This document shows positions 1-47,937 of a DNA stretch of 47,937 bases, piece after piece. The stretch is from contig JAAVYR010000017.1 of assembly GCA_022791255.1 (NCBI GenBank), forward strand, positions 1-47,937, read 5' to 3'. Positions within the stretch are counted from its first letter, which is position 1. Each line of letters begins with the position of its first letter. The DNA is from Peptococcaceae bacterium (GTDB lineage: Bacteria; Bacillota; Dehalobacteriia; UBA4068; JAAVYR01). Both the position numbers and the translations under genes were made by a program. The notes under the pieces were generated by a model. It saw nothing but the letters and a program-made list of their open reading frames with translations, was not told where the DNA came from and ran no database searches.

Positions 1-160
1 CTGTTCAGTTTCCAAAGACCGAGTTACTAAATTATCTTACCATAACTTACCCTTCCCTGTCAACTACTTTTTTTTCATCAACTTCGGCTCGTTATCTCAG
101 ATATCCGCTCCCTTCGCAGAAAGCTTTATTAATATACCATAGCTCTAAATGTCTTGTCAA
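1..160 (-). promoter_or_regulatory. Tandem rRNA operon promoters and leader
   Basis: Read on the minus strand there are two promoter-like units. The upstream one has TTGACA at 160-155 and TATATT at 136-131 (18-bp spacer). The downstream one has TTGACA at 63-58 and TAAGAT at 39-34 (18-bp spacer). Both -35 boxes are preceded by the same A-rich AAAAGTAG stretch, which resembles an UP element. The segment ends in TCTTTGGAAACTGAACAG, which resembles the leader found before 16S rRNA genes in Bacillota. No gene is seen in 1-290. The inference is that an rRNA operon starts just outside base 1. Confidence 0.72.
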
Positions 161-287
161 CTACTTTTTAAAAACTTTTTTCTCTTTTTTTTAACATTCT
201 TTTTGCTACCGTATAAGGTATAAATCTTTTGCTTTGACACCTATTTGTAGTAGATTTCAGTATCTTTTCTATAGATAATTATGAATA

Positions 288-326
288 CAAAAAAGAGAAA
301 AAGTGATAAAACACTTTTTCTCTTTA
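288..326 (-). terminator. Intrinsic terminator of the P-loop ATPase gene
   Basis: A perfect 14-bp stem (292-305 with 312-325) is followed on the minus strand by a T-rich run. It lies about 40 bases beyond the stop codon at 363 and separates this gene from the rRNA promoters. Confidence 0.8.
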
Positions 327-362
327 AGTTTATTTTTTCTACACGTGATAAATAAATACTCT

Positions 363-1034
363 TTAAATGCTTTTAGGCATCCAATCACGTAGCCAATGAA
401 TGGTCAAACCGTCTAATTTATCAATAAACGCTTGATTGTTTTCAAATAATCTTTGACTAACACCAATACCAACTACCGGAATATTTAAACGCGTGGCCGC
501 TTCTTTGGTGATAGCCAAACCTTCCAGCATAATCTCTGGTGTTGTATCCCCTTCCATGTGCGTATTGCTTAAGATACCATCTACCCGCCAAAAACGATTT
601 GCATATTCTATAATAGCGTCTACATCCTTGGTAATTTGCCGTTTGGTGTTAAGCACCATAATAAGCTTTAATGCTGGGTCATTTTCAATATAACGAATAT
701 GGTTCATTAAGAGATTTACCCCTCTAGCACCATACCCTACATCAAAGATAATGTTTCCATCTCGTTCTAAAACTTCTTTTGCTTCCTCAGAATAGGTTTC
801 TCCTGTTTCATCAATGCCATCACTTTCATCTGTAGCAAGCCCCACTACATCTACCCCACGAGAGGCCAGCATAGACTTTACCCCACGGACACAGTAGCAG
901 GGTTCCACTAAGTCCATATCTACTAAAGTTACTTTTTCCCCTTGTCTTGCTAAATCCAAAGCTCGGTTGAGCGCTACTTCACTTTTCCCAGAAGCATATT
1001 CACCTAAATAAGCTTCTACTTTTCTTTCTGTCAT
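363..1034 (-). CDS. MinD/CobQ-like P-loop ATPase next to PFOR
   Basis: Predicted cytoplasmic nucleotide-binding protein of about 223 residues. It has a Walker A motif, GEYASGKS, at residues 11-18, a switch-like segment VDMDLVEPCYC near 38-48, and a hydrophobic strand ending IIFDVGYGARG. I chose the ATG at 1034 because GAGGTG lies six bases before it; a GTG three codons upstream has no separate ribosome site. It is clearly related to the protein at 10927: both share the D-x-D-[LI]-V-x-P segment, a DTT motif in the C-terminal third and similar length. It lies immediately downstream of the pyruvate:ferredoxin oxidoreductase gene, but a terminator stands between them, so it probably has its own promoter (1141-1170). 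Function is unknown; a helper role for the adjacent ferredoxin oxidoreductase is only an inference from context. The CYC motif, absent from the paralogue, could bind a metal, but this is unproven. Confidence 0.75.
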   Translation of the reverse strand: MTERKVEAYLGEYASGKSEVALNRALDLARQGEKVTLVDMDLVEPCYCVRGVKSMLASRGVDVVGLATDESDGIDETGETYSEEAKEVLERDGNIIFDVGYGARGVNLLMNHIRYIENDPALKLIMVLNTKRQITKDVDAIIEYANRFWRVDGILSNTHMEGDTTPEIMLEGLAITKEAATRLNIPVVGIGVSQRLFENNQAFIDKLDGLTIHWLRDWMPKSI

Positions 1035-1140
1035 GCGTACCACCTCTTGTTCTGATTTTTAACTTCATAAAAAAACTTGTTACTTCATTAATTTTTAATT
1101 CCGTATTTTTAATATGAAGGTTTTGGGTTATTCTTCTCTT

Positions 1141-1170
1141 ATTTTATCTGGAAACCAGGTTTAAAAGCAA
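1141..1170 (-). promoter_or_regulatory. Candidate promoter of the P-loop ATPase gene
   Basis: On the minus strand TTGCTT (1170-1165) and TAAAAT (1146-1141) are 18 bp apart. A small dyad, CTGG-TTT-CCAG, lies inside the spacer and could be an operator. The rest of 1035-1284 holds no gene, only a decayed R repeat at 1244-1275. Confidence 0.4.
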
Positions 1171-1284
1171 TAGTAATTTTCATATTTCTTAAAAATTCTT
1201 CCTATTTAAATAAAACTCCTCATTCTCTCAAGAGTCACCTTCTTGTCATCCTGAGCAAAGTCAAAAGACCTTTTTCTGACATAA

Positions 1285-1330
1285 AAGAAAAGGAACATAG
1301 CCATCCATTTTTCAGGATAGCCATGTTCCC
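1285..1330 (-). terminator. Terminator of the PFOR gene
   Basis: A 15-bp stem with two G-U pairs (1292-1306 with 1313-1327) carries an unpaired loop and is followed on the minus strand by TTTTCTTTT. It starts about 10 bases beyond the PFOR stop codon. Confidence 0.85.
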
Positions 1331-1338
1331 TTATTAAA

Positions 1339-4300
1339 CTATTTCCCCGCTAAACCGCGATATTTTTCATATCTGAGTTTGGCGTCTTGTTCGGTTTTCG
1401 CAAACAATTCTTCCGCTTTTTCCGGATACATCTGCGCAAGAGATGCATACCGTACTTCTCCTAATAGAAAGTCTTTCATTGGCAAGGTTGGTTCCTTAGA
1501 GTCTAAACTAAATGGATTTTTACCTTCCTCTGCTAAAGCTGGATTGTAGCGATATAAATGCCAGTAACCGCTATCTACTGCTTTTTTCATTTCCGTCATA
1601 GAGGTGCTCATACCGGTTTTGATACCATGGTTTACGCAAGAAGAGTAGGCAATAATCAAGGAAGGACCAGGATAAGCCTCAGCTTCTTTAATGGTCTTCA
1701 AAGCATGAGCCATATCAGCGCCGATAGCAATCTGCGCTACATATACATAGCCATAGGACATGGCCATCATGCCCAAGTCTTTCTTCTTGGTTCTTTTACC
1801 GGATGCTGCGAATTTTGCAATAGCAGCAGTCGGCGTCGCCTTAGAAGATTGCCCGCCTGTATTGGAATATACTTCTGTGTCAAATACTAACACATTAATA
1901 TCTTCACCGGAGGCAAGCACATGGTCTAGGCCGCCATAACCAATATCATATGCCCAACCATCACCACCAAAGGCCCAGAAGGATTTTTTCACCAATTGAT
2001 CGCGATGGTCATAGATTTGTTTTAAGATTGGATCAGTCGCTTTTTCTAAAAGCGGTAACATTGCCTTCGTAGCAGCTTTAGAGTTATCAGCGTCATCAGG
2101 CGCAGCCAACCACATATCAAATGCAGCTGCTAATTGAGGGTCAATGTTATTTTCTTTTGCTTGTATCATCAGGTCTGCCAAGCGTTGTCTCAGCTGTTTT
2201 ACAGCCAAGGCCATACCTAGACCAAATTCTGCATTGTCTTCAAATAAGCTGTTAGACCAAGCTGGACCACAACCATTTTTATTGGTGCAGAAAGGCATAG
2301 CAGGCACTGCTGCACCCCAGATAGAGGAGCAACCAGTCGCATTGGCAATGTACATTCTATCCCCAACTAATTGGGTTACTAGTTTTGCATACGGGGTTTC
2401 CCCGCAGCCAGCACATGCACCGGAGAACTCTAATAACGGTTGCTGGAATTGACTGTTCTTTACATTGTTGGCCGGTACTAATTCGTCTTTAATAGGAATA
2501 TTCACCAAGTAATCCCAGTTTGACGCTTCCGTTGGAGATTGACTTGCAAAGGTTTCCATGGTAAGAGCTTTTTCTTTCGCAGGACAAACTACCACACAGC
2601 ACCCGCAACCCAAGCAGTCCAAAGGACTTACCTGCATACGGTATTGCATGCCTTCCAATCCTTTGCCGATTGCCTTTAAGGTAGCCATACCTTCCGGTGC
2701 TGCAGCCTTTTCTTCTTCCGTCATCAGGAATGGACGAATAGCAGCGTGCGGACAGATGAAGGAGCATTGGTTACATTGGATACAGTTTTCAGGGTGCCAT
2801 TCTGGTACAGTGGTAGCCACACCCCGTTTTTCCAGTTTAGAGCCGCCCAACGGGAAGGAACCATCTTCCCTACCCTTAAAGGCGCTAACCGGAAGGGTAT
2901 CCCCTTTGTAACCTTCCAATGGCTTGAAGATGTTTTCGATGAATGGGTCGTCAGAATGACTTTCTTTAGCGGCAATAACAATATCTTTCCAGTGAGCAGG
3001 TACTGCTACCTCTTCTACAGAGGTCATACCGGCGTCTACCGCCTGATAGTTCATGTTAACGATTTTTTCCCCCTTACGGCCATAAGCTTTGACAATAGCG
3101 TCTTTCAATGCTTTCACAGCAACATCTTCAGGAATTACCTGAGAAAGCTTAAAGAACGCCGCTTGCATTACCATGTTAGTGCGATTGCCCAATCCTAAGT
3201 CTTTGGCAATATCTACCGCGTTAATGGTATAGAAACGAATATTGTTTTCAGCAATATATTTTTTCATGGTGTCAGGCAATTTTTCTTCCAGTTCTGCCTG
3301 GGTCCAGCGAGTGTTCAATAAGAAGACACCACCAGGTTTCAACCCTTCCAATAAATCATAGGTATGTACATAGGCCCGGTTGCTGCAGCTGATAAAGTCT
3401 GCTGCATTAATAAGATATGGCGCATGAATAGGGTCATTACCAAAACGCAAGTGAGAGATAGTCAGACCACCAGACTTCTTAGAGTCATAGGAGAAATATG
3501 CCTGGGCATACATGTCGGTATAAGTACCAATAATGTCTACCGCTTGCTTGTTTGCCCCTACTGTACCATCAGAGCCCAAGCCCCAGAATTTGCATTGGAT
3601 GGTGCCTTTTGGCAGCATATCCGGCACATCTTTGCGTTCCAAAGAAGTGAAAGAAATATCATCGTTGATAGCGATGGTAAAGCCGTGTTTTGGCTTATCT
3701 GCATTTAAGTTGTCAAAAACAGCTACAATGTCGCCAGGTACAGTGTCTTTAGATGCTAAACCGTAACGACCACCAACGATTTCTGGTTGGATATCCGCCC
3801 CTTGCAGCGCTGCTACCACATCTAAGTATAATGGTTCACCAGCAGCACCAGGTGTTTTAATTCGGTCAATCACCGCAATTTTCTTTACAGTTTTTGGCAA
3901 TACATTTAAGAAATATTCGGTAGCGAAAGGACGATAGAGACGAACTTTGATTAAGCCCACTTTTTGTCCGCAGCTGTTTAAGTAGTCTACTGCCTGTTCT
4001 GCCACTTCGCAGATGGACCCCATAGCTACCAATACTCGGTCAGCGTCTGCTGCACCATAGTAGTCAAATGGATGATAACTCCTGCCTGTGATTTTGCTAA
4101 TTTCTTCCATATATTCTGCAACAATAACAGGCAACGCTTGATAAAATGGAGAACAAGCTTCTCTGCTCTGGAAGTAAATGTCAGGGTTTTGGTTGGTCCC
4201 GCGAACAACAGGATGTTCCGGATTTAAGGCATTTTCACGGAATTTTTGTAATGCTTCATAGTCCACTAATTTTGCCAAGTCATCATATTCCATGACTTCG

Positions 4301-4848
4301 ATTTTTTGTTGTTCATGAGAAGTACGGAACCCATCAAAGAAGTGCATAAAAGGCACCCGACCTTTGATAGCAGCAAGATGTGCTACCCCTGCCAAGTCCA
4401 TACATTCTTGAACGCTGCCAGAAGCAAGCATGGCAAAGCCTGTTTGTGCACAAGCCATGACATCGCTATGGTCGCCAAAAATACTCAAAGTGTGGGTAGA
4501 AAGGGTTCTTGCCGTTACATGAAGCACCCCCGGCAATAATTCCCCTGCCATTTTGTACATATTCGGTATCATCAAAAGTAAGCCTTGGGAAGCTGTATAA
4601 GAGGAGGTCAGCGCACCAGCAGACAAAGAACCATGCATAGCCCCGGCCGCGCCTCCTTCAGATTGCATTTCGACGACTTTTACCGGCTGCCCAAAGATAT
4701 TTTTCTTCCCTTGCGCACTCCATTCGTCCATATGCTCTGCCATTGTAGAAGAAGGGGTAATAGGATAGATTGCTGCAACTTCTGTAAACGCATAAGATAC
4801 ATAAGCCGCCGCTTTGTTTCCGTCCATGGTTTGCATTTTTTTGCCCAC
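1339..4848 (-). CDS. nifJ: Pyruvate:ferredoxin (flavodoxin) oxidoreductase, single chain
   Basis: Catalyses pyruvate + CoA + oxidised ferredoxin to acetyl-CoA + CO2 + reduced ferredoxin, the central oxidative step of anaerobic fermenters. The 1169-residue length matches the homodimeric one-chain family. Domains in order: the N-terminal domain with YPITPSSTMAEHMDEW; the transketolase-C-like domain; the gamma domain beginning FWGLGSDGTVGANK; two 4Fe-4S clusters (CIQCNQCSFICP near residue 690, CLGCGCCVVVCP near 740); a third cluster region with CAGCGETPYAK near 810; and the thiamine-diphosphate site with GDGWAYDIGYGG near 960. The start is GTG at 4848: AAGGAGG lies eight bases before it. A longer reading from ATG at 4872 would place that ribosome site inside the gene. 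Transcribed alone, with a terminator behind it. Confidence 0.97.
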   Translation of the reverse strand: MGKKMQTMDGNKAAAYVSYAFTEVAAIYPITPSSTMAEHMDEWSAQGKKNIFGQPVKVVEMQSEGGAAGAMHGSLSAGALTSSYTASQGLLLMIPNMYKMAGELLPGVLHVTARTLSTHTLSIFGDHSDVMACAQTGFAMLASGSVQECMDLAGVAHLAAIKGRVPFMHFFDGFRTSHEQQKIEVMEYDDLAKLVDYEALQKFRENALNPEHPVVRGTNQNPDIYFQSREACSPFYQALPVIVAEYMEEISKITGRSYHPFDYYGAADADRVLVAMGSICEVAEQAVDYLNSCGQKVGLIKVRLYRPFATEYFLNVLPKTVKKIAVIDRIKTPGAAGEPLYLDVVAALQGADIQPEIVGGRYGLASKDTVPGDIVAVFDNLNADKPKHGFTIAINDDISFTSLERKDVPDMLPKGTIQCKFWGLGSDGTVGANKQAVDIIGTYTDMYAQAYFSYDSKKSGGLTISHLRFGNDPIHAPYLINAADFISCSNRAYVHTYDLLEGLKPGGVFLLNTRWTQAELEEKLPDTMKKYIAENNIRFYTINAVDIAKDLGLGNRTNMVMQAAFFKLSQVIPEDVAVKALKDAIVKAYGRKGEKIVNMNYQAVDAGMTSVEEVAVPAHWKDIVIAAKESHSDDPFIENIFKPLEGYKGDTLPVSAFKGREDGSFPLGGSKLEKRGVATTVPEWHPENCIQCNQCSFICPHAAIRPFLMTEEEKAAAPEGMATLKAIGKGLEGMQYRMQVSPLDCLGCGCCVVVCPAKEKALTMETFASQSPTEASNWDYLVNIPIKDELVPANNVKNSQFQQPLLEFSGACAGCGETPYAKLVTQLVGDRMYIANATGCSSIWGAAVPAMPFCTNKNGCGPAWSNSLFEDNAEFGLGMALAVKQLRQRLADLMIQAKENNIDPQLAAAFDMWLAAPDDADNSKAATKAMLPLLEKATDPILKQIYDHRDQLVKKSFWAFGGDGWAYDIGYGGLDHVLASGEDINVLVFDTEVYSNTGGQSSKATPTAAIAKFAASGKRTKKKDLGMMAMSYGYVYVAQIAIGADMAHALKTIKEAEAYPGPSLIIAYSSCVNHGIKTGMSTSMTEMKKAVDSGYWHLYRYNPALAEEGKNPFSLDSKEPTLPMKDFLLGEVRYASLAQMYPEKAEELFAKTEQDAKLRYEKYRGLAGK

Positions 4849-5165
4849 AGTAAAATCCTCCTTTTTTCTCAAAACACCTATTTATATTTATTCTCTTACA
4901 GCTTATAGCATTCCGCTTATAAGAACAGCTTGTCCGTTAAACCAAATAAGTATGTCGCTTAGATGTTTTCGCATAAGACAAGCCGCAAAATAAATATAAA
5001 TATCTTTCATTGTTTATCATTAATTATCAATTGTTTCGACGAAATACTCGCCGTTCTTCATATTATATATTATTTTTTTTTATTTATCAACTATTTCCCT
5101 TCGATATTCAAACAAAACCAGAGATTTTTTCTAGACAAACATCACCTACTAAAAATGTTCCTTGC
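4849..5165. other. Intergenic region upstream of PFOR
   Basis: An AT-rich spacer of about 300 bases that must hold the PFOR promoter on the minus strand. A motif close to a direct repeat, GCTTATA, occurs twice at about 4900-4922, but I could not settle on a convincing -35/-10 pair or a Rex-type palindrome. No coding potential is seen. Confidence 0.5.
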
Positions 5166-5441
5166 CTACACCGTAAAGAAATATTTCAGAGCAATGAGTA
5201 ATAATACACCAGGCAGCCCCAAAATACCAGTGGTAAATAAAGTAAACAGATTGATAGGCAGCGCCATGCCAGTAATGGCAGCAAAGCTGTTAAAGAAAAT
5301 CATACCGCCTACTCCCAGCACCAGGTTTACCCCCAGCCGCACCAGAGAGAAAAACGCCTTTAATCCATTGCGCAACGCCACCGCAAGTAACACAAGACCG
5401 AAACAGCCCAAGCCAAAATACAACAACATTTCCTGGTTCAT
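5166..5441 (-). CDS. bofA: BofA-like small membrane protein
   Basis: A 91-residue hydrophobic protein with three membrane segments at about residues 5-23, 33-57 and 62-88. Length, hydrophobic pattern and place downstream of recR fit the BofA family. In Bacillus, BofA holds the SpoIVFB protease inactive until the signal to process pro-sigma-K arrives in the mother cell. Here the usual recR-bofA linkage is kept, but about 800 bases of repeats and terminators separate the two genes, so they are no longer co-transcribed. The start ATG at 5441 has AAAGGGG just upstream. No other sporulation gene is in the window, so whether it acts in sporulation or is a leftover cannot be judged. Assignment rests on the hydropathy pattern and gene order, not on a catalytic motif. 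Confidence 0.72.
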   Translation of the reverse strand: MNQEMLLYFGLGCFGLVLLAVALRNGLKAFFSLVRLGVNLVLGVGGMIFFNSFAAITGMALPINLFTLFTTGILGLPGVLLLIALKYFFTV

Positions 5442-5552
5442 CTCATCGCCCCTTTATTTCATAGACTTTTTCTGTTTGGTCTATCTCTATGCAACGAGCC
5501 CTCAGCATATGCCTATTTTTTCCGCGCCCTATCATACCAGGCACCCCATCTC

Positions 5553-5585
5553 TGTCATCCTAAGGAGTGTAACGACGAAGGATCT
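5553..5585. repeat. R-family palindromic repeat
   Basis: One copy of the short R palindrome: left arm GTCATCCT, right arm GAAGGATCT, with a diverged middle. It abuts the hairpin at 5587-5628. Confidence 0.75.
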
Positions 5586-5586
5586 A

Positions 5587-5628
5587 AAAAAGCCAAAGAA
5601 CACTTTTCATTTTGTTCCTTGGCTTTTT
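5587..5628. terminator. Bidirectional hairpin terminator upstream of bofA
   Basis: A 16-bp stem with one G-U pair (5587-5602 with 5613-5628), with A-runs and T-runs on either side so it could work in both directions. There is no gene immediately before it on either strand; it may stop read-through from recR or from the large foldback. Confidence 0.65.
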
Positions 5629-5706
5629 ATCATCTTTTTTAATGCAAAAGATACAAAATAATATCTGCTTTTTACAGAGATAAACGATAAATCAATTTAA
5701 AATACA

Positions 5707-6130
5707 GGTTCTACCTCTGACAGTTGTGCAGTTACAATAAGATACCTTGGGCTCGCTTTGCCAGTTCTTTTAAGAAAAGAACCAAAAACGCAATCTGGTT
5801 GCCTTTGCCTGGCAGCCTCGTCACCACCTATCTCTCCCCGCGGCAAACAGATTGCCTTCCCCGACAAAATAGCCAAAAGATCCTTCGCTTCGCTCAGGAT
5901 GACAATCAGAAGTACAGACTACCTCTCCATGTCATCCTGAGGGGCATTGGCCCCGAAGGATCTTTAATACTATTGCGGGGAGCCGCCGCCTGTTTGACGC
6001 GGGGAACGGCAAGTGGTGACGAGGCTGCTACTAGGTCAACCAGGCGGCAGTTTTGCTTCTTTTTCTAAAAGAAGTTAAAGACCTACCCAAAGAAACTTAC
6101 AGCATTTGCCCAACTGTAAAAAGTAGAACC
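5707..6130. repeat. 425-bp foldback element between recR and bofA
   Basis: A large imperfect inverted repeat centred on about 5919. Matched arms are 5707-5726 with 6111-6130 (four mismatches in 20), 5812-5827 with 6013-6028 (perfect 16 bp), 5838-5850 with 5990-6002 (one mismatch), and two R palindromes in opposite orientation at the tip (5878-5904 with 5930-5964). All four pairs share the same centre, so the whole segment can fold into one long hairpin. No protein is supported: overlapping open frames on the plus strand follow the repeat and lack ribosome sites. It resembles a non-autonomous foldback (MITE-like) element; the class is an inference. Confidence 0.78.
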
Positions 6131-6200
6131 CATATTGTTAAATAGTTACTCCTTCCTCCAGAGGTACTAAGTATTTCTTTTGTACAGCGTGGCACTATCT
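6131..6200. repeat. Partial M-family repeat
   Basis: The right half of an M unit: it matches the ends of other copies from the CAGAGGTAC segment through TACAGCGTGGCACTAT. The left half is missing or replaced by the adjoining foldback element. Confidence 0.6.
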
Positions 6201-6237
6201 AAAAAGGACCTGCATTTTTATTTGCAAGTCCTTTTTT
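6201..6237 (-). terminator. Terminator of the dnaX-ybaB-recR operon
   Basis: A 13-14-bp stem (AAAAGGACTTGCA on the minus strand with one G-U pair), followed by a T-run. It lies 10 bases beyond the recR stop codon. Confidence 0.85.
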
Positions 6238-6246
6238 AATACGATT

Positions 6247-6849
6247 TTATAATTCCCGCCTGCCCCAGAAAGCCCGGGAAAGAGTAGCTTCATCTGCATA
6301 TTCCAGATCGCCCCCTACCGGGATACCGTGGGCAATTCTCGTCACCTTGATGCCCAGTGGCTTAATGAGCCGGGAGAGATAAAGCACCGTGGCGTCCCCT
6401 TCTACACTGGGGTTTGTAGCCATGACCACTTCTTGGATACCCCCTTCTTTCAGCCGCTTCATGAGCATGTCGATGGTCAGCTGCTCCGGACCGATGCCCT
6501 CCATAGGAGAGATAGCCCCATGGAGCACATGGTATCGCCCGTGAAATTCTCTGGTGTTTTCCAACATGACCACATCTTTAGGCTGCTCCACCACACAGAG
6601 GATGGTCTCATCACGAGTTTGGTCCTTACACACCATACAAGTGTCCTCATCGCTTAAGTTGCCGCATATCTTGCAGTGACGGATTTTCTGCCGCGCCTCT
6701 ACGATGGCGCCGCCCAGCCCACAAGCATCCTGTTCCGGCGCCGCAAGCAGGAAGAAAGCCAGCCGCTGAGCAGATTTTGGTCCCACACCCGGCAGCTTCA
6801 TCAGGTAGTTGATTAAGTTGGTCATAGAAGGGGGGTAATGATAATTCAT
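6247..6849 (-). CDS. recR: Recombination mediator protein RecR
   Basis: RecR works with RecF and RecO to load RecA on gapped DNA. The 200-residue length is standard. Visible features are an N-terminal helix-hairpin-helix (LPGVGPKSAQRLAF, near 19-32), a four-cysteine zinc site (C59, C62, C71, C74) and a Toprim domain from about residue 80 to 175 with VVEQPKDV and a C-terminal GIPVGGDLEYAD segment. The start ATG at 6849 follows the ybaB stop codon by three bases, and its ribosome site GGAGGA lies within the end of ybaB, so translation is probably coupled. It is the last gene of the dnaX-ybaB-recR operon. Confidence 0.97.
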   Translation of the reverse strand: MNYHYPPSMTNLINYLMKLPGVGPKSAQRLAFFLLAAPEQDACGLGGAIVEARQKIRHCKICGNLSDEDTCMVCKDQTRDETILCVVEQPKDVVMLENTREFHGRYHVLHGAISPMEGIGPEQLTIDMLMKRLKEGGIQEVVMATNPSVEGDATVLYLSRLIKPLGIKVTRIAHGIPVGGDLEYADEATLSRAFWGRREL

Positions 6850-6852
6850 GGT

Positions 6853-7173
6853 TTAAAACATTCCTCCAGGCATTTTCATCCCACCAGTGATTTTCTGCAT
6901 TTCACCAGCAGCTAATTCCTGAGATAAGCGCAAAGCTTCTTTGACAGCAGCCAGCACCATGTCTTCTAACATTTCCACATCTTCCGGGTCTACAATTTCC
7001 GGATTGATTTTGATAGAGAGGATATCTTGCTTGCCATTGGCTACCGCTTGCACCATACCACCGCCAGCAGCAGCTTCTACTGTCATGTCCACCAAATCCT
7101 CTTGTAGTTTTGCCATATCAGCCTGCATTTTTTGTGCCTGCTTCATTAACTTTTGCATGTTTCCGAAACCCAT
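6853..7173 (-). CDS. ybaB: YbaB/EbfC family nucleoid-associated protein
   Basis: A 106-residue DNA-binding protein that coats the nucleoid as a dimer. The N-terminal stretch MGFGNMQKLMKQAQKMQADMA followed by an amphipathic helix, the central VEAAAGGGMVQAVANGK beta hairpin and the C-terminal helices are typical of the family. Position between dnaX and recR is the conserved bacterial arrangement. The start ATG at 7173 is preceded by AAGGAGGA. About 110 bases separate it from dnaX and no promoter is evident there. Confidence 0.95.
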   Translation of the reverse strand: MGFGNMQKLMKQAQKMQADMAKLQEDLVDMTVEAAAGGGMVQAVANGKQDILSIKINPEIVDPEDVEMLEDMVLAAVKEALRLSQELAAGEMQKITGGMKMPGGMF

Positions 7174-7282
7174 TTTTCGTCCTCCTTATTTTCACCCATA
7201 CACTATTTATTTTCTGTTATCTATCATATACCGAAATGGCTTATCCGGTCAAAGCTTTTCATCTTATTCTCAGAAAATATTT

Positions 7283-9220
7283 TTAGTCGTCAAATTCTTC
7301 CACTTCTAACCCATCAAAAGCCTGACTCCAGTCCGGTCCATCGTCTTCTTCCGGTTCCGAGGTAAAGCCGGGGTCTATCGCCTTTTCCTTATGTTTCGGC
7401 GCACCCCAGGGCGCTTCCCCACCCTCATCAGCAGTAAGAGGCGGCTCCTCTGGTGGCAGCCAGTCATCCGGCAGCGCCGTATCTGCTTGCTCCTGATGAG
7501 AAACAGCGGCTATGCTCCCCTCTAGGCCACATTGCACCGTAAGCCCCGTGCCAAATAGCTGCGCCAAGATAGCCTCTACCTTTTCCTTATGTTTCGGCTG
7601 CAGCATCGCTTCCATGTGGATTTTGTATTTATCAGAAAAAGATAACCACAATACCCCATCTGCCAGTGCAGCCACTGTCCCCTCCCGCAAGAAAGCATAG
7701 GTCGTCACTTGCTGTTTTCGCACTTCCGTTAAGATGTTTTGCCACTGGGCCTTGACGGTTTCTAGTGTTACCGCACCACCAGGTACAACAGACGGCTTTG
7801 ATTGGGCTGGCTTTTCCGCTTTCACAGCAGCTTTCGCCACTGGTTTTACTGCCTGTTTTGCAGCACCAAATGGAGCCTCATCCGCTCCACCCCAAGGCAC
7901 ATCTTCTTCCACCCAGTTAGCCTTTGCAGCTGGTTCTTTTTTAGGAGCAGTCTTTGGTCCCGGTTTTGCCGGTGCCGCTGTTTCCCACGGTGGCAATTCT
8001 TCCTTTGCAGGTGTAGCTGGTTGTTTTACAAGAGGAGCCGGTTTTTCTGCCCCCACTGCATCTACTGGTCCCGCTGGCCCTACTGGTCCTACCGGGGCGG
8101 CAGCTTTCGCTGCAGATACAGCCGCCGATGCTGCAGATACAGCTTCTGCTTGCGGCATAGCAGCCTTTAGTAAAGATAGTTCTAAAACGATACGAGGCTG
8201 CACTGCATTACGCAACCGATAATCTACTTCCCCTAACATCTGCATGAGAGATAGGATAACCCCATTATCCGGCAAAGCCCCCTGCTGCAAGGCTCTGTCC
8301 ACAGCAGCATTTTTCTGGCTATCCGGCATGAGCTGGAACAAAGCTAAGCTGCGAAAATGCTCTAATAAGTCCTGTAAAAACTGACGCAAATCTTTCCCCT
8401 GACTGACCAGCTGTTCAATGCCTTCCAGGATAAAAGATAGGTTTTGCTGATACAGTGCTGCTGCCATCCCCGCAATAAAATCACCATCCATAGCGCCCAA
8501 GACCATGGCTACTGTCTCTGCCGTGACCTCATCAGGAGCAAAGCTCACACATTGGTCCAGGAGGCTCATCGCGTCCCTGAGTCCCCCTTCTGCCTTTTTA
8601 GCGATAGCTTCCACCGCTTCTTGGGTAATAGCAATATGCTCTTTTTCCGCTACCTCTTTTAGCCGCAAAGAAATATCCACCAGGCTAATGCGGCGAAAGT
8701 CGAAGCGCTGACAGCGAGAAAGGACCGTCAAAGGAATTTTATGAGCTTCCGTCGTCGCTAAGATAAAAATAACATGGGCAGGCGGTTCTTCCAATGTCTT
8801 TAGCAGCGCATTAAATGCCTCGTTGGTCAACATATGAACTTCATCGATAATGTACACTTTGAATTTTTCCTGAGCCGGCGCATAGCGTACCCGCTCCCGC
8901 AAATCCCGAATTTCATCAATGCCCCGATTAGAAGCAGCGTCGATTTCCATAATATCCAGAGATTGCCCTTCTTTAATACGTTTGCAGGCTTCACACTCTC
9001 CGCAAGGTTCGCCGTTTTGTAAATGCAAGCAGTTTACCGCTTGTGCCAAGATTTTTGCCGTACTGGTTTTCCCAGTGCCCCGCGGTCCACAAAAAAGATA
9101 GGCATGGACGATACGCCCTGTCTCTAGCGCATGCTGTAGCGTTTTACTGATGTGAGCCTGCCCCACCAACTCCCGAAAGTCCCCAGGACGAAATTTCCGA
9201 TATAGCGCCGTATAACTCAT
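7283..9220 (-). CDS. dnaX: DNA polymerase III subunits gamma/tau
   Basis: ATPase of the clamp loader that opens the sliding clamp and, as tau, ties the loader to the polymerase. The 645 residues hold an AAA+ core with Walker A GPRGTGKT at 45-52, a zinc site (C64, C73, C76, C79), Walker B IIDEVH around 124-129 and an SRC arginine finger near 168. From about 360 to 490 there is a low-complexity Ala/Pro/Lys linker, followed by a C-terminal domain expected to contact the polymerase. The start ATG at 9220 has AAAGGGG upstream. A run of six A in the linker (7937-7942) is not in the frame needed for the classical A_AAA_AAG shift, so I see no clear sign of a separate gamma product. Confidence 0.96.
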   Translation of the reverse strand: MSYTALYRKFRPGDFRELVGQAHISKTLQHALETGRIVHAYLFCGPRGTGKTSTAKILAQAVNCLHLQNGEPCGECEACKRIKEGQSLDIMEIDAASNRGIDEIRDLRERVRYAPAQEKFKVYIIDEVHMLTNEAFNALLKTLEEPPAHVIFILATTEAHKIPLTVLSRCQRFDFRRISLVDISLRLKEVAEKEHIAITQEAVEAIAKKAEGGLRDAMSLLDQCVSFAPDEVTAETVAMVLGAMDGDFIAGMAAALYQQNLSFILEGIEQLVSQGKDLRQFLQDLLEHFRSLALFQLMPDSQKNAAVDRALQQGALPDNGVILSLMQMLGEVDYRLRNAVQPRIVLELSLLKAAMPQAEAVSAASAAVSAAKAAAPVGPVGPAGPVDAVGAEKPAPLVKQPATPAKEELPPWETAAPAKPGPKTAPKKEPAAKANWVEEDVPWGGADEAPFGAAKQAVKPVAKAAVKAEKPAQSKPSVVPGGAVTLETVKAQWQNILTEVRKQQVTTYAFLREGTVAALADGVLWLSFSDKYKIHMEAMLQPKHKEKVEAILAQLFGTGLTVQCGLEGSIAAVSHQEQADTALPDDWLPPEEPPLTADEGGEAPWGAPKHKEKAIDPGFTSEPEEDDGPDWSQAFDGLEVEEFDD

Positions 9221-9338
9221 AAATAATCCCCTTTATTCTCACTGGTAGTCCAGCATTTCCATTCTCGCCATTATGCAAATAGTGCAAAAGTAACCATTAA
9301 CCTTATTTATTTCTCCCGATAACGCCATTTTCCTGCAA

Positions 9339-9373
9339 ACAAAAAAGAGAATAGCTATTGCTACCCTCTTTCC
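9339..9373 (-). terminator. Terminator of the SRP RNA gene
   Basis: A 12-bp stem with two G-U pairs (AAAGAGGGTAGC on the minus strand) around an AATA loop, followed by TTTTTTG. It ends the SRP RNA transcript before dnaX. Confidence 0.8.
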
Positions 9374-9394
9374 TAAAAAAATATAAAAATTACT

Positions 9395-9661
9395 GCTGCA
9401 CACTGCTGCTCGAGATAGACTTCCAAGCGTTACCCAAGCAGTTAGCTCAAACCGGGTTTCCCCACGGCACACAAACGGAGCCGCTTACCGCTGCTTCCTT
9501 CCGGACCTGACGGGGTTCACGGCGGTTTATTGCGCAGGACCCAATTCTCATCACCACTTACTTGGGGCAGACCCTACAAGTCACGCCCTCACAGAAGAAT
9601 TCAGCCTCTCTATAGCGGATTGAGAGTTACAAGGCACCGCTACCGCCCCACCTAGTGCAGC
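9395..9661 (-). ncRNA. ffs: Signal recognition particle RNA, long Bacillota type
   Basis: RNA scaffold of the signal recognition particle, which targets nascent membrane proteins. On the minus strand it contains the near-invariant domain IV core (GTCAGGTCCGGAAGGAAGCAG), with the GGAA tetraloop, and a 5' domain with GGTAGCGGTGCC typical of the Alu-like part of the large Bacillota form. The ends pair: GCTGCAC at 9661-9655 with GTGCAGC at 9401-9395, giving about 267 nt. A strong promoter lies just upstream and a terminator just downstream. Exact ends are inferred from that pairing. Confidence 0.95.
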
Positions 9662-9700
9662 AAACTTTTATTTGCTTCATTTGCCCATAGACACTCTTTT

Positions 9701-9729
9701 ATCATATATGCCGAATGTGAAAAAGTCAA
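9701..9729 (-). promoter_or_regulatory. Promoter of the SRP RNA gene
   Basis: TTGACT (9729-9724) and TATGAT (9706-9701) on the minus strand are separated by exactly 17 bp. The start would fall about 35 bases before the SRP RNA 5' end. It lies directly behind the stop codon of the radical SAM gene. Confidence 0.8.
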
Positions 9730-9743
9730 CTAAGAATATTTGG

Positions 9744-10697
9744 TTATTTTGTCCCACAAATCCAATGACTATAAATGCCCTGATAGCTCCTACGCCTTTC
9801 TAATTCTCCATCAATAGCATTCATGACCACAAATTTTTTTAGGCTCCAGCGCGGCGCAATCAAGTCTGCCTTGATACCATCTCCTGTAATCCGCTGAATA
9901 ACCACCTCTGCTGGTAACAGTTCCAGCTGATCGCAGACCACTTCCACATAATCTTCCATGGTCATAGCAGCGAACTCCCCTGCTCCATACTCTTCAGCCA
10001 TTCTGGTACCGGCAATGATATGTAAAAGATGGATTTTTACACTATGAGGATGTAGCTTTGCCACTTCTGCCATGGTTTCCACCATCATATCTTTGGTTTC
10101 TCCCGGCAGCCCGTTGATGATGTGGACACAGACAGGGATACCTCTAGACGCTAACTTCTCATAACCAGCTAAAAACTCGGCATAGGAATGTCCCCGATTT
10201 ATCCGCTTCGCCGTTGTATCATGAATAGTTTGCAGACCTAATTCTACTATTAAATAAGTACGCTGGTTCAACTCCGCCAGATAGTCCACCACATCGTCAG
10301 GAAGAGCGTCCGCTCTTGTTGCAATGCTAAGCCCCACCACACCGGGCTGAGCCAGCATCAGTTCATATTTTTCTTTTAACGCTGCCAAAGGCCCATAAGT
10401 ACTGGTATTGGCTTGAAAATAGGGGATGTATCTTGCTGCTTCCGGCCATTTTTTATGGAGAATAGCTTTTACTTCTTCATATTGGGTTAATAAATCAGCA
10501 GGCGCTACCTGACGCTGGGCATAGCTGCAATAGGTGCAGCCACCCACCCCTCGAGTACCGTCGATATTTGGACAGCTGAAGCCTCCATCTAAAGAGACCT
10601 TAAACACTTTGCCGCCAAACTTTTCTTTTAAATGATAATCCCAAGTATGATACCGCTTGCCACCTTCCGCTGCATGATAGGGAAAGGGATTTTCCAT
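9744..10697 (-). CDS. Radical SAM protein, TIGR01212 (YtqA) family
   Basis: A cytoplasmic iron-sulphur enzyme of the radical SAM superfamily; the family is widespread but its substrate is not established to my knowledge. Counting from the ATG at 10697 (317 residues), the cluster-binding cysteines are C42, C54 and C57 in a C-x11-C-x2-C pattern that marks this family rather than the usual CxxxCxxC. Downstream are the NTSTYGP, ELGLQT and INGLPGET segments typical of the barrel. The start was placed at 10697 because AAAGGA lies 11 bases before it; the longer GTG start at 10721 would overlap that site. It is followed directly by the SRP RNA promoter and appears to be a single-gene transcript. Confidence 0.88.
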   Translation of the reverse strand: MENPFPYHAAEGGKRYHTWDYHLKEKFGGKVFKVSLDGGFSCPNIDGTRGVGGCTYCSYAQRQVAPADLLTQYEEVKAILHKKWPEAARYIPYFQANTSTYGPLAALKEKYELMLAQPGVVGLSIATRADALPDDVVDYLAELNQRTYLIVELGLQTIHDTTAKRINRGHSYAEFLAGYEKLASRGIPVCVHIINGLPGETKDMMVETMAEVAKLHPHSVKIHLLHIIAGTRMAEEYGAGEFAAMTMEDYVEVVCDQLELLPAEVVIQRITGDGIKADLIAPRWSLKKFVVMNAIDGELERRRSYQGIYSHWICGTK

Positions 10698-10858
10698 TAT
10701 ATGATTAATCCTTTCTTTCACTTTTGCTAATTATCTTACCATAGCTGCCGATTTTTGTATAGTTTCTCCTTTCTTTTTGGCAGAAAAACCACTGCAAAAG
10801 TATTTTGATTATAAAATAATTACCAAATAAAAATATATGCTTTTTACAGCTTTTCATC

Positions 10859-10887
10859 TTGAACATTTACAATGTTAGTGCTATAAT
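10859..10887 (+). promoter_or_regulatory. Promoter of the second P-loop ATPase gene
   Basis: TTGAAC (10859-10864) and a perfect TATAAT (10882-10887) with a 17-bp spacer, about 40 bases before the start codon. Confidence 0.8.
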
Positions 10888-10926
10888 ATGCAAATAAAAT
10901 CTTTTTCCGGAAAGAAGGTGTAAAAA

Positions 10927-11667
10927 ATGCCCACGGATAATCTCCAAAACTATCAACCTCAATTACATCCTGCCGCCGTTACCATTATTACCGGCCACTA
11001 CGGCAGCGGTAAGACTAATTTTGCCATGAATTTAAGTTTAGCTTATCAGCACCAAGGTGAGGATGTGACATTGTGCGATATTGATATCGTCAATCCTTAT
11101 TTCCGCTCGGCAGATTTTGCACCTCTTTGTGCAGAACATGGCATTCATCTGATTACACCGCCTTTTGCCAATAGCAATCTAGATACCCCTATCCTCACTG
11201 GTCAGGTAGACGGCGCCATCACAAACGGAGCATGCGTCGTATTAGATGTAGGTGGTGATGATGCAGGAGCAGTCGCTTTGGGCAGATACCAGGAAAAGAT
11301 TACAGCACGAGAAAGCTATCAGATGATATTGGTAGTCAATCAATGTCGCCCCTTAACGGCAACAGCAGAGGATGTAGTGGCCATGATTGATGATATTAAC
11401 AGAGCTTCCAAACTCTCTATCACCCATATCGTCAATAATTCTAACCTAGGCCCAGATACAACCCTAGAGCAGATTACCACTAGCTTAGATTACGGGGCAA
11501 AGATTATTGAGCTTTCCGGTATTCCCCTTTTGTATCAAGCAATACCGCGAAAGCTGCTCGACCCAATCTGTGCAAGAACTGTTCCTGACAACAGATTGCT
11601 ACAACTTTATGAAGAAAGAAAGATTTTTCCTGTAGATATTTTCGTAAAAGCCCCCTGGACACCATAA
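10927..11667 (+). CDS. MinD/CobQ-like P-loop ATPase upstream of the Vor operon
   Basis: A 246-residue predicted soluble ATPase, paralogous to the protein at 363-1034. Walker A is GHYGSGKT at residues 23-30; the segment CDIDIVNPYFR follows, and a strand VVLDVGGDDAG corresponds to the Walker B/switch II region. It starts at ATG 10927 with GAAGGTG upstream. It precedes a four-subunit 2-oxoacid:ferredoxin oxidoreductase, from which about 250 bases with R repeats separate it. Unlike its paralogue it lacks the CYC motif. The resemblance to MinD, NifH and CobQ-type NTPases suggests a dimeric switch that acts on another protein. A role in assembling or reactivating the oxidoreductase is an inference from the duplicated context only. 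Confidence 0.78.
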   Translation: MPTDNLQNYQPQLHPAAVTIITGHYGSGKTNFAMNLSLAYQHQGEDVTLCDIDIVNPYFRSADFAPLCAEHGIHLITPPFANSNLDTPILTGQVDGAITNGACVVLDVGGDDAGAVALGRYQEKITARESYQMILVVNQCRPLTATAEDVVAMIDDINRASKLSITHIVNNSNLGPDTTLEQITTSLDYGAKIIELSGIPLLYQAIPRKLLDPICARTVPDNRLLQLYEERKIFPVDIFVKAPWTP

Positions 11668-11682
11668 AAGCATCGCTCCACT

Positions 11683-11790
11683 ATCTTGCTTGAGCAGGGC
11701 CGAAACATCTCGCACTTGCCTGGCATGCTGAGCCCAAGGCGAAGCATCCCACACGCCCCTGTCATGCTGAGCGTAGCCGAAGCATCTTTT
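11683..11790. repeat. Cluster of three R-family repeats (CATGCTG subtype)
   Basis: Three R units in tandem: a decayed one at 11683-11710, and clear ones at 11722-11750 and 11760-11790. The left arm is CATGCTGAG and the right arm GAAGCATC, so the central stem pair is G-C instead of the C-G of the CATCCTG copies. Confidence 0.8.
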
Positions 11791-11869
11791 TCAGCAGGTT
11801 TCATTTAGGAAGATTTTAACGGAAATATTTATATAGAAGATTTTAGTATATTTAAAGAGACAAACTACC

Positions 11870-11898
11870 GTCATTCTGAGGCAAACCCAAAGAATGCT
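11870..11898. repeat. R-family repeat (CATTCTG subtype)
   Basis: Left arm GTCATTCTGAG and right arm AAAGAATG, just upstream of the ferredoxin-type subunit gene. The central stem pair is T-A. It may form a hairpin in the leader of the operon. Confidence 0.7.
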
Positions 11899-11921
11899 AA
11901 TAAATAAATGGAGGTTTTACC

Positions 11922-12134
11922 ATGGCAAAGACCATCATCAATGAAAATCTTTGTAAAGGCTGTGCGCTATGCGTAGAAGTATGCCCGAAGAAGATTATTC
12001 ATTTACAACAAGATAAATTAAATGCAAAAGGCTATACACCCGCCTATATCAGCGAGGAAGATATGGAGAAATGTATCGCCTGCGCCTTCTGTGGCATGAT
12101 GTGTCCAGATAGCGCCATCCGCGTCGAAAAATAA
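11922..12134 (+). CDS. 2-oxoacid:ferredoxin oxidoreductase, delta (ferredoxin) subunit
   Basis: A 70-residue ferredoxin-like protein carrying two 4Fe-4S clusters: C11, C14, C17, C21 and C51, C54, C57, C61, each group ending in Cys-Pro. It would pass electrons from the catalytic subunits to free ferredoxin. ATG at 11922 has GGAGG seven bases upstream. It is the first gene of a run (delta, alpha, beta, gamma) with the order used by VorDABC/KorDABC enzymes. Confidence 0.93.
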   Translation: MAKTIINENLCKGCALCVEVCPKKIIHLQQDKLNAKGYTPAYISEEDMEKCIACAFCGMMCPDSAIRVEK

Positions 12135-12186
12135 ACAGAAACTTATCATTGCAACAACCTACAGAGAAAGGTAGTGTAAATATTCT

Positions 12187-13263
12187 ATGACAGCAAAACA
12201 AACAGAACGGGTATTGATGAAAGGCAATGAAGCCATGGCAGAAGCTGCTATCCAGGCAGGCTGCCGCCACTTTTTCGGCTACCCTATTACCCCTTCTACA
12301 GAAATCGCCGCTTACATGTCGAAAAGAATGCCCAAAGTAGGCGGCACTTATTTACAAGCAGAGTCGGAAGTTGCCGCTATCAATATGGTATTAGGCGCGG
12401 CCGCTGCAGGCGTGAGAGTCATGACAGGTTCTTCCTCTCCCGGCATTTCCTTAAAGAGCGAAGGCGTCTCTTACTTAGCCGGTTGCGACTTGCCTTGCGT
12501 GATTATTAATGTACAGCGGGGCGGCCCGGGCTTAGGCGGTATCCAGCCCTCTCAGGCAGACTATTGGCAAGCTACCAAAGCTTGGGGCCACGGCGATTTC
12601 CAGATTTTAGTTTATGCCCCCTCCACCGTTCAGGAAATGGTAAACCTGATGATGGAAGCATTTGACAAAGCAGATGAATACCGCATCCCCGCATTAATGT
12701 TGGTAGACGGCTTGCTGGGGCAAATGATGGAACCTATCGTTTTCCCAGAAAAAGACTTGAGCAAATTACCGGAAAAACCTTGGGCTACCAATGGTCATAA
12801 ACACAAAAGAGAACATAACATTGTCAATTCTCTGTGCTTAAAGCCAGATGAATTGGAACAACAAGTTATCGCCCGCTTCGCCCGCTATGATGTGATTAAA
12901 GAAAGAGAAGCAAAAGCAGAAGAATACTTGGTAGATGACGCAGATATCGTCTTAGTCGCTTTCGGTGCGACAGCCAGAACCACTAGAAGCGCCGTAGATA
13001 TGGCACGAGAAAAAGGCATCAAAGCCGGGATGATACGGCCCATTACCTTGTGGCCTTTCCCAGAAAAAATCATTCAAAAAGCTTCGAAAACTGCCCAGTG
13101 CTTCTTAAGCGTAGAAATGAGCATGGGCCAAATGATTGACGATATCAAGCTGGCAATTAACTGTGCAAAACCCGTTCACTTCTATGGCAGAACCGGCGGT
13201 ATGGTACCGATGCCTGTAGATATCTTAGGCAAAATCGAAGAATTAGCAAGGGGGTTAAAGTAA
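12187..13263 (+). CDS. vorB: 2-oxoacid:ferredoxin oxidoreductase, alpha subunit (VorB type)
   Basis: The 358-residue subunit carries the pyrimidine-binding domain of a thiamine-diphosphate enzyme. It has the KGNEAMAEAAIQAGC N-terminus, GYPITPSTEI at 31-40 (CoA/substrate-contacting loop), the conserved glutamate in LQAESEVAAINMVLGAA near 57-73, and the GSSSPGISLKSE segment. The C-terminal third is the transketolase-C-like domain. The closest-looking family is VorB, which acts on branched-chain 2-oxoacids (3-methyl-2-oxobutanoate) to give acyl-CoA. Substrate cannot be read from the sequence, and 2-oxoglutarate is the main alternative. Its stop codon touches the next start. Confidence 0.9.
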   Translation: MTAKQTERVLMKGNEAMAEAAIQAGCRHFFGYPITPSTEIAAYMSKRMPKVGGTYLQAESEVAAINMVLGAAAAGVRVMTGSSSPGISLKSEGVSYLAGCDLPCVIINVQRGGPGLGGIQPSQADYWQATKAWGHGDFQILVYAPSTVQEMVNLMMEAFDKADEYRIPALMLVDGLLGQMMEPIVFPEKDLSKLPEKPWATNGHKHKREHNIVNSLCLKPDELEQQVIARFARYDVIKEREAKAEEYLVDDADIVLVAFGATARTTRSAVDMAREKGIKAGMIRPITLWPFPEKIIQKASKTAQCFLSVEMSMGQMIDDIKLAINCAKPVHFYGRTGGMVPMPVDILGKIEELARGLK

Positions 13264-14025
13264 ATGACAGTTGTATATGAAAAACCTCAAGCTTTAAACG
13301 ATATGGTCATGCACTATTGCCCTGGCTGCACCCATGGGATTATTCATAAGCTGGTAGCAGAAGTCATCGACGAAATGGGCATCGAAGGGGAAACCATTGG
13401 TATCGCCCCTGTAGGCTGCGCCGTAATGGCCTATGAATACTTTAAATGCGATATGATTGAGTCGCCTCACGGTCGTGCACCGGCTTTAGCAACAGGAGTA
13501 AAGCGGTCTTTACCGGAAAACTTCGTTTTCACTTATCAAGGTGATGGCGACCTTGCCGCTATCGGTGCTGCAGAAATCGTCCATGCTGCTACCCGCGGTG
13601 AAAAGATTACTGTTATTTTCGTGAATAACGCCATTTATGGCATGACTGGCGGACAGATGGCGCCGACAACCCTTCCTGGACAAGTAACGCAGACTTCTCC
13701 TTACGGCAGAAATGTAGAAACAGAAGGCTTTCCTATCCATGTGTGCGAAATGCTTTCTACTCTAGATGGCACTGCTTATGCAGAACGAGTGGCTGTGAAT
13801 AGCATCCCGAACATTCGTAAAGCGAAGAAAGCCATCCGTCGCGCCTTTGAAGCCCAGAAAAACAAAGAAGGTTTCTCTATCGTAGAAATCCTCTCTACTT
13901 GTCCTACCAACTGGGGCCTGTCTCCTGTAGACGCTTTAGGCTGGCTAGAAGAAAATATGATCCCTTATTACCCATTAGGCGTGTATAAGGATAAATCCGC
14001 AGCAGCAAAAGAGGAGGTAAAATAA
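13264..14025 (+). CDS. 2-oxoacid:ferredoxin oxidoreductase, beta (TPP-binding) subunit
   Basis: The 253-residue catalytic subunit binds the diphosphate of thiamine diphosphate and one 4Fe-4S cluster. Cluster cysteines are visible as C19 and C22 (CPGCTHG) plus C51 in PVGC. The TPP motif starts GDGD at 93-96 and ends in the [11 protein letters not shown] segment at 121-131, which binds the metal. The start ATG directly follows the stop codon of the alpha gene, with the ribosome site (AAGGGGG) inside the end of alpha, so the two are probably coupled to give equal amounts. Confidence 0.93.
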
Positions 14026-14026
14026 G

Positions 14027-14560
14027 ATGACAAATTATAATATTTTACTTGCCGGCTTTGGCGGACAAGGGATTTTATTTAGCGGCAAAGTTATTGCCAA
14101 TGCAGGATTGGTAGAAGGCAAAGAAGTATCTTGGCTCCCTTCTTATGGCCCAGAAATGCGTGGCGGCACCGCTAACTGCAGCGTCTGCCTTTCTGAGAAA
14201 TCCATTGGCTCTCCTTTGGTTACCACACCAGATATTCTGGTAGTCATGAACCAACCTTCTTATGAAAAATATATCGATGCAGTGGTTCCCGGCGGTAAAG
14301 TGTTTATTGACAGCACCTTAATCCAGGCCAACTGCACAAGAACCGATATTGATATTTATGAAGTACCATCTACACAAATGGCCAAACAACATAATATGAC
14401 TGGCCTTGCCAATATTATCCTTATTGGTAAAGTGCTGAAAGAAACAGGCTTTGCTGCTGCCGAAAGTGTAGAAGCAGCCATTCGCAAATGCGTTTCCGCC
14501 CGAAAAGCCCATTTAGTAGATGTAAATATGCAGGCTATCCAGTTAGGCATGAATGCTTAA
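14027..14560 (+). CDS. 2-oxoacid:ferredoxin oxidoreductase, gamma subunit
   Basis: The 177-residue subunit contains the glycine-rich LLAGFGGQGILFSGK start and the SYGPEMRGGTANC segment typical of the gamma domain of this enzyme family, which closes over CoA and the active site. Start ATG at 14027 has GAGGAGG upstream and lies one base behind the beta stop codon. This completes the enzyme in one operon, in contrast to the one-chain enzyme at 1339. Confidence 0.93.
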   Translation: MTNYNILLAGFGGQGILFSGKVIANAGLVEGKEVSWLPSYGPEMRGGTANCSVCLSEKSIGSPLVTTPDILVVMNQPSYEKYIDAVVPGGKVFIDSTLIQANCTRTDIDIYEVPSTQMAKQHNMTGLANIILIGKVLKETGFAAAESVEAAIRKCVSARKAHLVDVNMQAIQLGMNA

Positions 14561-14597
14561 TGCTATGCTAGAGATGTAAAGAAATCGAGGTGTTTAT

Positions 14598-15188
14598 ATG
14601 ACCAGTGAATTACAAGAGTTTGCCGGCCGGCTCCGTTCTTTGCGAGAGTTATCAGATATCTCCGTAGAAGAAATGGCAGAAGTTTGCGGCGTAACTGTAG
14701 AAGAATATTTAAATTGTGAAGAAGGAAAACACGACTTTCCCTTCACCTTCATTTATAAAGCCTCCCAGAAATTAGGGGTCGATATGGCGGATTTGCTTAC
14801 CGGGGAAGGCCCTCGCCTCTCCCTCATGTCCGTGGTACGAGCAGGCAAGGGTGTGCAGATTAAACGGCAAAAGGGCTTAAACTATTTTAACTTAGGCTAT
14901 CATTTTAAAGACCGCTATGCAGAACCCTTCTTGGTAGAAGGCAAATATGACCCAGAAGCAGACAATCAACCCATACCCATGGTTTACCACGAAGGACAAG
15001 AATTTGACTATGTATTAAAAGGACAACTCCGCGTCCGTGTAGACCAAAACGAAGTAATCTTAAATCCTGGCGACGCCATTTATTTTGACTCCGGCCATCC
15101 CCATGGCAATGTACCTACTGGCGGCGAAGACTGCCTGTTTTTAGCTGTCGTTATCAAAGACATGGAAAACGAAGACAACAAGGAGTGA
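14598..15188 (+). CDS. XRE-family regulator with cupin sensor domain
   Basis: A 196-residue protein with a helix-turn-helix at about residues 10-60 (SVEEMAEVCGVTVEEYLNCE) and a C-terminal cupin barrel of about 85 residues with HEGQEFDYVLKG and LNPGDAIYFDSGHPHG, the two metal- or ligand-binding motifs. Such proteins usually sense a small metabolite and control neighbouring genes. It lies between the oxidoreductase and the acyl-CoA synthetase in one apparent operon (37 bases after gamma, six before the synthetase), so autogenous control of the cassette is likely. The ligand is unknown; a free carboxylic acid or acyl-CoA would make sense. Confidence 0.9.
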   Translation: MTSELQEFAGRLRSLRELSDISVEEMAEVCGVTVEEYLNCEEGKHDFPFTFIYKASQKLGVDMADLLTGEGPRLSLMSVVRAGKGVQIKRQKGLNYFNLGYHFKDRYAEPFLVEGKYDPEADNQPIPMVYHEGQEFDYVLKGQLRVRVDQNEVILNPGDAIYFDSGHPHGNVPTGGEDCLFLAVVIKDMENEDNKE

Positions 15189-15194
15189 TAACGC

Positions 15195-16841
15195 ATGCGG
15201 CAAATATATAAAGAGTTTGTAGAAGAATTATATAATGACCAGGGAGAATTGGCACGGTTCCATGTTACTGCCGATGAAGATTTCAATTTTGCCTATGATG
15301 TCATCGACCGCTTGGCAGAAAGAAGTCCGGAAAAACGCGCCATGGTATGGTGCAACGACCACGACGAAGAACACACCTTCACCTTTAAGGATATGAAGGA
15401 AAAGAGCGACGCTACCGCCGCCTTTTTACAAAAGTTAGGTGTGAAAAAAGGCGATAAGGTTATGCTCATCTTAAAGCGACACTATGAGTTTTGGTTCACC
15501 ATCTTGGCATTACATAAATTAGGCGCTGTCACCATTCCCGCTACCAACCAATTACAGGAAAAGGACATTGTCTATCGCATTAACACCGCTAAAATTACTA
15601 CTGTGGTCTGCACTGCTGACGGCGTTGTTTCCGACGCTGTAGATGAAGCCGCAAAACAATGCCCTACCTTAACCACAAAAGTTATCGTGCGCGGTAAAAA
15701 AGACGGCTGGCATAACTTCGACGAGGAACTGGCTAACGCCCCCGCCTTTGTCAAACCGGAGTTAAACCTGACTGCCGAAGATGTAAGCATGATTTATTTT
15801 ACATCCGGCACCACCGGTATGCCGAAAATGGTAGCTCATAACTTTTTATTACCTTTAAACCATGTCATTACTGCTGTATACTGGCAGGATGTAAAGCCGG
15901 ACGGTCTACACCTGACCATTTCCGAAACAGGCTGGATGAAAGCTATGTGGGGGAAATTATACGGACAATGGCTGGCTGAAGCAGGCATTTTCGTTTATGA
16001 TATGGACCGCTTCCACGCCGGCGATGTCTTAAAGAAAATCGAACAATATAAAGTTACCTCTCTTTGCGCCCCGCCTACCATGTTTAATTTCTTCTTGTTA
16101 GAAGGGTTAGAAAAGTACGACTTATCCTCTTTGCAACATACCAGCATTGCCGGGGAAGCATTAAATCCTGATGTATTTAACCGTTTCTATCAAGCAACCG
16201 GATTAAAGCTCATGGAAGGATATGGACAAACAGAAGCGGCATTGGTAGTAGGTACCTTACGCCACATGGAGCCAAAGCCCGGCTCTATGGGAAAACCCAT
16301 TCCCGCTTACGAGATAGATTTGGTAGATAAAGAAGGCAACCATGTATCGGTAGGCACCACAGGCGAAATCGTCGTGAAAACAGGTGACGAAAAACATCCC
16401 TATGGTCTCTTTATGAACTATTATGAAGATGAAGAACGAACCAACGCCGCTTGGCATGATGGCTATTATCACACCGGCGATATGGCCTGGAAGGATGAAG
16501 ACGGCTATTATTGGTATGTGAGCCGTATTGACGATGTGATTAAATCTTCCGGTTATCGTATCGGACCTTTTGAAGTAGAAAGCGTGCTGATGGAGCACCC
16601 CGCCGTGCTGGAATGCGCCATCACCGGTGTTCCCGATGAAATTCGCGGCCAAGTAGTAAAGGCAACTATCGTACTAAACCCAGGCTATGAACCAGGAGAA
16701 GAATTAAAGAAGGAACTGCAAAACTTTGTCAAGCATAAAACTGCTCCTTATAAATATCCTCGCATCATCGATTTTGTACCAGAACTGCCGAAAACCATCA
16801 GTGGGAAAATCCGCCGTAGCGAAATCCGTAAACAGAAATAA
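15195..16841 (+). CDS. AMP-forming acyl-CoA synthetase
   Basis: The 548-residue enzyme activates a carboxylic acid with ATP and joins it to CoA. It has the phosphate-binding loop YFTSGTTGMPK near residue 200, the EGYGQTEA motif, the hinge TGDMAWKDEDGYYW, RIDDVIKSSGYRIGPFEVE and the C-terminal catalytic lysine segment PKTISGKIRR. This pattern fits medium-chain or aromatic/branched acid synthetases rather than acetate-specific ones. AAGGAG upstream of ATG 15195 overlaps the end of the regulator gene. Placed last in the 2-oxoacid oxidoreductase operon, it links the same acyl-CoA pool to free acids. Direction in the cell cannot be told from sequence. Confidence 0.92.
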   Translation: MRQIYKEFVEELYNDQGELARFHVTADEDFNFAYDVIDRLAERSPEKRAMVWCNDHDEEHTFTFKDMKEKSDATAAFLQKLGVKKGDKVMLILKRHYEFWFTILALHKLGAVTIPATNQLQEKDIVYRINTAKITTVVCTADGVVSDAVDEAAKQCPTLTTKVIVRGKKDGWHNFDEELANAPAFVKPELNLTAEDVSMIYFTSGTTGMPKMVAHNFLLPLNHVITAVYWQDVKPDGLHLTISETGWMKAMWGKLYGQWLAEAGIFVYDMDRFHAGDVLKKIEQYKVTSLCAPPTMFNFFLLEGLEKYDLSSLQHTSIAGEALNPDVFNRFYQATGLKLMEGYGQTEAALVVGTLRHMEPKPGSMGKPIPAYEIDLVDKEGNHVSVGTTGEIVVKTGDEKHPYGLFMNYYEDEERTNAAWHDGYYHTGDMAWKDEDGYYWYVSRIDDVIKSSGYRIGPFEVESVLMEHPAVLECAITGVPDEIRGQVVKATIVLNPGYEPGEELKKELQNFVKHKTAPYKYPRIIDFVPELPKTISGKIRRSEIRKQK

Positions 16842-16854
16842 ACATAATCAATAA

Positions 16855-16892
16855 AAAAAGGGGCGCAATGCATTTGCATTGCGCCCCTTTTG
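16855..16892. terminator. Bidirectional terminator between the operon and the phage region
   Basis: A perfect 12-bp GC-rich stem (16860-16871 with 16876-16887, loop ATTT) with an A-run on one side and a T-run on the other. It ends the synthetase operon on the plus strand and the phage late operon on the minus strand. Confidence 0.92.
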
Positions 16893-16967
16893 TGTATATA
16901 TGTGTATATATAAGAAATAAAAAAGAAAGAAGAAAATCAAATAAAACAAATTATCGTGCACATGTAA

Positions 16968-17396
16968 TTACTCACCATTATGTTTTTCTTTTAATTGTTC
17001 TAATGTTTTTAGTAATATACCAGGTAGTTTTACACCACAAGCCCCCGCATTTTCCAGAATGGATAATGCTTCTTCTGCAATGTAATAACCACATACCACA
17101 TCACGAATGGTCGATTGCCCTGGTAACAGCGTATGGTCTAAGACCACTGCTACCGCTACAATCACTAAGATGAGGATTTTTCTTAATCCCCCATGAAACA
17201 TTTGTCGCGACTCCAGCCCCCCACCGGCCGTTTTTTTTGACTTATTTAAAAGCGCTGCAATTACCCCAGAAACAAAGTCTAAAGCCATAAAGGTACAAAG
17301 AGCTGCAAGCCAACCATCCCAACCGCCAAGAAAATAACTAATGCCCCCGGCAAGTATTCCAGAAAAAAGTTTTAATTCTAATATCCAGTTTTCCAT
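16968..17396 (-). CDS. Phage holin (Cph1/TcdE-like, holin_4 family)
   Basis: A 142-residue protein with hydrophobic segments at about 8-25, 28-47 and 70-90, followed by a charged tail. The motif WLAALCTFMALDFVSGVIAA, then a GL(E/R)SRQMFHGGLRKI-like loop, is typical of the toxin-secretion/phage-lysis holin family. It would form the membrane holes through which an endolysin reaches the wall. ATG at 17396 follows GAGGAGG. It is the last gene of the phage late operon. No endolysin gene follows: the terminator lies about 75 bases further on, so the lysis cassette is incomplete. Confidence 0.9.
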   Translation of the reverse strand: MENWILELKLFSGILAGGISYFLGGWDGWLAALCTFMALDFVSGVIAALLNKSKKTAGGGLESRQMFHGGLRKILILVIVAVAVVLDHTLLPGQSTIRDVVCGYYIAEEALSILENAGACGVKLPGILLKTLEQLKEKHNGE

Positions 17397-17455
17397 ATTC
17401 CCCTCCTCTCAATGCATCTGTTGCAATCTATAGACCTTCCACTATTGGACCCTAT

Positions 17456-17590
17456 TTAAGCCTGATACTCTTGTTCTGTAATTTCCTTGTACTCTTCTGC
17501 TGTAATGATACCTTTTTTTACAGCCATTTTTACCATGAGCAGAGACCATAAACCTCTTGTATAGTTCCGTTTAATTGTTGCAAAGTTCAT
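17456..17590 (-). CDS. XkdX family small phage protein
   Basis: A 44-residue frame from ATG at 17590, with AAGGGGG nine bases upstream. It contains NYTRGLWSLLMVKMAVKKGIITAEEYKEI, the pattern of the XkdX family that lies between tail-tip genes and lysis genes in PBSX-like phages. Function is unknown. It was found by reading the DNA between the holin and the 118-residue tail gene. Confidence 0.88.
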   Translation of the reverse strand: MNFATIKRNYTRGLWSLLMVKMAVKKGIITAEEYKEITEQEYQA

Positions 17591-17606
17591 TTTTTATTGC
17601 CCCCTT

Positions 17607-17963
17607 TTATTCCACATCTGGTAATGTTGCCATTACTTGGTATTCCATAGCAGCAGCAATGCGCTCCTCTGCAGTAGGAGTTTCATCGGGTTTACTCATT
17701 TCCTCTTCAAAGGCTTCAATAGCTGCCAGCTTTTCTTCATCAGTGCTGCAGCTAGAAAAGTCACAACCCTGCGCTTCATATACAGAAACCATCTGCCCTA
17801 AAGTACCAAAGAAAGAACCGTTAATTTCCCCCGCTCCACAAATCACTTTAATATTATCTAGTCTTGCTACAGGATACCGTTCCATCCATTGCTCCGCTGT
17901 AAAAACTTCGCCAATAGGTGTAATCACCGCATCTTGCTTGTTCCAAATTGCATATTTACTCAT
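17607..17963 (-). CDS. Phage tail-associated protein of unknown function
   Basis: A 118-residue protein starting MSKYAIWNKQDAVITPIGEVFTAEQW, resembling short proteins often found between the fibre gene and xkdX in Bacillota myophages. The second half contains a negatively charged helix (residues 72-105). No catalytic motif is seen. AAAGGAG precedes the ATG at 17963. Its place after the Kelch-repeat gene suggests a tail tip or fibre-assembly role, but this is only positional. Confidence 0.7.
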   Translation of the reverse strand: MSKYAIWNKQDAVITPIGEVFTAEQWMERYPVARLDNIKVICGAGEINGSFFGTLGQMVSVYEAQGCDFSSCSTDEEKLAAIEAFEEEMSKPDETPTAEERIAAAMEYQVMATLPDVE

Positions 17964-17981
17964 CGTTCCACTTCTCCTTTA

Positions 17982-19103
17982 TTAGTCTAATTTATAGGCT
18001 TCTACTTTTGCACCCTTCTCCCAGCCACCAGCTAAAATAGCAGCATCACCCACTGTTGTCATTCCAGCCGGCTTCCGCTTATAGACAAATGACTCTTGCT
18101 GCTCTAATGTCAAAGATTGATTATAAGAGTACATGAGATTAGAAGTCCCATCTCCTACGATTAATGCATAATCCCCCAAAGTAACTGCCTTTTGATTTAC
18201 CGGACATTTGATACCGGTAGATGCTAGCTTGCTCAAGCTTCGATCATATATCTCCGGCACCTGGGCACTAACAGAAACACTTGGTAAAAAGATGGCATAG
18301 CCCTCTACTGCAGCTGGAGTATAAGTATATGTATTTACCTTAGGTAAGTTATAATGGGTTAGTGCCGCGTCAAAAGCCTCTGCTGTATATACCCTGCTAT
18401 CGACATAATCACCAGAAGAGTTTTTTTCCGTATGGATCCCCCCAGCAAAAAGAATATATGGCCCCACACAATTACCAGCTGCAGCCGATTGAGTCACATT
18501 TAAATCTGCAAGAGATTTCACCAAACTCTTGTTATAAAAGTTTACTGCCCGCCAAGACATGCCAGAACGATTATGCCCCCCAGCAAATGCCGCATAGCTA
18601 TCATTACAAGCAGATGGCGGGTTATTGTTATGAGGGTTTTCTAACCCCTCTGCCTCTGTTTGCGTCAAGCTATCATCATAAACATATACGCTTTTCCGGT
18701 CATTATACATATCAGCTTTACCCCCAGCAAATAACGCATATCCACCGATTTGTCCTCCCGATAAATTAGCTATGGTAGCCGGCAAAGCCGGCGATACTGT
18801 ATGCACAAAATTTTTATCATAGGACTCTACAGCGCTTGTTCTATTCCCCGAACCAGAAAAAACCCCTCCAGCAAAAATTGCATAGTTACCTGTCGTTGCA
18901 GCTGCAGTAGTACCCTTTGTGCTATTTAACTCTTCTAGTTCTCCCGCATATTTGGGTTTGAATGCCCCAAAGAAAAGCTTAGCAATACCGCCAACGCCAA
19001 TATATCCCTTTTTGATTTTTTGTGCAACGCCATCTACCCCGATATAAGCTTTTTTTGCCAAATGAGCAAGACTACCTACTCCGATGTAACATTTTTTTGC
19101 CAC
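17982..19103 (-). CDS. Kelch-repeat tail tip protein, candidate receptor binder
   Basis: The 373-residue protein has two parts. Residues 2-43 are three nearly identical 14-residue units of the type KK-x-YIGVGG-[LIV]-A. The rest is built of about six to seven repeats ending in motifs such as YAIFAGG, YALFAGG, YAAFAGG and YILFAGG, each followed by a YDKSL/YNKSL-like strand, the hallmark of a Kelch beta-propeller. Its position directly behind the fibre gene suggests a host-binding adhesin at the tail tip. The start is GTG at 19103 with AGGTGG upstream. Binding target and propeller closure cannot be judged from sequence. Confidence 0.82.
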   Translation of the reverse strand: MAKKCYIGVGSLAHLAKKAYIGVDGVAQKIKKGYIGVGGIAKLFFGAFKPKYAGELEELNSTKGTTAAATTGNYAIFAGGVFSGSGNRTSAVESYDKNFVHTVSPALPATIANLSGGQIGGYALFAGGKADMYNDRKSVYVYDDSLTQTEAEGLENPHNNNPPSACNDSYAAFAGGHNRSGMSWRAVNFYNKSLVKSLADLNVTQSAAAGNCVGPYILFAGGIHTEKNSSGDYVDSRVYTAEAFDAALTHYNLPKVNTYTYTPAAVEGYAIFLPSVSVSAQVPEIYDRSLSKLASTGIKCPVNQKAVTLGDYALIVGDGTSNLMYSYNQSLTLEQQESFVYKRKPAGMTTVGDAAILAGGWEKGAKVEAYKLD

Positions 19104-19114
19104 ACTGCCACCAC

Positions 19115-19888
19115 CTATTCATAAACAAAGTAAATGTTGCCAGTAGCAAGAGCAGAGGTCCCGGCTGTCAAATCAGTAGTCCCTGCATAGATGTTACGCA
19201 TCTGAGGAGTGCCCACTGTTTGAGCACCGCCTGCTGTGAGCATGCCCGTAGCCGTACCACCTGTTTTTAATAAAGCATTGTTTTGCACCTGGGCCTCGGC
19301 ATATTGCTGTAGCTCTGATTTTGCCGTCGAGATTGCTGCCGGCATTGATACCGTCACGATTTCATCAGCTTTTGCATTCACTAAAGAAGTCGCCGTTGTC
19401 GTCGCCACCGTCCCTGCTATTTGTTGGGCCCGTTCTTCCGTACAATAAATCATACTGCTGTCGACGACTGCAGTAATGTTTGCACTATCACCGATTTGCA
19501 TCACCATAGAAAAGAGAAATTCCATAGGCCCCGCACTAAAAGTAGGAATATATTCCACATGACTAGCCTCATAACCATAGGCATAGAGGATTTCCCCATC
19601 ATCAGGGTCTGTCGCATATAGCCCCACTTCTCGCCAATAAAAGGGTACAGAAATATCTTGATTGGAGAAATTCATGGTTACTTGCGCCTGGTCTCGATTT
19701 ACCATTACCCCCGAAATAGATAAGGATTTCACCGCCTGGACTAAAGAAGTTCGTGCTAAAATATCATCCCCGGCAGGCAATACGCCACTGCCGATTTCCG
19801 CCCGAGAAAAAGAAATAGTACTACCTACTTGGGCCTTAGCCAGTAACCGTTTTCCCTTGTTGGTGATGTAAAAGTTTTCAAAAGCCAT
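19115..19888 (-). CDS. Phage tail fibre protein
   Basis: A 257-residue protein. The N-terminus (MAFENFYITNKGKRLLAKAQVG) and the YWREVGLYATDPDDGEILYAYG segment are typical of the attachment domain of myophage tail fibres that mount on the baseplate. The C-terminal third is rich in Ala, Thr and Gly and lacks a clear receptor domain. The following gene, the Kelch-repeat protein, may supply binding. ATG at 19888 is preceded by AGGTGA. No chaperone of the usual tail-fibre assembly type is recognised nearby. Confidence 0.82.
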   Translation of the reverse strand: MAFENFYITNKGKRLLAKAQVGSTISFSRAEIGSGVLPAGDDILARTSLVQAVKSLSISGVMVNRDQAQVTMNFSNQDISVPFYWREVGLYATDPDDGEILYAYGYEASHVEYIPTFSAGPMEFLFSMVMQIGDSANITAVVDSSMIYCTEERAQQIAGTVATTTATSLVNAKADEIVTVSMPAAISTAKSELQQYAEAQVQNNALLKTGGTATGMLTAGGAQTVGTPQMRNIYAGTTDLTAGTSALATGNIYFVYE

Positions 19889-19891
19889 TTT

Positions 19892-20470
19892 CTAGTTCAC
19901 CTGCCTGATTTCAAATTTTTTCATCATCCGTAACATAGCCCCCCAATAATTCTTAGAAAGACTTGCCTGTTCATAGTTGATTTCATAGATTAAATGCGCC
20001 GGTTTACACCGATCTATTGCAGCCCGTACCTCCGTCTCATCCACATTAGAAGGCAAAGTGTTTAAGTAAATACCAAAAGTATTAGCCGCTATGTTTTCTT
20101 GAATGCGCGTTTGTACGCCGCCGCAAAGTGCTGCTACCATTTGTGCCATTTTATAAGGCGTTATTGGCGCTCGTTCCCGGACCGTAGCCACCAGTAAATC
20201 CCGTCTCTCCTTCAGAGACTTTTCTACATTGGTTTTGATGCCATATTGCTGCTCCCAAATATCAATAGACCAAGTCACCGTTTGCGGATAAGCCTGCACC
20301 GCAATTTCTGTAATCCAGCCTTTTAGCTCATCTAGCTCACTCCCAATCACCTGAAAGAGCCACAATCCAATAGGCCCATTTTCATAAATAGGAGAAACAT
20401 AGCCCAGAATTTTTCGTCCCGTATCAGATTGGACAATTTTTTTGGCTAATTCTGTACTACACTGTCTCAT
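19892..20470 (-). CDS. XkdU-like baseplate/tail protein (DUF2313)
   Basis: A 192-residue protein matching the pattern of the YmfQ/XkdU family, which connects baseplate wedges with tail fibres (compare P2 gpI). Visible family-like features are the N-terminal Q-SD-x-GRKILGYVSPIYE stretch, LDELKGWITEIAVQAYPQTVTWSIDIWEQQYGI and the C-terminal CKPAHLIYEINY. It overlaps the baseplate J gene by four bases (ATGA), a sign of translational coupling. Confidence 0.85.
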   Translation of the reverse strand: MRQCSTELAKKIVQSDTGRKILGYVSPIYENGPIGLWLFQVIGSELDELKGWITEIAVQAYPQTVTWSIDIWEQQYGIKTNVEKSLKERRDLLVATVRERAPITPYKMAQMVAALCGGVQTRIQENIAANTFGIYLNTLPSNVDETEVRAAIDRCKPAHLIYEINYEQASLSKNYWGAMLRMMKKFEIRQVN

Positions 20471-21597
20471 ACCGTAAACACCACCTGACCTGTTACTGGA
20501 TATAGATTAGAAGCAATCGTAAGATTTGCCGTATTGTTATTGACTTTTATATTGCTATAATCCAGTACCCCAGGGATTTGCAGCAGTAGATTTACCACCT
20601 GGCTATATTTTAAGCTACCGTTTTCTACTGCCTCCGGATAAATACTTTTTAGCAAATCAGCAAAAGCTTTTTTCACTGCTTCTACCGTAGTCGTCCCATC
20701 AATGCTAATGGTTCCCTGAATGTTGACCGTCAGTGCAGTAGGTGCTTTCACTTCTAAGACTGCATTAATAGGCGCTAGACGCTGCTCAGGCTTATCTGGC
20801 GACATGATATGCTGATTAACAGCCGTGCATAAAGAGGCACTGGCTAAGTCTCCTTGACTGTCTACCAATAGCAGTTGGATTTTCCCAGAAGCGTCAGTTG
20901 GCGGGATAACCGTTACCGCACCGACCCCTTCCACTTCTAAAGCCCACCGTTTATAATCAGCTAGACTTCCGACAAAGGAGATCCCTTGGTTTTGATCATA
21001 GGCCACAATGCGAGCACGTAAAGCCTCATCACTTTCAGCCTCTATGCCGCCACTTACTGCTGCCTGATTATTGACTGTCCCGATACCAGCAATCATGTTG
21101 CCCGTTAAGAGAATGGTTCCCGCTGATACATTTCCAGTTATCCCAGGCACCACTGCTGTGATAGGAACTGTAACATGACCAGCTGCCCCAATGGTTGCTT
21201 CCTCATCTGTTAAAAATTCAATAGCAGGTTGTTCTGCCGTGCCACTGGTAAATAAAGAGGTTTTTACTGGTATAACGGTACCTGCTGTTCCTGTAATCGT
21301 TACCTGTCCCTGGGCGGCTATAGCTTCCTTTCTAGTAATACCACGATTAGCCGCATGTAAATCTAACCATTGCCCCGAGGCATAAAAGGGAAACATTTCT
21401 TTGATGGCTTCATTAAGCTGAAATTCTATCATTTCCGCTTTTTCCAGTGCAGTAGGTCGAGTAAAGTCCCAGACGAATTGCCCCTCGCTGGTATCAATAT
21501 CTTCCGGAAGCGCCGCTAACATCCTGCTATGGATTTCCGCTGTACTTTGTCCCTGCAAGAAGGCAGGCGCCTTGTATTCATAATTATTTTTCATCAT
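20467..21597 (-). CDS. Baseplate J/gp47-like protein (XkdT)
   Basis: A 376-residue baseplate wedge protein. Markers are the ILSRMLAALPE-like N-terminus, the WDFTRPTALEKAEMIEF helix, GQWLDLHAANRGITRKEA and the repeated beta-strand centre with GTVIPVKTSLFTSG and VSGGIEAESDEALRARIVA. It links the hub to the outer baseplate in contractile tails. GGAGGTGAG precedes two possible ATG codons, 21597 and 21594. Confidence 0.92.
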   Translation of the reverse strand: MMKNNYEYKAPAFLQGQSTAEIHSRMLAALPEDIDTSEGQFVWDFTRPTALEKAEMIEFQLNEAIKEMFPFYASGQWLDLHAANRGITRKEAIAAQGQVTITGTAGTVIPVKTSLFTSGTAEQPAIEFLTDEEATIGAAGHVTVPITAVVPGITGNVSAGTILLTGNMIAGIGTVNNQAAVSGGIEAESDEALRARIVAYDQNQGISFVGSLADYKRWALEVEGVGAVTVIPPTDASGKIQLLLVDSQGDLASASLCTAVNQHIMSPDKPEQRLAPINAVLEVKAPTALTVNIQGTISIDGTTTVEAVKKAFADLLKSIYPEAVENGSLKYSQVVNLLLQIPGVLDYSNIKVNNNTANLTIASNLYPVTGQVVFTV

Positions 21598-21605
21598 CTC
21601 ACCTC

Positions 21606-22058
21606 CTATACTTCTACAGACAATTCTATTTGTTGCTGTTCTTTCCCCATTACCTTGCAGGTCACTAAAATACGATCGCCCAGATTATCAAAGAAAAAAT
21701 CACTGACAGAATAAGTTCTGCCCGCCGGGTCTGCCATTAATGCTTCCGTTATTTCCTTTTCCAGCGCCAAGCAAACCGATGCATAAGAGGAAAGGCTCTT
21801 TATCCGCTGCCGCTCAATGCCGATTTCCCCTGAATAAGCAAGGCAAGCAAACCGTGTCGTGCAGATCGTTTTGATGCACCATTGTTTCCAAGCTTCTACC
21901 CCATCACATTGCTGGATAGCCCCTCTGCCATCTGTTGCAAAATCCCCTTTTTCAAAATCAAAATAGCAACTAGGCACATATTGCGGTTTTTCTTTTTTAT
22001 CAAAGCTTGCCATAATGTCCCCTGTATCAAAGGAAAATTCAGGATATAGTTCAACCAT
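21606..22058 (-). CDS. XkdS-like protein (DUF2634), gp25-type baseplate component
   Basis: A 150-residue protein in the fixed PBSX order (XkdR-XkdS-XkdT). It has the DUF2634-like beginning YPEFSFDTGD and an EAWKQWCIKTICTTRFACLAYSGEIG segment. It belongs to the lysozyme-like gp25/gpW group that joins the baseplate to the sheath. ATG at 22058 overlaps the end of the preceding gene by eight bases, with GGGGGTGAG upstream. Confidence 0.85.
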   Translation of the reverse strand: MVELYPEFSFDTGDIMASFDKKEKPQYVPSCYFDFEKGDFATDGRGAIQQCDGVEAWKQWCIKTICTTRFACLAYSGEIGIERQRIKSLSSYASVCLALEKEITEALMADPAGRTYSVSDFFFDNLGDRILVTCKVMGKEQQQIELSVEV

Positions 22059-22449
22059 TGTTTCTCACCCCCACCACCGTTGCCGGCATAAATTTATCTA
22101 TCACGACAGCGTCCTCTTCTACCCAGGCGACTAATACACGATCTCCTGGCTGCAGCGCGGATAAGCTTTCTGGCAAAGCCACCTGATGACTATGGTTATC
22201 AGCAATGTTTGTCACCACCCAATCTTCCTGATCAGGCAAAGCAGCCATGCGACAGATAAAATAATCCCCTTTGGGAATTGGTACCGGGAAGCTATTGGTT
22301 TTTAAGCTAAAATCTTCTAAAATACTGCCAAAATCCAGCACATTTGGTTTTTCACTGATTTGCCGCATTTTTTCCACAAGCGCAGTTGCCATTTTCGTCA
22401 TGGCCTGTTGCTCTCCCTTACTTTGCTCTATTGCCATATGTTCCCTCAT
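22051..22449 (-). CDS. XkdR-like protein (DUF2577)
   Basis: A 132-residue protein resembling the DUF2577/XkdR family of PBSX-like baseplates, found between the hub (XkdQ) and gp25-like genes. It contains LQPGDRVLVAWVEEDAVVIDKF, a compact beta-rich segment. The ATG at 22449 overlaps the XkdQ stop codon (ATGA), while an alternative ATG at 22437 has its own GAGGG site. Which is used is uncertain. Confidence 0.82.
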   Translation of the reverse strand: MREHMAIEQSKGEQQAMTKMATALVEKMRQISEKPNVLDFGSILEDFSLKTNSFPVPIPKGDYFICRMAALPDQEDWVVTNIADNHSHQVALPESLSALQPGDRVLVAWVEEDAVVIDKFMPATVVGVRNNG

Positions 22450-23447
22450 CCCGCCTTTCGTTGCAAAGTCACTGTCATTTTTTTAGGCCCAGCCTGATGG
22501 ACAATGCCTGTCACATAGAAACTACCTAATAAATTCCCCGCTGAGATATCTAGCTGTTCCCCTTTACGCAGCAGGGGAATATCTGGTGCCGTTATGGTAA
22601 TGGTTTCACTAGGACGCCCCTGCTCTTTAAGGATGGTCTCAGCCTTTTTCCGCAAGTCAGACATGGCGCTGCCTCTGGTATAAGGAACGATTTGCTGCAA
22701 AGTACCATATTTCATTTCCCCCTCTACCGTAGCGAGGATAGGCGGCCGTCCTTCTGCTGCTCCCTTACCAGTAATCAATACTTTCGTTGTCAGATGATCA
22801 AGAGAGATTTGATTTTGGGTAGAAAGAACAAACTCATGAGAAGACAAGGTGTAAATCTTTTGATTGTTCCCCCAAGGCAAGATATAAAAAGTCCCGCCTT
22901 TGTTCAGCAATACATAATGCTCCCCTAATACAGACTGTGCTTCATTTAAAGCGTCAAATATCATTTCCCCAACTGTCTTATTTTTATAGAGTAGTTTTCC
23001 ATGGGTAATGCTTCTCCATTGATATTGCAGTGGGATTTGCCAAGCCCCGGCAATACTTTCCACGATATTTTTAGTTTGCTGTCCCGCTGGAAAATAACGA
23101 TTATCCTTGGATTTCTGTAAATAGATTAAGTCATCATAGGCCGTGATTTTTAAGGTTTTTTCCTTTTCACTGGTGTAATCCCAGTTCCAGATGGTACCAC
23201 GAAATACTTCCTGGATACCTTCTCCATAATCAGCAAAAATACAGATTTTTCCACCAGGACGCACCAGACTGTGCAAGAGCTGCCCATCTGCTGTTAAAAC
23301 ATTGACAAAGGTAACTTGTGCCTTCATAGCCAGTTCCTCCATACTTTCCTGCCAAGAGAGAGCAAGCAGGGCGTCTGTCAGGTCCAGAGAGGTTCCTTCC
23401 GCAGTAATACATAAACAAACATAACGGATTTTTTGTATGTCCAGCAT
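22446..23447 (-). CDS. XkdQ-like tail hub protein (gpD/gp27 type)
   Basis: A 333-residue protein, the expected trimeric hub at the tip of the tail tube. The N-terminal DALLALSWQESMEELAMKAQVTF region and the late GEMKYGTLQQIVPY, KAETILKEQGRPSETITI and QLDISAGNLLGSFYVTGIVH segments are typical of the XkdQ/gpD fold. It follows the LysM gene and precedes XkdR. ATG at 23447 has AAGGGGG upstream. Confidence 0.87.
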   Translation of the reverse strand: MLDIQKIRYVCLCITAEGTSLDLTDALLALSWQESMEELAMKAQVTFVNVLTADGQLLHSLVRPGGKICIFADYGEGIQEVFRGTIWNWDYTSEKEKTLKITAYDDLIYLQKSKDNRYFPAGQQTKNIVESIAGAWQIPLQYQWRSITHGKLLYKNKTVGEMIFDALNEAQSVLGEHYVLLNKGGTFYILPWGNNQKIYTLSSHEFVLSTQNQISLDHLTTKVLITGKGAAEGRPPILATVEGEMKYGTLQQIVPYTRGSAMSDLRKKAETILKEQGRPSETITITAPDIPLLRKGEQLDISAGNLLGSFYVTGIVHQAGPKKMTVTLQRKAG

Positions 23448-23463
23448 CGTGTTCCCCCTTTTC

Positions 23464-24120
23464 TTAACCAGGCATCTTTAATATTTGGCCTGGATATATC
23501 TGGTATTTATTGCCACCTTTTTTGTTTCGGCTATCGATGGTTCCTTGGTTCAGCTGGTAGATTTCCCCATAACGACTGCCCTGCCCTAATACCTTTTGTG
23601 CAATGGACCAAAGACTGTCGCCTGTCTTTACCGTATAACTAGCCTGCTGCTGCTGATTTGCCCGAGAAATGCTGTTGTAAGCAGCATTTGCCGTTGGGCG
23701 TTTTGCCTTTATCCCCAGTTCTTTCCTGGCAATGAGTTGGATTTGGTATTGATAATCCCCATATCCCCCCATATAAGTCATTTGATAGCTAGCCAAATAA
23801 ACATCTTCATTGATTGGCGTTTCCGTGATTAGCAGCCGCAATTTCGCCCCCGTCACCCGCCATAGGGAAAATATCTCCTGGATTTCCTTAGGGGATTGCC
23901 AGCGTCCAGCTAGATAAGATTGTTTTTTTCGTCCTTCTCCCGGCAGGACCCCCTGCCAGGAAAAGGATTTTAGTTTTTCTCCTACAGGCAAACGAACTTC
24001 CCCCATGCTCATAATGTCATAAGAAGCAAACCTAGTTTCTGCCTGCATTTGGATTTGTTCTGGCAGCATAGACAGGGATACGGTGGTTCCATTGTCCAGC
24101 TGCGTAAGATAAATTTCCAT
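23464..24120 (-). CDS. XkdP-like tail protein with LysM domain
   Basis: A protein of 218 residues when read from ATG at 24120, which has GGAGGG upstream; an earlier in-frame start would overlap most of the preceding stop region. The N-terminal part is a gpU/gp53-like domain. The C-terminus holds one LysM domain (SYTVKTGDSLWSIAQKVLG ... IYPGQILKMP) that binds peptidoglycan and may anchor or guide the tail tip. It is in the standard PBSX position between the tape measure and XkdQ. Confidence 0.9.
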   Translation of the reverse strand: MEIYLTQLDNGTTVSLSMLPEQIQMQAETRFASYDIMSMGEVRLPVGEKLKSFSWQGVLPGEGRKKQSYLAGRWQSPKEIQEIFSLWRVTGAKLRLLITETPINEDVYLASYQMTYMGGYGDYQYQIQLIARKELGIKAKRPTANAAYNSISRANQQQQASYTVKTGDSLWSIAQKVLGQGSRYGEIYQLNQGTIDSRNKKGGNKYQIYPGQILKMPG

Positions 24121-24122
24121 AT

Positions 24123-25058
24123 CTATCTGCCCTCCGTTTCTGGTATCATGTTTTGTAATAACTCTGTAAATGTTTCTGCTATATTTTGCCGCAGGAAAGA
24201 ACAAATCTCTGACCAATCGCCCGCTGTCTCGGATGCCGATGTTATTCCAGGCTCAGACAGCCGCGCAAGGGGTTCCCATTGATTAAGTGGAAACATCGGT
24301 ACAACCGCCTTTTCGCTTGCCCCATTCTCAGAACTTACCAGTTCAGGAAATGTTTCTTTTTCTGCTGCTGTAGACATAGCGATTGTGCTAGCCCCGGTTC
24401 CCCCTAGGTTTTTCTGTGCTGCCGCCTTTTCTCTTATGGTTTTCACCAGCATGATGTTCTCTTTTTCTCCACCTGTGATAGCTGCTGCTGCCTGATGCCA
24501 ATGGTTCTCTGACTGATAAAGCTGGGTTTGGTAACGATATTCATTGATTTGCTGATTTAAGTAAGATTGATAGATTGCCGTGTTTTCTATTAACGTTGGT
24601 ATCCCCTGTCCATAACGGGATGACTCGTCTATGACAAGATTAGCCGGAGGTCCATAGATAGGTGGCGCCACCACCTGGCCCTGAACAGCTTCAGCTGTTG
24701 TTTGTCGCGGGATAATAGGCGTAATCATCGCCCCAGCACCCTCTGTTTTTCTACTGGTAGCCACTTTCCCCGTTGCCGCTCCCCGCACTTCTTCTTTGGG
24801 TTTTAACCCATATAAAAAGTTAAGAAATTCACTTTGCGGTCTTGCGGCAGAAAGGGATAACATGCCCCTACTATCAAAATACGGCTCCACTGTTAAAAAT
24901 TTTTGCAAATAAGCTTTTTCTTTTGGGAATAAATCGCTTTTTTGCTGTTGAAATACCCCCTCCATAGGCGGTAATGGTGTCATCTGAGTCCTTGGATTAG
25001 AAAATAATCCCCCCGCACGATTACCGATCCTAGAAAAGAGCTGATGTTGTGTTGGCAA
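24123..25058 (-). CDS. Unusually short protein in the tape-measure position
   Basis: A 311-residue protein between the tail chaperone and the LysM protein, the place of the tape measure in PBSX-like phages, where I would expect 600-1300 residues. It is rich in Gln, Ala and Pro, with a probable coiled helix near residues 165-230 (YQSYLNQQINEYRYQTQLYQSENHW), but has no hydrophobic segment or peptidase motif. The start is TTG at 25058, with GGAGGGG five bases upstream; no ATG is nearby. If it is the ruler it would set a tail of roughly 45 nm by the usual 1.5 angstrom per residue rule. It could instead be an unrelated protein filling a deletion. Confidence 0.55.
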   Translation of the reverse strand: MPTQHQLFSRIGNRAGGLFSNPRTQMTPLPPMEGVFQQQKSDLFPKEKAYLQKFLTVEPYFDSRGMLSLSAARPQSEFLNFLYGLKPKEEVRGAATGKVATSRKTEGAGAMITPIIPRQTTAEAVQGQVVAPPIYGPPANLVIDESSRYGQGIPTLIENTAIYQSYLNQQINEYRYQTQLYQSENHWHQAAAAITGGEKENIMLVKTIREKAAAQKNLGGTGASTIAMSTAAEKETFPELVSSENGASEKAVVPMFPLNQWEPLARLSEPGITSASETAGDWSEICSFLRQNIAETFTELLQNMIPETEGR

Positions 25059-25069
25059 AGGAACCCCTC

Positions 25070-25233
25070 CTAGTTATCATCCGGCAGGTGCGTTTGTTCT
25101 TCCATCCATACAAGCGCAGAGGCAAAAAGAAAGGCCCGCTCCCCTTTAGGCAGTTGCAATACTTGCGAAGGAAGCATGCCTTGCCTTTGCCAGATGAGAT
25201 GTAATAGATAGGAGATACCACCTGCCTGGATTA
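25070..25233 (-). CDS. Frameshift extension of the tail chaperone (T-like part)
   Basis: This frame has no start of its own and is reached by a -1 shift at A_AAA_AAC (25240-25234). From the shifted C base it reads 54 codons, beginning LIQAGGISYLLHLIW and ending at TAG 25072-25070. With the chaperone this gives a product of about 227 residues. The arrangement matches the gpG/gpGT chaperone pair of lambda and the XkdN family. Other frames in this stretch are shadows. Confidence 0.85.
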
Positions 25234-25752
25234 GTTTTTTGCGTATTCCTCTAAAGAAAGTTGAAAGCCGCTGTTTTCATCAATGATGTTACAAACCCTG
25301 TCTTTCTCGCCTGCCAGTAATAATCTGTCAATCACATCTACCCCTTGTAAGACCCCGATTTTTTCCTGTAAGATACGATTATCCCAGATTTTCTTGCGGT
25401 CTTCTTCTACGGTAGCTAGATATATTTTATAGCTGCGCAGCTTTACTAGGTCCACCCCTGTTTCCATAGATAAGGTACGGTTTTGGGGATTTACCCCGTA
25501 GTGCGCCGCCCGTTTTCGGCATTCCTGCAGCTCTTCCTCTTCCAGTGGCCGCACCCGGAAGGTAAAGAGTTCTTTCCCCTTCCGCTGGATGCTAATCTCC
25601 TGATACTGCTCTGGGTCGTCCTTAAAGCCGGCAGCCGCTAATAATTGCTGCAGTAAGAGAAACTCTTCCCGTTCCTTGTCTCGGTTTGGTTCCAATGTCC
25701 CAGAGCCAGTACCGGCCTCTGGGCTTCCTTGCGTGTTGTCCCAATCATTCAT
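25231..25752 (-). CDS. XkdN-like tail assembly chaperone
   Basis: A 173-residue protein in the conserved position after the tube gene. The acidic, Gln-rich N-terminal third precedes a helical domain (LKSYKIYLATVEEDRKKI-like). It would coat the tape measure during tail assembly. Its final codons, GCA AAA AAC TAA, form the slippery heptamer for the -1 frameshift. ATG at 25752 has AAAGGAG upstream. Confidence 0.85.
   Translation of the reverse strand: MNDWDNTQGSPEAGTGSGTLEPNRDKEREEFLLLQQLLAAAGFKDDPEQYQEISIQRKGKELFTFRVRPLEEEELQECRKRAAHYGVNPQNRTLSMETGVDLVKLRSYKIYLATVEEDRKKIWDNRILQEKIGVLQGVDVIDRLLLAGEKDRVCNIIDENSGFQLSLEEYAKN
25234..25240 (-). promoter_or_regulatory. Programmed -1 frameshift heptamer A_AAA_AAC
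   Basis: In the reading frame of the chaperone the bases are GC-A AAA AAC-TAA, a perfect X_XXY_YYZ slippery site one codon before the stop. The -1 frame is then open for 54 codons and ends before the next gene. No pseudoknot was modelled. Confidence 0.87.
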
Positions 25753-25767
25753 GGTTTCGGCTCCTTT

Positions 25768-26232
25768 TTATCTTGTTAAACGGTCAAGAAGTTCCGGTGC
25801 CGCATTGACCCGGAAAGACCATTTTCGTTCGGTGATGGTACCCGGCGCGATGGTAAGCAGATTTACCGTCTTATCAGGCACACAGTTGCGGAATACTTGT
25901 CGATGTGTGCTGCCATCCCGGCGAGAGAGTTTCCCCTGGAAGTCAAAAGTAGGCATATATCCTTGTGCCACTTCGTCCAAGAGTTCCCCTAATAATACAT
26001 CATCTTGAATAACCACCTCATTCATGGTCAGTTGGATAGAATACCCCGTGTTTACTGCAAAGGATAATACCGAGCCAATGGGTTGATACTCCTTGTTCAT
26101 TACATTGATGGTAGCTTGGAAATCAGTTACAGACCCCAAGCATACTTGTTTGCCCTGAGAAGTCGTGGCAAAGATTTGCCCATCTTTCCCAGAGACTACA
26201 TTTCTTGCGTCAGAAAAAGCTTGTTGGTTCAT
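25768..26232 (-). CDS. Tail tube protein (XkdM-like)
   Basis: A 154-residue protein next to the sheath gene, as in PBSX and Mu-like myophages. The pattern (SGKDGQIFATTSQGKQ, YQPIGSVLSFAVNTGYSIQLTMNEVVI, KLSRRDGSTHRQVFRNCVPD) fits the XkdM family, whose hexamers stack into the inner tube through which DNA passes. ATG at 26232 with AAGGGGGA upstream. Confidence 0.92.
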   Translation of the reverse strand: MNQQAFSDARNVVSGKDGQIFATTSQGKQVCLGSVTDFQATINVMNKEYQPIGSVLSFAVNTGYSIQLTMNEVVIQDDVLLGELLDEVAQGYMPTFDFQGKLSRRDGSTHRQVFRNCVPDKTVNLLTIAPGTITERKWSFRVNAAPELLDRLTR

Positions 26233-26252
26233 GTCTTGTCCCCCTTTTCTTG

Positions 26253-27674
26253 TTAGTTGTTGCTAGAAAAGCTAAATTTGAAAGTAAGATATACCTTTTC
26301 GATGCTGTCAATATCATTGGCAATAATAGAAAACCATGCACTGTCCCCTCGCGGCGGATTAGCAGCGTCTAAAATGCAGCAAGCCCCAGGCAGTAATTTT
26401 TCTTCTGCCACCATACTGTTGCAGATGCCCTGTACCACTTGGATAATAGCCGCTCTGCCATCTTCATCATTTGGTGTTACCCCCACCATCGGCGCAACAC
26501 TGTCAGAAGCCCTGGTCATCAGTTCGAAACGAATTTTTGCTCGTTTGATTTTTTTCCAGCCCTCATCATCATTACCACTAACTGTGGTTAAAGTAGTAAT
26601 ACCAGCGTCCACCCATACTTGGTCTAAGCTATTGACAGAGCATACCAACATACCATGGTCGATACAAGCTTCATATTCACTGTTCGTTAGATATTCCATT
26701 GGTTCTGCTGCCCCACTAATGGTTCGATGAGTGATGCTTTCATTAGCAGGAATACTTGCTACCATCCCTGCAATGCGTGCTGCCGCTTTTTCACCGGCAA
26801 TGAGATTACCGCTTGCGTCTTTCCAACCATTACCGACAAAAATTACTTTGTAGTCGTTAAAGAGCGCAGCTTGTGCCATTCTAGTTTCCAGGTCGTCCTC
26901 ATAGTCAGCCCCAATAACAGCAAAGGCCATTTTCCCATTTTGATAGATTTTATCCATGAAGGGCGAAAGGAGTGCCGTCACAGCTGTGTCAGTTGTATCT
27001 ACAGATAAAGTGTTAAATCGTTGTGTTTCCAGCAGCGTTAACCCCTTTTGATAGTCTTGTACCGTACCATTACCAGCAGTCCCGCCAGTAAAGGCCCCTT
27101 GGGTGATGAGAGCAAGTGTTCCCGCCCCGGTGTAATCTGCAGTTTTTACTGCAGTAAGATAGGCACTGTTAGCGATAGCAGCAAGAAGAGCGTCTGCCTC
27201 TGTGCTGTCAGTAGGATTTTTAGGAAAGACAAACCGTTCTAAAATAATTTGGTCTTCTAATAAAACCAATTCTTTTTTCCCAGCGTCTCCTAAATATTCC
27301 CGGACAATATATTGAAATTCCCGGTTTCCTTGGTGCTTTAAGGTAAGGGTAATCACATTATTTTTGGCAGCGTCCGCCAGTGTTGCCGTGCCTTTTTCCC
27401 CTTGGCTACCGATACGCACCGCAATGACTTTTTCTGCCCCACCATAAAATAATTGACTCAAGATGCTATCAGCAGCTTGCTTGCCGTAAATGGTTACGGC
27501 CTGGTCTAGACTATCTAATACTTGTACTTTATTTTGCGGTCCCCAGTTGCATTTGAATACCGCCGCACAAATACCGTTGATAGCACCAGCCCCTTGAGGC
27601 GTCCCTACATTTTCATAGCGTTGATAAATACCGGGCCGCTTTTTTGTTTCTCCCGGTGTAAAGAAAATACCCAT
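26253..27674 (-). CDS. Tail sheath protein (XkdK-like)
   Basis: A 473-residue contractile sheath subunit. It begins MGIFFTPGETKKRPGIYQRYENVG and has a central ILDKIYQ-like domain and a C-terminal DPRGDSAWF/TFKFSF-like strand exchange region. It stores the energy that drives the tube into the envelope. ATG at 27674 with AAGGAGG upstream. The presence of sheath and gp25/gpJ homologues classifies the particle as contractile. Confidence 0.95.
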   Translation of the reverse strand: MGIFFTPGETKKRPGIYQRYENVGTPQGAGAINGICAAVFKCNWGPQNKVQVLDSLDQAVTIYGKQAADSILSQLFYGGAEKVIAVRIGSQGEKGTATLADAAKNNVITLTLKHQGNREFQYIVREYLGDAGKKELVLLEDQIILERFVFPKNPTDSTEADALLAAIANSAYLTAVKTADYTGAGTLALITQGAFTGGTAGNGTVQDYQKGLTLLETQRFNTLSVDTTDTAVTALLSPFMDKIYQNGKMAFAVIGADYEDDLETRMAQAALFNDYKVIFVGNGWKDASGNLIAGEKAAARIAGMVASIPANESITHRTISGAAEPMEYLTNSEYEACIDHGMLVCSVNSLDQVWVDAGITTLTTVSGNDDEGWKKIKRAKIRFELMTRASDSVAPMVGVTPNDEDGRAAIIQVVQGICNSMVAEEKLLPGACCILDAANPPRGDSAWFSIIANDIDSIEKVYLTFKFSFSSNN

Positions 27675-27676
27675 GT

Positions 27677-27859
27677 TTACAAAACCTCCTTGTTCTTATA
27701 TTTTTCTACGATTTCTTTTGCCTGTTCTTCCGTATAAGCTTTTTTGCCGCCTCGTGTTAAGGCTGCAAAAATCAACTCTTCACCAGTCTCCCATTGCTTT
27801 GCCATTTCTTTTGTCGCAAACTCTTCTATGCCATAATAGGCACTAGCTTGTTTCTTCAT
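27677..27859 (-). CDS. Small phage protein upstream of the sheath gene
   Basis: A 60-residue charged protein. Its start overlaps the stop codon of the preceding gene by ATGA. The C-terminal half (AYTEEQAKEIVEKYKNKEVL) is an amphipathic helix. PBSX-like elements have a comparable short gene here, but I cannot name a family with certainty. Confidence 0.7.
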   Translation of the reverse strand: MKKQASAYYGIEEFATKEMAKQWETGEELIFAALTRGGKKAYTEEQAKEIVEKYKNKEVL

Positions 27860-28773
27860 GATTTCTTCACCTCATCTTCATTGAGCATAATGTGATCGAG
27901 CATATCATAAGCAGGACCTGTTTCCTTTTGGGGAATAACCCCATAACGGAAAGAAGCCGTAATTTGACACCACTCTCGTCCCGGCTTTAAATAAATTTGC
28001 TGGAGCAACCCCGGCGTTCCATCCTCGAGGACGATTTCCCCACTTAGGGATAAATCAGCCAATAACCGTTCCCCTATGGCCGCGCCCTCTCCTGCATTGG
28101 TAGCAAGATATCCGATTAACTCCCCTTCTATCCAGGAGTAGCCATAGCTTTGCTTTTTCATTGCCGAGATAGGCATTTGCTGCCAGGCAATTAAGCCCTG
28201 TCCAGGCTGCAGTCTTAAAGCTCCTGCTATATTGTCCCGTCCTGTTACCAACAGGTTTTTGCAATGCTGCTTTACCCAGTTATTAGCTGCCGTTACCAGC
28301 ATGGTTTCGTTTAAATCCTGCCAAATAGACTGGAGCGAGAAGGTCAGTGTCATGCCAAGGCCAGTAGGCTCCCGCCCTGCCCGATTTGAGGAAAATAAAC
28401 TTTTCCCAGAAATATCCTTGTGCAGATAATCCTTTTGCCAAGAAAGATAAGAGATTTCCCTGCCAGCGTTGATAATTAGCCCATGGAGCTGCCGGATAAC
28501 AAGTGGTGCGATGTCTTCGGGAAGTATTCCCCCATCATCCAGACACCAGATGTTTATCTTGAGGATCCCCCTGCTGATGCCAAAGGGGGAGTTTTCTTTG
28601 TCTATCAGATAGTCGATACGAGGAAATTGTTCTTCACCCCAGTCGTGCAGTAAATCAGATGGCGCGTTTTGGAAAAAGACCGCCGGCTTTTCTGCAAAGA
28701 CAGCTAGCTTTTCTTGGAGCTCTTGGTTTTTACAGAGTTCCGAGTAAATGATTTTTTCCAGCTCTTTATACAG
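27856..28773 (-). CDS. Phage tail completion protein with a CTG start
   Basis: Reads 305 residues if it begins at CTG 28773-28771, which follows AAGGAGG (28789-28783) by nine bases. From this CTG the frame is open throughout; the first in-frame ATG or GTG codon is only at 28353, in the middle of the protein (MTLTFSLQSIW). The 140 residues before that ATG form a normal sequence (ELEKIIYSELCKNQELQEKL, WGEEQFPRIDYLIDKENSPF), so a start at 28353 is unlikely. No close family name could be given; position between head-tail connector genes and sheath suggests a tail terminator. A mutated ATG is the alternative explanation. Confidence 0.75.
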   Translation of the reverse strand: MYKELEKIIYSELCKNQELQEKLAVFAEKPAVFFQNAPSDLLHDWGEEQFPRIDYLIDKENSPFGISRGILKINIWCLDDGGILPEDIAPLVIRQLHGLIINAGREISYLSWQKDYLHKDISGKSLFSSNRAGREPTGLGMTLTFSLQSIWQDLNETMLVTAANNWVKQHCKNLLVTGRDNIAGALRLQPGQGLIAWQQMPISAMKKQSYGYSWIEGELIGYLATNAGEGAAIGERLLADLSLSGEIVLEDGTPGLLQQIYLKPGREWCQITASFRYGVIPQKETGPAYDMLDHIMLNEDEVKKS

Positions 28774-29170
28774 AAGCCATCACCTCCTTAGCCGTACCAT
28801 AGCGTTCCTCACAATAAATGCGATTGGCAATGTTTAGTTCTCCCGGGTTTTCTACCGCCTGCACATAAAATTTTCTTATCCCACTGATGCCATCCCCTAC
28901 CAGCAAGATATCGCCAGGATGTACCATCGTCTTACCCCAGACGATAATCACATGACTAGTGGTGTGCTGCACAGCGCTACGGCGACCGTTCTCCTTTTGG
29001 CCAAAACGGTCATATTCTTTTTGGGTAATCGTAGCCAGACTACCCCAGAATTTCCCTTTGTAGATGTTTTCGTTATAAGCCACCCGGCCTTTTTCATCCA
29101 TAGCCCCTTGCTTGCGATAACAGGAAAACTCTTTGCGTTCTTTCCCTGGTCGGTAAAAGATATATTGCAT
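28766..29170 (-). CDS. Phage head-tail connector protein, probable head closure
   Basis: A 134-residue protein with an all-beta pattern in its central part (HTTSHVIIVWGKTMVHPGDILLV), resembling small head-tail joining proteins such as the Mu- and SPP1-type connector group. It ends eight bases inside the following CTG-started gene, with that gene's AAGGAGG lying within its last codons. ATG at 29170 with AGGGGGAAG upstream. The exact homology is unproven; the call rests on gene order and size. Confidence 0.6.
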   Translation of the reverse strand: MQYIFYRPGKERKEFSCYRKQGAMDEKGRVAYNENIYKGKFWGSLATITQKEYDRFGQKENGRRSAVQHTTSHVIIVWGKTMVHPGDILLVGDGISGIRKFYVQAVENPGELNIANRIYCEERYGTAKEVMASV

Positions 29171-29182
29171 ATCATCTTCCCC

Positions 29183-29608
29183 CTATCTGCTTCTTGTGTT
29201 ACCCAGCATACCGTTATAGAAGTAATGACCGCCATCAAGCTGTCCTTTGACCGAAGAAGGCAAGACTCCCTTACCAAGCACCGTTCCCTGGTAAGCCTTT
29301 TTCTGTTCCTGGTAAAGCTTCTGCCAGTGCTCAAACCGCTTGGATAAATCAACAGACATACCGCCGATTTCAAAATCTGCTTCATAGGATAACCGCATGA
29401 AGATAGCTTCTAAACATTTGAATTTTGCCAACGCCCAACTACCCCTGTTGTTGTTAAAATAGGTATTGATAATTCCCTGATATTCTTCATCACAGAGGGC
29501 TGCCGTGCTTTCTTCTCCTTCTACTTGCGTATCACCTAACTCCAGCCGCATACGGTCCACCGTGTATGCTTCAATGTTTGTGGGATCATATTGATATGTC
29601 TTGGTCAT
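29183..29608 (-). CDS. Phage head-tail adaptor-like protein
   Basis: A protein of about 141 residues, mostly helical, with RLELGDTQVEGEESTAALCDEEYQ and ALAKFKCLEAIFMRLSYEAD segments that resemble adaptor proteins placed directly behind the capsid gene. I chose ATG at 29608 because AGGTG precedes it; the longer frame would begin at a GTG three codons earlier. It overlaps the previous gene by 23 bases. Confidence 0.6.
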   Translation of the reverse strand: MTKTYQYDPTNIEAYTVDRMRLELGDTQVEGEESTAALCDEEYQGIINTYFNNNRGSWALAKFKCLEAIFMRLSYEADFEIGGMSVDLSKRFEHWQKLYQEQKKAYQGTVLGKGVLPSSVKGQLDGGHYFYNGMLGNTRSR

Positions 29609-29909
29609 AATCATCACCTACTTGCGCTTTTAATATCATTTCTATGAGACGCGGCTTTCCCCATCGTTTACTGGGCACACTGCCAGTTAATCGCTGCAGC
29701 TCTTTACAAAGATAGTCCTTATCCTGTTCTTTGAGCCGGGCAGCCATCCAACGGATTTCCTGTTCAATATCCCGTTTGTTAATGGGTACAATCAATCCCC
29801 AGGCAATGAGCTTGTCTACCATATCAATGAGGATGACCTGACCGGAGATAAAATCTCCAGTCAGATACTCTTTGTCAAAACGACAAGGCTGTAATGCTTG
29901 ATAAAGCAT
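29586..29909 (-). CDS. Phage head-associated protein of unknown function
   Basis: A 107-residue protein with an N-terminal beta hairpin-like YQALQPCRFDKEYLTGDFI segment, seen in small head proteins (DUF7210-like), and a C-terminal helix pair that resembles a SAP-type DNA-binding motif (LQRLTGSVPSKRWGKPRLIEMIL). AGGGGG precedes ATG at 29909. Not recognised with certainty. Confidence 0.6.
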   Translation of the reverse strand: MLYQALQPCRFDKEYLTGDFISGQVILIDMVDKLIAWGLIVPINKRDIEQEIRWMAARLKEQDKDYLCKELQRLTGSVPSKRWGKPRLIEMILKAQVGDDYDQDISI

Positions 29910-29920
29910 AGCGCGCCCCC

Positions 29921-30979
29921 TTATTCACTATCTTTCGTCGTAGTTGTTCCTACACAATCAGAAAGATAAATCCCTAAATCATCACCAGTTTTCTTCATGT
30001 CATAGGCGATTAACCCTTCGATAAATTCACTATGGGTACCAGGGTCCCCCTCAAACTGAGAAACAGCCATAAATTGGTTTGCCCCTAACATATCCCAAGC
30101 AAAGGTATAGCCTGCAGAAGGCTCATCAATAGCTGGGTTGTTGCTGGCATAGACAAGAAGTGCACCTTTAGGGTCACAGATGTATTCCATATTCGGTTCT
30201 TGTCCTACCCCTGCTTTGTTATAGGTGCTAGCCATCACCACTACTTGCTCCAGACCAAATAATTCAGCAAGCACTTGTTCTGTTACCCGAGAAGGACGGG
30301 CAGAACCGCCATGATACTTGATGCGTTCCAAGATATCTTTATTGTTTTTCAACGCATTAAAGGTATCAATGCCTAACGCCAGTTTGTTTGGTTTCCGGCA
30401 GCCATTTTTCCGCATATCCGTGATTAAGCTGTCAAAGAAAGTGATTGGAGAACTGTTGGCGTTGTTAAATTGATAAAATTGTTTACCGCTTGGCGTACCC
30501 GTACCAATACCGCTATATTGGTTGGTCCATACGCCGGATTTGAAGAATTTATCAGCAAAGTTTAAGTCGAGATGGATTTTCATTTTTTCCACCACTGCTC
30601 TTACCTTAGATTGTCTAGGGTCTGCCATCCCCGGCACGCCAGACCGTTCAAAGTTCAGCTGAGAGATTTGGTCGATACCGACGATTACTTGGTCTACTTG
30701 ACAGTTGTAGAGTTCATCCGTTTGGCCCAGGATAGCCGGCGCCACTCTGCCAAAGACTGGCTTTCTTTGTACATCGTCCCGCGCTAAGTCCCCTTTAGAG
30801 AATTTGTAATAATAGCTACTAGCAAGAGCTACCGGTACGACCGGGAAGATTTTATCAGCTACAAAATCCCCTTCAGATTGAAAAGAAGCAATGGCCATAT
30901 TTGTTAAGTACAAGTTTGGTTTCCATGCACCTTTTGCCACTTCTGTTTGGATTTGCATTGGATTGGTAATGTTTGTCAT
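29921..30979 (-). CDS. Major capsid protein, gpE-like
   Basis: A 352-residue protein in the usual place between the decoration protein and connector genes. Segments such as FVADKIFPVVPVALASSYYYKFSKGDLARDD and FADKFFKSGVWTNQYSG fit the major capsid protein group with an HK97-like fold common in PBSX-like and Mu-like elements. The C-terminal part contains YAYDMKKTGDDLGIYL-like regions. ATG at 30979 with GGGGG upstream. Confidence 0.88.
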   Translation of the reverse strand: MTNITNPMQIQTEVAKGAWKPNLYLTNMAIASFQSEGDFVADKIFPVVPVALASSYYYKFSKGDLARDDVQRKPVFGRVAPAILGQTDELYNCQVDQVIVGIDQISQLNFERSGVPGMADPRQSKVRAVVEKMKIHLDLNFADKFFKSGVWTNQYSGIGTGTPSGKQFYQFNNANSSPITFFDSLITDMRKNGCRKPNKLALGIDTFNALKNNKDILERIKYHGGSARPSRVTEQVLAELFGLEQVVVMASTYNKAGVGQEPNMEYICDPKGALLVYASNNPAIDEPSAGYTFAWDMLGANQFMAVSQFEGDPGTHSEFIEGLIAYDMKKTGDDLGIYLSDCVGTTTTKDSE

Positions 30980-30997
30980 CGTTCATGTCCCCCTTAC

Positions 30998-31390
30998 TTA
31001 CGCTTGATATCCAGATTTGGTAATTTGCATGAGTATTACTTCATCAGCTGCCGCAGCACTTGCTAGGGCAAAGCCCACAATAAATTTGCCGCTGGTAGCA
31101 GGGATTGCTTTCCCATTGGCGTCAGCTGCAATAGCTGCCCCCTTGGTAATCGCAGCACCTGTTTTTACATAGCCGATATCTTTTACTTGGATGTCTACGC
31201 CATCCCCTTGGGCAATAGCCCCATCATTGGTAGGCATAAATACGCCTAAGGCGCAGTCACCGGCAGCCGCCTTTACCACGCCGCCATCAGCATTAAATTT
31301 TGCAATAAAAAAAGCAGGGTCAGTCATTGCTGCTCCCGCCTTTTCGGAAATAATTGCACTGGGATTTACACTTGTAGAAATATAAGTCAT
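30998..31390 (-). CDS. Capsid decoration/stabilising protein (DUF2190-like)
   Basis: A 130-residue protein rich in Ala, Gly and Val with the repetitive small-beta pattern GDGVDIQVKDIGYVKTGAAITKGAAIAADANGKAIPA, typical of capsid cement proteins (DUF2190/head decoration) that lie upstream of the major capsid protein gene in such operons. AAAGGAG precedes ATG at 31390. Confidence 0.82.
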   Translation of the reverse strand: MTYISTSVNPSAIISEKAGAAMTDPAFFIAKFNADGGVVKAAAGDCALGVFMPTNDGAIAQGDGVDIQVKDIGYVKTGAAITKGAAIAADANGKAIPATSGKFIVGFALASAAAADEVILMQITKSGYQA

Positions 31391-31712
31391 TTTTCATTCT
31401 CCTTTCAGGGAAACATCCTATTACCGATTACGCCAAACCGTCTCCTGTCGCCTTAAAATGCCACCCTAAGCATAGTGTTCACTGTCATCCTAGATATTGC
31501 CACATATTACGAAAGCATTTTATACTACCTCCGGATATTGCCACACTTTACGAAAGCATTTCATACTACTACCGCCAATTACTTTTCCATCTGCCAGAAG
31601 TACCCAGTAATGTCCATGTACATCGTAGCACCATCCGTGGCACCACTTGTCATCCTGGGCTTTAGCGAAGGATCCTTTTCGGCATTTTACCAGTTAGATG
31701 TTTCCTTTTCCT
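31391..31712. repeat. M-R composite repeat in the phage operon
   Basis: Gap between the decoration and scaffold genes. It is filled by an M unit with a duplicated left arm (31487-31644), the terminal TGCCAC/GTGGCA motif, and an R unit at 31648-31675. No gene is seen; the overlapping open frames lack ribosome sites. Confidence 0.8.
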
Positions 31713-32543
31713 TTATAGATTTTCTTCATAGTCCGCTACCAATTGCGGGTATTCCAGACAAGCTTTTTGGATTGCACTTGCCCTGGTAAGACTAGGATTT
31801 TCTTTTTGCAAACGATCCGCAGCCTGCACGATTTTCCCCCAGCCATCAGCACTGCCGCCTTTTTCACCAGATTTGCCTATTTCGGAGAAGACGCCGCTTT
31901 TTTCGATAAGCAGCTTTTCCTCTTCCAATGCATCTAATAAGGCTGCATATCCTTGGGGCGATTTTGTTTCCAGTTCCAGCAATGTGTTACATAAGCTGTC
32001 AGCAGATTTCCCTAAGATGGCATATTCCTTAGCGATGGCCATCGTTTTGGCCCGTTGGATTTGTTTTTCCACTTGCTGGAGTTCCGCCTTTGCTTTTGCC
32101 ACTTGTTTGTCTTCTGGTTTTTTGCTGCCATACTTTTCCGCTAGTCCCCGTAAAAATTGCTTTTCCCTTGCTGTTAAGCGACTATAGTCCAGAGAGACCA
32201 TTCCTTCCCGTTTGTCTTCCCCTTCTTTTTTAGCCGGTTCATTTGCTGTTTTTTCTTTTGGAGAAATTTCCTTTTCTGGTTCAGCTGCCCGCTCCTTGTT
32301 CTCCTCACCTGTTTCCCTAGGACTTGTCGGCTTTTCCTGGTTCTGCTTTTCTTTTTCATCCAAATAATCCGCTACCATTGCTGCAAGCCGCTGCAAGAGC
32401 CGGTCGAGCAAGGAGTTTTTTTCTGCCCCCATTGCCCCTCGCCCATCTTTACTTTTGTAGAGCTTGATATGTGCGTCCGGGTTTGCTCCTTGTTCTACCA
32501 AGTCCACACTAGTGATTTTTAAGTTTTTTAGCTTGGTTGCCAT
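31713..32543 (-). CDS. Phage scaffold-like protein
   Basis: A 276-residue protein that begins MATKLKNLKITSVDLVEQGANPDAHI, a pattern that follows the XkdF protease in PBSX-like heads. A highly charged, Glu/Lys-rich linker (about residues 55-115) and a long coiled helix (KAKAELQQVEKQIQRAKTMAIAKEY) support an internal scaffold role. The start is ATG at 32543, since AAAGGAGG lies eight bases before it; the GTG three codons upstream overlaps that site. Confidence 0.78.
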   Translation of the reverse strand: MATKLKNLKITSVDLVEQGANPDAHIKLYKSKDGRGAMGAEKNSLLDRLLQRLAAMVADYLDEKEKQNQEKPTSPRETGEENKERAAEPEKEISPKEKTANEPAKKEGEDKREGMVSLDYSRLTAREKQFLRGLAEKYGSKKPEDKQVAKAKAELQQVEKQIQRAKTMAIAKEYAILGKSADSLCNTLLELETKSPQGYAALLDALEEEKLLIEKSGVFSEIGKSGEKGGSADGWGKIVQAADRLQKENPSLTRASAIQKACLEYPQLVADYEENL

Positions 32544-32909
32544 TTTTCTCACCTCCTTTCCCTATATTTCATGACAAGACCACTCCGCCCTGTCGTCCTC
32601 AGCATAACTTTTTTGTCATCCTGAGCTTTAGCAAAGGATCTTGGATAATGCCACACATTACAAAAAACTTACTTTCTACCACTAACAGTTATCATCCACC
32701 TATCAGAGGTACCCAGTATTTCTCTCGAACTTCGTGGCAGTATCTGTGGCATAACATGTCATCCTGAGCGCCAGCGAAGGATCTTATAGCATGCCACACT
32801 CTATAAAAGCACTACTTTCTACTATCTCCAATCACTTACCCATCTGTCAAAGGCAGTAAGTATATCTCTCTTACTTCGTGGCACTTATTCGTGGCACCCT
32901 CCAAGGATC
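32544..32909. repeat. Two M-R composite repeats between protease and scaffold
   Basis: A first set has an R unit (32614-32642), an M unit (32643-32755) and another R unit (32757-32785). A second M unit (32786-32896) ends in a shortened R arm that runs to the stop codon of the protease gene at 32910. The element interrupts a pair of genes that form one polypeptide or touch in PBSX-like relatives. Confidence 0.8.
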
Positions 32910-33329
32910 TTATTTTATAGCCTCCCGAGTAGCCTCTCCTTCAATGCTAAACATGGTATATTCCCCTTGCTTGATTTTCTGCCATACCGCATCATCAAGG
33001 ATTTGGAAACCAATCCACCATCCTTCCGGGATGATCCCCGCAGGGAGACCGAGCCCCAACATTTTTTCTTTGGTGAAGACCATACTTTCTATCATCACCG
33101 CGACGCCCGCTCGGCAATGTTTCTCCCCACCCTGTCGAGAGTGGAGAACAAATTCATAAGCCGCTTGCTCCAGTTCTGCCATATCTACCATGTCTTCCTG
33201 CCAATCACAAATAACCTCTCCATTGGACCTTACCGCTACATTAGCCCAACCAAATACTTGCCGTTTTTCTCCATTAGTTTTTGCAATGACAAAAGTACTG
33301 TTTGTTGTCTCCATTGCATTTGTGTCCAT
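32910..33329 (-). CDS. XkdF-like prohead serine protease
   Basis: A 139-residue protein resembling the N-terminal protease domain of XkdF (peptidase S78_2). It has GWANVAVRSNGEVICDWQEDMVDM at the N-terminus, a candidate catalytic histidine/serine in FVLHSRQGGEKH, and ESMVFTKEKM ... GWWIGFQILDDAVWQKIKQGEYTMFSIEGEA. It would trim scaffold and capsid proteins during maturation. GGAGG precedes ATG at 33329. A separate scaffold gene follows 370 bases later, after repeat insertions. Confidence 0.84.
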   Translation of the reverse strand: MDTNAMETTNSTFVIAKTNGEKRQVFGWANVAVRSNGEVICDWQEDMVDMAELEQAAYEFVLHSRQGGEKHCRAGVAVMIESMVFTKEKMLGLGLPAGIIPEGWWIGFQILDDAVWQKIKQGEYTMFSIEGEATREAIK

Positions 33330-33357
33330 CGCTATCCTCCCTCTTTTCTGTTACCTG

Positions 33358-34617
33358 TTATGCTTGGGGTTTTTGAGGCAGTTCCGCTAGAGCACGCAGG
33401 TGCCGCTCCATTTCCCCATCAGGAGTCAGCATACCTACTCCCGTCATGTCTTTGATGAAGCCCCCCAGCTCGCTTAAGTTTTGCTGCTCGATGTCTCCGT
33501 GCTCTAATTTGGGATAACCACTAATGCCCGCAAAGACTTTTCCATTGAGGTCAATCAGCCGCGGAATACCCTGATTGTTAAATACGCCGCAGATAATATC
33601 TAAGAAGGTCCCAATTGCCGTGGCAAATAACTTGGTTTTATCACTAGAGAGCGCGAAGCTTCCCACTGACTCATGGCCAAGTAGCACAAAGTCTGCTAAT
33701 ACGGTCATAGCCATGCGTTGGTCATAGCGGTCGATAATTGACCCCGTGTCAAATTGCCGCTTGCTCCCCCCCGAGAGCAGCTGGAAGTTCCAGCCATAGG
33801 GCAATACAACCCCTTCCAACGCGTCCCGCCGCACATTCTGTACGAGAGATTGTGCATAAGCAAGCGCTGCTGCCGCTTCCGGGTCTTCCCTGTTCCAGAT
33901 ATCCACCCCTTCCGGCGGTGTTAATACGGGGAGCCCGGCTAAATCCCGTTCAATACCAATCCCTTCTATTTCTTGAATGCGTCGCTTAAAGTAGAAATCC
34001 CGATAGGCATTACGAAGAATACTTCTGCCCTCGGGATTTCCTTTTCTGCTTTTAGTGGTAAAATGCAATGCTTTTTCTAGAGGAATAGTCTGCACACGAT
34101 AGTCCGGTGCCATCATTTGCGTCATCCCCATTAATTGATCTTGTTCATCATATTCCCAACGATAAAGGGACTCTTGTGCCCGTAAGGGCAGTTTTCTCCA
34201 GCCAATTAAGCCATCACTGTGCTTGCTGTTTAGTTTAGGTTCACCATTCCGTCCCATCCGCCGCTTATAGACGATTTCATGATAACTCCAACCAAACGTC
34301 AAGAAGGAAAGGATTTCACTGATGGTGTCTGTCCAGCTTTGCTCCATATCATCTAAGCAGCTGGTAATAAATTCCGCCGCCTTTTTGTCAGCCAGCTTTT
34401 GAGAGCACGGCTCCACCCGCCAAGTTACCTGACGGATGAGCATTTCCATAGCAAAGAGAATTGCCCCGATAATGTCATCATTCTCTGCCATTTCTTTATA
34501 AGTTTCACAACCCTTTTTTCCACGCAGTTCCGGTAAAAATTCTTCATAAAAGACGCCACCATACTTGTTTTGTCCGATTTTTCCCAGTTCATTAAAATAC
34601 TTGTTTTGCCGATACAT
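33358..34617 (-). CDS. Phage portal protein (Mu gp29/DUF935-like)
   Basis: A 419-residue protein located after the large terminase. Markers are YKEMAENDDIIGAILFAMEMLIRQVTWRVEP, SFLTFGWSYHEIVYKRRMG, LPLRAQESLYRWEYDEQD, and the later TLKKIQEIEGIGIERDLAGLPVLTPPEG-like and LADFVLLGHESVGSFALS segments found in the DUF935 portal group. It forms the DNA gate at one capsid vertex. The start ATG at 34617 is preceded by AGGTGA; a longer TTG start would overlap the terminase gene without a ribosome site. Confidence 0.9.
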   Translation of the reverse strand: MYRQNKYFNELGKIGQNKYGGVFYEEFLPELRGKKGCETYKEMAENDDIIGAILFAMEMLIRQVTWRVEPCSQKLADKKAAEFITSCLDDMEQSWTDTISEILSFLTFGWSYHEIVYKRRMGRNGEPKLNSKHSDGLIGWRKLPLRAQESLYRWEYDEQDQLMGMTQMMAPDYRVQTIPLEKALHFTTKSRKGNPEGRSILRNAYRDFYFKRRIQEIEGIGIERDLAGLPVLTPPEGVDIWNREDPEAAAALAYAQSLVQNVRRDALEGVVLPYGWNFQLLSGGSKRQFDTGSIIDRYDQRMAMTVLADFVLLGHESVGSFALSSDKTKLFATAIGTFLDIICGVFNNQGIPRLIDLNGKVFAGISGYPKLEHGDIEQQNLSELGGFIKDMTGVGMLTPDGEMERHLRALAELPQKPQA

Positions 34618-34631
34618 TGTTTCACCTGCCT

Positions 34632-36023
34632 TTATGTTTTCCAATAGCTTTGTTTGCCCAGCGCCGATAAGGAACCTCTAGGCAATACCGTATTTTGTTT
34701 TTCTAATTGATGAAAAGCCCCTGCCGCCGCGTCTACCATGTCATCATGCCGCCCCTCTGGGAATTGTTCCATTTGGTCTAAGAACACTTCATTCCACGAC
34801 GCTGTTAAAAGGTCTATGTTTCCCCCTTGCCACTGGGCAGCAAGTGGTTCCGCACGAGTCCCTTTACTGCCAGTTTCTCGCTCCGCGATACATGCAAAGC
34901 CCGCTAAAGTTTTTAAATAGCTTTGTGCTTGATCTACCCCAGCTTGTCCAGGGTCTTGGGGAATGCGGATTGTTACCGCACCATAAATTTCCTTATCTCG
35001 TATAGCCGTGTTTTTCACTAAATTTCGTACATCAGCCGGCACACAGCGACGATTAATCACATCTAAAATGATATAGCGCCCATGTTTCCTTTTCCCCATG
35101 AGGACCGAAGCCGTGTAGTCGGCGTCCCCTTTTTCTTCAGCCGTAGCAGCAAAGTCCCAAGCCCGCACCAAGCGAGTCACATCTGTCGGCATGGCAGTTA
35201 AAAACTGTACCTGTTGCCGACGAAAATAGCTGCCGCCCGCCGGACGGATTTTCCAGTTGCCCATGAGTAACTTTTCCCGCTCTACTAAAGGCAATGCCTT
35301 TAGGTTGGCTAGATACCCCGGGTCCTTTTGCAGAAGGATTTGGTTATCTGTTAGAGATGCCGCAATAAAAGAAACGGTTTTGATTTCCGCCTCAGTTATT
35401 CCTTGGGCCACCAGTTCCTCTGCGCTATCCCCCCAGAGCAACTGGTTGTCCCGTCGCGCCAGATAACGGATTTTCCCGCTTCGCTCTTGGATGGCATAAC
35501 CAGTCTCTGGGTCTATCCACCAGTCGATAAAACTTGCCACCCAGCTGTCACTGTCAGGGTTTGTCGTTGCCCGTACATAGGGCTTCACCCCAGATAGAGA
35601 ACGATTTCTAGATAACATGTAGAAAAACTGCTCCTGAGAAAAATGGGTTAATTCATCAAAAGCAATCAGTGTGATTTGAGAACCTTGCCAGGCAAGTAGG
35701 TCGTTACTGTTTTCAAGATGGGCAAAGGAAACCTTCATCCCACTGGGAAATACCCAATAAGGTTTGGGCGTCTTAAAGGGCTTTCCGCCAAGCAGAGGAT
35801 AGATTTCCATAGAAGCGTCCCATAGCCCCCCAGGATTAAATATTTGATTAGCATTTTTCCGGAAGATAACGCAGGAAAATCCCCCATTGGCATAGTGTCG
35901 TAAAGGCTCCAATAGTAAAGCAAAGGTCTTCCCTCCGCCTGCCGCACCTCCATAAATCACTATATCAGCAGATGATGCCAAGAAATTCTCTTGAGCCCCC
36001 TTTTGCGGCTGCAATGTCTGCAC
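34632..36023 (-). CDS. Terminase large subunit
   Basis: The 463-residue packaging motor. The ATPase half has Walker A YGGAAGGGKT at 24-33 and Walker B LIAFDE at 118-123. The nuclease half contains the acidic RAWDFAATAEEKGDADYT site, the PQDPGQAG segment and the C-terminal DDMVDAAAGAFHQL metal-binding motif. This pattern fits the Terminase_6 group. GTG at 36023 is the start, with AAGGAGG seven bases upstream. Confidence 0.95.
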   Translation of the reverse strand: MQTLQPQKGAQENFLASSADIVIYGGAAGGGKTFALLLEPLRHYANGGFSCVIFRKNANQIFNPGGLWDASMEIYPLLGGKPFKTPKPYWVFPSGMKVSFAHLENSNDLLAWQGSQITLIAFDELTHFSQEQFFYMLSRNRSLSGVKPYVRATTNPDSDSWVASFIDWWIDPETGYAIQERSGKIRYLARRDNQLLWGDSAEELVAQGITEAEIKTVSFIAASLTDNQILLQKDPGYLANLKALPLVEREKLLMGNWKIRPAGGSYFRRQQVQFLTAMPTDVTRLVRAWDFAATAEEKGDADYTASVLMGKRKHGRYIILDVINRRCVPADVRNLVKNTAIRDKEIYGAVTIRIPQDPGQAGVDQAQSYLKTLAGFACIAERETGSKGTRAEPLAAQWQGGNIDLLTASWNEVFLDQMEQFPEGRHDDMVDAAAGAFHQLEKQNTVLPRGSLSALGKQSYWKT

Positions 36024-36081
36024 TGTCTCACCTCCTTCCCCCGCATCTGTTATCAGGCATTTATTTTATGGTTGCCAGTCC

Positions 36082-36276
36082 TTATTCTCTGTTGTTGTCC
36101 GGTAGATAGATTTGCACATTGCCCATAGGTTCCACCGCTTGGGATTTCTCTGCCGTTTCCCCGCTTATTTTTTCCAGCTTGGCCGCGATGTCCAGCAGGT
36201 GTACCACATTAGTTGCAGAAAGAGACGCAGCGTCCATTGCTTCCAGTGCTTCCATAGCCTTCTGGAACATGGTCAT
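36082..36276 (-). CDS. Small-terminase-like gene, start uncertain
   Basis: From ATG at 36276, which has GGGAG upstream, the frame gives 64 residues: a helical pair and an ending VQIYLPDNNRE that resembles the tail of phage small terminase subunits. The same frame stays open upstream: from ACG at 36402, preceded by AAAGGGGG eight bases earlier, it would give 106 residues beginning TKTNADNISGGPADIEK and containing the basic stretch KKRQLRKKRTNR, as expected for a DNA-binding domain. No ATG, GTG or TTG occurs in that frame until 36276. The gene lies immediately before the large terminase. Two readings are possible: a full gene with a rare start, or a truncated relic. Confidence 0.55.
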   Translation of the reverse strand: MTMFQKAMEALEAMDAASLSATNVVHLLDIAAKLEKISGETAEKSQAVEPMGNVQIYLPDNNRE

Positions 36277-36402
36277 TGCTAGCGTCTCCCTACAAATAGT
36301 ACGATTGGTTCGTTTCTTGCGTAGTTGCCTTTTTTTAGGGCCCCCCTCTACTTTTTCTATGTCAGCTGGTCCCCCGCTTATGTTGTCAGCATTGGTTTTC
36401 GT

Positions 36403-36729
36403 TTTTATCTCCCCCTTTGCTGGATATTTCTTGTATCGCGCGCCCCACCCACTTGCGCTTCCCAGCGATATGCTTATCCCTCTTTGCAGTAAAACAAGAG
36501 TAGATAGGGGCTTTTTGCCTCTATCTACTCTTGTTCACAATACCATATTACCACAGAATTTGGTGTCATGTTTCACCATCTTTTTAAAAATTTAATTTTT
36601 TTTATTTTTCACCCCCTTTTTTCTCTTTATCATACAGAGTACAACCGAAACATCTTCTCTCGTTGTTATGCTGAGCCCAGCCAAAGCATCTTCCCCTCAT
36701 TGTCATGCTGAGCCCAGCCGAAGCATCTT
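36403..36729. promoter_or_regulatory. Late operon leader with stem-loop and R repeats
   Basis: Between the regulator and terminase genes there is a candidate extended -10, TGGTAATAT (TAATAT at 36550-36545, minus strand), with no convincing -35. Ten bases downstream comes a 19-bp stem (36493-36511 with 36517-36535, one G-U pair) followed by TTTT on the minus strand, a potential intrinsic terminator or attenuator. Two R repeats of the CATGCTG subtype (36664-36692 and 36701-36731) lie next to the regulator gene. Confidence 0.55.
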
Positions 36730-37143
36730 TTACGGCAAATCCAATAATTCCGCTACCAACCGTAAAAAATCAGCCTGCCAACGAGAAGCAGTGTTCAAAT
36801 GGCAAGGAAGTGCTACCGCCGCACCTGAAAGCGTATACTGCTTTGAGAAATATACCATTTCGATGATTTTCAACCGCTCCTCACTGTTATGCTTATAGCG
36901 CTGTTTGGTTAGTGAGATTGCTTTCGTCACCGCATCATATTTTCTTTGCTTGCCCGGGGGAAGCTTCTGTAGCACTGCCGTTTCCACCGGACGAGGAATT
37001 TCACTTCTTGTCCGCGTATGTACCACACCATAACGCATCGTGACATGCGCAGCTTTTGCCTCCTCTAATTCCTCACATAGTTCCGGATATTCCTTGAGGA
37101 TTAGCTTTACATAAGACCACCAGTTAGGCTTTACAGATACCAT
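36730..37143 (-). CDS. ArpU/RinA-like phage transcriptional regulator
   Basis: A 137-residue protein with an N-terminal helix pair (WWSYVKLILKEYPELCEELEEAK) and a C-terminal sigma-like helix-turn-helix (ERLKIIEMVYFSKQYTLSGAAVALPCHLNTASRWQADFL). This layout fits the ArpU/RinA group of late-gene activators in Bacillota phages. It lies ahead of the terminase genes, where such activators usually stand. AAAGGAG precedes ATG at 37143. Its stop codon is inside or next to an R repeat. Confidence 0.75.
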   Translation of the reverse strand: MVSVKPNWWSYVKLILKEYPELCEELEEAKAAHVTMRYGVVHTRTRSEIPRPVETAVLQKLPPGKQRKYDAVTKAISLTKQRYKHNSEERLKIIEMVYFSKQYTLSGAAVALPCHLNTASRWQADFLRLVAELLDLP

Positions 37144-37199
37144 AAAATCAGGCTCCTTTCAAACTGTTTTCAACATATAGGTCAATGGATGCCGATTTT

Positions 37200-37616
37200 T
37201 TAAGTATTTTTTAACAAGTTTTTTTGTAGGTTCTGTAAATTCTTTTTAATCCTCTGGCATACTGCACTTTCGGATATCTCGTAAAGTACAGCAATTTCCC
37301 GTAACTTCCAGTTGCAGAAGTACCGTAAGAAAAGGATTTGCCTGTCCATGGGCTTTAAATCCCGTAGCTCCGCATATAATTGATTAGAGGTCAATCGCTC
37401 CAAGATTTCCTCTTCTAATCTTTTATGTGTCCGCCCATTCCATCGCAGGAGTCCTTCACTCACCCCTTCTATCAGCTGAATATTCGCTCGGTGTCGGCTA
37501 TCTTTCCGTCGTTCATTGCTTTGTCGCTGATGGTCTTCCTTTAAGTATTGCTGAACCTTCTGGTTCGTTGTCGCATTTTTATATAAATCATCGAATTTTG
37601 TCGTGTCCTTTTTCAT
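37200..37616 (-). CDS. Sigma-factor-like phage regulator
   Basis: A 138-residue protein. The last 60 residues (LRDLKPMDRQILFLRYFCNWKLREIAVLYEISESAVCQRIKKNLQNL) are a sigma-70 region-4-type helix-turn-helix. The first half is basic and contains no region 2, so it is probably a partial sigma or an Xpf-like positive control factor for late genes, as in PBSX. It is 56 bases upstream of the ArpU/RinA-like gene on the same strand. GGGGG precedes ATG at 37616. Confidence 0.75.
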   Translation of the reverse strand: MKKDTTKFDDLYKNATTNQKVQQYLKEDHQRQSNERRKDSRHRANIQLIEGVSEGLLRWNGRTHKRLEEEILERLTSNQLYAELRDLKPMDRQILFLRYFCNWKLREIAVLYEISESAVCQRIKKNLQNLQKNLLKNT

Positions 37617-38176
37617 AAAAAATAACCCCCATTTCTATTTTTTTAAGAAATAGAGGTTCCCGGAGGCGCACGGATCCTGTGTTGCACGCAAATAAAGAAA
37701 AAGCCTGCAATAAACAGACTTTTTTTCATCGGCGCGCTATTCATAAACTCTTTTGGCGTAAAGATGTCTAGGGAAAAACCATGCCGAAAGAACAAGCTGC
37801 TGATCCATAAAGAGTTCCCCCTCTTCCTGGTATGAAAGCCAGTAAGTTCCATGTTTCGCCTTTTCTATGCAAAAATGTGACAAATTTTGGCGTTATGTGT
37901 AATATTAAGGAAAATTTAGGAGAATTTTCCCCTATTGCTATCATAAGTTACCCATGTGAACTTTTCCGTCGAATAATGACGGAATTTAGGAATATTTTCC
38001 AACAAAAACTAACAAGAAACAACAGTAATAGACAAAAGTATACAAATTTTGTCGACATTTTTTTAAGAAATCCCACCCTTTAGGGCAGGACATAGGCAGG
38101 AAAAAGAGAATTTTTATTAAAAATTGATAAAACTATCTTTCCCATTAGATAAACCTATTTTGTTAGGAGGCGCCCC
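37617..38176. other. Intergenic region at the right edge of the phage element
   Basis: A 560-base region with no convincing gene. It holds a bidirectional terminator (37696-37727), the 15-bp direct repeat ATTTTTTTAAGAAAT at 37637-37651 and 38057-38071, and two related inverted repeats (37909-37930 and 37981-38000). An integrase, repressor or early gene is not seen. The open frame on the minus strand here (37643-37852) overlaps the terminator and lacks a ribosome site. Confidence 0.6.
37696..37727. terminator. Bidirectional terminator beside the phage element
   Basis: A 10-bp stem with one G-U pair (37698-37707 with 37715-37724), an A-run before and a T7 run after. No gene ends here now, which may mark a lost gene. 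Confidence 0.7.
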
Positions 38177-39112
38177 ATGGATAGCTTTTTATTAGCGTTA
38201 AATATTGTGCTGCCATTATTTTGCCTGCTAGTGCTGGGGCTTTTCCTGAAAACGAGAGGCCTAATGCCTGAGCCTTTTGTCAAGCAGTTAAATGCAGTTT
38301 TGTTCAAAGCTTTTTTCCCTACGATTATTTTCTACAATATCTATCATTCAGCAGATACCGTTACCTTTCACCCACAAACGATTTTATTTTTTATTGGTAC
38401 GATTTTGGTTTCCTTTTTCTTTCTCTGCTGGATTATCCCCCGCATTGAGCCGGAACAATCCTATCGCGGCGTGATTATCCAGGGCATTTTCCGCAGTAAT
38501 TTCGTGCTGTTTGGCCTGCCAATCACCGCAAGTGTGTATGATAATCAGCTTGGTACCACCGCAGTGTTGATTGCCTTTGTCGTCCCTCTCTTTAATGTAC
38601 TGTCTGTTGTCATCCTAGAAATCTTTCGAGGCAAAAAACCCTCTGTCAGCCATATTTTGAAAGGCATTTTTACCAATCCTTTGATTATCGGTTCTGTCAT
38701 TGGCATTTTATTTCTCGCCACAGGTCTAGAGCTGCCCTATTTTTTGGAAAAAACCATCGCTGATGTGGCAGGTGTTACTACCCCTCTAGCCTTGATTGCC
38801 CTAGGAGCCTCTTTCAATTTTCAAAGTGCCAATGCAAACCGTAAAAAATTAGCTTTTTGTGTAATTAGCCGTTTACTGATTTGTCCCGCTGTCTTTCTGC
38901 CCATTGGCGTCTTGTTTGGCCTCAGACAGGTAGAACTGTTAGCATATATCAGCATGCTTTCTGCTCCTACCTCTGTTTCCACCTTTACGATGGCCCAACA
39001 AATGGGCGGTGATAGCGATTTAGCAGGGCAAATCGTCGTGTTTACCTCTATGCTGTCGGCCTTTACCATTTTCCTATGGATTTTTCTCATCAGCCAGCTT
39101 GGCCTATTATGA
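38177..39112 (+). CDS. AEC family transporter (auxin efflux carrier-like permease)
   Basis: A 311-residue membrane protein with about ten hydrophobic segments in two five-helix halves. The central break motif near ALIALGASFNF, the PTIIFYNIYHSAD helix and the SNFVLFGLPI segment fit the AEC/malate permease family, which moves organic acids or similar anions. The substrate cannot be told. GGAGG lies seven bases before ATG at 38177. The promoter is uncertain: TTGATA at about 38126 with AGATAA 17 bases on is a weak candidate. Confidence 0.88.
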   Translation: MDSFLLALNIVLPLFCLLVLGLFLKTRGLMPEPFVKQLNAVLFKAFFPTIIFYNIYHSADTVTFHPQTILFFIGTILVSFFFLCWIIPRIEPEQSYRGVIIQGIFRSNFVLFGLPITASVYDNQLGTTAVLIAFVVPLFNVLSVVILEIFRGKKPSVSHILKGIFTNPLIIGSVIGILFLATGLELPYFLEKTIADVAGVTTPLALIALGASFNFQSANANRKKLAFCVISRLLICPAVFLPIGVLFGLRQVELLAYISMLSAPTSVSTFTMAQQMGGDSDLAGQIVVFTSMLSAFTIFLWIFLISQLGLL

Positions 39113-39147
39113 TCCACCATTTAGAAAGAGAAAGAAAGGCATAATCT

Positions 39148-39600
39148 ATGGAGATAACGCTTATTACAGAAGATAAAAAAGACTTTCTAGATTTATTGCT
39201 TCTCGCCGACGAGCAAGAAGATATGATTGACCGCTATCTAGCGCGAGGAGAAATGTTCGCCGCCTGCCAGGGAAAAACCGTTATTGGCGTTTGCGTTGTT
39301 ACGAAAGAGTCTTCTTGTTTATATGAAATCAAAAACTTTGCCATCGCTCCCCCCTATCAAAAACAAGGATATGGCAAAGCTTTTATAGCCTTTATTTGCA
39401 ATTATTATCAAGAAGAACATCGCTATTTACAGGTGGGGACTGGCGCCGGCACCCCTACCGTCCGCTTTTATGAGAAATGTGGCTTTACCATTTCTCATAC
39501 CGTGCCGGATTTTTTCACTCGCTTCTATGACCATCCTATTTATGAGGACGGTATTCGCCTGACAGATATGGTTTATCTGCAAAAACCCCTTTTCGACTAA
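39148..39600 (+). CDS. GNAT family N-acetyltransferase
   Basis: A 150-residue protein with the acetyl-CoA-binding motif A (FAIAPPYQKQGYGKAF, residues about 67-82) and a C-terminal motif B region (VRFYEKCGF). It is 35 bases behind the AEC gene with AGAAAG-type spacing, probably co-transcribed. The acceptor is unknown. Confidence 0.87.
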   Translation: MEITLITEDKKDFLDLLLLADEQEDMIDRYLARGEMFAACQGKTVIGVCVVTKESSCLYEIKNFAIAPPYQKQGYGKAFIAFICNYYQEEHRYLQVGTGAGTPTVRFYEKCGFTISHTVPDFFTRFYDHPIYEDGIRLTDMVYLQKPLFD

Positions 39601-39735
39601 TAAATCAGTTCTCATAAAGAACCTTCCATCAAGTTCTTCTGAATACCGCATTATTCATCACTTGCTACCAAAACAAAGCGAGCTGCTTCCCAGGTAAAGA
39701 CAAACTATCAGCAGCAGTAAATAAGCCTTCGTACA

Positions 39736-39925
39736 TCGTGGATACTGCCACACATGACAAAAGCATTTTATACTACTATCGGATGTTGCTGCATATTACG
39801 AAAGCATTACATACTACTCCCGCCAATTACTTTTCACCCTGTCAGAAGTACTCAGTGTTTCCCATGTACAGCGTGGCACTATCCGTGGCACCATCTGTCA
39901 TCCTGAGCGCCAGCGAAGGATCTTT
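39736..39925. repeat. M-R composite repeat
   Basis: An M unit with the left arm duplicated, as in the copy at 31487-31644, ending in GCGTGGCACTATCCGTGGCACC and joined to an R unit (39896-39924). A decayed M half lies just before it (39648-39735). The 39601-39966 spacer holds no gene. Confidence 0.8.
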
Positions 39926-39966
39926 TTCCGGATAGGTTTACCATCTGCATACACCATACAAGATAC

Positions 39967-40010
39967 AATGCCATGTTTTCCCAGCTATCATTTGCAAAAC
40001 ATGGCATTTT
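39967..40010 (+). terminator. Terminator of the AEC-GNAT operon
   Basis: A perfect 13-bp stem (39967-39979 with 39996-40008) with a long 16-base loop, followed by TTTT. The putP promoter starts inside its right arm. Confidence 0.75.
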
Positions 40011-40020
40011 ACTGTATAAT
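39992..40020 (+). promoter_or_regulatory. putP promoter overlapping a terminator arm
   Basis: TTGCAA (39992-39997), 17-bp spacer, TATAAT (40015-40020). The -35 box lies in the loop and right arm of the preceding terminator hairpin. Confidence 0.75.
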
Positions 40021-40098
40021 GATACAAATTATCTTTTTCTATCTTTTTATGAAAAGAGATATTAAATAGATAGGAACGAATTGTAAAGGAGAATGTCC

Positions 40099-41592
40099 AT
40101 GAATGTAGACTGGCAAATTTTATCATCCTTAGTTTTGTATTTGTTATTTATGGTCGGTATTGGTTTTTATTTTTACGGTAAAAATAATACCCCTACCGAT
40201 TATTTTTTAGGTAACCGGAAATTAGGGGCCTGGGTTACCTCCATGTCAGCCCAAGCTTCCGATATGTCCGGTTGGATGTTGATGGGGCTGCCCGGCGCCG
40301 TTTATCTTGCCGGTTTTCCCGAAGCCTGGACGGCGATTGGTCTTGCTCTAGGCACTTACTTTAACTGGTTATTAGTAGCCAAGAGATTAAGACAATATAC
40401 CAAAGTATCCGGAGACTCCATTACCTTGCCAGAGTTCTTCTCTAATCGCTTTCGAGATGACAGCGGCATTTTGCGGATATTGTGCTCCATTTTTATTATT
40501 ATCTTTTATTTGTTTTATACCGCTTCCGGGTTTGTTGCGGGCGCTAAGCTATTTGCCAGCGTGTTTGGCATGACCTATCTCAGCGGTCTGATGCTCTCCG
40601 CTTTTATCATCGTTGTCTATACCTTTGCCGGCGGTTTTTTAGCTGTGTGCTGGACAGACTTCTTCCAAGGTCTACTCATGCTGTTCGCGGTTATTTTAGT
40701 ACCAGGTATGGCTATCCACTCTATGGGCGGCTTTGGCGCTACCATTGACCAGATAAATGCCTTTAATCCTAACTTATTAAATATGTTGACAGACGCTACC
40801 GGCGCACCCATTGCAGCCTTGACCATTGCCTCCGGTCTTGCCTGGGGGTTAGGCTACTTTGGGCAACCTCATATTTTGGTGCGCTTCATGGGTATTGATA
40901 ACCCCAATACAGTGAAAAAATCTCGTCGTATCGCCACAGTGTGGGTTATTTTCGCTTTAGTCTGTGCCGTACTCATTGGTTTAGTAGGCCGCGTTTTCAT
41001 TGCAGAGGATTTATCTGCTGCTGCCGGGGAAACGATTTATATCACTATGGTGTTAAAGCTGTTCCCTGGCATGATAGCCGGTCTTTTCCTGGCTGCACTC
41101 CTGGCCGCTGTTATGTCCACAGCAGACTCGCAGTTGCTGGTTGCCGCCTCCTCTGTTACCGGTGACTTTTATAAGACGCTGCTTCGCAAGAATGCCTCTG
41201 ATAAAGAACTCATGTGGGTTAGCCGTATTGTCGTTGTTGTCATTGCAGTGATTGCTGCCCTCATTGCCACCGACCAAGATAGCATTGTTTATCAACTGGT
41301 ATCTTTTGCTTGGGCAGGTTTTGGCTCCACTTTCGGACCGCTCATTGTCTTTTCTCTGTTCTGGCGCCGGATGAATAAAGCAGGCGCTATTGCAGGCATT
41401 GTTAGCGGCGGCGTTACAGCCATCGCTTGGCACATGCTAGGTCAAAATATTGGCGGCATCTTCAAATTATACGAATTATTACCGGGCTTTGTAGTTTCCT
41501 CTCTGTTCATTGTCATTGTCAGTCTGCTAACAAAAGCGCCATCTCAAGCTATTACCGATGAGTTTGACCGCTACCCACAATGCACAGAGTAA
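40099..41592 (+). CDS. putP: Sodium/proline symporter
   Basis: A 497-residue membrane transporter of the sodium/solute symporter family with about 13 helices. Family marks are the N-terminal DYFLGNRKLGAWVTSMSAQASDMSGWMLMGLPGA, the SGF-VAGAK-LF segment, GYFGQPHILVRFM, and AALLAAVMSTADSQLLVAASSVTGDF (sodium site region). It imports proline with Na+. ATG at 40099 is preferred because AAAGGAG is seven bases before it; the ATG at 40093 is too close to that site. Single-gene transcript with its own promoter. Confidence 0.95.
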   Translation: MNVDWQILSSLVLYLLFMVGIGFYFYGKNNTPTDYFLGNRKLGAWVTSMSAQASDMSGWMLMGLPGAVYLAGFPEAWTAIGLALGTYFNWLLVAKRLRQYTKVSGDSITLPEFFSNRFRDDSGILRILCSIFIIIFYLFYTASGFVAGAKLFASVFGMTYLSGLMLSAFIIVVYTFAGGFLAVCWTDFFQGLLMLFAVILVPGMAIHSMGGFGATIDQINAFNPNLLNMLTDATGAPIAALTIASGLAWGLGYFGQPHILVRFMGIDNPNTVKKSRRIATVWVIFALVCAVLIGLVGRVFIAEDLSAAAGETIYITMVLKLFPGMIAGLFLAALLAAVMSTADSQLLVAASSVTGDFYKTLLRKNASDKELMWVSRIVVVVIAVIAALIATDQDSIVYQLVSFAWAGFGSTFGPLIVFSLFWRRMNKAGAIAGIVSGGVTAIAWHMLGQNIGGIFKLYELLPGFVVSSLFIVIVSLLTKAPSQAITDEFDRYPQCTE

Positions 41593-41682
41593 TCAAACAA
41601 AGTAAAACTTATTATTTGTTAACCTGATTGACTATTACACAAGAGTTTCTTACTTCTTTCTCCCTCATTTATCTATCATCCT

Positions 41683-41949
41683 GGATACTGCCACATATTA
41701 CGAAAGCATTTTATACTACTACCGACAATTACTTTTTCCTCTGTCAGAAGTACTCAGTGTTTCTCAGGTACACCGTGGCAATACTTGTCATCCTGAGGGG
41801 CATTTGCCCCGAAGGATCTTATATCATGCTACCCCCTATAAAAAACTACTTTCTACTACTGACAATCACTTGCCCCTCTGTCAGATGTAATCAGTATTTC
41901 TCTCATACCCTGTGGCACTATCTATCCTGAGCGAATGCGAAGGATCTTT
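41683..41949. repeat. Two M-R composite repeats between putP and clpC
   Basis: M unit 41683-41785 with R unit 41786-41820 (CATCCTG ... GGGGCATTTGCCCC ... GAAGGATC, with an extra inner GC stem), then M unit 41821-41920 with R unit 41921-41949. The intergenic region 41593-41956 is otherwise empty. Confidence 0.82.
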
Positions 41950-41956
41950 AAACAAA

Positions 41957-41996
41957 ATAAAAAGGCATACCTGATATTTCACCAGGTATGCCTTTT
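41957..41996. terminator. Bidirectional terminator between putP and clpC
   Basis: A perfect 14-bp stem (41960-41973 with 41983-41996) flanked by A- and T-runs on both sides. It ends the clpC operon about 12 bases beyond its stop codon and can also serve putP. Confidence 0.88.
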
Positions 41997-42008
41997 CGCT
42001 ATCTAAAA

Positions 42009-44555
42009 TTATTCCCCATCTGTCTGATTATCTTCTTGTTCTTGAGCGGCACTTGCCATCTCTTTTGCCTCGTTACCTTTGCAAAAGACGATTTTACCAT
42101 CTTCAGCCTTTACCAAAATATGATCACCTTGGGCAAATTTCCCAGCCAAAATTTCTTCTGCCAGCGGGTCTTCTATTTCTCGTACAATGGTCCGTCTGAG
42201 CGGCCGCGCGCCAAACTCACTGTCATAGCCATCCTCCGCCAAGATGTCTAATACACCATCTTCCACATGGAGAGAGATATTTTGTTCTCCCAGCCGTTTT
42301 TCTACAGAGGAGAGCATAAGCCCTGCGATTTCCCGGATTTCCGGCTGAGTCAGACTATGAAAGACGATGATTTCATCGATACGGTTTAAGAATTCCGGAC
42401 GAAAGACATTTTTTAAGTCTCCCATCACTTTGGTTTTCATATCTTCATAAGAAGTATCTTCTTCTGGCTTTTGACTGGAAATAAATCCCATGGTGTTGTT
42501 TTTTGCTCCAGCAATAGACCTTGCTCCTACATTAGAAGTCATGATGATAACCGTATTGCGGAAATCCACCAAACGACCTTGGGAGTCCGTGAGCCGCCCA
42601 TCTTCTAATACCTGTAGTAAGATGTTAAATACATCAGGGTGCGCTTTTTCTATTTCATCTAAGAGCACGATGGAGTAAGGCCGCCGCCGTACTGCCTCTG
42701 TGAGTTGCCCCCCTTCATCATACCCTACATAGCCAGGAGGCGCCCCCACTAAACGAGATACAGCATGTTTCTCCATATATTCACTCATATCGATGCGGAT
42801 AAGCGCGTCTTCCGAGCCAAAGAGCGCTTCTCCCAGAGCCCGTGCTAGTTCTGTCTTCCCTACCCCAGTAGGCCCTAAGAAAAGGAAAGAACCAATCGGT
42901 CGTTTAGCGTCTTTTAAGCCAGCTTTCCCACGCCGCACAGCTTTGGCAATACTTTTGACAGCTTCTTCCTGCCCAATAACCCGCTTATGCAGGAGGTCTT
43001 CCATTTGCAGGAGCCGCTCCATTTCTTGCTGCTGCAAGCGAGAAACCGGTATCCCCGTCCACCGAGAGAGCACTTGCGCGATTTCTTCTTCGCCTACTTC
43101 TCCATTTTTCCCGGCAGCTTGCTTTTCCCATTCCGCCCGTGCAGCGGTCAATTGATTGGATAATTCCTTTTCCTTATCCCGGAGCTGGGCTGCTTTTTCA
43201 AAGTCTTGCCCCACTACCGCCGCCTGCTTTTCCTTTTGGATTTCCGTTAGTTCATTTTCCTTTTCCTTCAGGTCTGGCGGTGCCGTAATGCCATCTAACC
43301 GCACTTTAGAAGCCGCCTCGTCAATAAGGTCGATGGCTTTGTCTGGCAGGAACCTGTCAGAAATATACCGCTGCGATAATTTGACTGCAGCTTCCAGTGC
43401 CGCGTCTGTTATCTTTACCCGATGATGGGCTTCATATTTATCCCGTAATCCTTCTAAGATTGCCAGTGCTTCTTCTGGAGTTGGTTCATCTACTAAGACA
43501 GTTTGGAAACGCCGTTCCAACGCCGCGTCTTTTTCGATGTATTTGCGATATTCATCGATGGTGGTCGCCCCTACACATTGCAGCTCCCCACGGGCTAAAG
43601 CCGGTTTTAGGATATTTGCCGCGTCTAGCGCCCCTTCGGCCGCCCCAGCTCCCACTAAGTTGTGCAGCTCATCAATGAAGAGAATGACTTGCTGGCTGCT
43701 TTTCAGTTCTTCCAACACCTTTTGCAGCCGTTCTTCAAACTCTCCCCGATATTTAGAGCCTGCAACCATAGCAGATAAATCAAGTGCAACTACCCGTTTT
43801 CCGGTAAGGTTTTCTGGCACTTTCCCATCGACGATTTTCTGAGCAAGCCCTTCTGCAATAGCCGTTTTCCCAACACCTGGCTCCCCAATAAGTACCGGGT
43901 TATTTTTCGTTCGCCGGCTGAGGATTTGTAATACCCGCTCAATTTCTTTGTCCCTGCCGATTACAGGGTCGATTTTTCCTTCTCTGCAGGCCGCAGTTAA
44001 GTCCCGGCTAAAACTATCCAGCACCGGCGTTTTACTCTGGCTGTCTTTTGCCCCCCGGAATGAAGTTTTTCCTGCGATAGGATTTCCCCCAGCAAAAGCC
44101 GCCTGTTCCGGTTCTCCACCACCAGGCATTTCCTGCCCCATGATCTGCCCCATAATCTGCCATAATACTTCTTTGGTCACACCTAGCTGATAAAGCCAGC
44201 GTGCGGCAATACCTTCTCCTTCTGCTGCTAACCCCATGAGAAGATGTTCCGTACCAATAAAGTCTACTCCCATACGACGAGCCTCTACAGCTGCCAGTTC
44301 TATAGCAGTTTTTGCCCGAGGCGAAAAGCCCTCTACTACCACCAGCATAAAGTTATGATTTTGACCAATATATTGCTCTAAATCTGCCTGTTGAGCGCCT
44401 ATCCCTTGTAGGATTTGCGCACCGATCCCCTCCCCTTCTTCGAATACAGCCCATAGTAAATGTTCTGTATCTACCTGCCGGGAACCGCATTGCTGCGCCT
44501 TCTTCTGCGCCAGTTTTAATACTTTTTGCGCCCGTTCCGTCAATCTATTTAACAT
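42009..44555 (-). CDS. clpC: ATP-dependent Clp protease ATPase subunit ClpC
   Basis: The 848-residue AAA+ unfoldase works with ClpP and, in this group, recognises arginine-phosphorylated proteins. It has the N-terminal double Clp repeat (residues 1-145), the first ATPase ring with GEPGVGKT near 225 and [10 protein letters not shown], the UVR-like middle domain ([21 protein letters not shown]) and the second ATPase ring with GPTGVGKTE near 562. The start ATG at 44555 has GGAGGTGT nine bases upstream; an earlier ATG at 44561 lies too close to that site. It is the last gene of ctsR-mcsA-mcsB-clpC, with an M repeat in the 119 bases before it. Confidence 0.97.
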
Positions 44556-44588
44556 AAACATACACCTCCAAAACTAAAATCTACTCCC

Positions 44589-44712
44589 GGATACTGCCAC
44601 TTTTTACGAAAGCACTACTTTCTACTACTAACAATCACTTGCCCATCTGTCAGAGGCAGTAAATATATCTTCTCTTACTGCGTGGCACTATTCGTGGCAT
44701 CATCCTGCATTA
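44589..44712. repeat. M repeat overlapping the end of mcsB
   Basis: An M unit that starts with ATACTGCCAC, has the CTAACAATCACTTGCCC / TCTGTCAGAGG core and ends with CGTGGCACTATTCGTGGCATCATCCTG, a half R unit. It covers the last 12 codons of mcsB. Confidence 0.78.
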
Positions 44713-45748
44713 TCTTGCGGACAAACTCCGCCCGCAATATATTGATATCATTGGCAGATAGCTCCCTATTCTCCTCTTTAGTTAGGAAATGGTCTTGCCC
44801 ACCAATGAGTATTTTATTGAGCTGCTCTTTATCTATTTCTTTTAATATGCCCAAATCCACACCTAACCGCAATTGCGAGAGGCAATCCATCATTTCCCCA
44901 AGACTTAATGTCCGTGCAAAAGAAGTGGTACCATAGGCCCGCCAAATCATATCATGAAGCTTTACCGTTTGCTGCTCTTTGAGCCATTGCCGGGCTTTTT
45001 CTTCCTCAGCAGCAATCTGATTGATAACAGTTTCTAGCCGCGCTAGGATTTCTTCTTCCCGATATCCCAGTGTTACTTGATTAGATATCTGATATAGCGC
45101 CCCTAAGCTTTCACTGCCCTCCCCATAGATACCGCGCACCGTGAGCCCTAATTTTCCCATAGCAGCAAATATCTGTTCCAGCCGTCCAGTTAGGGCAAGA
45201 GCAGGAAGATGCACCATCACAGAGGCACGCAGCCCTGTTCCTACATTAGAAGGACATGCCGTCAGATATCCGATTTTATCATCAAATGCCCAGTCTAGTC
45301 CTTGTTCTAACCAATCATCTACTTGGTTAGAACCAGCAAGCGCTGCAGAGAGCTGCAACCCCGGCAGGAAGGATTGTATCCGCACATGGTCTTCTTCCCC
45401 TATCATAATGACCAAGCTCTCGTCATCACTGATTAATATGCCCACTTCTCCAGTTTCACCTGCAAATTGCGGACTAATCAAATGCTTTTCTAATAGTAAT
45501 TCTCTTTCTGCTACTGTCAATTCTTCTCCCCTAAAGAAACGATACCCTTTTTGTCCCAGCGGCGTATTTTGCATAGCCCTACCTACTGCGGCTAATAGCT
45601 CTTGCCGTTCAGCTTCGGTCATTCGCTGCGGGAAAGGCAACCCCGCTATATTTCTCGCCAGCCGCACTCTGGTTGAGAGCACAATATTATGATTAGCAGT
45701 TTCAGTCCATTTCGTTCCAATTGTGGTAAAGTGCTTTTCTGCTGTCAT
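44675..45748 (-). CDS. mcsB: Protein arginine kinase McsB
   Basis: A 357-residue kinase that phosphorylates arginines in CtsR and in damaged proteins, which ClpC then recognises. The phosphagen-kinase fold shows in VLSTRVRLARNIAGLPFP, ILISDDESLVIMIGEEDHVRIQ, and CPSNVGTGLRASVMVHLPAL near residue 163, with the active-site cysteine. ATG at 45748 follows AAGGGAG by nine bases and the mcsA stop codon by one. The C-terminal residues DDATNSATQ and the stop codon come from an inserted M repeat, so this end differs from that of relatives. Confidence 0.96.
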   Translation of the reverse strand: MTAEKHFTTIGTKWTETANHNIVLSTRVRLARNIAGLPFPQRMTEAERQELLAAVGRAMQNTPLGQKGYRFFRGEELTVAERELLLEKHLISPQFAGETGEVGILISDDESLVIMIGEEDHVRIQSFLPGLQLSAALAGSNQVDDWLEQGLDWAFDDKIGYLTACPSNVGTGLRASVMVHLPALALTGRLEQIFAAMGKLGLTVRGIYGEGSESLGALYQISNQVTLGYREEEILARLETVINQIAAEEEKARQWLKEQQTVKLHDMIWRAYGTTSFARTLSLGEMMDCLSQLRLGVDLGILKEIDKEQLNKILIGGQDHFLTKEENRELSANDINILRAEFVRKIMQDDATNSATQ

Positions 45749-45749
45749 G

Positions 45750-46271
45750 TTATGCATCTCCCTTCGCTGCTGTTTCCTGTAAGGACTTGATTTCATCTCG
45801 CAGTTTCGCCGCCAGTTCAAAGTTTTCCACTGCTACAGCCTGCTGCAGCTGTTCCTTTAATGCGTCTACCTGCCGTTCTATCCCTTTTACCCCAGCAAGT
45901 CGTTTTGGCAGCTTTCCTGTATGCTGTTCACTGCCCTGCACCCGCCTTAAGATACCCTTTAATTGGGACTGAAATTCTTCATAGCAACGACTACAGCCAA
46001 AACGCCCACCCTTTGCAAATTCCTGAAAAGAAAGATGGCATTGTGGGCAACATACATTGCCAGTTTCCCGGGCCAAGTCTTCCTGCCCCAGAGAAAAGAT
46101 AGTAGGCCAAAGATTTTGCAGGGAAAAGTTATGGTCAAAGGGCATTGTTATATTTAAATGGCCATCTTGTTCCGCACAATTGGGACAAAGGTTTTTCACC
46201 GTTTTATCTCCATTAATAATGGTTGTCACACATACGGTTGCAGTATTCTTTTTACATTTTTCACAAAGCAT
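45750..46271 (-). CDS. mcsA: McsA, zinc-binding activator of McsB
   Basis: A 173-residue protein with two pairs of CxxC zinc sites in the N-terminal half (CEKC, CPNC, CPQC, CSRC) and a C-terminal UVR domain (residues about 133-170) that contacts McsB or ClpC. The chosen start, ATG at 46271, has AGAGGG eight bases upstream and gives an N-terminus MLCEKC like that of Bacillus McsA; the in-frame GTG at 46280 lies inside the ribosome site region. Confidence 0.95.
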   Translation of the reverse strand: MLCEKCKKNTATVCVTTIINGDKTVKNLCPNCAEQDGHLNITMPFDHNFSLQNLWPTIFSLGQEDLARETGNVCCPQCHLSFQEFAKGGRFGCSRCYEEFQSQLKGILRRVQGSEQHTGKLPKRLAGVKGIERQVDALKEQLQQAVAVENFELAAKLRDEIKSLQETAAKGDA

Positions 46272-46294
46272 ATTCTCCACCCTCTCTTCGGCTA

Positions 46295-46798
46295 TTAAAA
46301 ATCTGTTCTTAATAGGTTAACCAAAACTGCATGCAGCATACGGCCCCGCAGAATTTCTTCTAAGTCCTGACCAGTCTGCTTTTCTTCTATAGGCATAGAC
46401 TCACGCAGTTCCCGAAAAATATTACCATTAATCATTGCCTTGATAAAACTACCTTCCCGTGCAGTTAGGAGCTCTTCTTCTACCAGCCGGTCAATGAGAC
46501 CTTCTCCATTTTTTTGAGATACCTGCTTTCCTTCTGCACGGTTCACCATAGCCAGCAGGTTCTCACTTCCCTCTACCGATAGCTTAATGATACGTACAAA
46601 TCCACCGCCGCCCCGTCTACTTTCCACTAAATATCCCTGTTGATTAGAAAACCTGGTTTCTAATACATAGTTGATTTGAGAAGGTACACACATAAAGAGC
46701 CCCGCCATTTCCGACCGGCGAATATCAATAAACCCCTCATCACTTTGATCTATCATTTGTTTAATGTAGTTTTCTATTTGTTTTGCTAATGTTGTCAT
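46295..46798 (-). CDS. ctsR: CtsR, repressor of class III stress genes
   Basis: A 167-residue repressor with an N-terminal winged helix-turn-helix (FIDIRRSEMAGLFMCVPSQINYVLETRF) and the glycine-rich loop ESRRGGGGFVRI, the tip that senses heat in relatives. ATG at 46798 has AAAGGA nine bases upstream. As the first gene of the operon it probably represses itself through the operator at 46829-46853. Confidence 0.95.
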   Translation of the reverse strand: MTTLAKQIENYIKQMIDQSDEGFIDIRRSEMAGLFMCVPSQINYVLETRFSNQQGYLVESRRGGGGFVRIIKLSVEGSENLLAMVNRAEGKQVSQKNGEGLIDRLVEEELLTAREGSFIKAMINGNIFRELRESMPIEEKQTGQDLEEILRGRMLHAVLVNLLRTDF

Positions 46799-46828
46799 TA
46801 TTCTCATTCCTTTGCTTTTCTGTCCTAT

Positions 46829-46853
46829 TTTGACCTTCTGACCTTTTCTGACT
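46829..46853 (-). promoter_or_regulatory. CtsR operator, three heptads
   Basis: On the minus strand three direct heptads follow one another: AGTCAGA (46853-46847), three bases, GGTCAGA (46843-46837), one base, GGTCAAA (46835-46829). The consensus is RGTCAAA-N3-RGTCAAA. They lie just downstream of the -10 box, as in Bacillus ctsR. Confidence 0.78.
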
Positions 46854-46859
46854 ATTTAT

Positions 46860-46889
46860 ATTATATGCACCTAGCATCATTTTATGCAA
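46860..46889 (-). promoter_or_regulatory. Promoter of the ctsR operon
   Basis: TTGCAT (46889-46884), 18-bp spacer and TATAAT (46865-46860) on the minus strand. It starts directly behind the terminator of the preceding gene. Confidence 0.8.
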
Positions 46890-46891
46890 TT

Positions 46892-46918
46892 AAAAAAACA
46901 GCTGATTTCAGCTGTTTT
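46892..46918 (-). terminator. Terminator of the GyrI-like gene
   Basis: A perfect 10-bp stem (AAAACAGCTG, loop of four) followed by eight T on the minus strand. It lies 75 bases beyond the stop codon at 46993. Confidence 0.85.
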
Positions 46919-46992
46919 AGGTTCATTAGAAAAGATTACAGTTATATTTCTTTTATTTTCATTTATTTTTGACCTTTATTGATGTTCATAAT

Positions 46993-47631
46993 TTAGTTTG
47001 TTTTTTTGATGGGATGTCTTATCACAGTTTTTAATTTACCCGCGTCACATTTTCTCGGGTCGCTGAGATATATTTCATGATGTAACCTTGTATCCGTAAT
47101 ATCTAATTCATAACCGTTTTCTGTCGCATACCGATGCATCGCGTCAACAGTTCCAGGCTCCTCATCATAGCTGCCGATATGCATACATTGCACGCATAGC
47201 CCCTCGTCATAAGTAAAAAATTCCACTCTGGAAAAATCCTGTTTTTTCTTTTTGGTTGCTTCCTCTATGGCCCATGTAAAGTCAGGCTCCGTCACAAAAT
47301 CCGGTAGTCTAATGACCGATATAAAATGCATTGCCTCCTTATTCTGATAATCAATCGTTCCCGTTTTTCCCTCTTGCCACCAAAACCCTTCCAAAGGAGG
47401 AACAACATACTCAAAAAAACCATCTATTTTGTAGCTTCCTTTATAACTCATTTTTATTGTATAAGCCACCCCATATAATAAACCAATTGTATTTTGATAA
47501 TCTCCACTTTCCTCATTGGGATTACCCATGCCCCTAATTGACAGATAATTCATTTTCGGGATTTCAATAATACCAGGTTTATTCTTTGGCAGATAAAATT
47601 CCTTATATTCTTTCTTATAGTCAAAAGCCAT
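46993..47631 (-). CDS. GyrI-like small-molecule-binding protein
   Basis: A 212-residue protein of the GyrI-like (SOUL/AraC-effector) family. Features are an N-terminal helix then PKMNYLSIRGMGNP, the GLLYGVAYTIKM repeat half, and a C-terminal VEFFTYDEGLCVQCMHIGSYDEEPGTVDAMHRYATENGY second half. Such proteins bind small hydrophobic ligands; the exact role is unknown. ATG at 47631 is preferred, because the longer frame starts inside the upstream terminator hairpin. Confidence 0.85.
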   Translation of the reverse strand: MAFDYKKEYKEFYLPKNKPGIIEIPKMNYLSIRGMGNPNEESGDYQNTIGLLYGVAYTIKMSYKGSYKIDGFFEYVVPPLEGFWWQEGKTGTIDYQNKEAMHFISVIRLPDFVTEPDFTWAIEEATKKKKQDFSRVEFFTYDEGLCVQCMHIGSYDEEPGTVDAMHRYATENGYELDITDTRLHHEIYLSDPRKCDAGKLKTVIRHPIKKTN

Positions 47632-47673
47632 AGTTTCATTTACTCTCTTTCTATTATCTTTTGCTAGATAAAA

Positions 47674-47704
47674 TAAAAAAGCGCCCTGTGAAAAATCACA
47701 GGGC
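47674..47704 (-). terminator. Terminator of the rRNA-tRNA transcript
   Basis: A 9-bp GC-rich stem (47683-47691 with 47696-47704) followed by GCTTTTTTATTTT on the minus strand. It lies just behind tRNA-Asn and ends the rRNA operon. Confidence 0.9.
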
Positions 47705-47712
47705 AAAAAGTT

Positions 47713-47787
47713 TGGCTCCCCGAGTGGGACTCGAACCTACAACAACTCGGTTAACAGCCGAGTGCTCTACCATTGAGCTATCGGGGA
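47713..47787 (-). tRNA. tRNA-Asn (anticodon GTT)
   Basis: A 75-base cloverleaf on the minus strand: acceptor TCCCCGA with TCGGGGA, D-stem GCTC, anticodon loop CTGTTAA with GTT, T-arm GTAGGTTCGAGTCCCAC and an encoded CCA end. It sits between 5S rRNA and the terminator. Confidence 0.97.
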
Positions 47788-47808
47788 ACACAAAGGTATA
47801 AAAAATAG

Positions 47809-47926
47809 ACCTGGCAACGACCTACTCTCCCAGGGGGGTAACCCCCAAGTACCATCGGCGTGAAAGAGCTTAACTACTGTGTTCGGAATGGGAACAGGTG
47901 TGGCCTCTTCACAATCATCACCAGGA
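47809..47926 (-). rRNA. rrf: 5S ribosomal RNA
   Basis: About 118 bases on the minus strand. It contains the conserved CACACCTGTTCCCATTCCGAAC and AGTTAAGCTC segments, and its ends pair (CCTGG with CCAGG). The exact ends may shift by a few bases. The 23S gene of this operon should lie beyond the window end. Confidence 0.95.
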
Positions 47927-47937
47927 AAGGATAAGAC

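Follow-up and report, generated by a model that had tools for sequence, protein, structure and literature searches.

A structured inverted-repeat family between recR and bofA of a Peptococcaceae bacterium, found beside small regulator genes

The window, by which we mean the whole stretch of 47,937 nucleotides analysed, carries bofA (5166-5441) and recR (6247-6849) on its minus strand, and a series of repeated parts lies between the two genes. On the bofA side these begin with an REP-like palindrome, R (5554-5584, minus strand), and with a terminator plus the 3' end, now degenerate, of an HTH_26 regulator gene (5586-5661, plus strand), a relic recognised by alignment with loci L037, L095 and L040 (78% over 116 bp for L095). 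A structured repeat unit of about 155 nt, the AL arm, follows on the plus strand (5708-5866; 161.8 bits with covariance model R1, arm HMM match at 5711-5862). Its outer end is at 5708, its inner end is CCTTCCCCG, and it contains hairpins H1 (GTTCTTTTAAGAAAAGAAC, 5764-5782, plus strand; helices 2-3 of alignment A2) and H2 (GCAATCTG...CAGATTGC, 5790-5855, plus strand; helices 4-5 of A2). Two further R units in opposite orientation (5879-5903, plus strand, and 5931-5962, minus strand) enclose a 27-base spacer s (5904-5930), delimited by sequence comparison. Beyond them the second arm class, AR, lies on the minus strand (5974-6129; 164.3 bits with R1) with its own H2 (GCCGCCTG...CAGGCGGC, 5985-6048), compensatory to that of AL, and H1 (CTTCTTTTTCTAAAAGAAG, 6056-6074), both on the minus strand and identified from sequence and alignments. 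The tail at 6130-6200, consisting of spacer c and about 50 bp, is common to a copy on contig C20, with which the block 5713-6200 aligns over 501 bases at 83%. A terminator-like hairpin downstream of recR (6196-6241, minus strand; inverted repeat I5) completes the locus. Its sequence (AAGGACTTGCA...TGCAAGTCCTT) is repeated elsewhere in the genus, after unrelated genes (L042, L070, L092) and often adjoining AR arms.

The segment 5695-6143 folds back on itself around a centre near 5919. Three inverted repeats, I1 (5812-5850/5990-6028, 85%), I4 (5893-5914/5920-5941) and I7 (5876-5887/5954-5965), all have their centre at 5917-5921, and the left and right arms could be aligned end to end over the entire segment with about 68-70% identity. 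The initial annotation had described a hairpin of more than 200 bp per arm, with four concentric pairs of arms between 5707 and 6130 and two opposed R units at the tip. The hairpin, its centre and its tip were all recovered and I1, I4 and I7 are concentric, but the outermost pair (5653-5677/6114-6138) is centred elsewhere and pairing extends slightly past both limits. Energy folding, a check that had been proposed there, gave an RNA minimum free energy of -201.6 kcal/mol for the foldback versus -116.2 +/- 5.5 for shuffled sequences (z -15.6), and the whole-element fold is very stable whichever strand is folded. An Rfam search of window positions 4900-7300 returned no match near the gathering score.

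Each arm also has a conserved fold of its own, which the initial annotation had missed: an outer end of about CTACCTCTGACAGTTGGGCAAG is followed by a GGG/CCC closing stem that encloses H1 and H2. The two classes, AL and AR, are kept across three species, and the H2 stem GCAATCTG/CAGATTGC of AL and its AR equivalent GCCGCCTG/CAGGCGGC form a clean compensatory series. Over 55 arms, 97.7% of the cells were paired and 10 of 20 pairs showed changes on both sides, in an alignment that was fitted to the covariance model and is biased toward it; the free alignment A1 agrees. Cells with changes on both sides numbered 117, against 40 in shuffles, and control structures slid by 1-3 columns were only 40-52% paired. 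In H2, made up of helices 4-5 of A2, both sides have changed in 8 pairs. Template switching, too, can give rise to compensatory changes in short stems, without selection. The covariation reflects a single-strand fold that is maintained by selection or by template switching in a repeat with no known transposase, a question that CGTC-type REPs and many MITE-like families also pose.

The loops are less constant than the stems. Some copies keep the H2 stem but carry a longer sequence in place of its loop, and this second-type loop occurs in one or both arms of L037, L040, L041, L042, L043, L044 and L072. The second-type loops of paired arms are homologous in the inverted sense. A short arm form without H2 also occurs. 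One AL arm, at L034 (2248-2354; own genome, contig C23), no longer has its H2 loop; the loss lies between two short direct repeats (TTGCCTT), which is consistent with slipped replication across the hairpin.

The R palindrome bears the tag TGTCATCC in most copies and CGTCAT in some. Its stem comprises ATCCT/AGGAT with G-A mismatches and a variable inner stem, and no CCA tail was seen by eye. R units such as that at window 5931-5962 retain ATCCT/AGGAT, with the G-A mismatches on one strand, but are free in the length and sequence of their inner hairpin, a pattern that suggests a strand-specific fold. R-s-R dimers with facing tags were found in the window and at L031, L033, L034, L037 and L041; at L031 the spacer s is inverted relative to the arms. 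Many own-genome matches to the segment consist of R alone, which is far more widespread than the arms: it was found exactly in 24 viral contigs and also in genomes of other families and orders. More R-like palindromes were noted in the window at 1243-1274, 32613-32642, 32757-32785, 39896-39926, 41786-41820 and 41924-41949. Among the papers searched, none was found with the R sequence or DUF6809.

Long matches to the segment occur at about 14 other places in the own genome (1.56 Mb in 24 contigs). The covariance model gave 31 arm matches there, 13 in one sister species and 10 in another; these are minimum values, as contigs of the draft assemblies end inside repeats (C14 within one copy). A search for further copies had been suggested in the initial annotation, which held that their absence, with no conserved pairing in relatives, would favour a chance rearrangement of repeats; both copies and conserved pairing exist. 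Two weak covariance-model matches in the window (46249-46352 and 47605-47715) were taken as chance. The same model gave no convincing match, and one marginal one, in 32 other genomes of the order, and a scan of about 85,000 named species for the arm motif returned only the MAGs of the two sister species, one labelled uncultured Clostridia and the other uncultured Peptococcaceae, besides one hit (L083) rejected as a chance match inside a coding gene. The arm motif was not found in viral contigs, nor the whole foldback in phages and plasmids. As judged from these searches, the family is confined to one genus of gut bacteria and is newly seen.

Most arms occur as inverted pairs, and the commonest arrangement, seen in most places, is AR-c-AL, in which spacer c is constant at 26-28 bases. 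This is the opposite of the arrangement AL-R-s-R-AR, found in the window and at a few other loci and the only one covered by the initial annotation. Single arms exist too, mainly in the sister species.

The arms lie close to small regulator genes, which had likewise escaped notice. Of the 15 own-genome arm clusters, 11 have a small HTH or DUF6809 gene no more than 500 bp away; random placement put a mean of 0.53 clusters near a regulator and reached at least 11 in none of 50,000 draws. The corresponding count for R-only loci was 3 of 22. Over three species a regulator is near the arms at 22 of 28 loci, the regulators having been chosen by eye and ten of them checked against Pfam. They belong to the HTH_3/HTH_26, DUF6809 and ribbon-helix-helix families. 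All ten regulators less than 70 bp from an arm face it with their 3' end, which is only suggestive because promoters need room upstream, and several elements are found in front of regulators or in the space between divergent genes. The association could reflect common insertion hot spots and not a working link. Identical or near-identical DUF6809 genes were seen at L039 (2465-2764), L043 (2364-2663) and L045 (2168-2467), two of them 31 bp from an arm.

Comparison of loci between species showed how the islands change. Several loci are occupied in two species (L034/L067, L036/L069, L040/L073 and L037/L078). Arms of these shared loci do not pair by locus and own-genome arms group together; they were therefore copied or homogenised after the species split. 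The block at L035, framed by two direct R copies, measures about 1.2 kb and contains AR-c-AL, a ribbon-helix-helix-like gene and two HTH genes; it is absent in sister species G002, where a single R is left, and the L037 block is likewise absent there. The more distant sister species by flank identity, G001, has arms at both sites, so that loss is the simpler reading of both absences. A 514-bp unit with R at both edges is common to L037 and L041, and an 812-bp regulator-gene block ending at R is found at bofA in G002 and at another locus in the own genome. In G002 the flanks of two own-genome islands, L040 and L031, are joined (L073), and islands therefore coincide with rearrangement points. 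At L035, L037 and L041 the junctions, with R at their edges, showed no target-site duplication, and no empty site that was clean for the arms alone was seen. Arms were not seen around a transposase or long gene, occurring in short pairs or singly. Four tyrosine recombinases are encoded in the own genome, all on contigs without arms, and none was found beside arms.

The history of the window copy can be read in the same way. The initial annotation had stated that recR and bofA adjoin in related genomes. This holds for seven other genomes of the order, but the two genes are apart in G002, and the contig of G001 stops directly after recR, so that neither offers a clean empty site for the window copy. 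The R unit, the terminator and the HTH_26 relic separate bofA from the foldback, and the relic aligns with intact genes in L037, in L040 and beside bofA in G002. Going by the adjacency in seven genomes and by the relic, an island probably entered an ancestral recR-bofA junction; its gene would then have decayed here, and in G002 the gene order was broken. The window foldback would be a decayed copy from which the regulator was deleted and the foldback kept, a view we hold as part of, and no more firmly than, the overall explanation that follows.

These islands are built from the 155-nt arm unit, the head-to-head REP-like R pair, shared terminators and solo HTH, ribbon-helix-helix or DUF6809 genes, and at several loci blocks have been copied, moved and lost with edges at R. 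We read the arms and R units as a MITE-like repeat family of regulator islands whose mode of spread is unproven. The explanation that we favour, with somewhat more confidence than doubt, is that structured, non-coding inverted repeats specific to this genus make up the repeat portion of small regulator islands, and that they are spread and shuffled mainly by repeat recombination. Recombination and gene conversion between the many copies of R and arms would be the most likely mechanism, keeping copies alike within a species while shuffling genes between them, and would probably start where long hairpins on single-stranded DNA stall replication. The arm fold may be kept because selection acts on a single strand, whether this is DNA or the 3' UTR of the attached regulator. 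Against this explanation, the lack of target-site duplications at the junctions inspected leaves the exact mobile unit undefined, AR-c-AL and AL-RsR-AR compete as the basic unit, and both G002 absences look like loss, G001 being occupied. By linking a structured repeat to orphan regulator genes that spread and are lost, the family offers a testable example of the way in which genes of this kind may be shuffled in gut bacteria.

The initial annotation had offered three guesses, a large MITE, a putative cruciform-forming locus and a putative source of long double-stranded RNA. The first came closest: the family is dispersed, non-coding, inverted and homogenised within a species. A true MITE family would be non-autonomous, with ends (R or the outer ACCTCTGACAG) that are or were recognised by a transposase acting in trans. 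We regard this as possible but rather unlikely. Inverted ends, a length of about 500 bp or less, multiple copies alike within a species and the near-identical unit with sharp edges at two unrelated loci (L037 and L041) argue for it; the junctions read bear no target duplication, no larger element was found with arms flanking a transposase, a search for a Y1 transposase was empty, two alternative arrangements exist, and the edges fall on R, which occurs also alone and in dimers.

More doubtful is the proposal that the arms are cis-acting RNA, serving as terminators or 3' UTR structures by which solo-regulator mRNA, and here that of recR-bofA, is stabilised or processed, for example as an RNase III substrate. 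The strongly covarying internal fold, the stability of the whole-element fold and the 3'-end orientation of the ten nearest regulators all accord with such a role. However, the wobble and mismatch counts (GU 17, CA 11) hardly favour either strand and give no clear sign of an RNA-specific one, the elements upstream of regulators or between divergent genes do not fit, and recR in the window already has a separate terminator. Less probable still is an undescribed cassette system in which the structured arm pairs would serve as sites of recognition or exchange, so that solo HTH, ribbon-helix-helix and DUF6809 genes move from one place in the chromosome to another and a putative recombinase reads the fold as single-stranded DNA. 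A chance gathering of repeats, R among them, at the window locus, for which it might be said that R alone is common and widespread, is refuted by the same arm pairs in conserved arrangements at about 15 own-genome loci and in two other species. An equally negligible probability attaches to a protein-coding role, since the open frames (114 aa through the window foldback, 82-87 aa across other copies) differ in frame and in peptide over the same arm (L035, L037) and are shifted by loop indels among arm copies.

The R unit can be compared with the CGTC-tagged REPs of Di Nocera et al. 2013 (PMC3733652). As defined in the part of that paper used here, these have a CGTC, TGTC or CCTC tag at one end, an 8-9 bp stem, a 4-5 nt loop and a CCA-like tail; they are mostly head-to-head dimers without a dedicated transposase and are placed in five phyla, Firmicutes not being among those given there. 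By that description R is similar in its TGTC tag (a stated variant), its short stem opening with AT, its tag-to-tag dimers and the absence of a PF01797 transposase. It differs in that it forms only the tip of an element, has G-A mismatches in its stem and varies widely in its loops; for the arms, that part of the paper describes nothing similar. R matches a CGTC-type REP in tag, dimers and lack of transposase, and not clearly in stem and tail. A search of the own genome, whose assembly is about 97% complete, for a RAYT (Y1/HUH) gene with PF01797 gave no match, control genomes being positive, which sets the family apart from the REPIN/RAYT system.

Like bacterial MITEs (PMC10969869), of which Nezha and EFAR are named in the same part of PMC3733652, the family is short (<600 bp), non-coding, intergenic, multi-copy, dispersed and inverted. 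Both arms and R units are inverted, with two alternative outer ends. Unlike those MITEs, it has a conserved internal arm fold and regulator genes close by; a target duplication was not seen at the junctions read, and neither the Y1 search nor the positions of the arms revealed a parent transposase. Comparison by description only places it near two other groups. The bcr repeats of the Bacillus cereus group (PMC6542083) are similarly group-restricted, mostly chromosomal, 100-400 bp long and mobile in their traits with no clear transposase, but here the arms are paired in inverted orientation and accompanied by R dimers. Stem-loop sequence families of bacterial genomes, as presented in the portion of PMC2267715 drawn on, are also dispersed, foldable repeats found by systematic search, but the present family is confined to one uncultured genus. 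An integron cassette array (an integrase with a one-orientation array of genes and attC sites) was considered and rejected, the tyrosine recombinases being on arm-free contigs and the arms scattered inverted pairs.

The family may also explain why assemblies of these genomes break and why synteny is lost in them. Foldback repeats probably cause such breaks and are hence undercounted. In the own genome a contig end (C14:25534) and a contig start (near C2:92) lie in or beside foldback copies.
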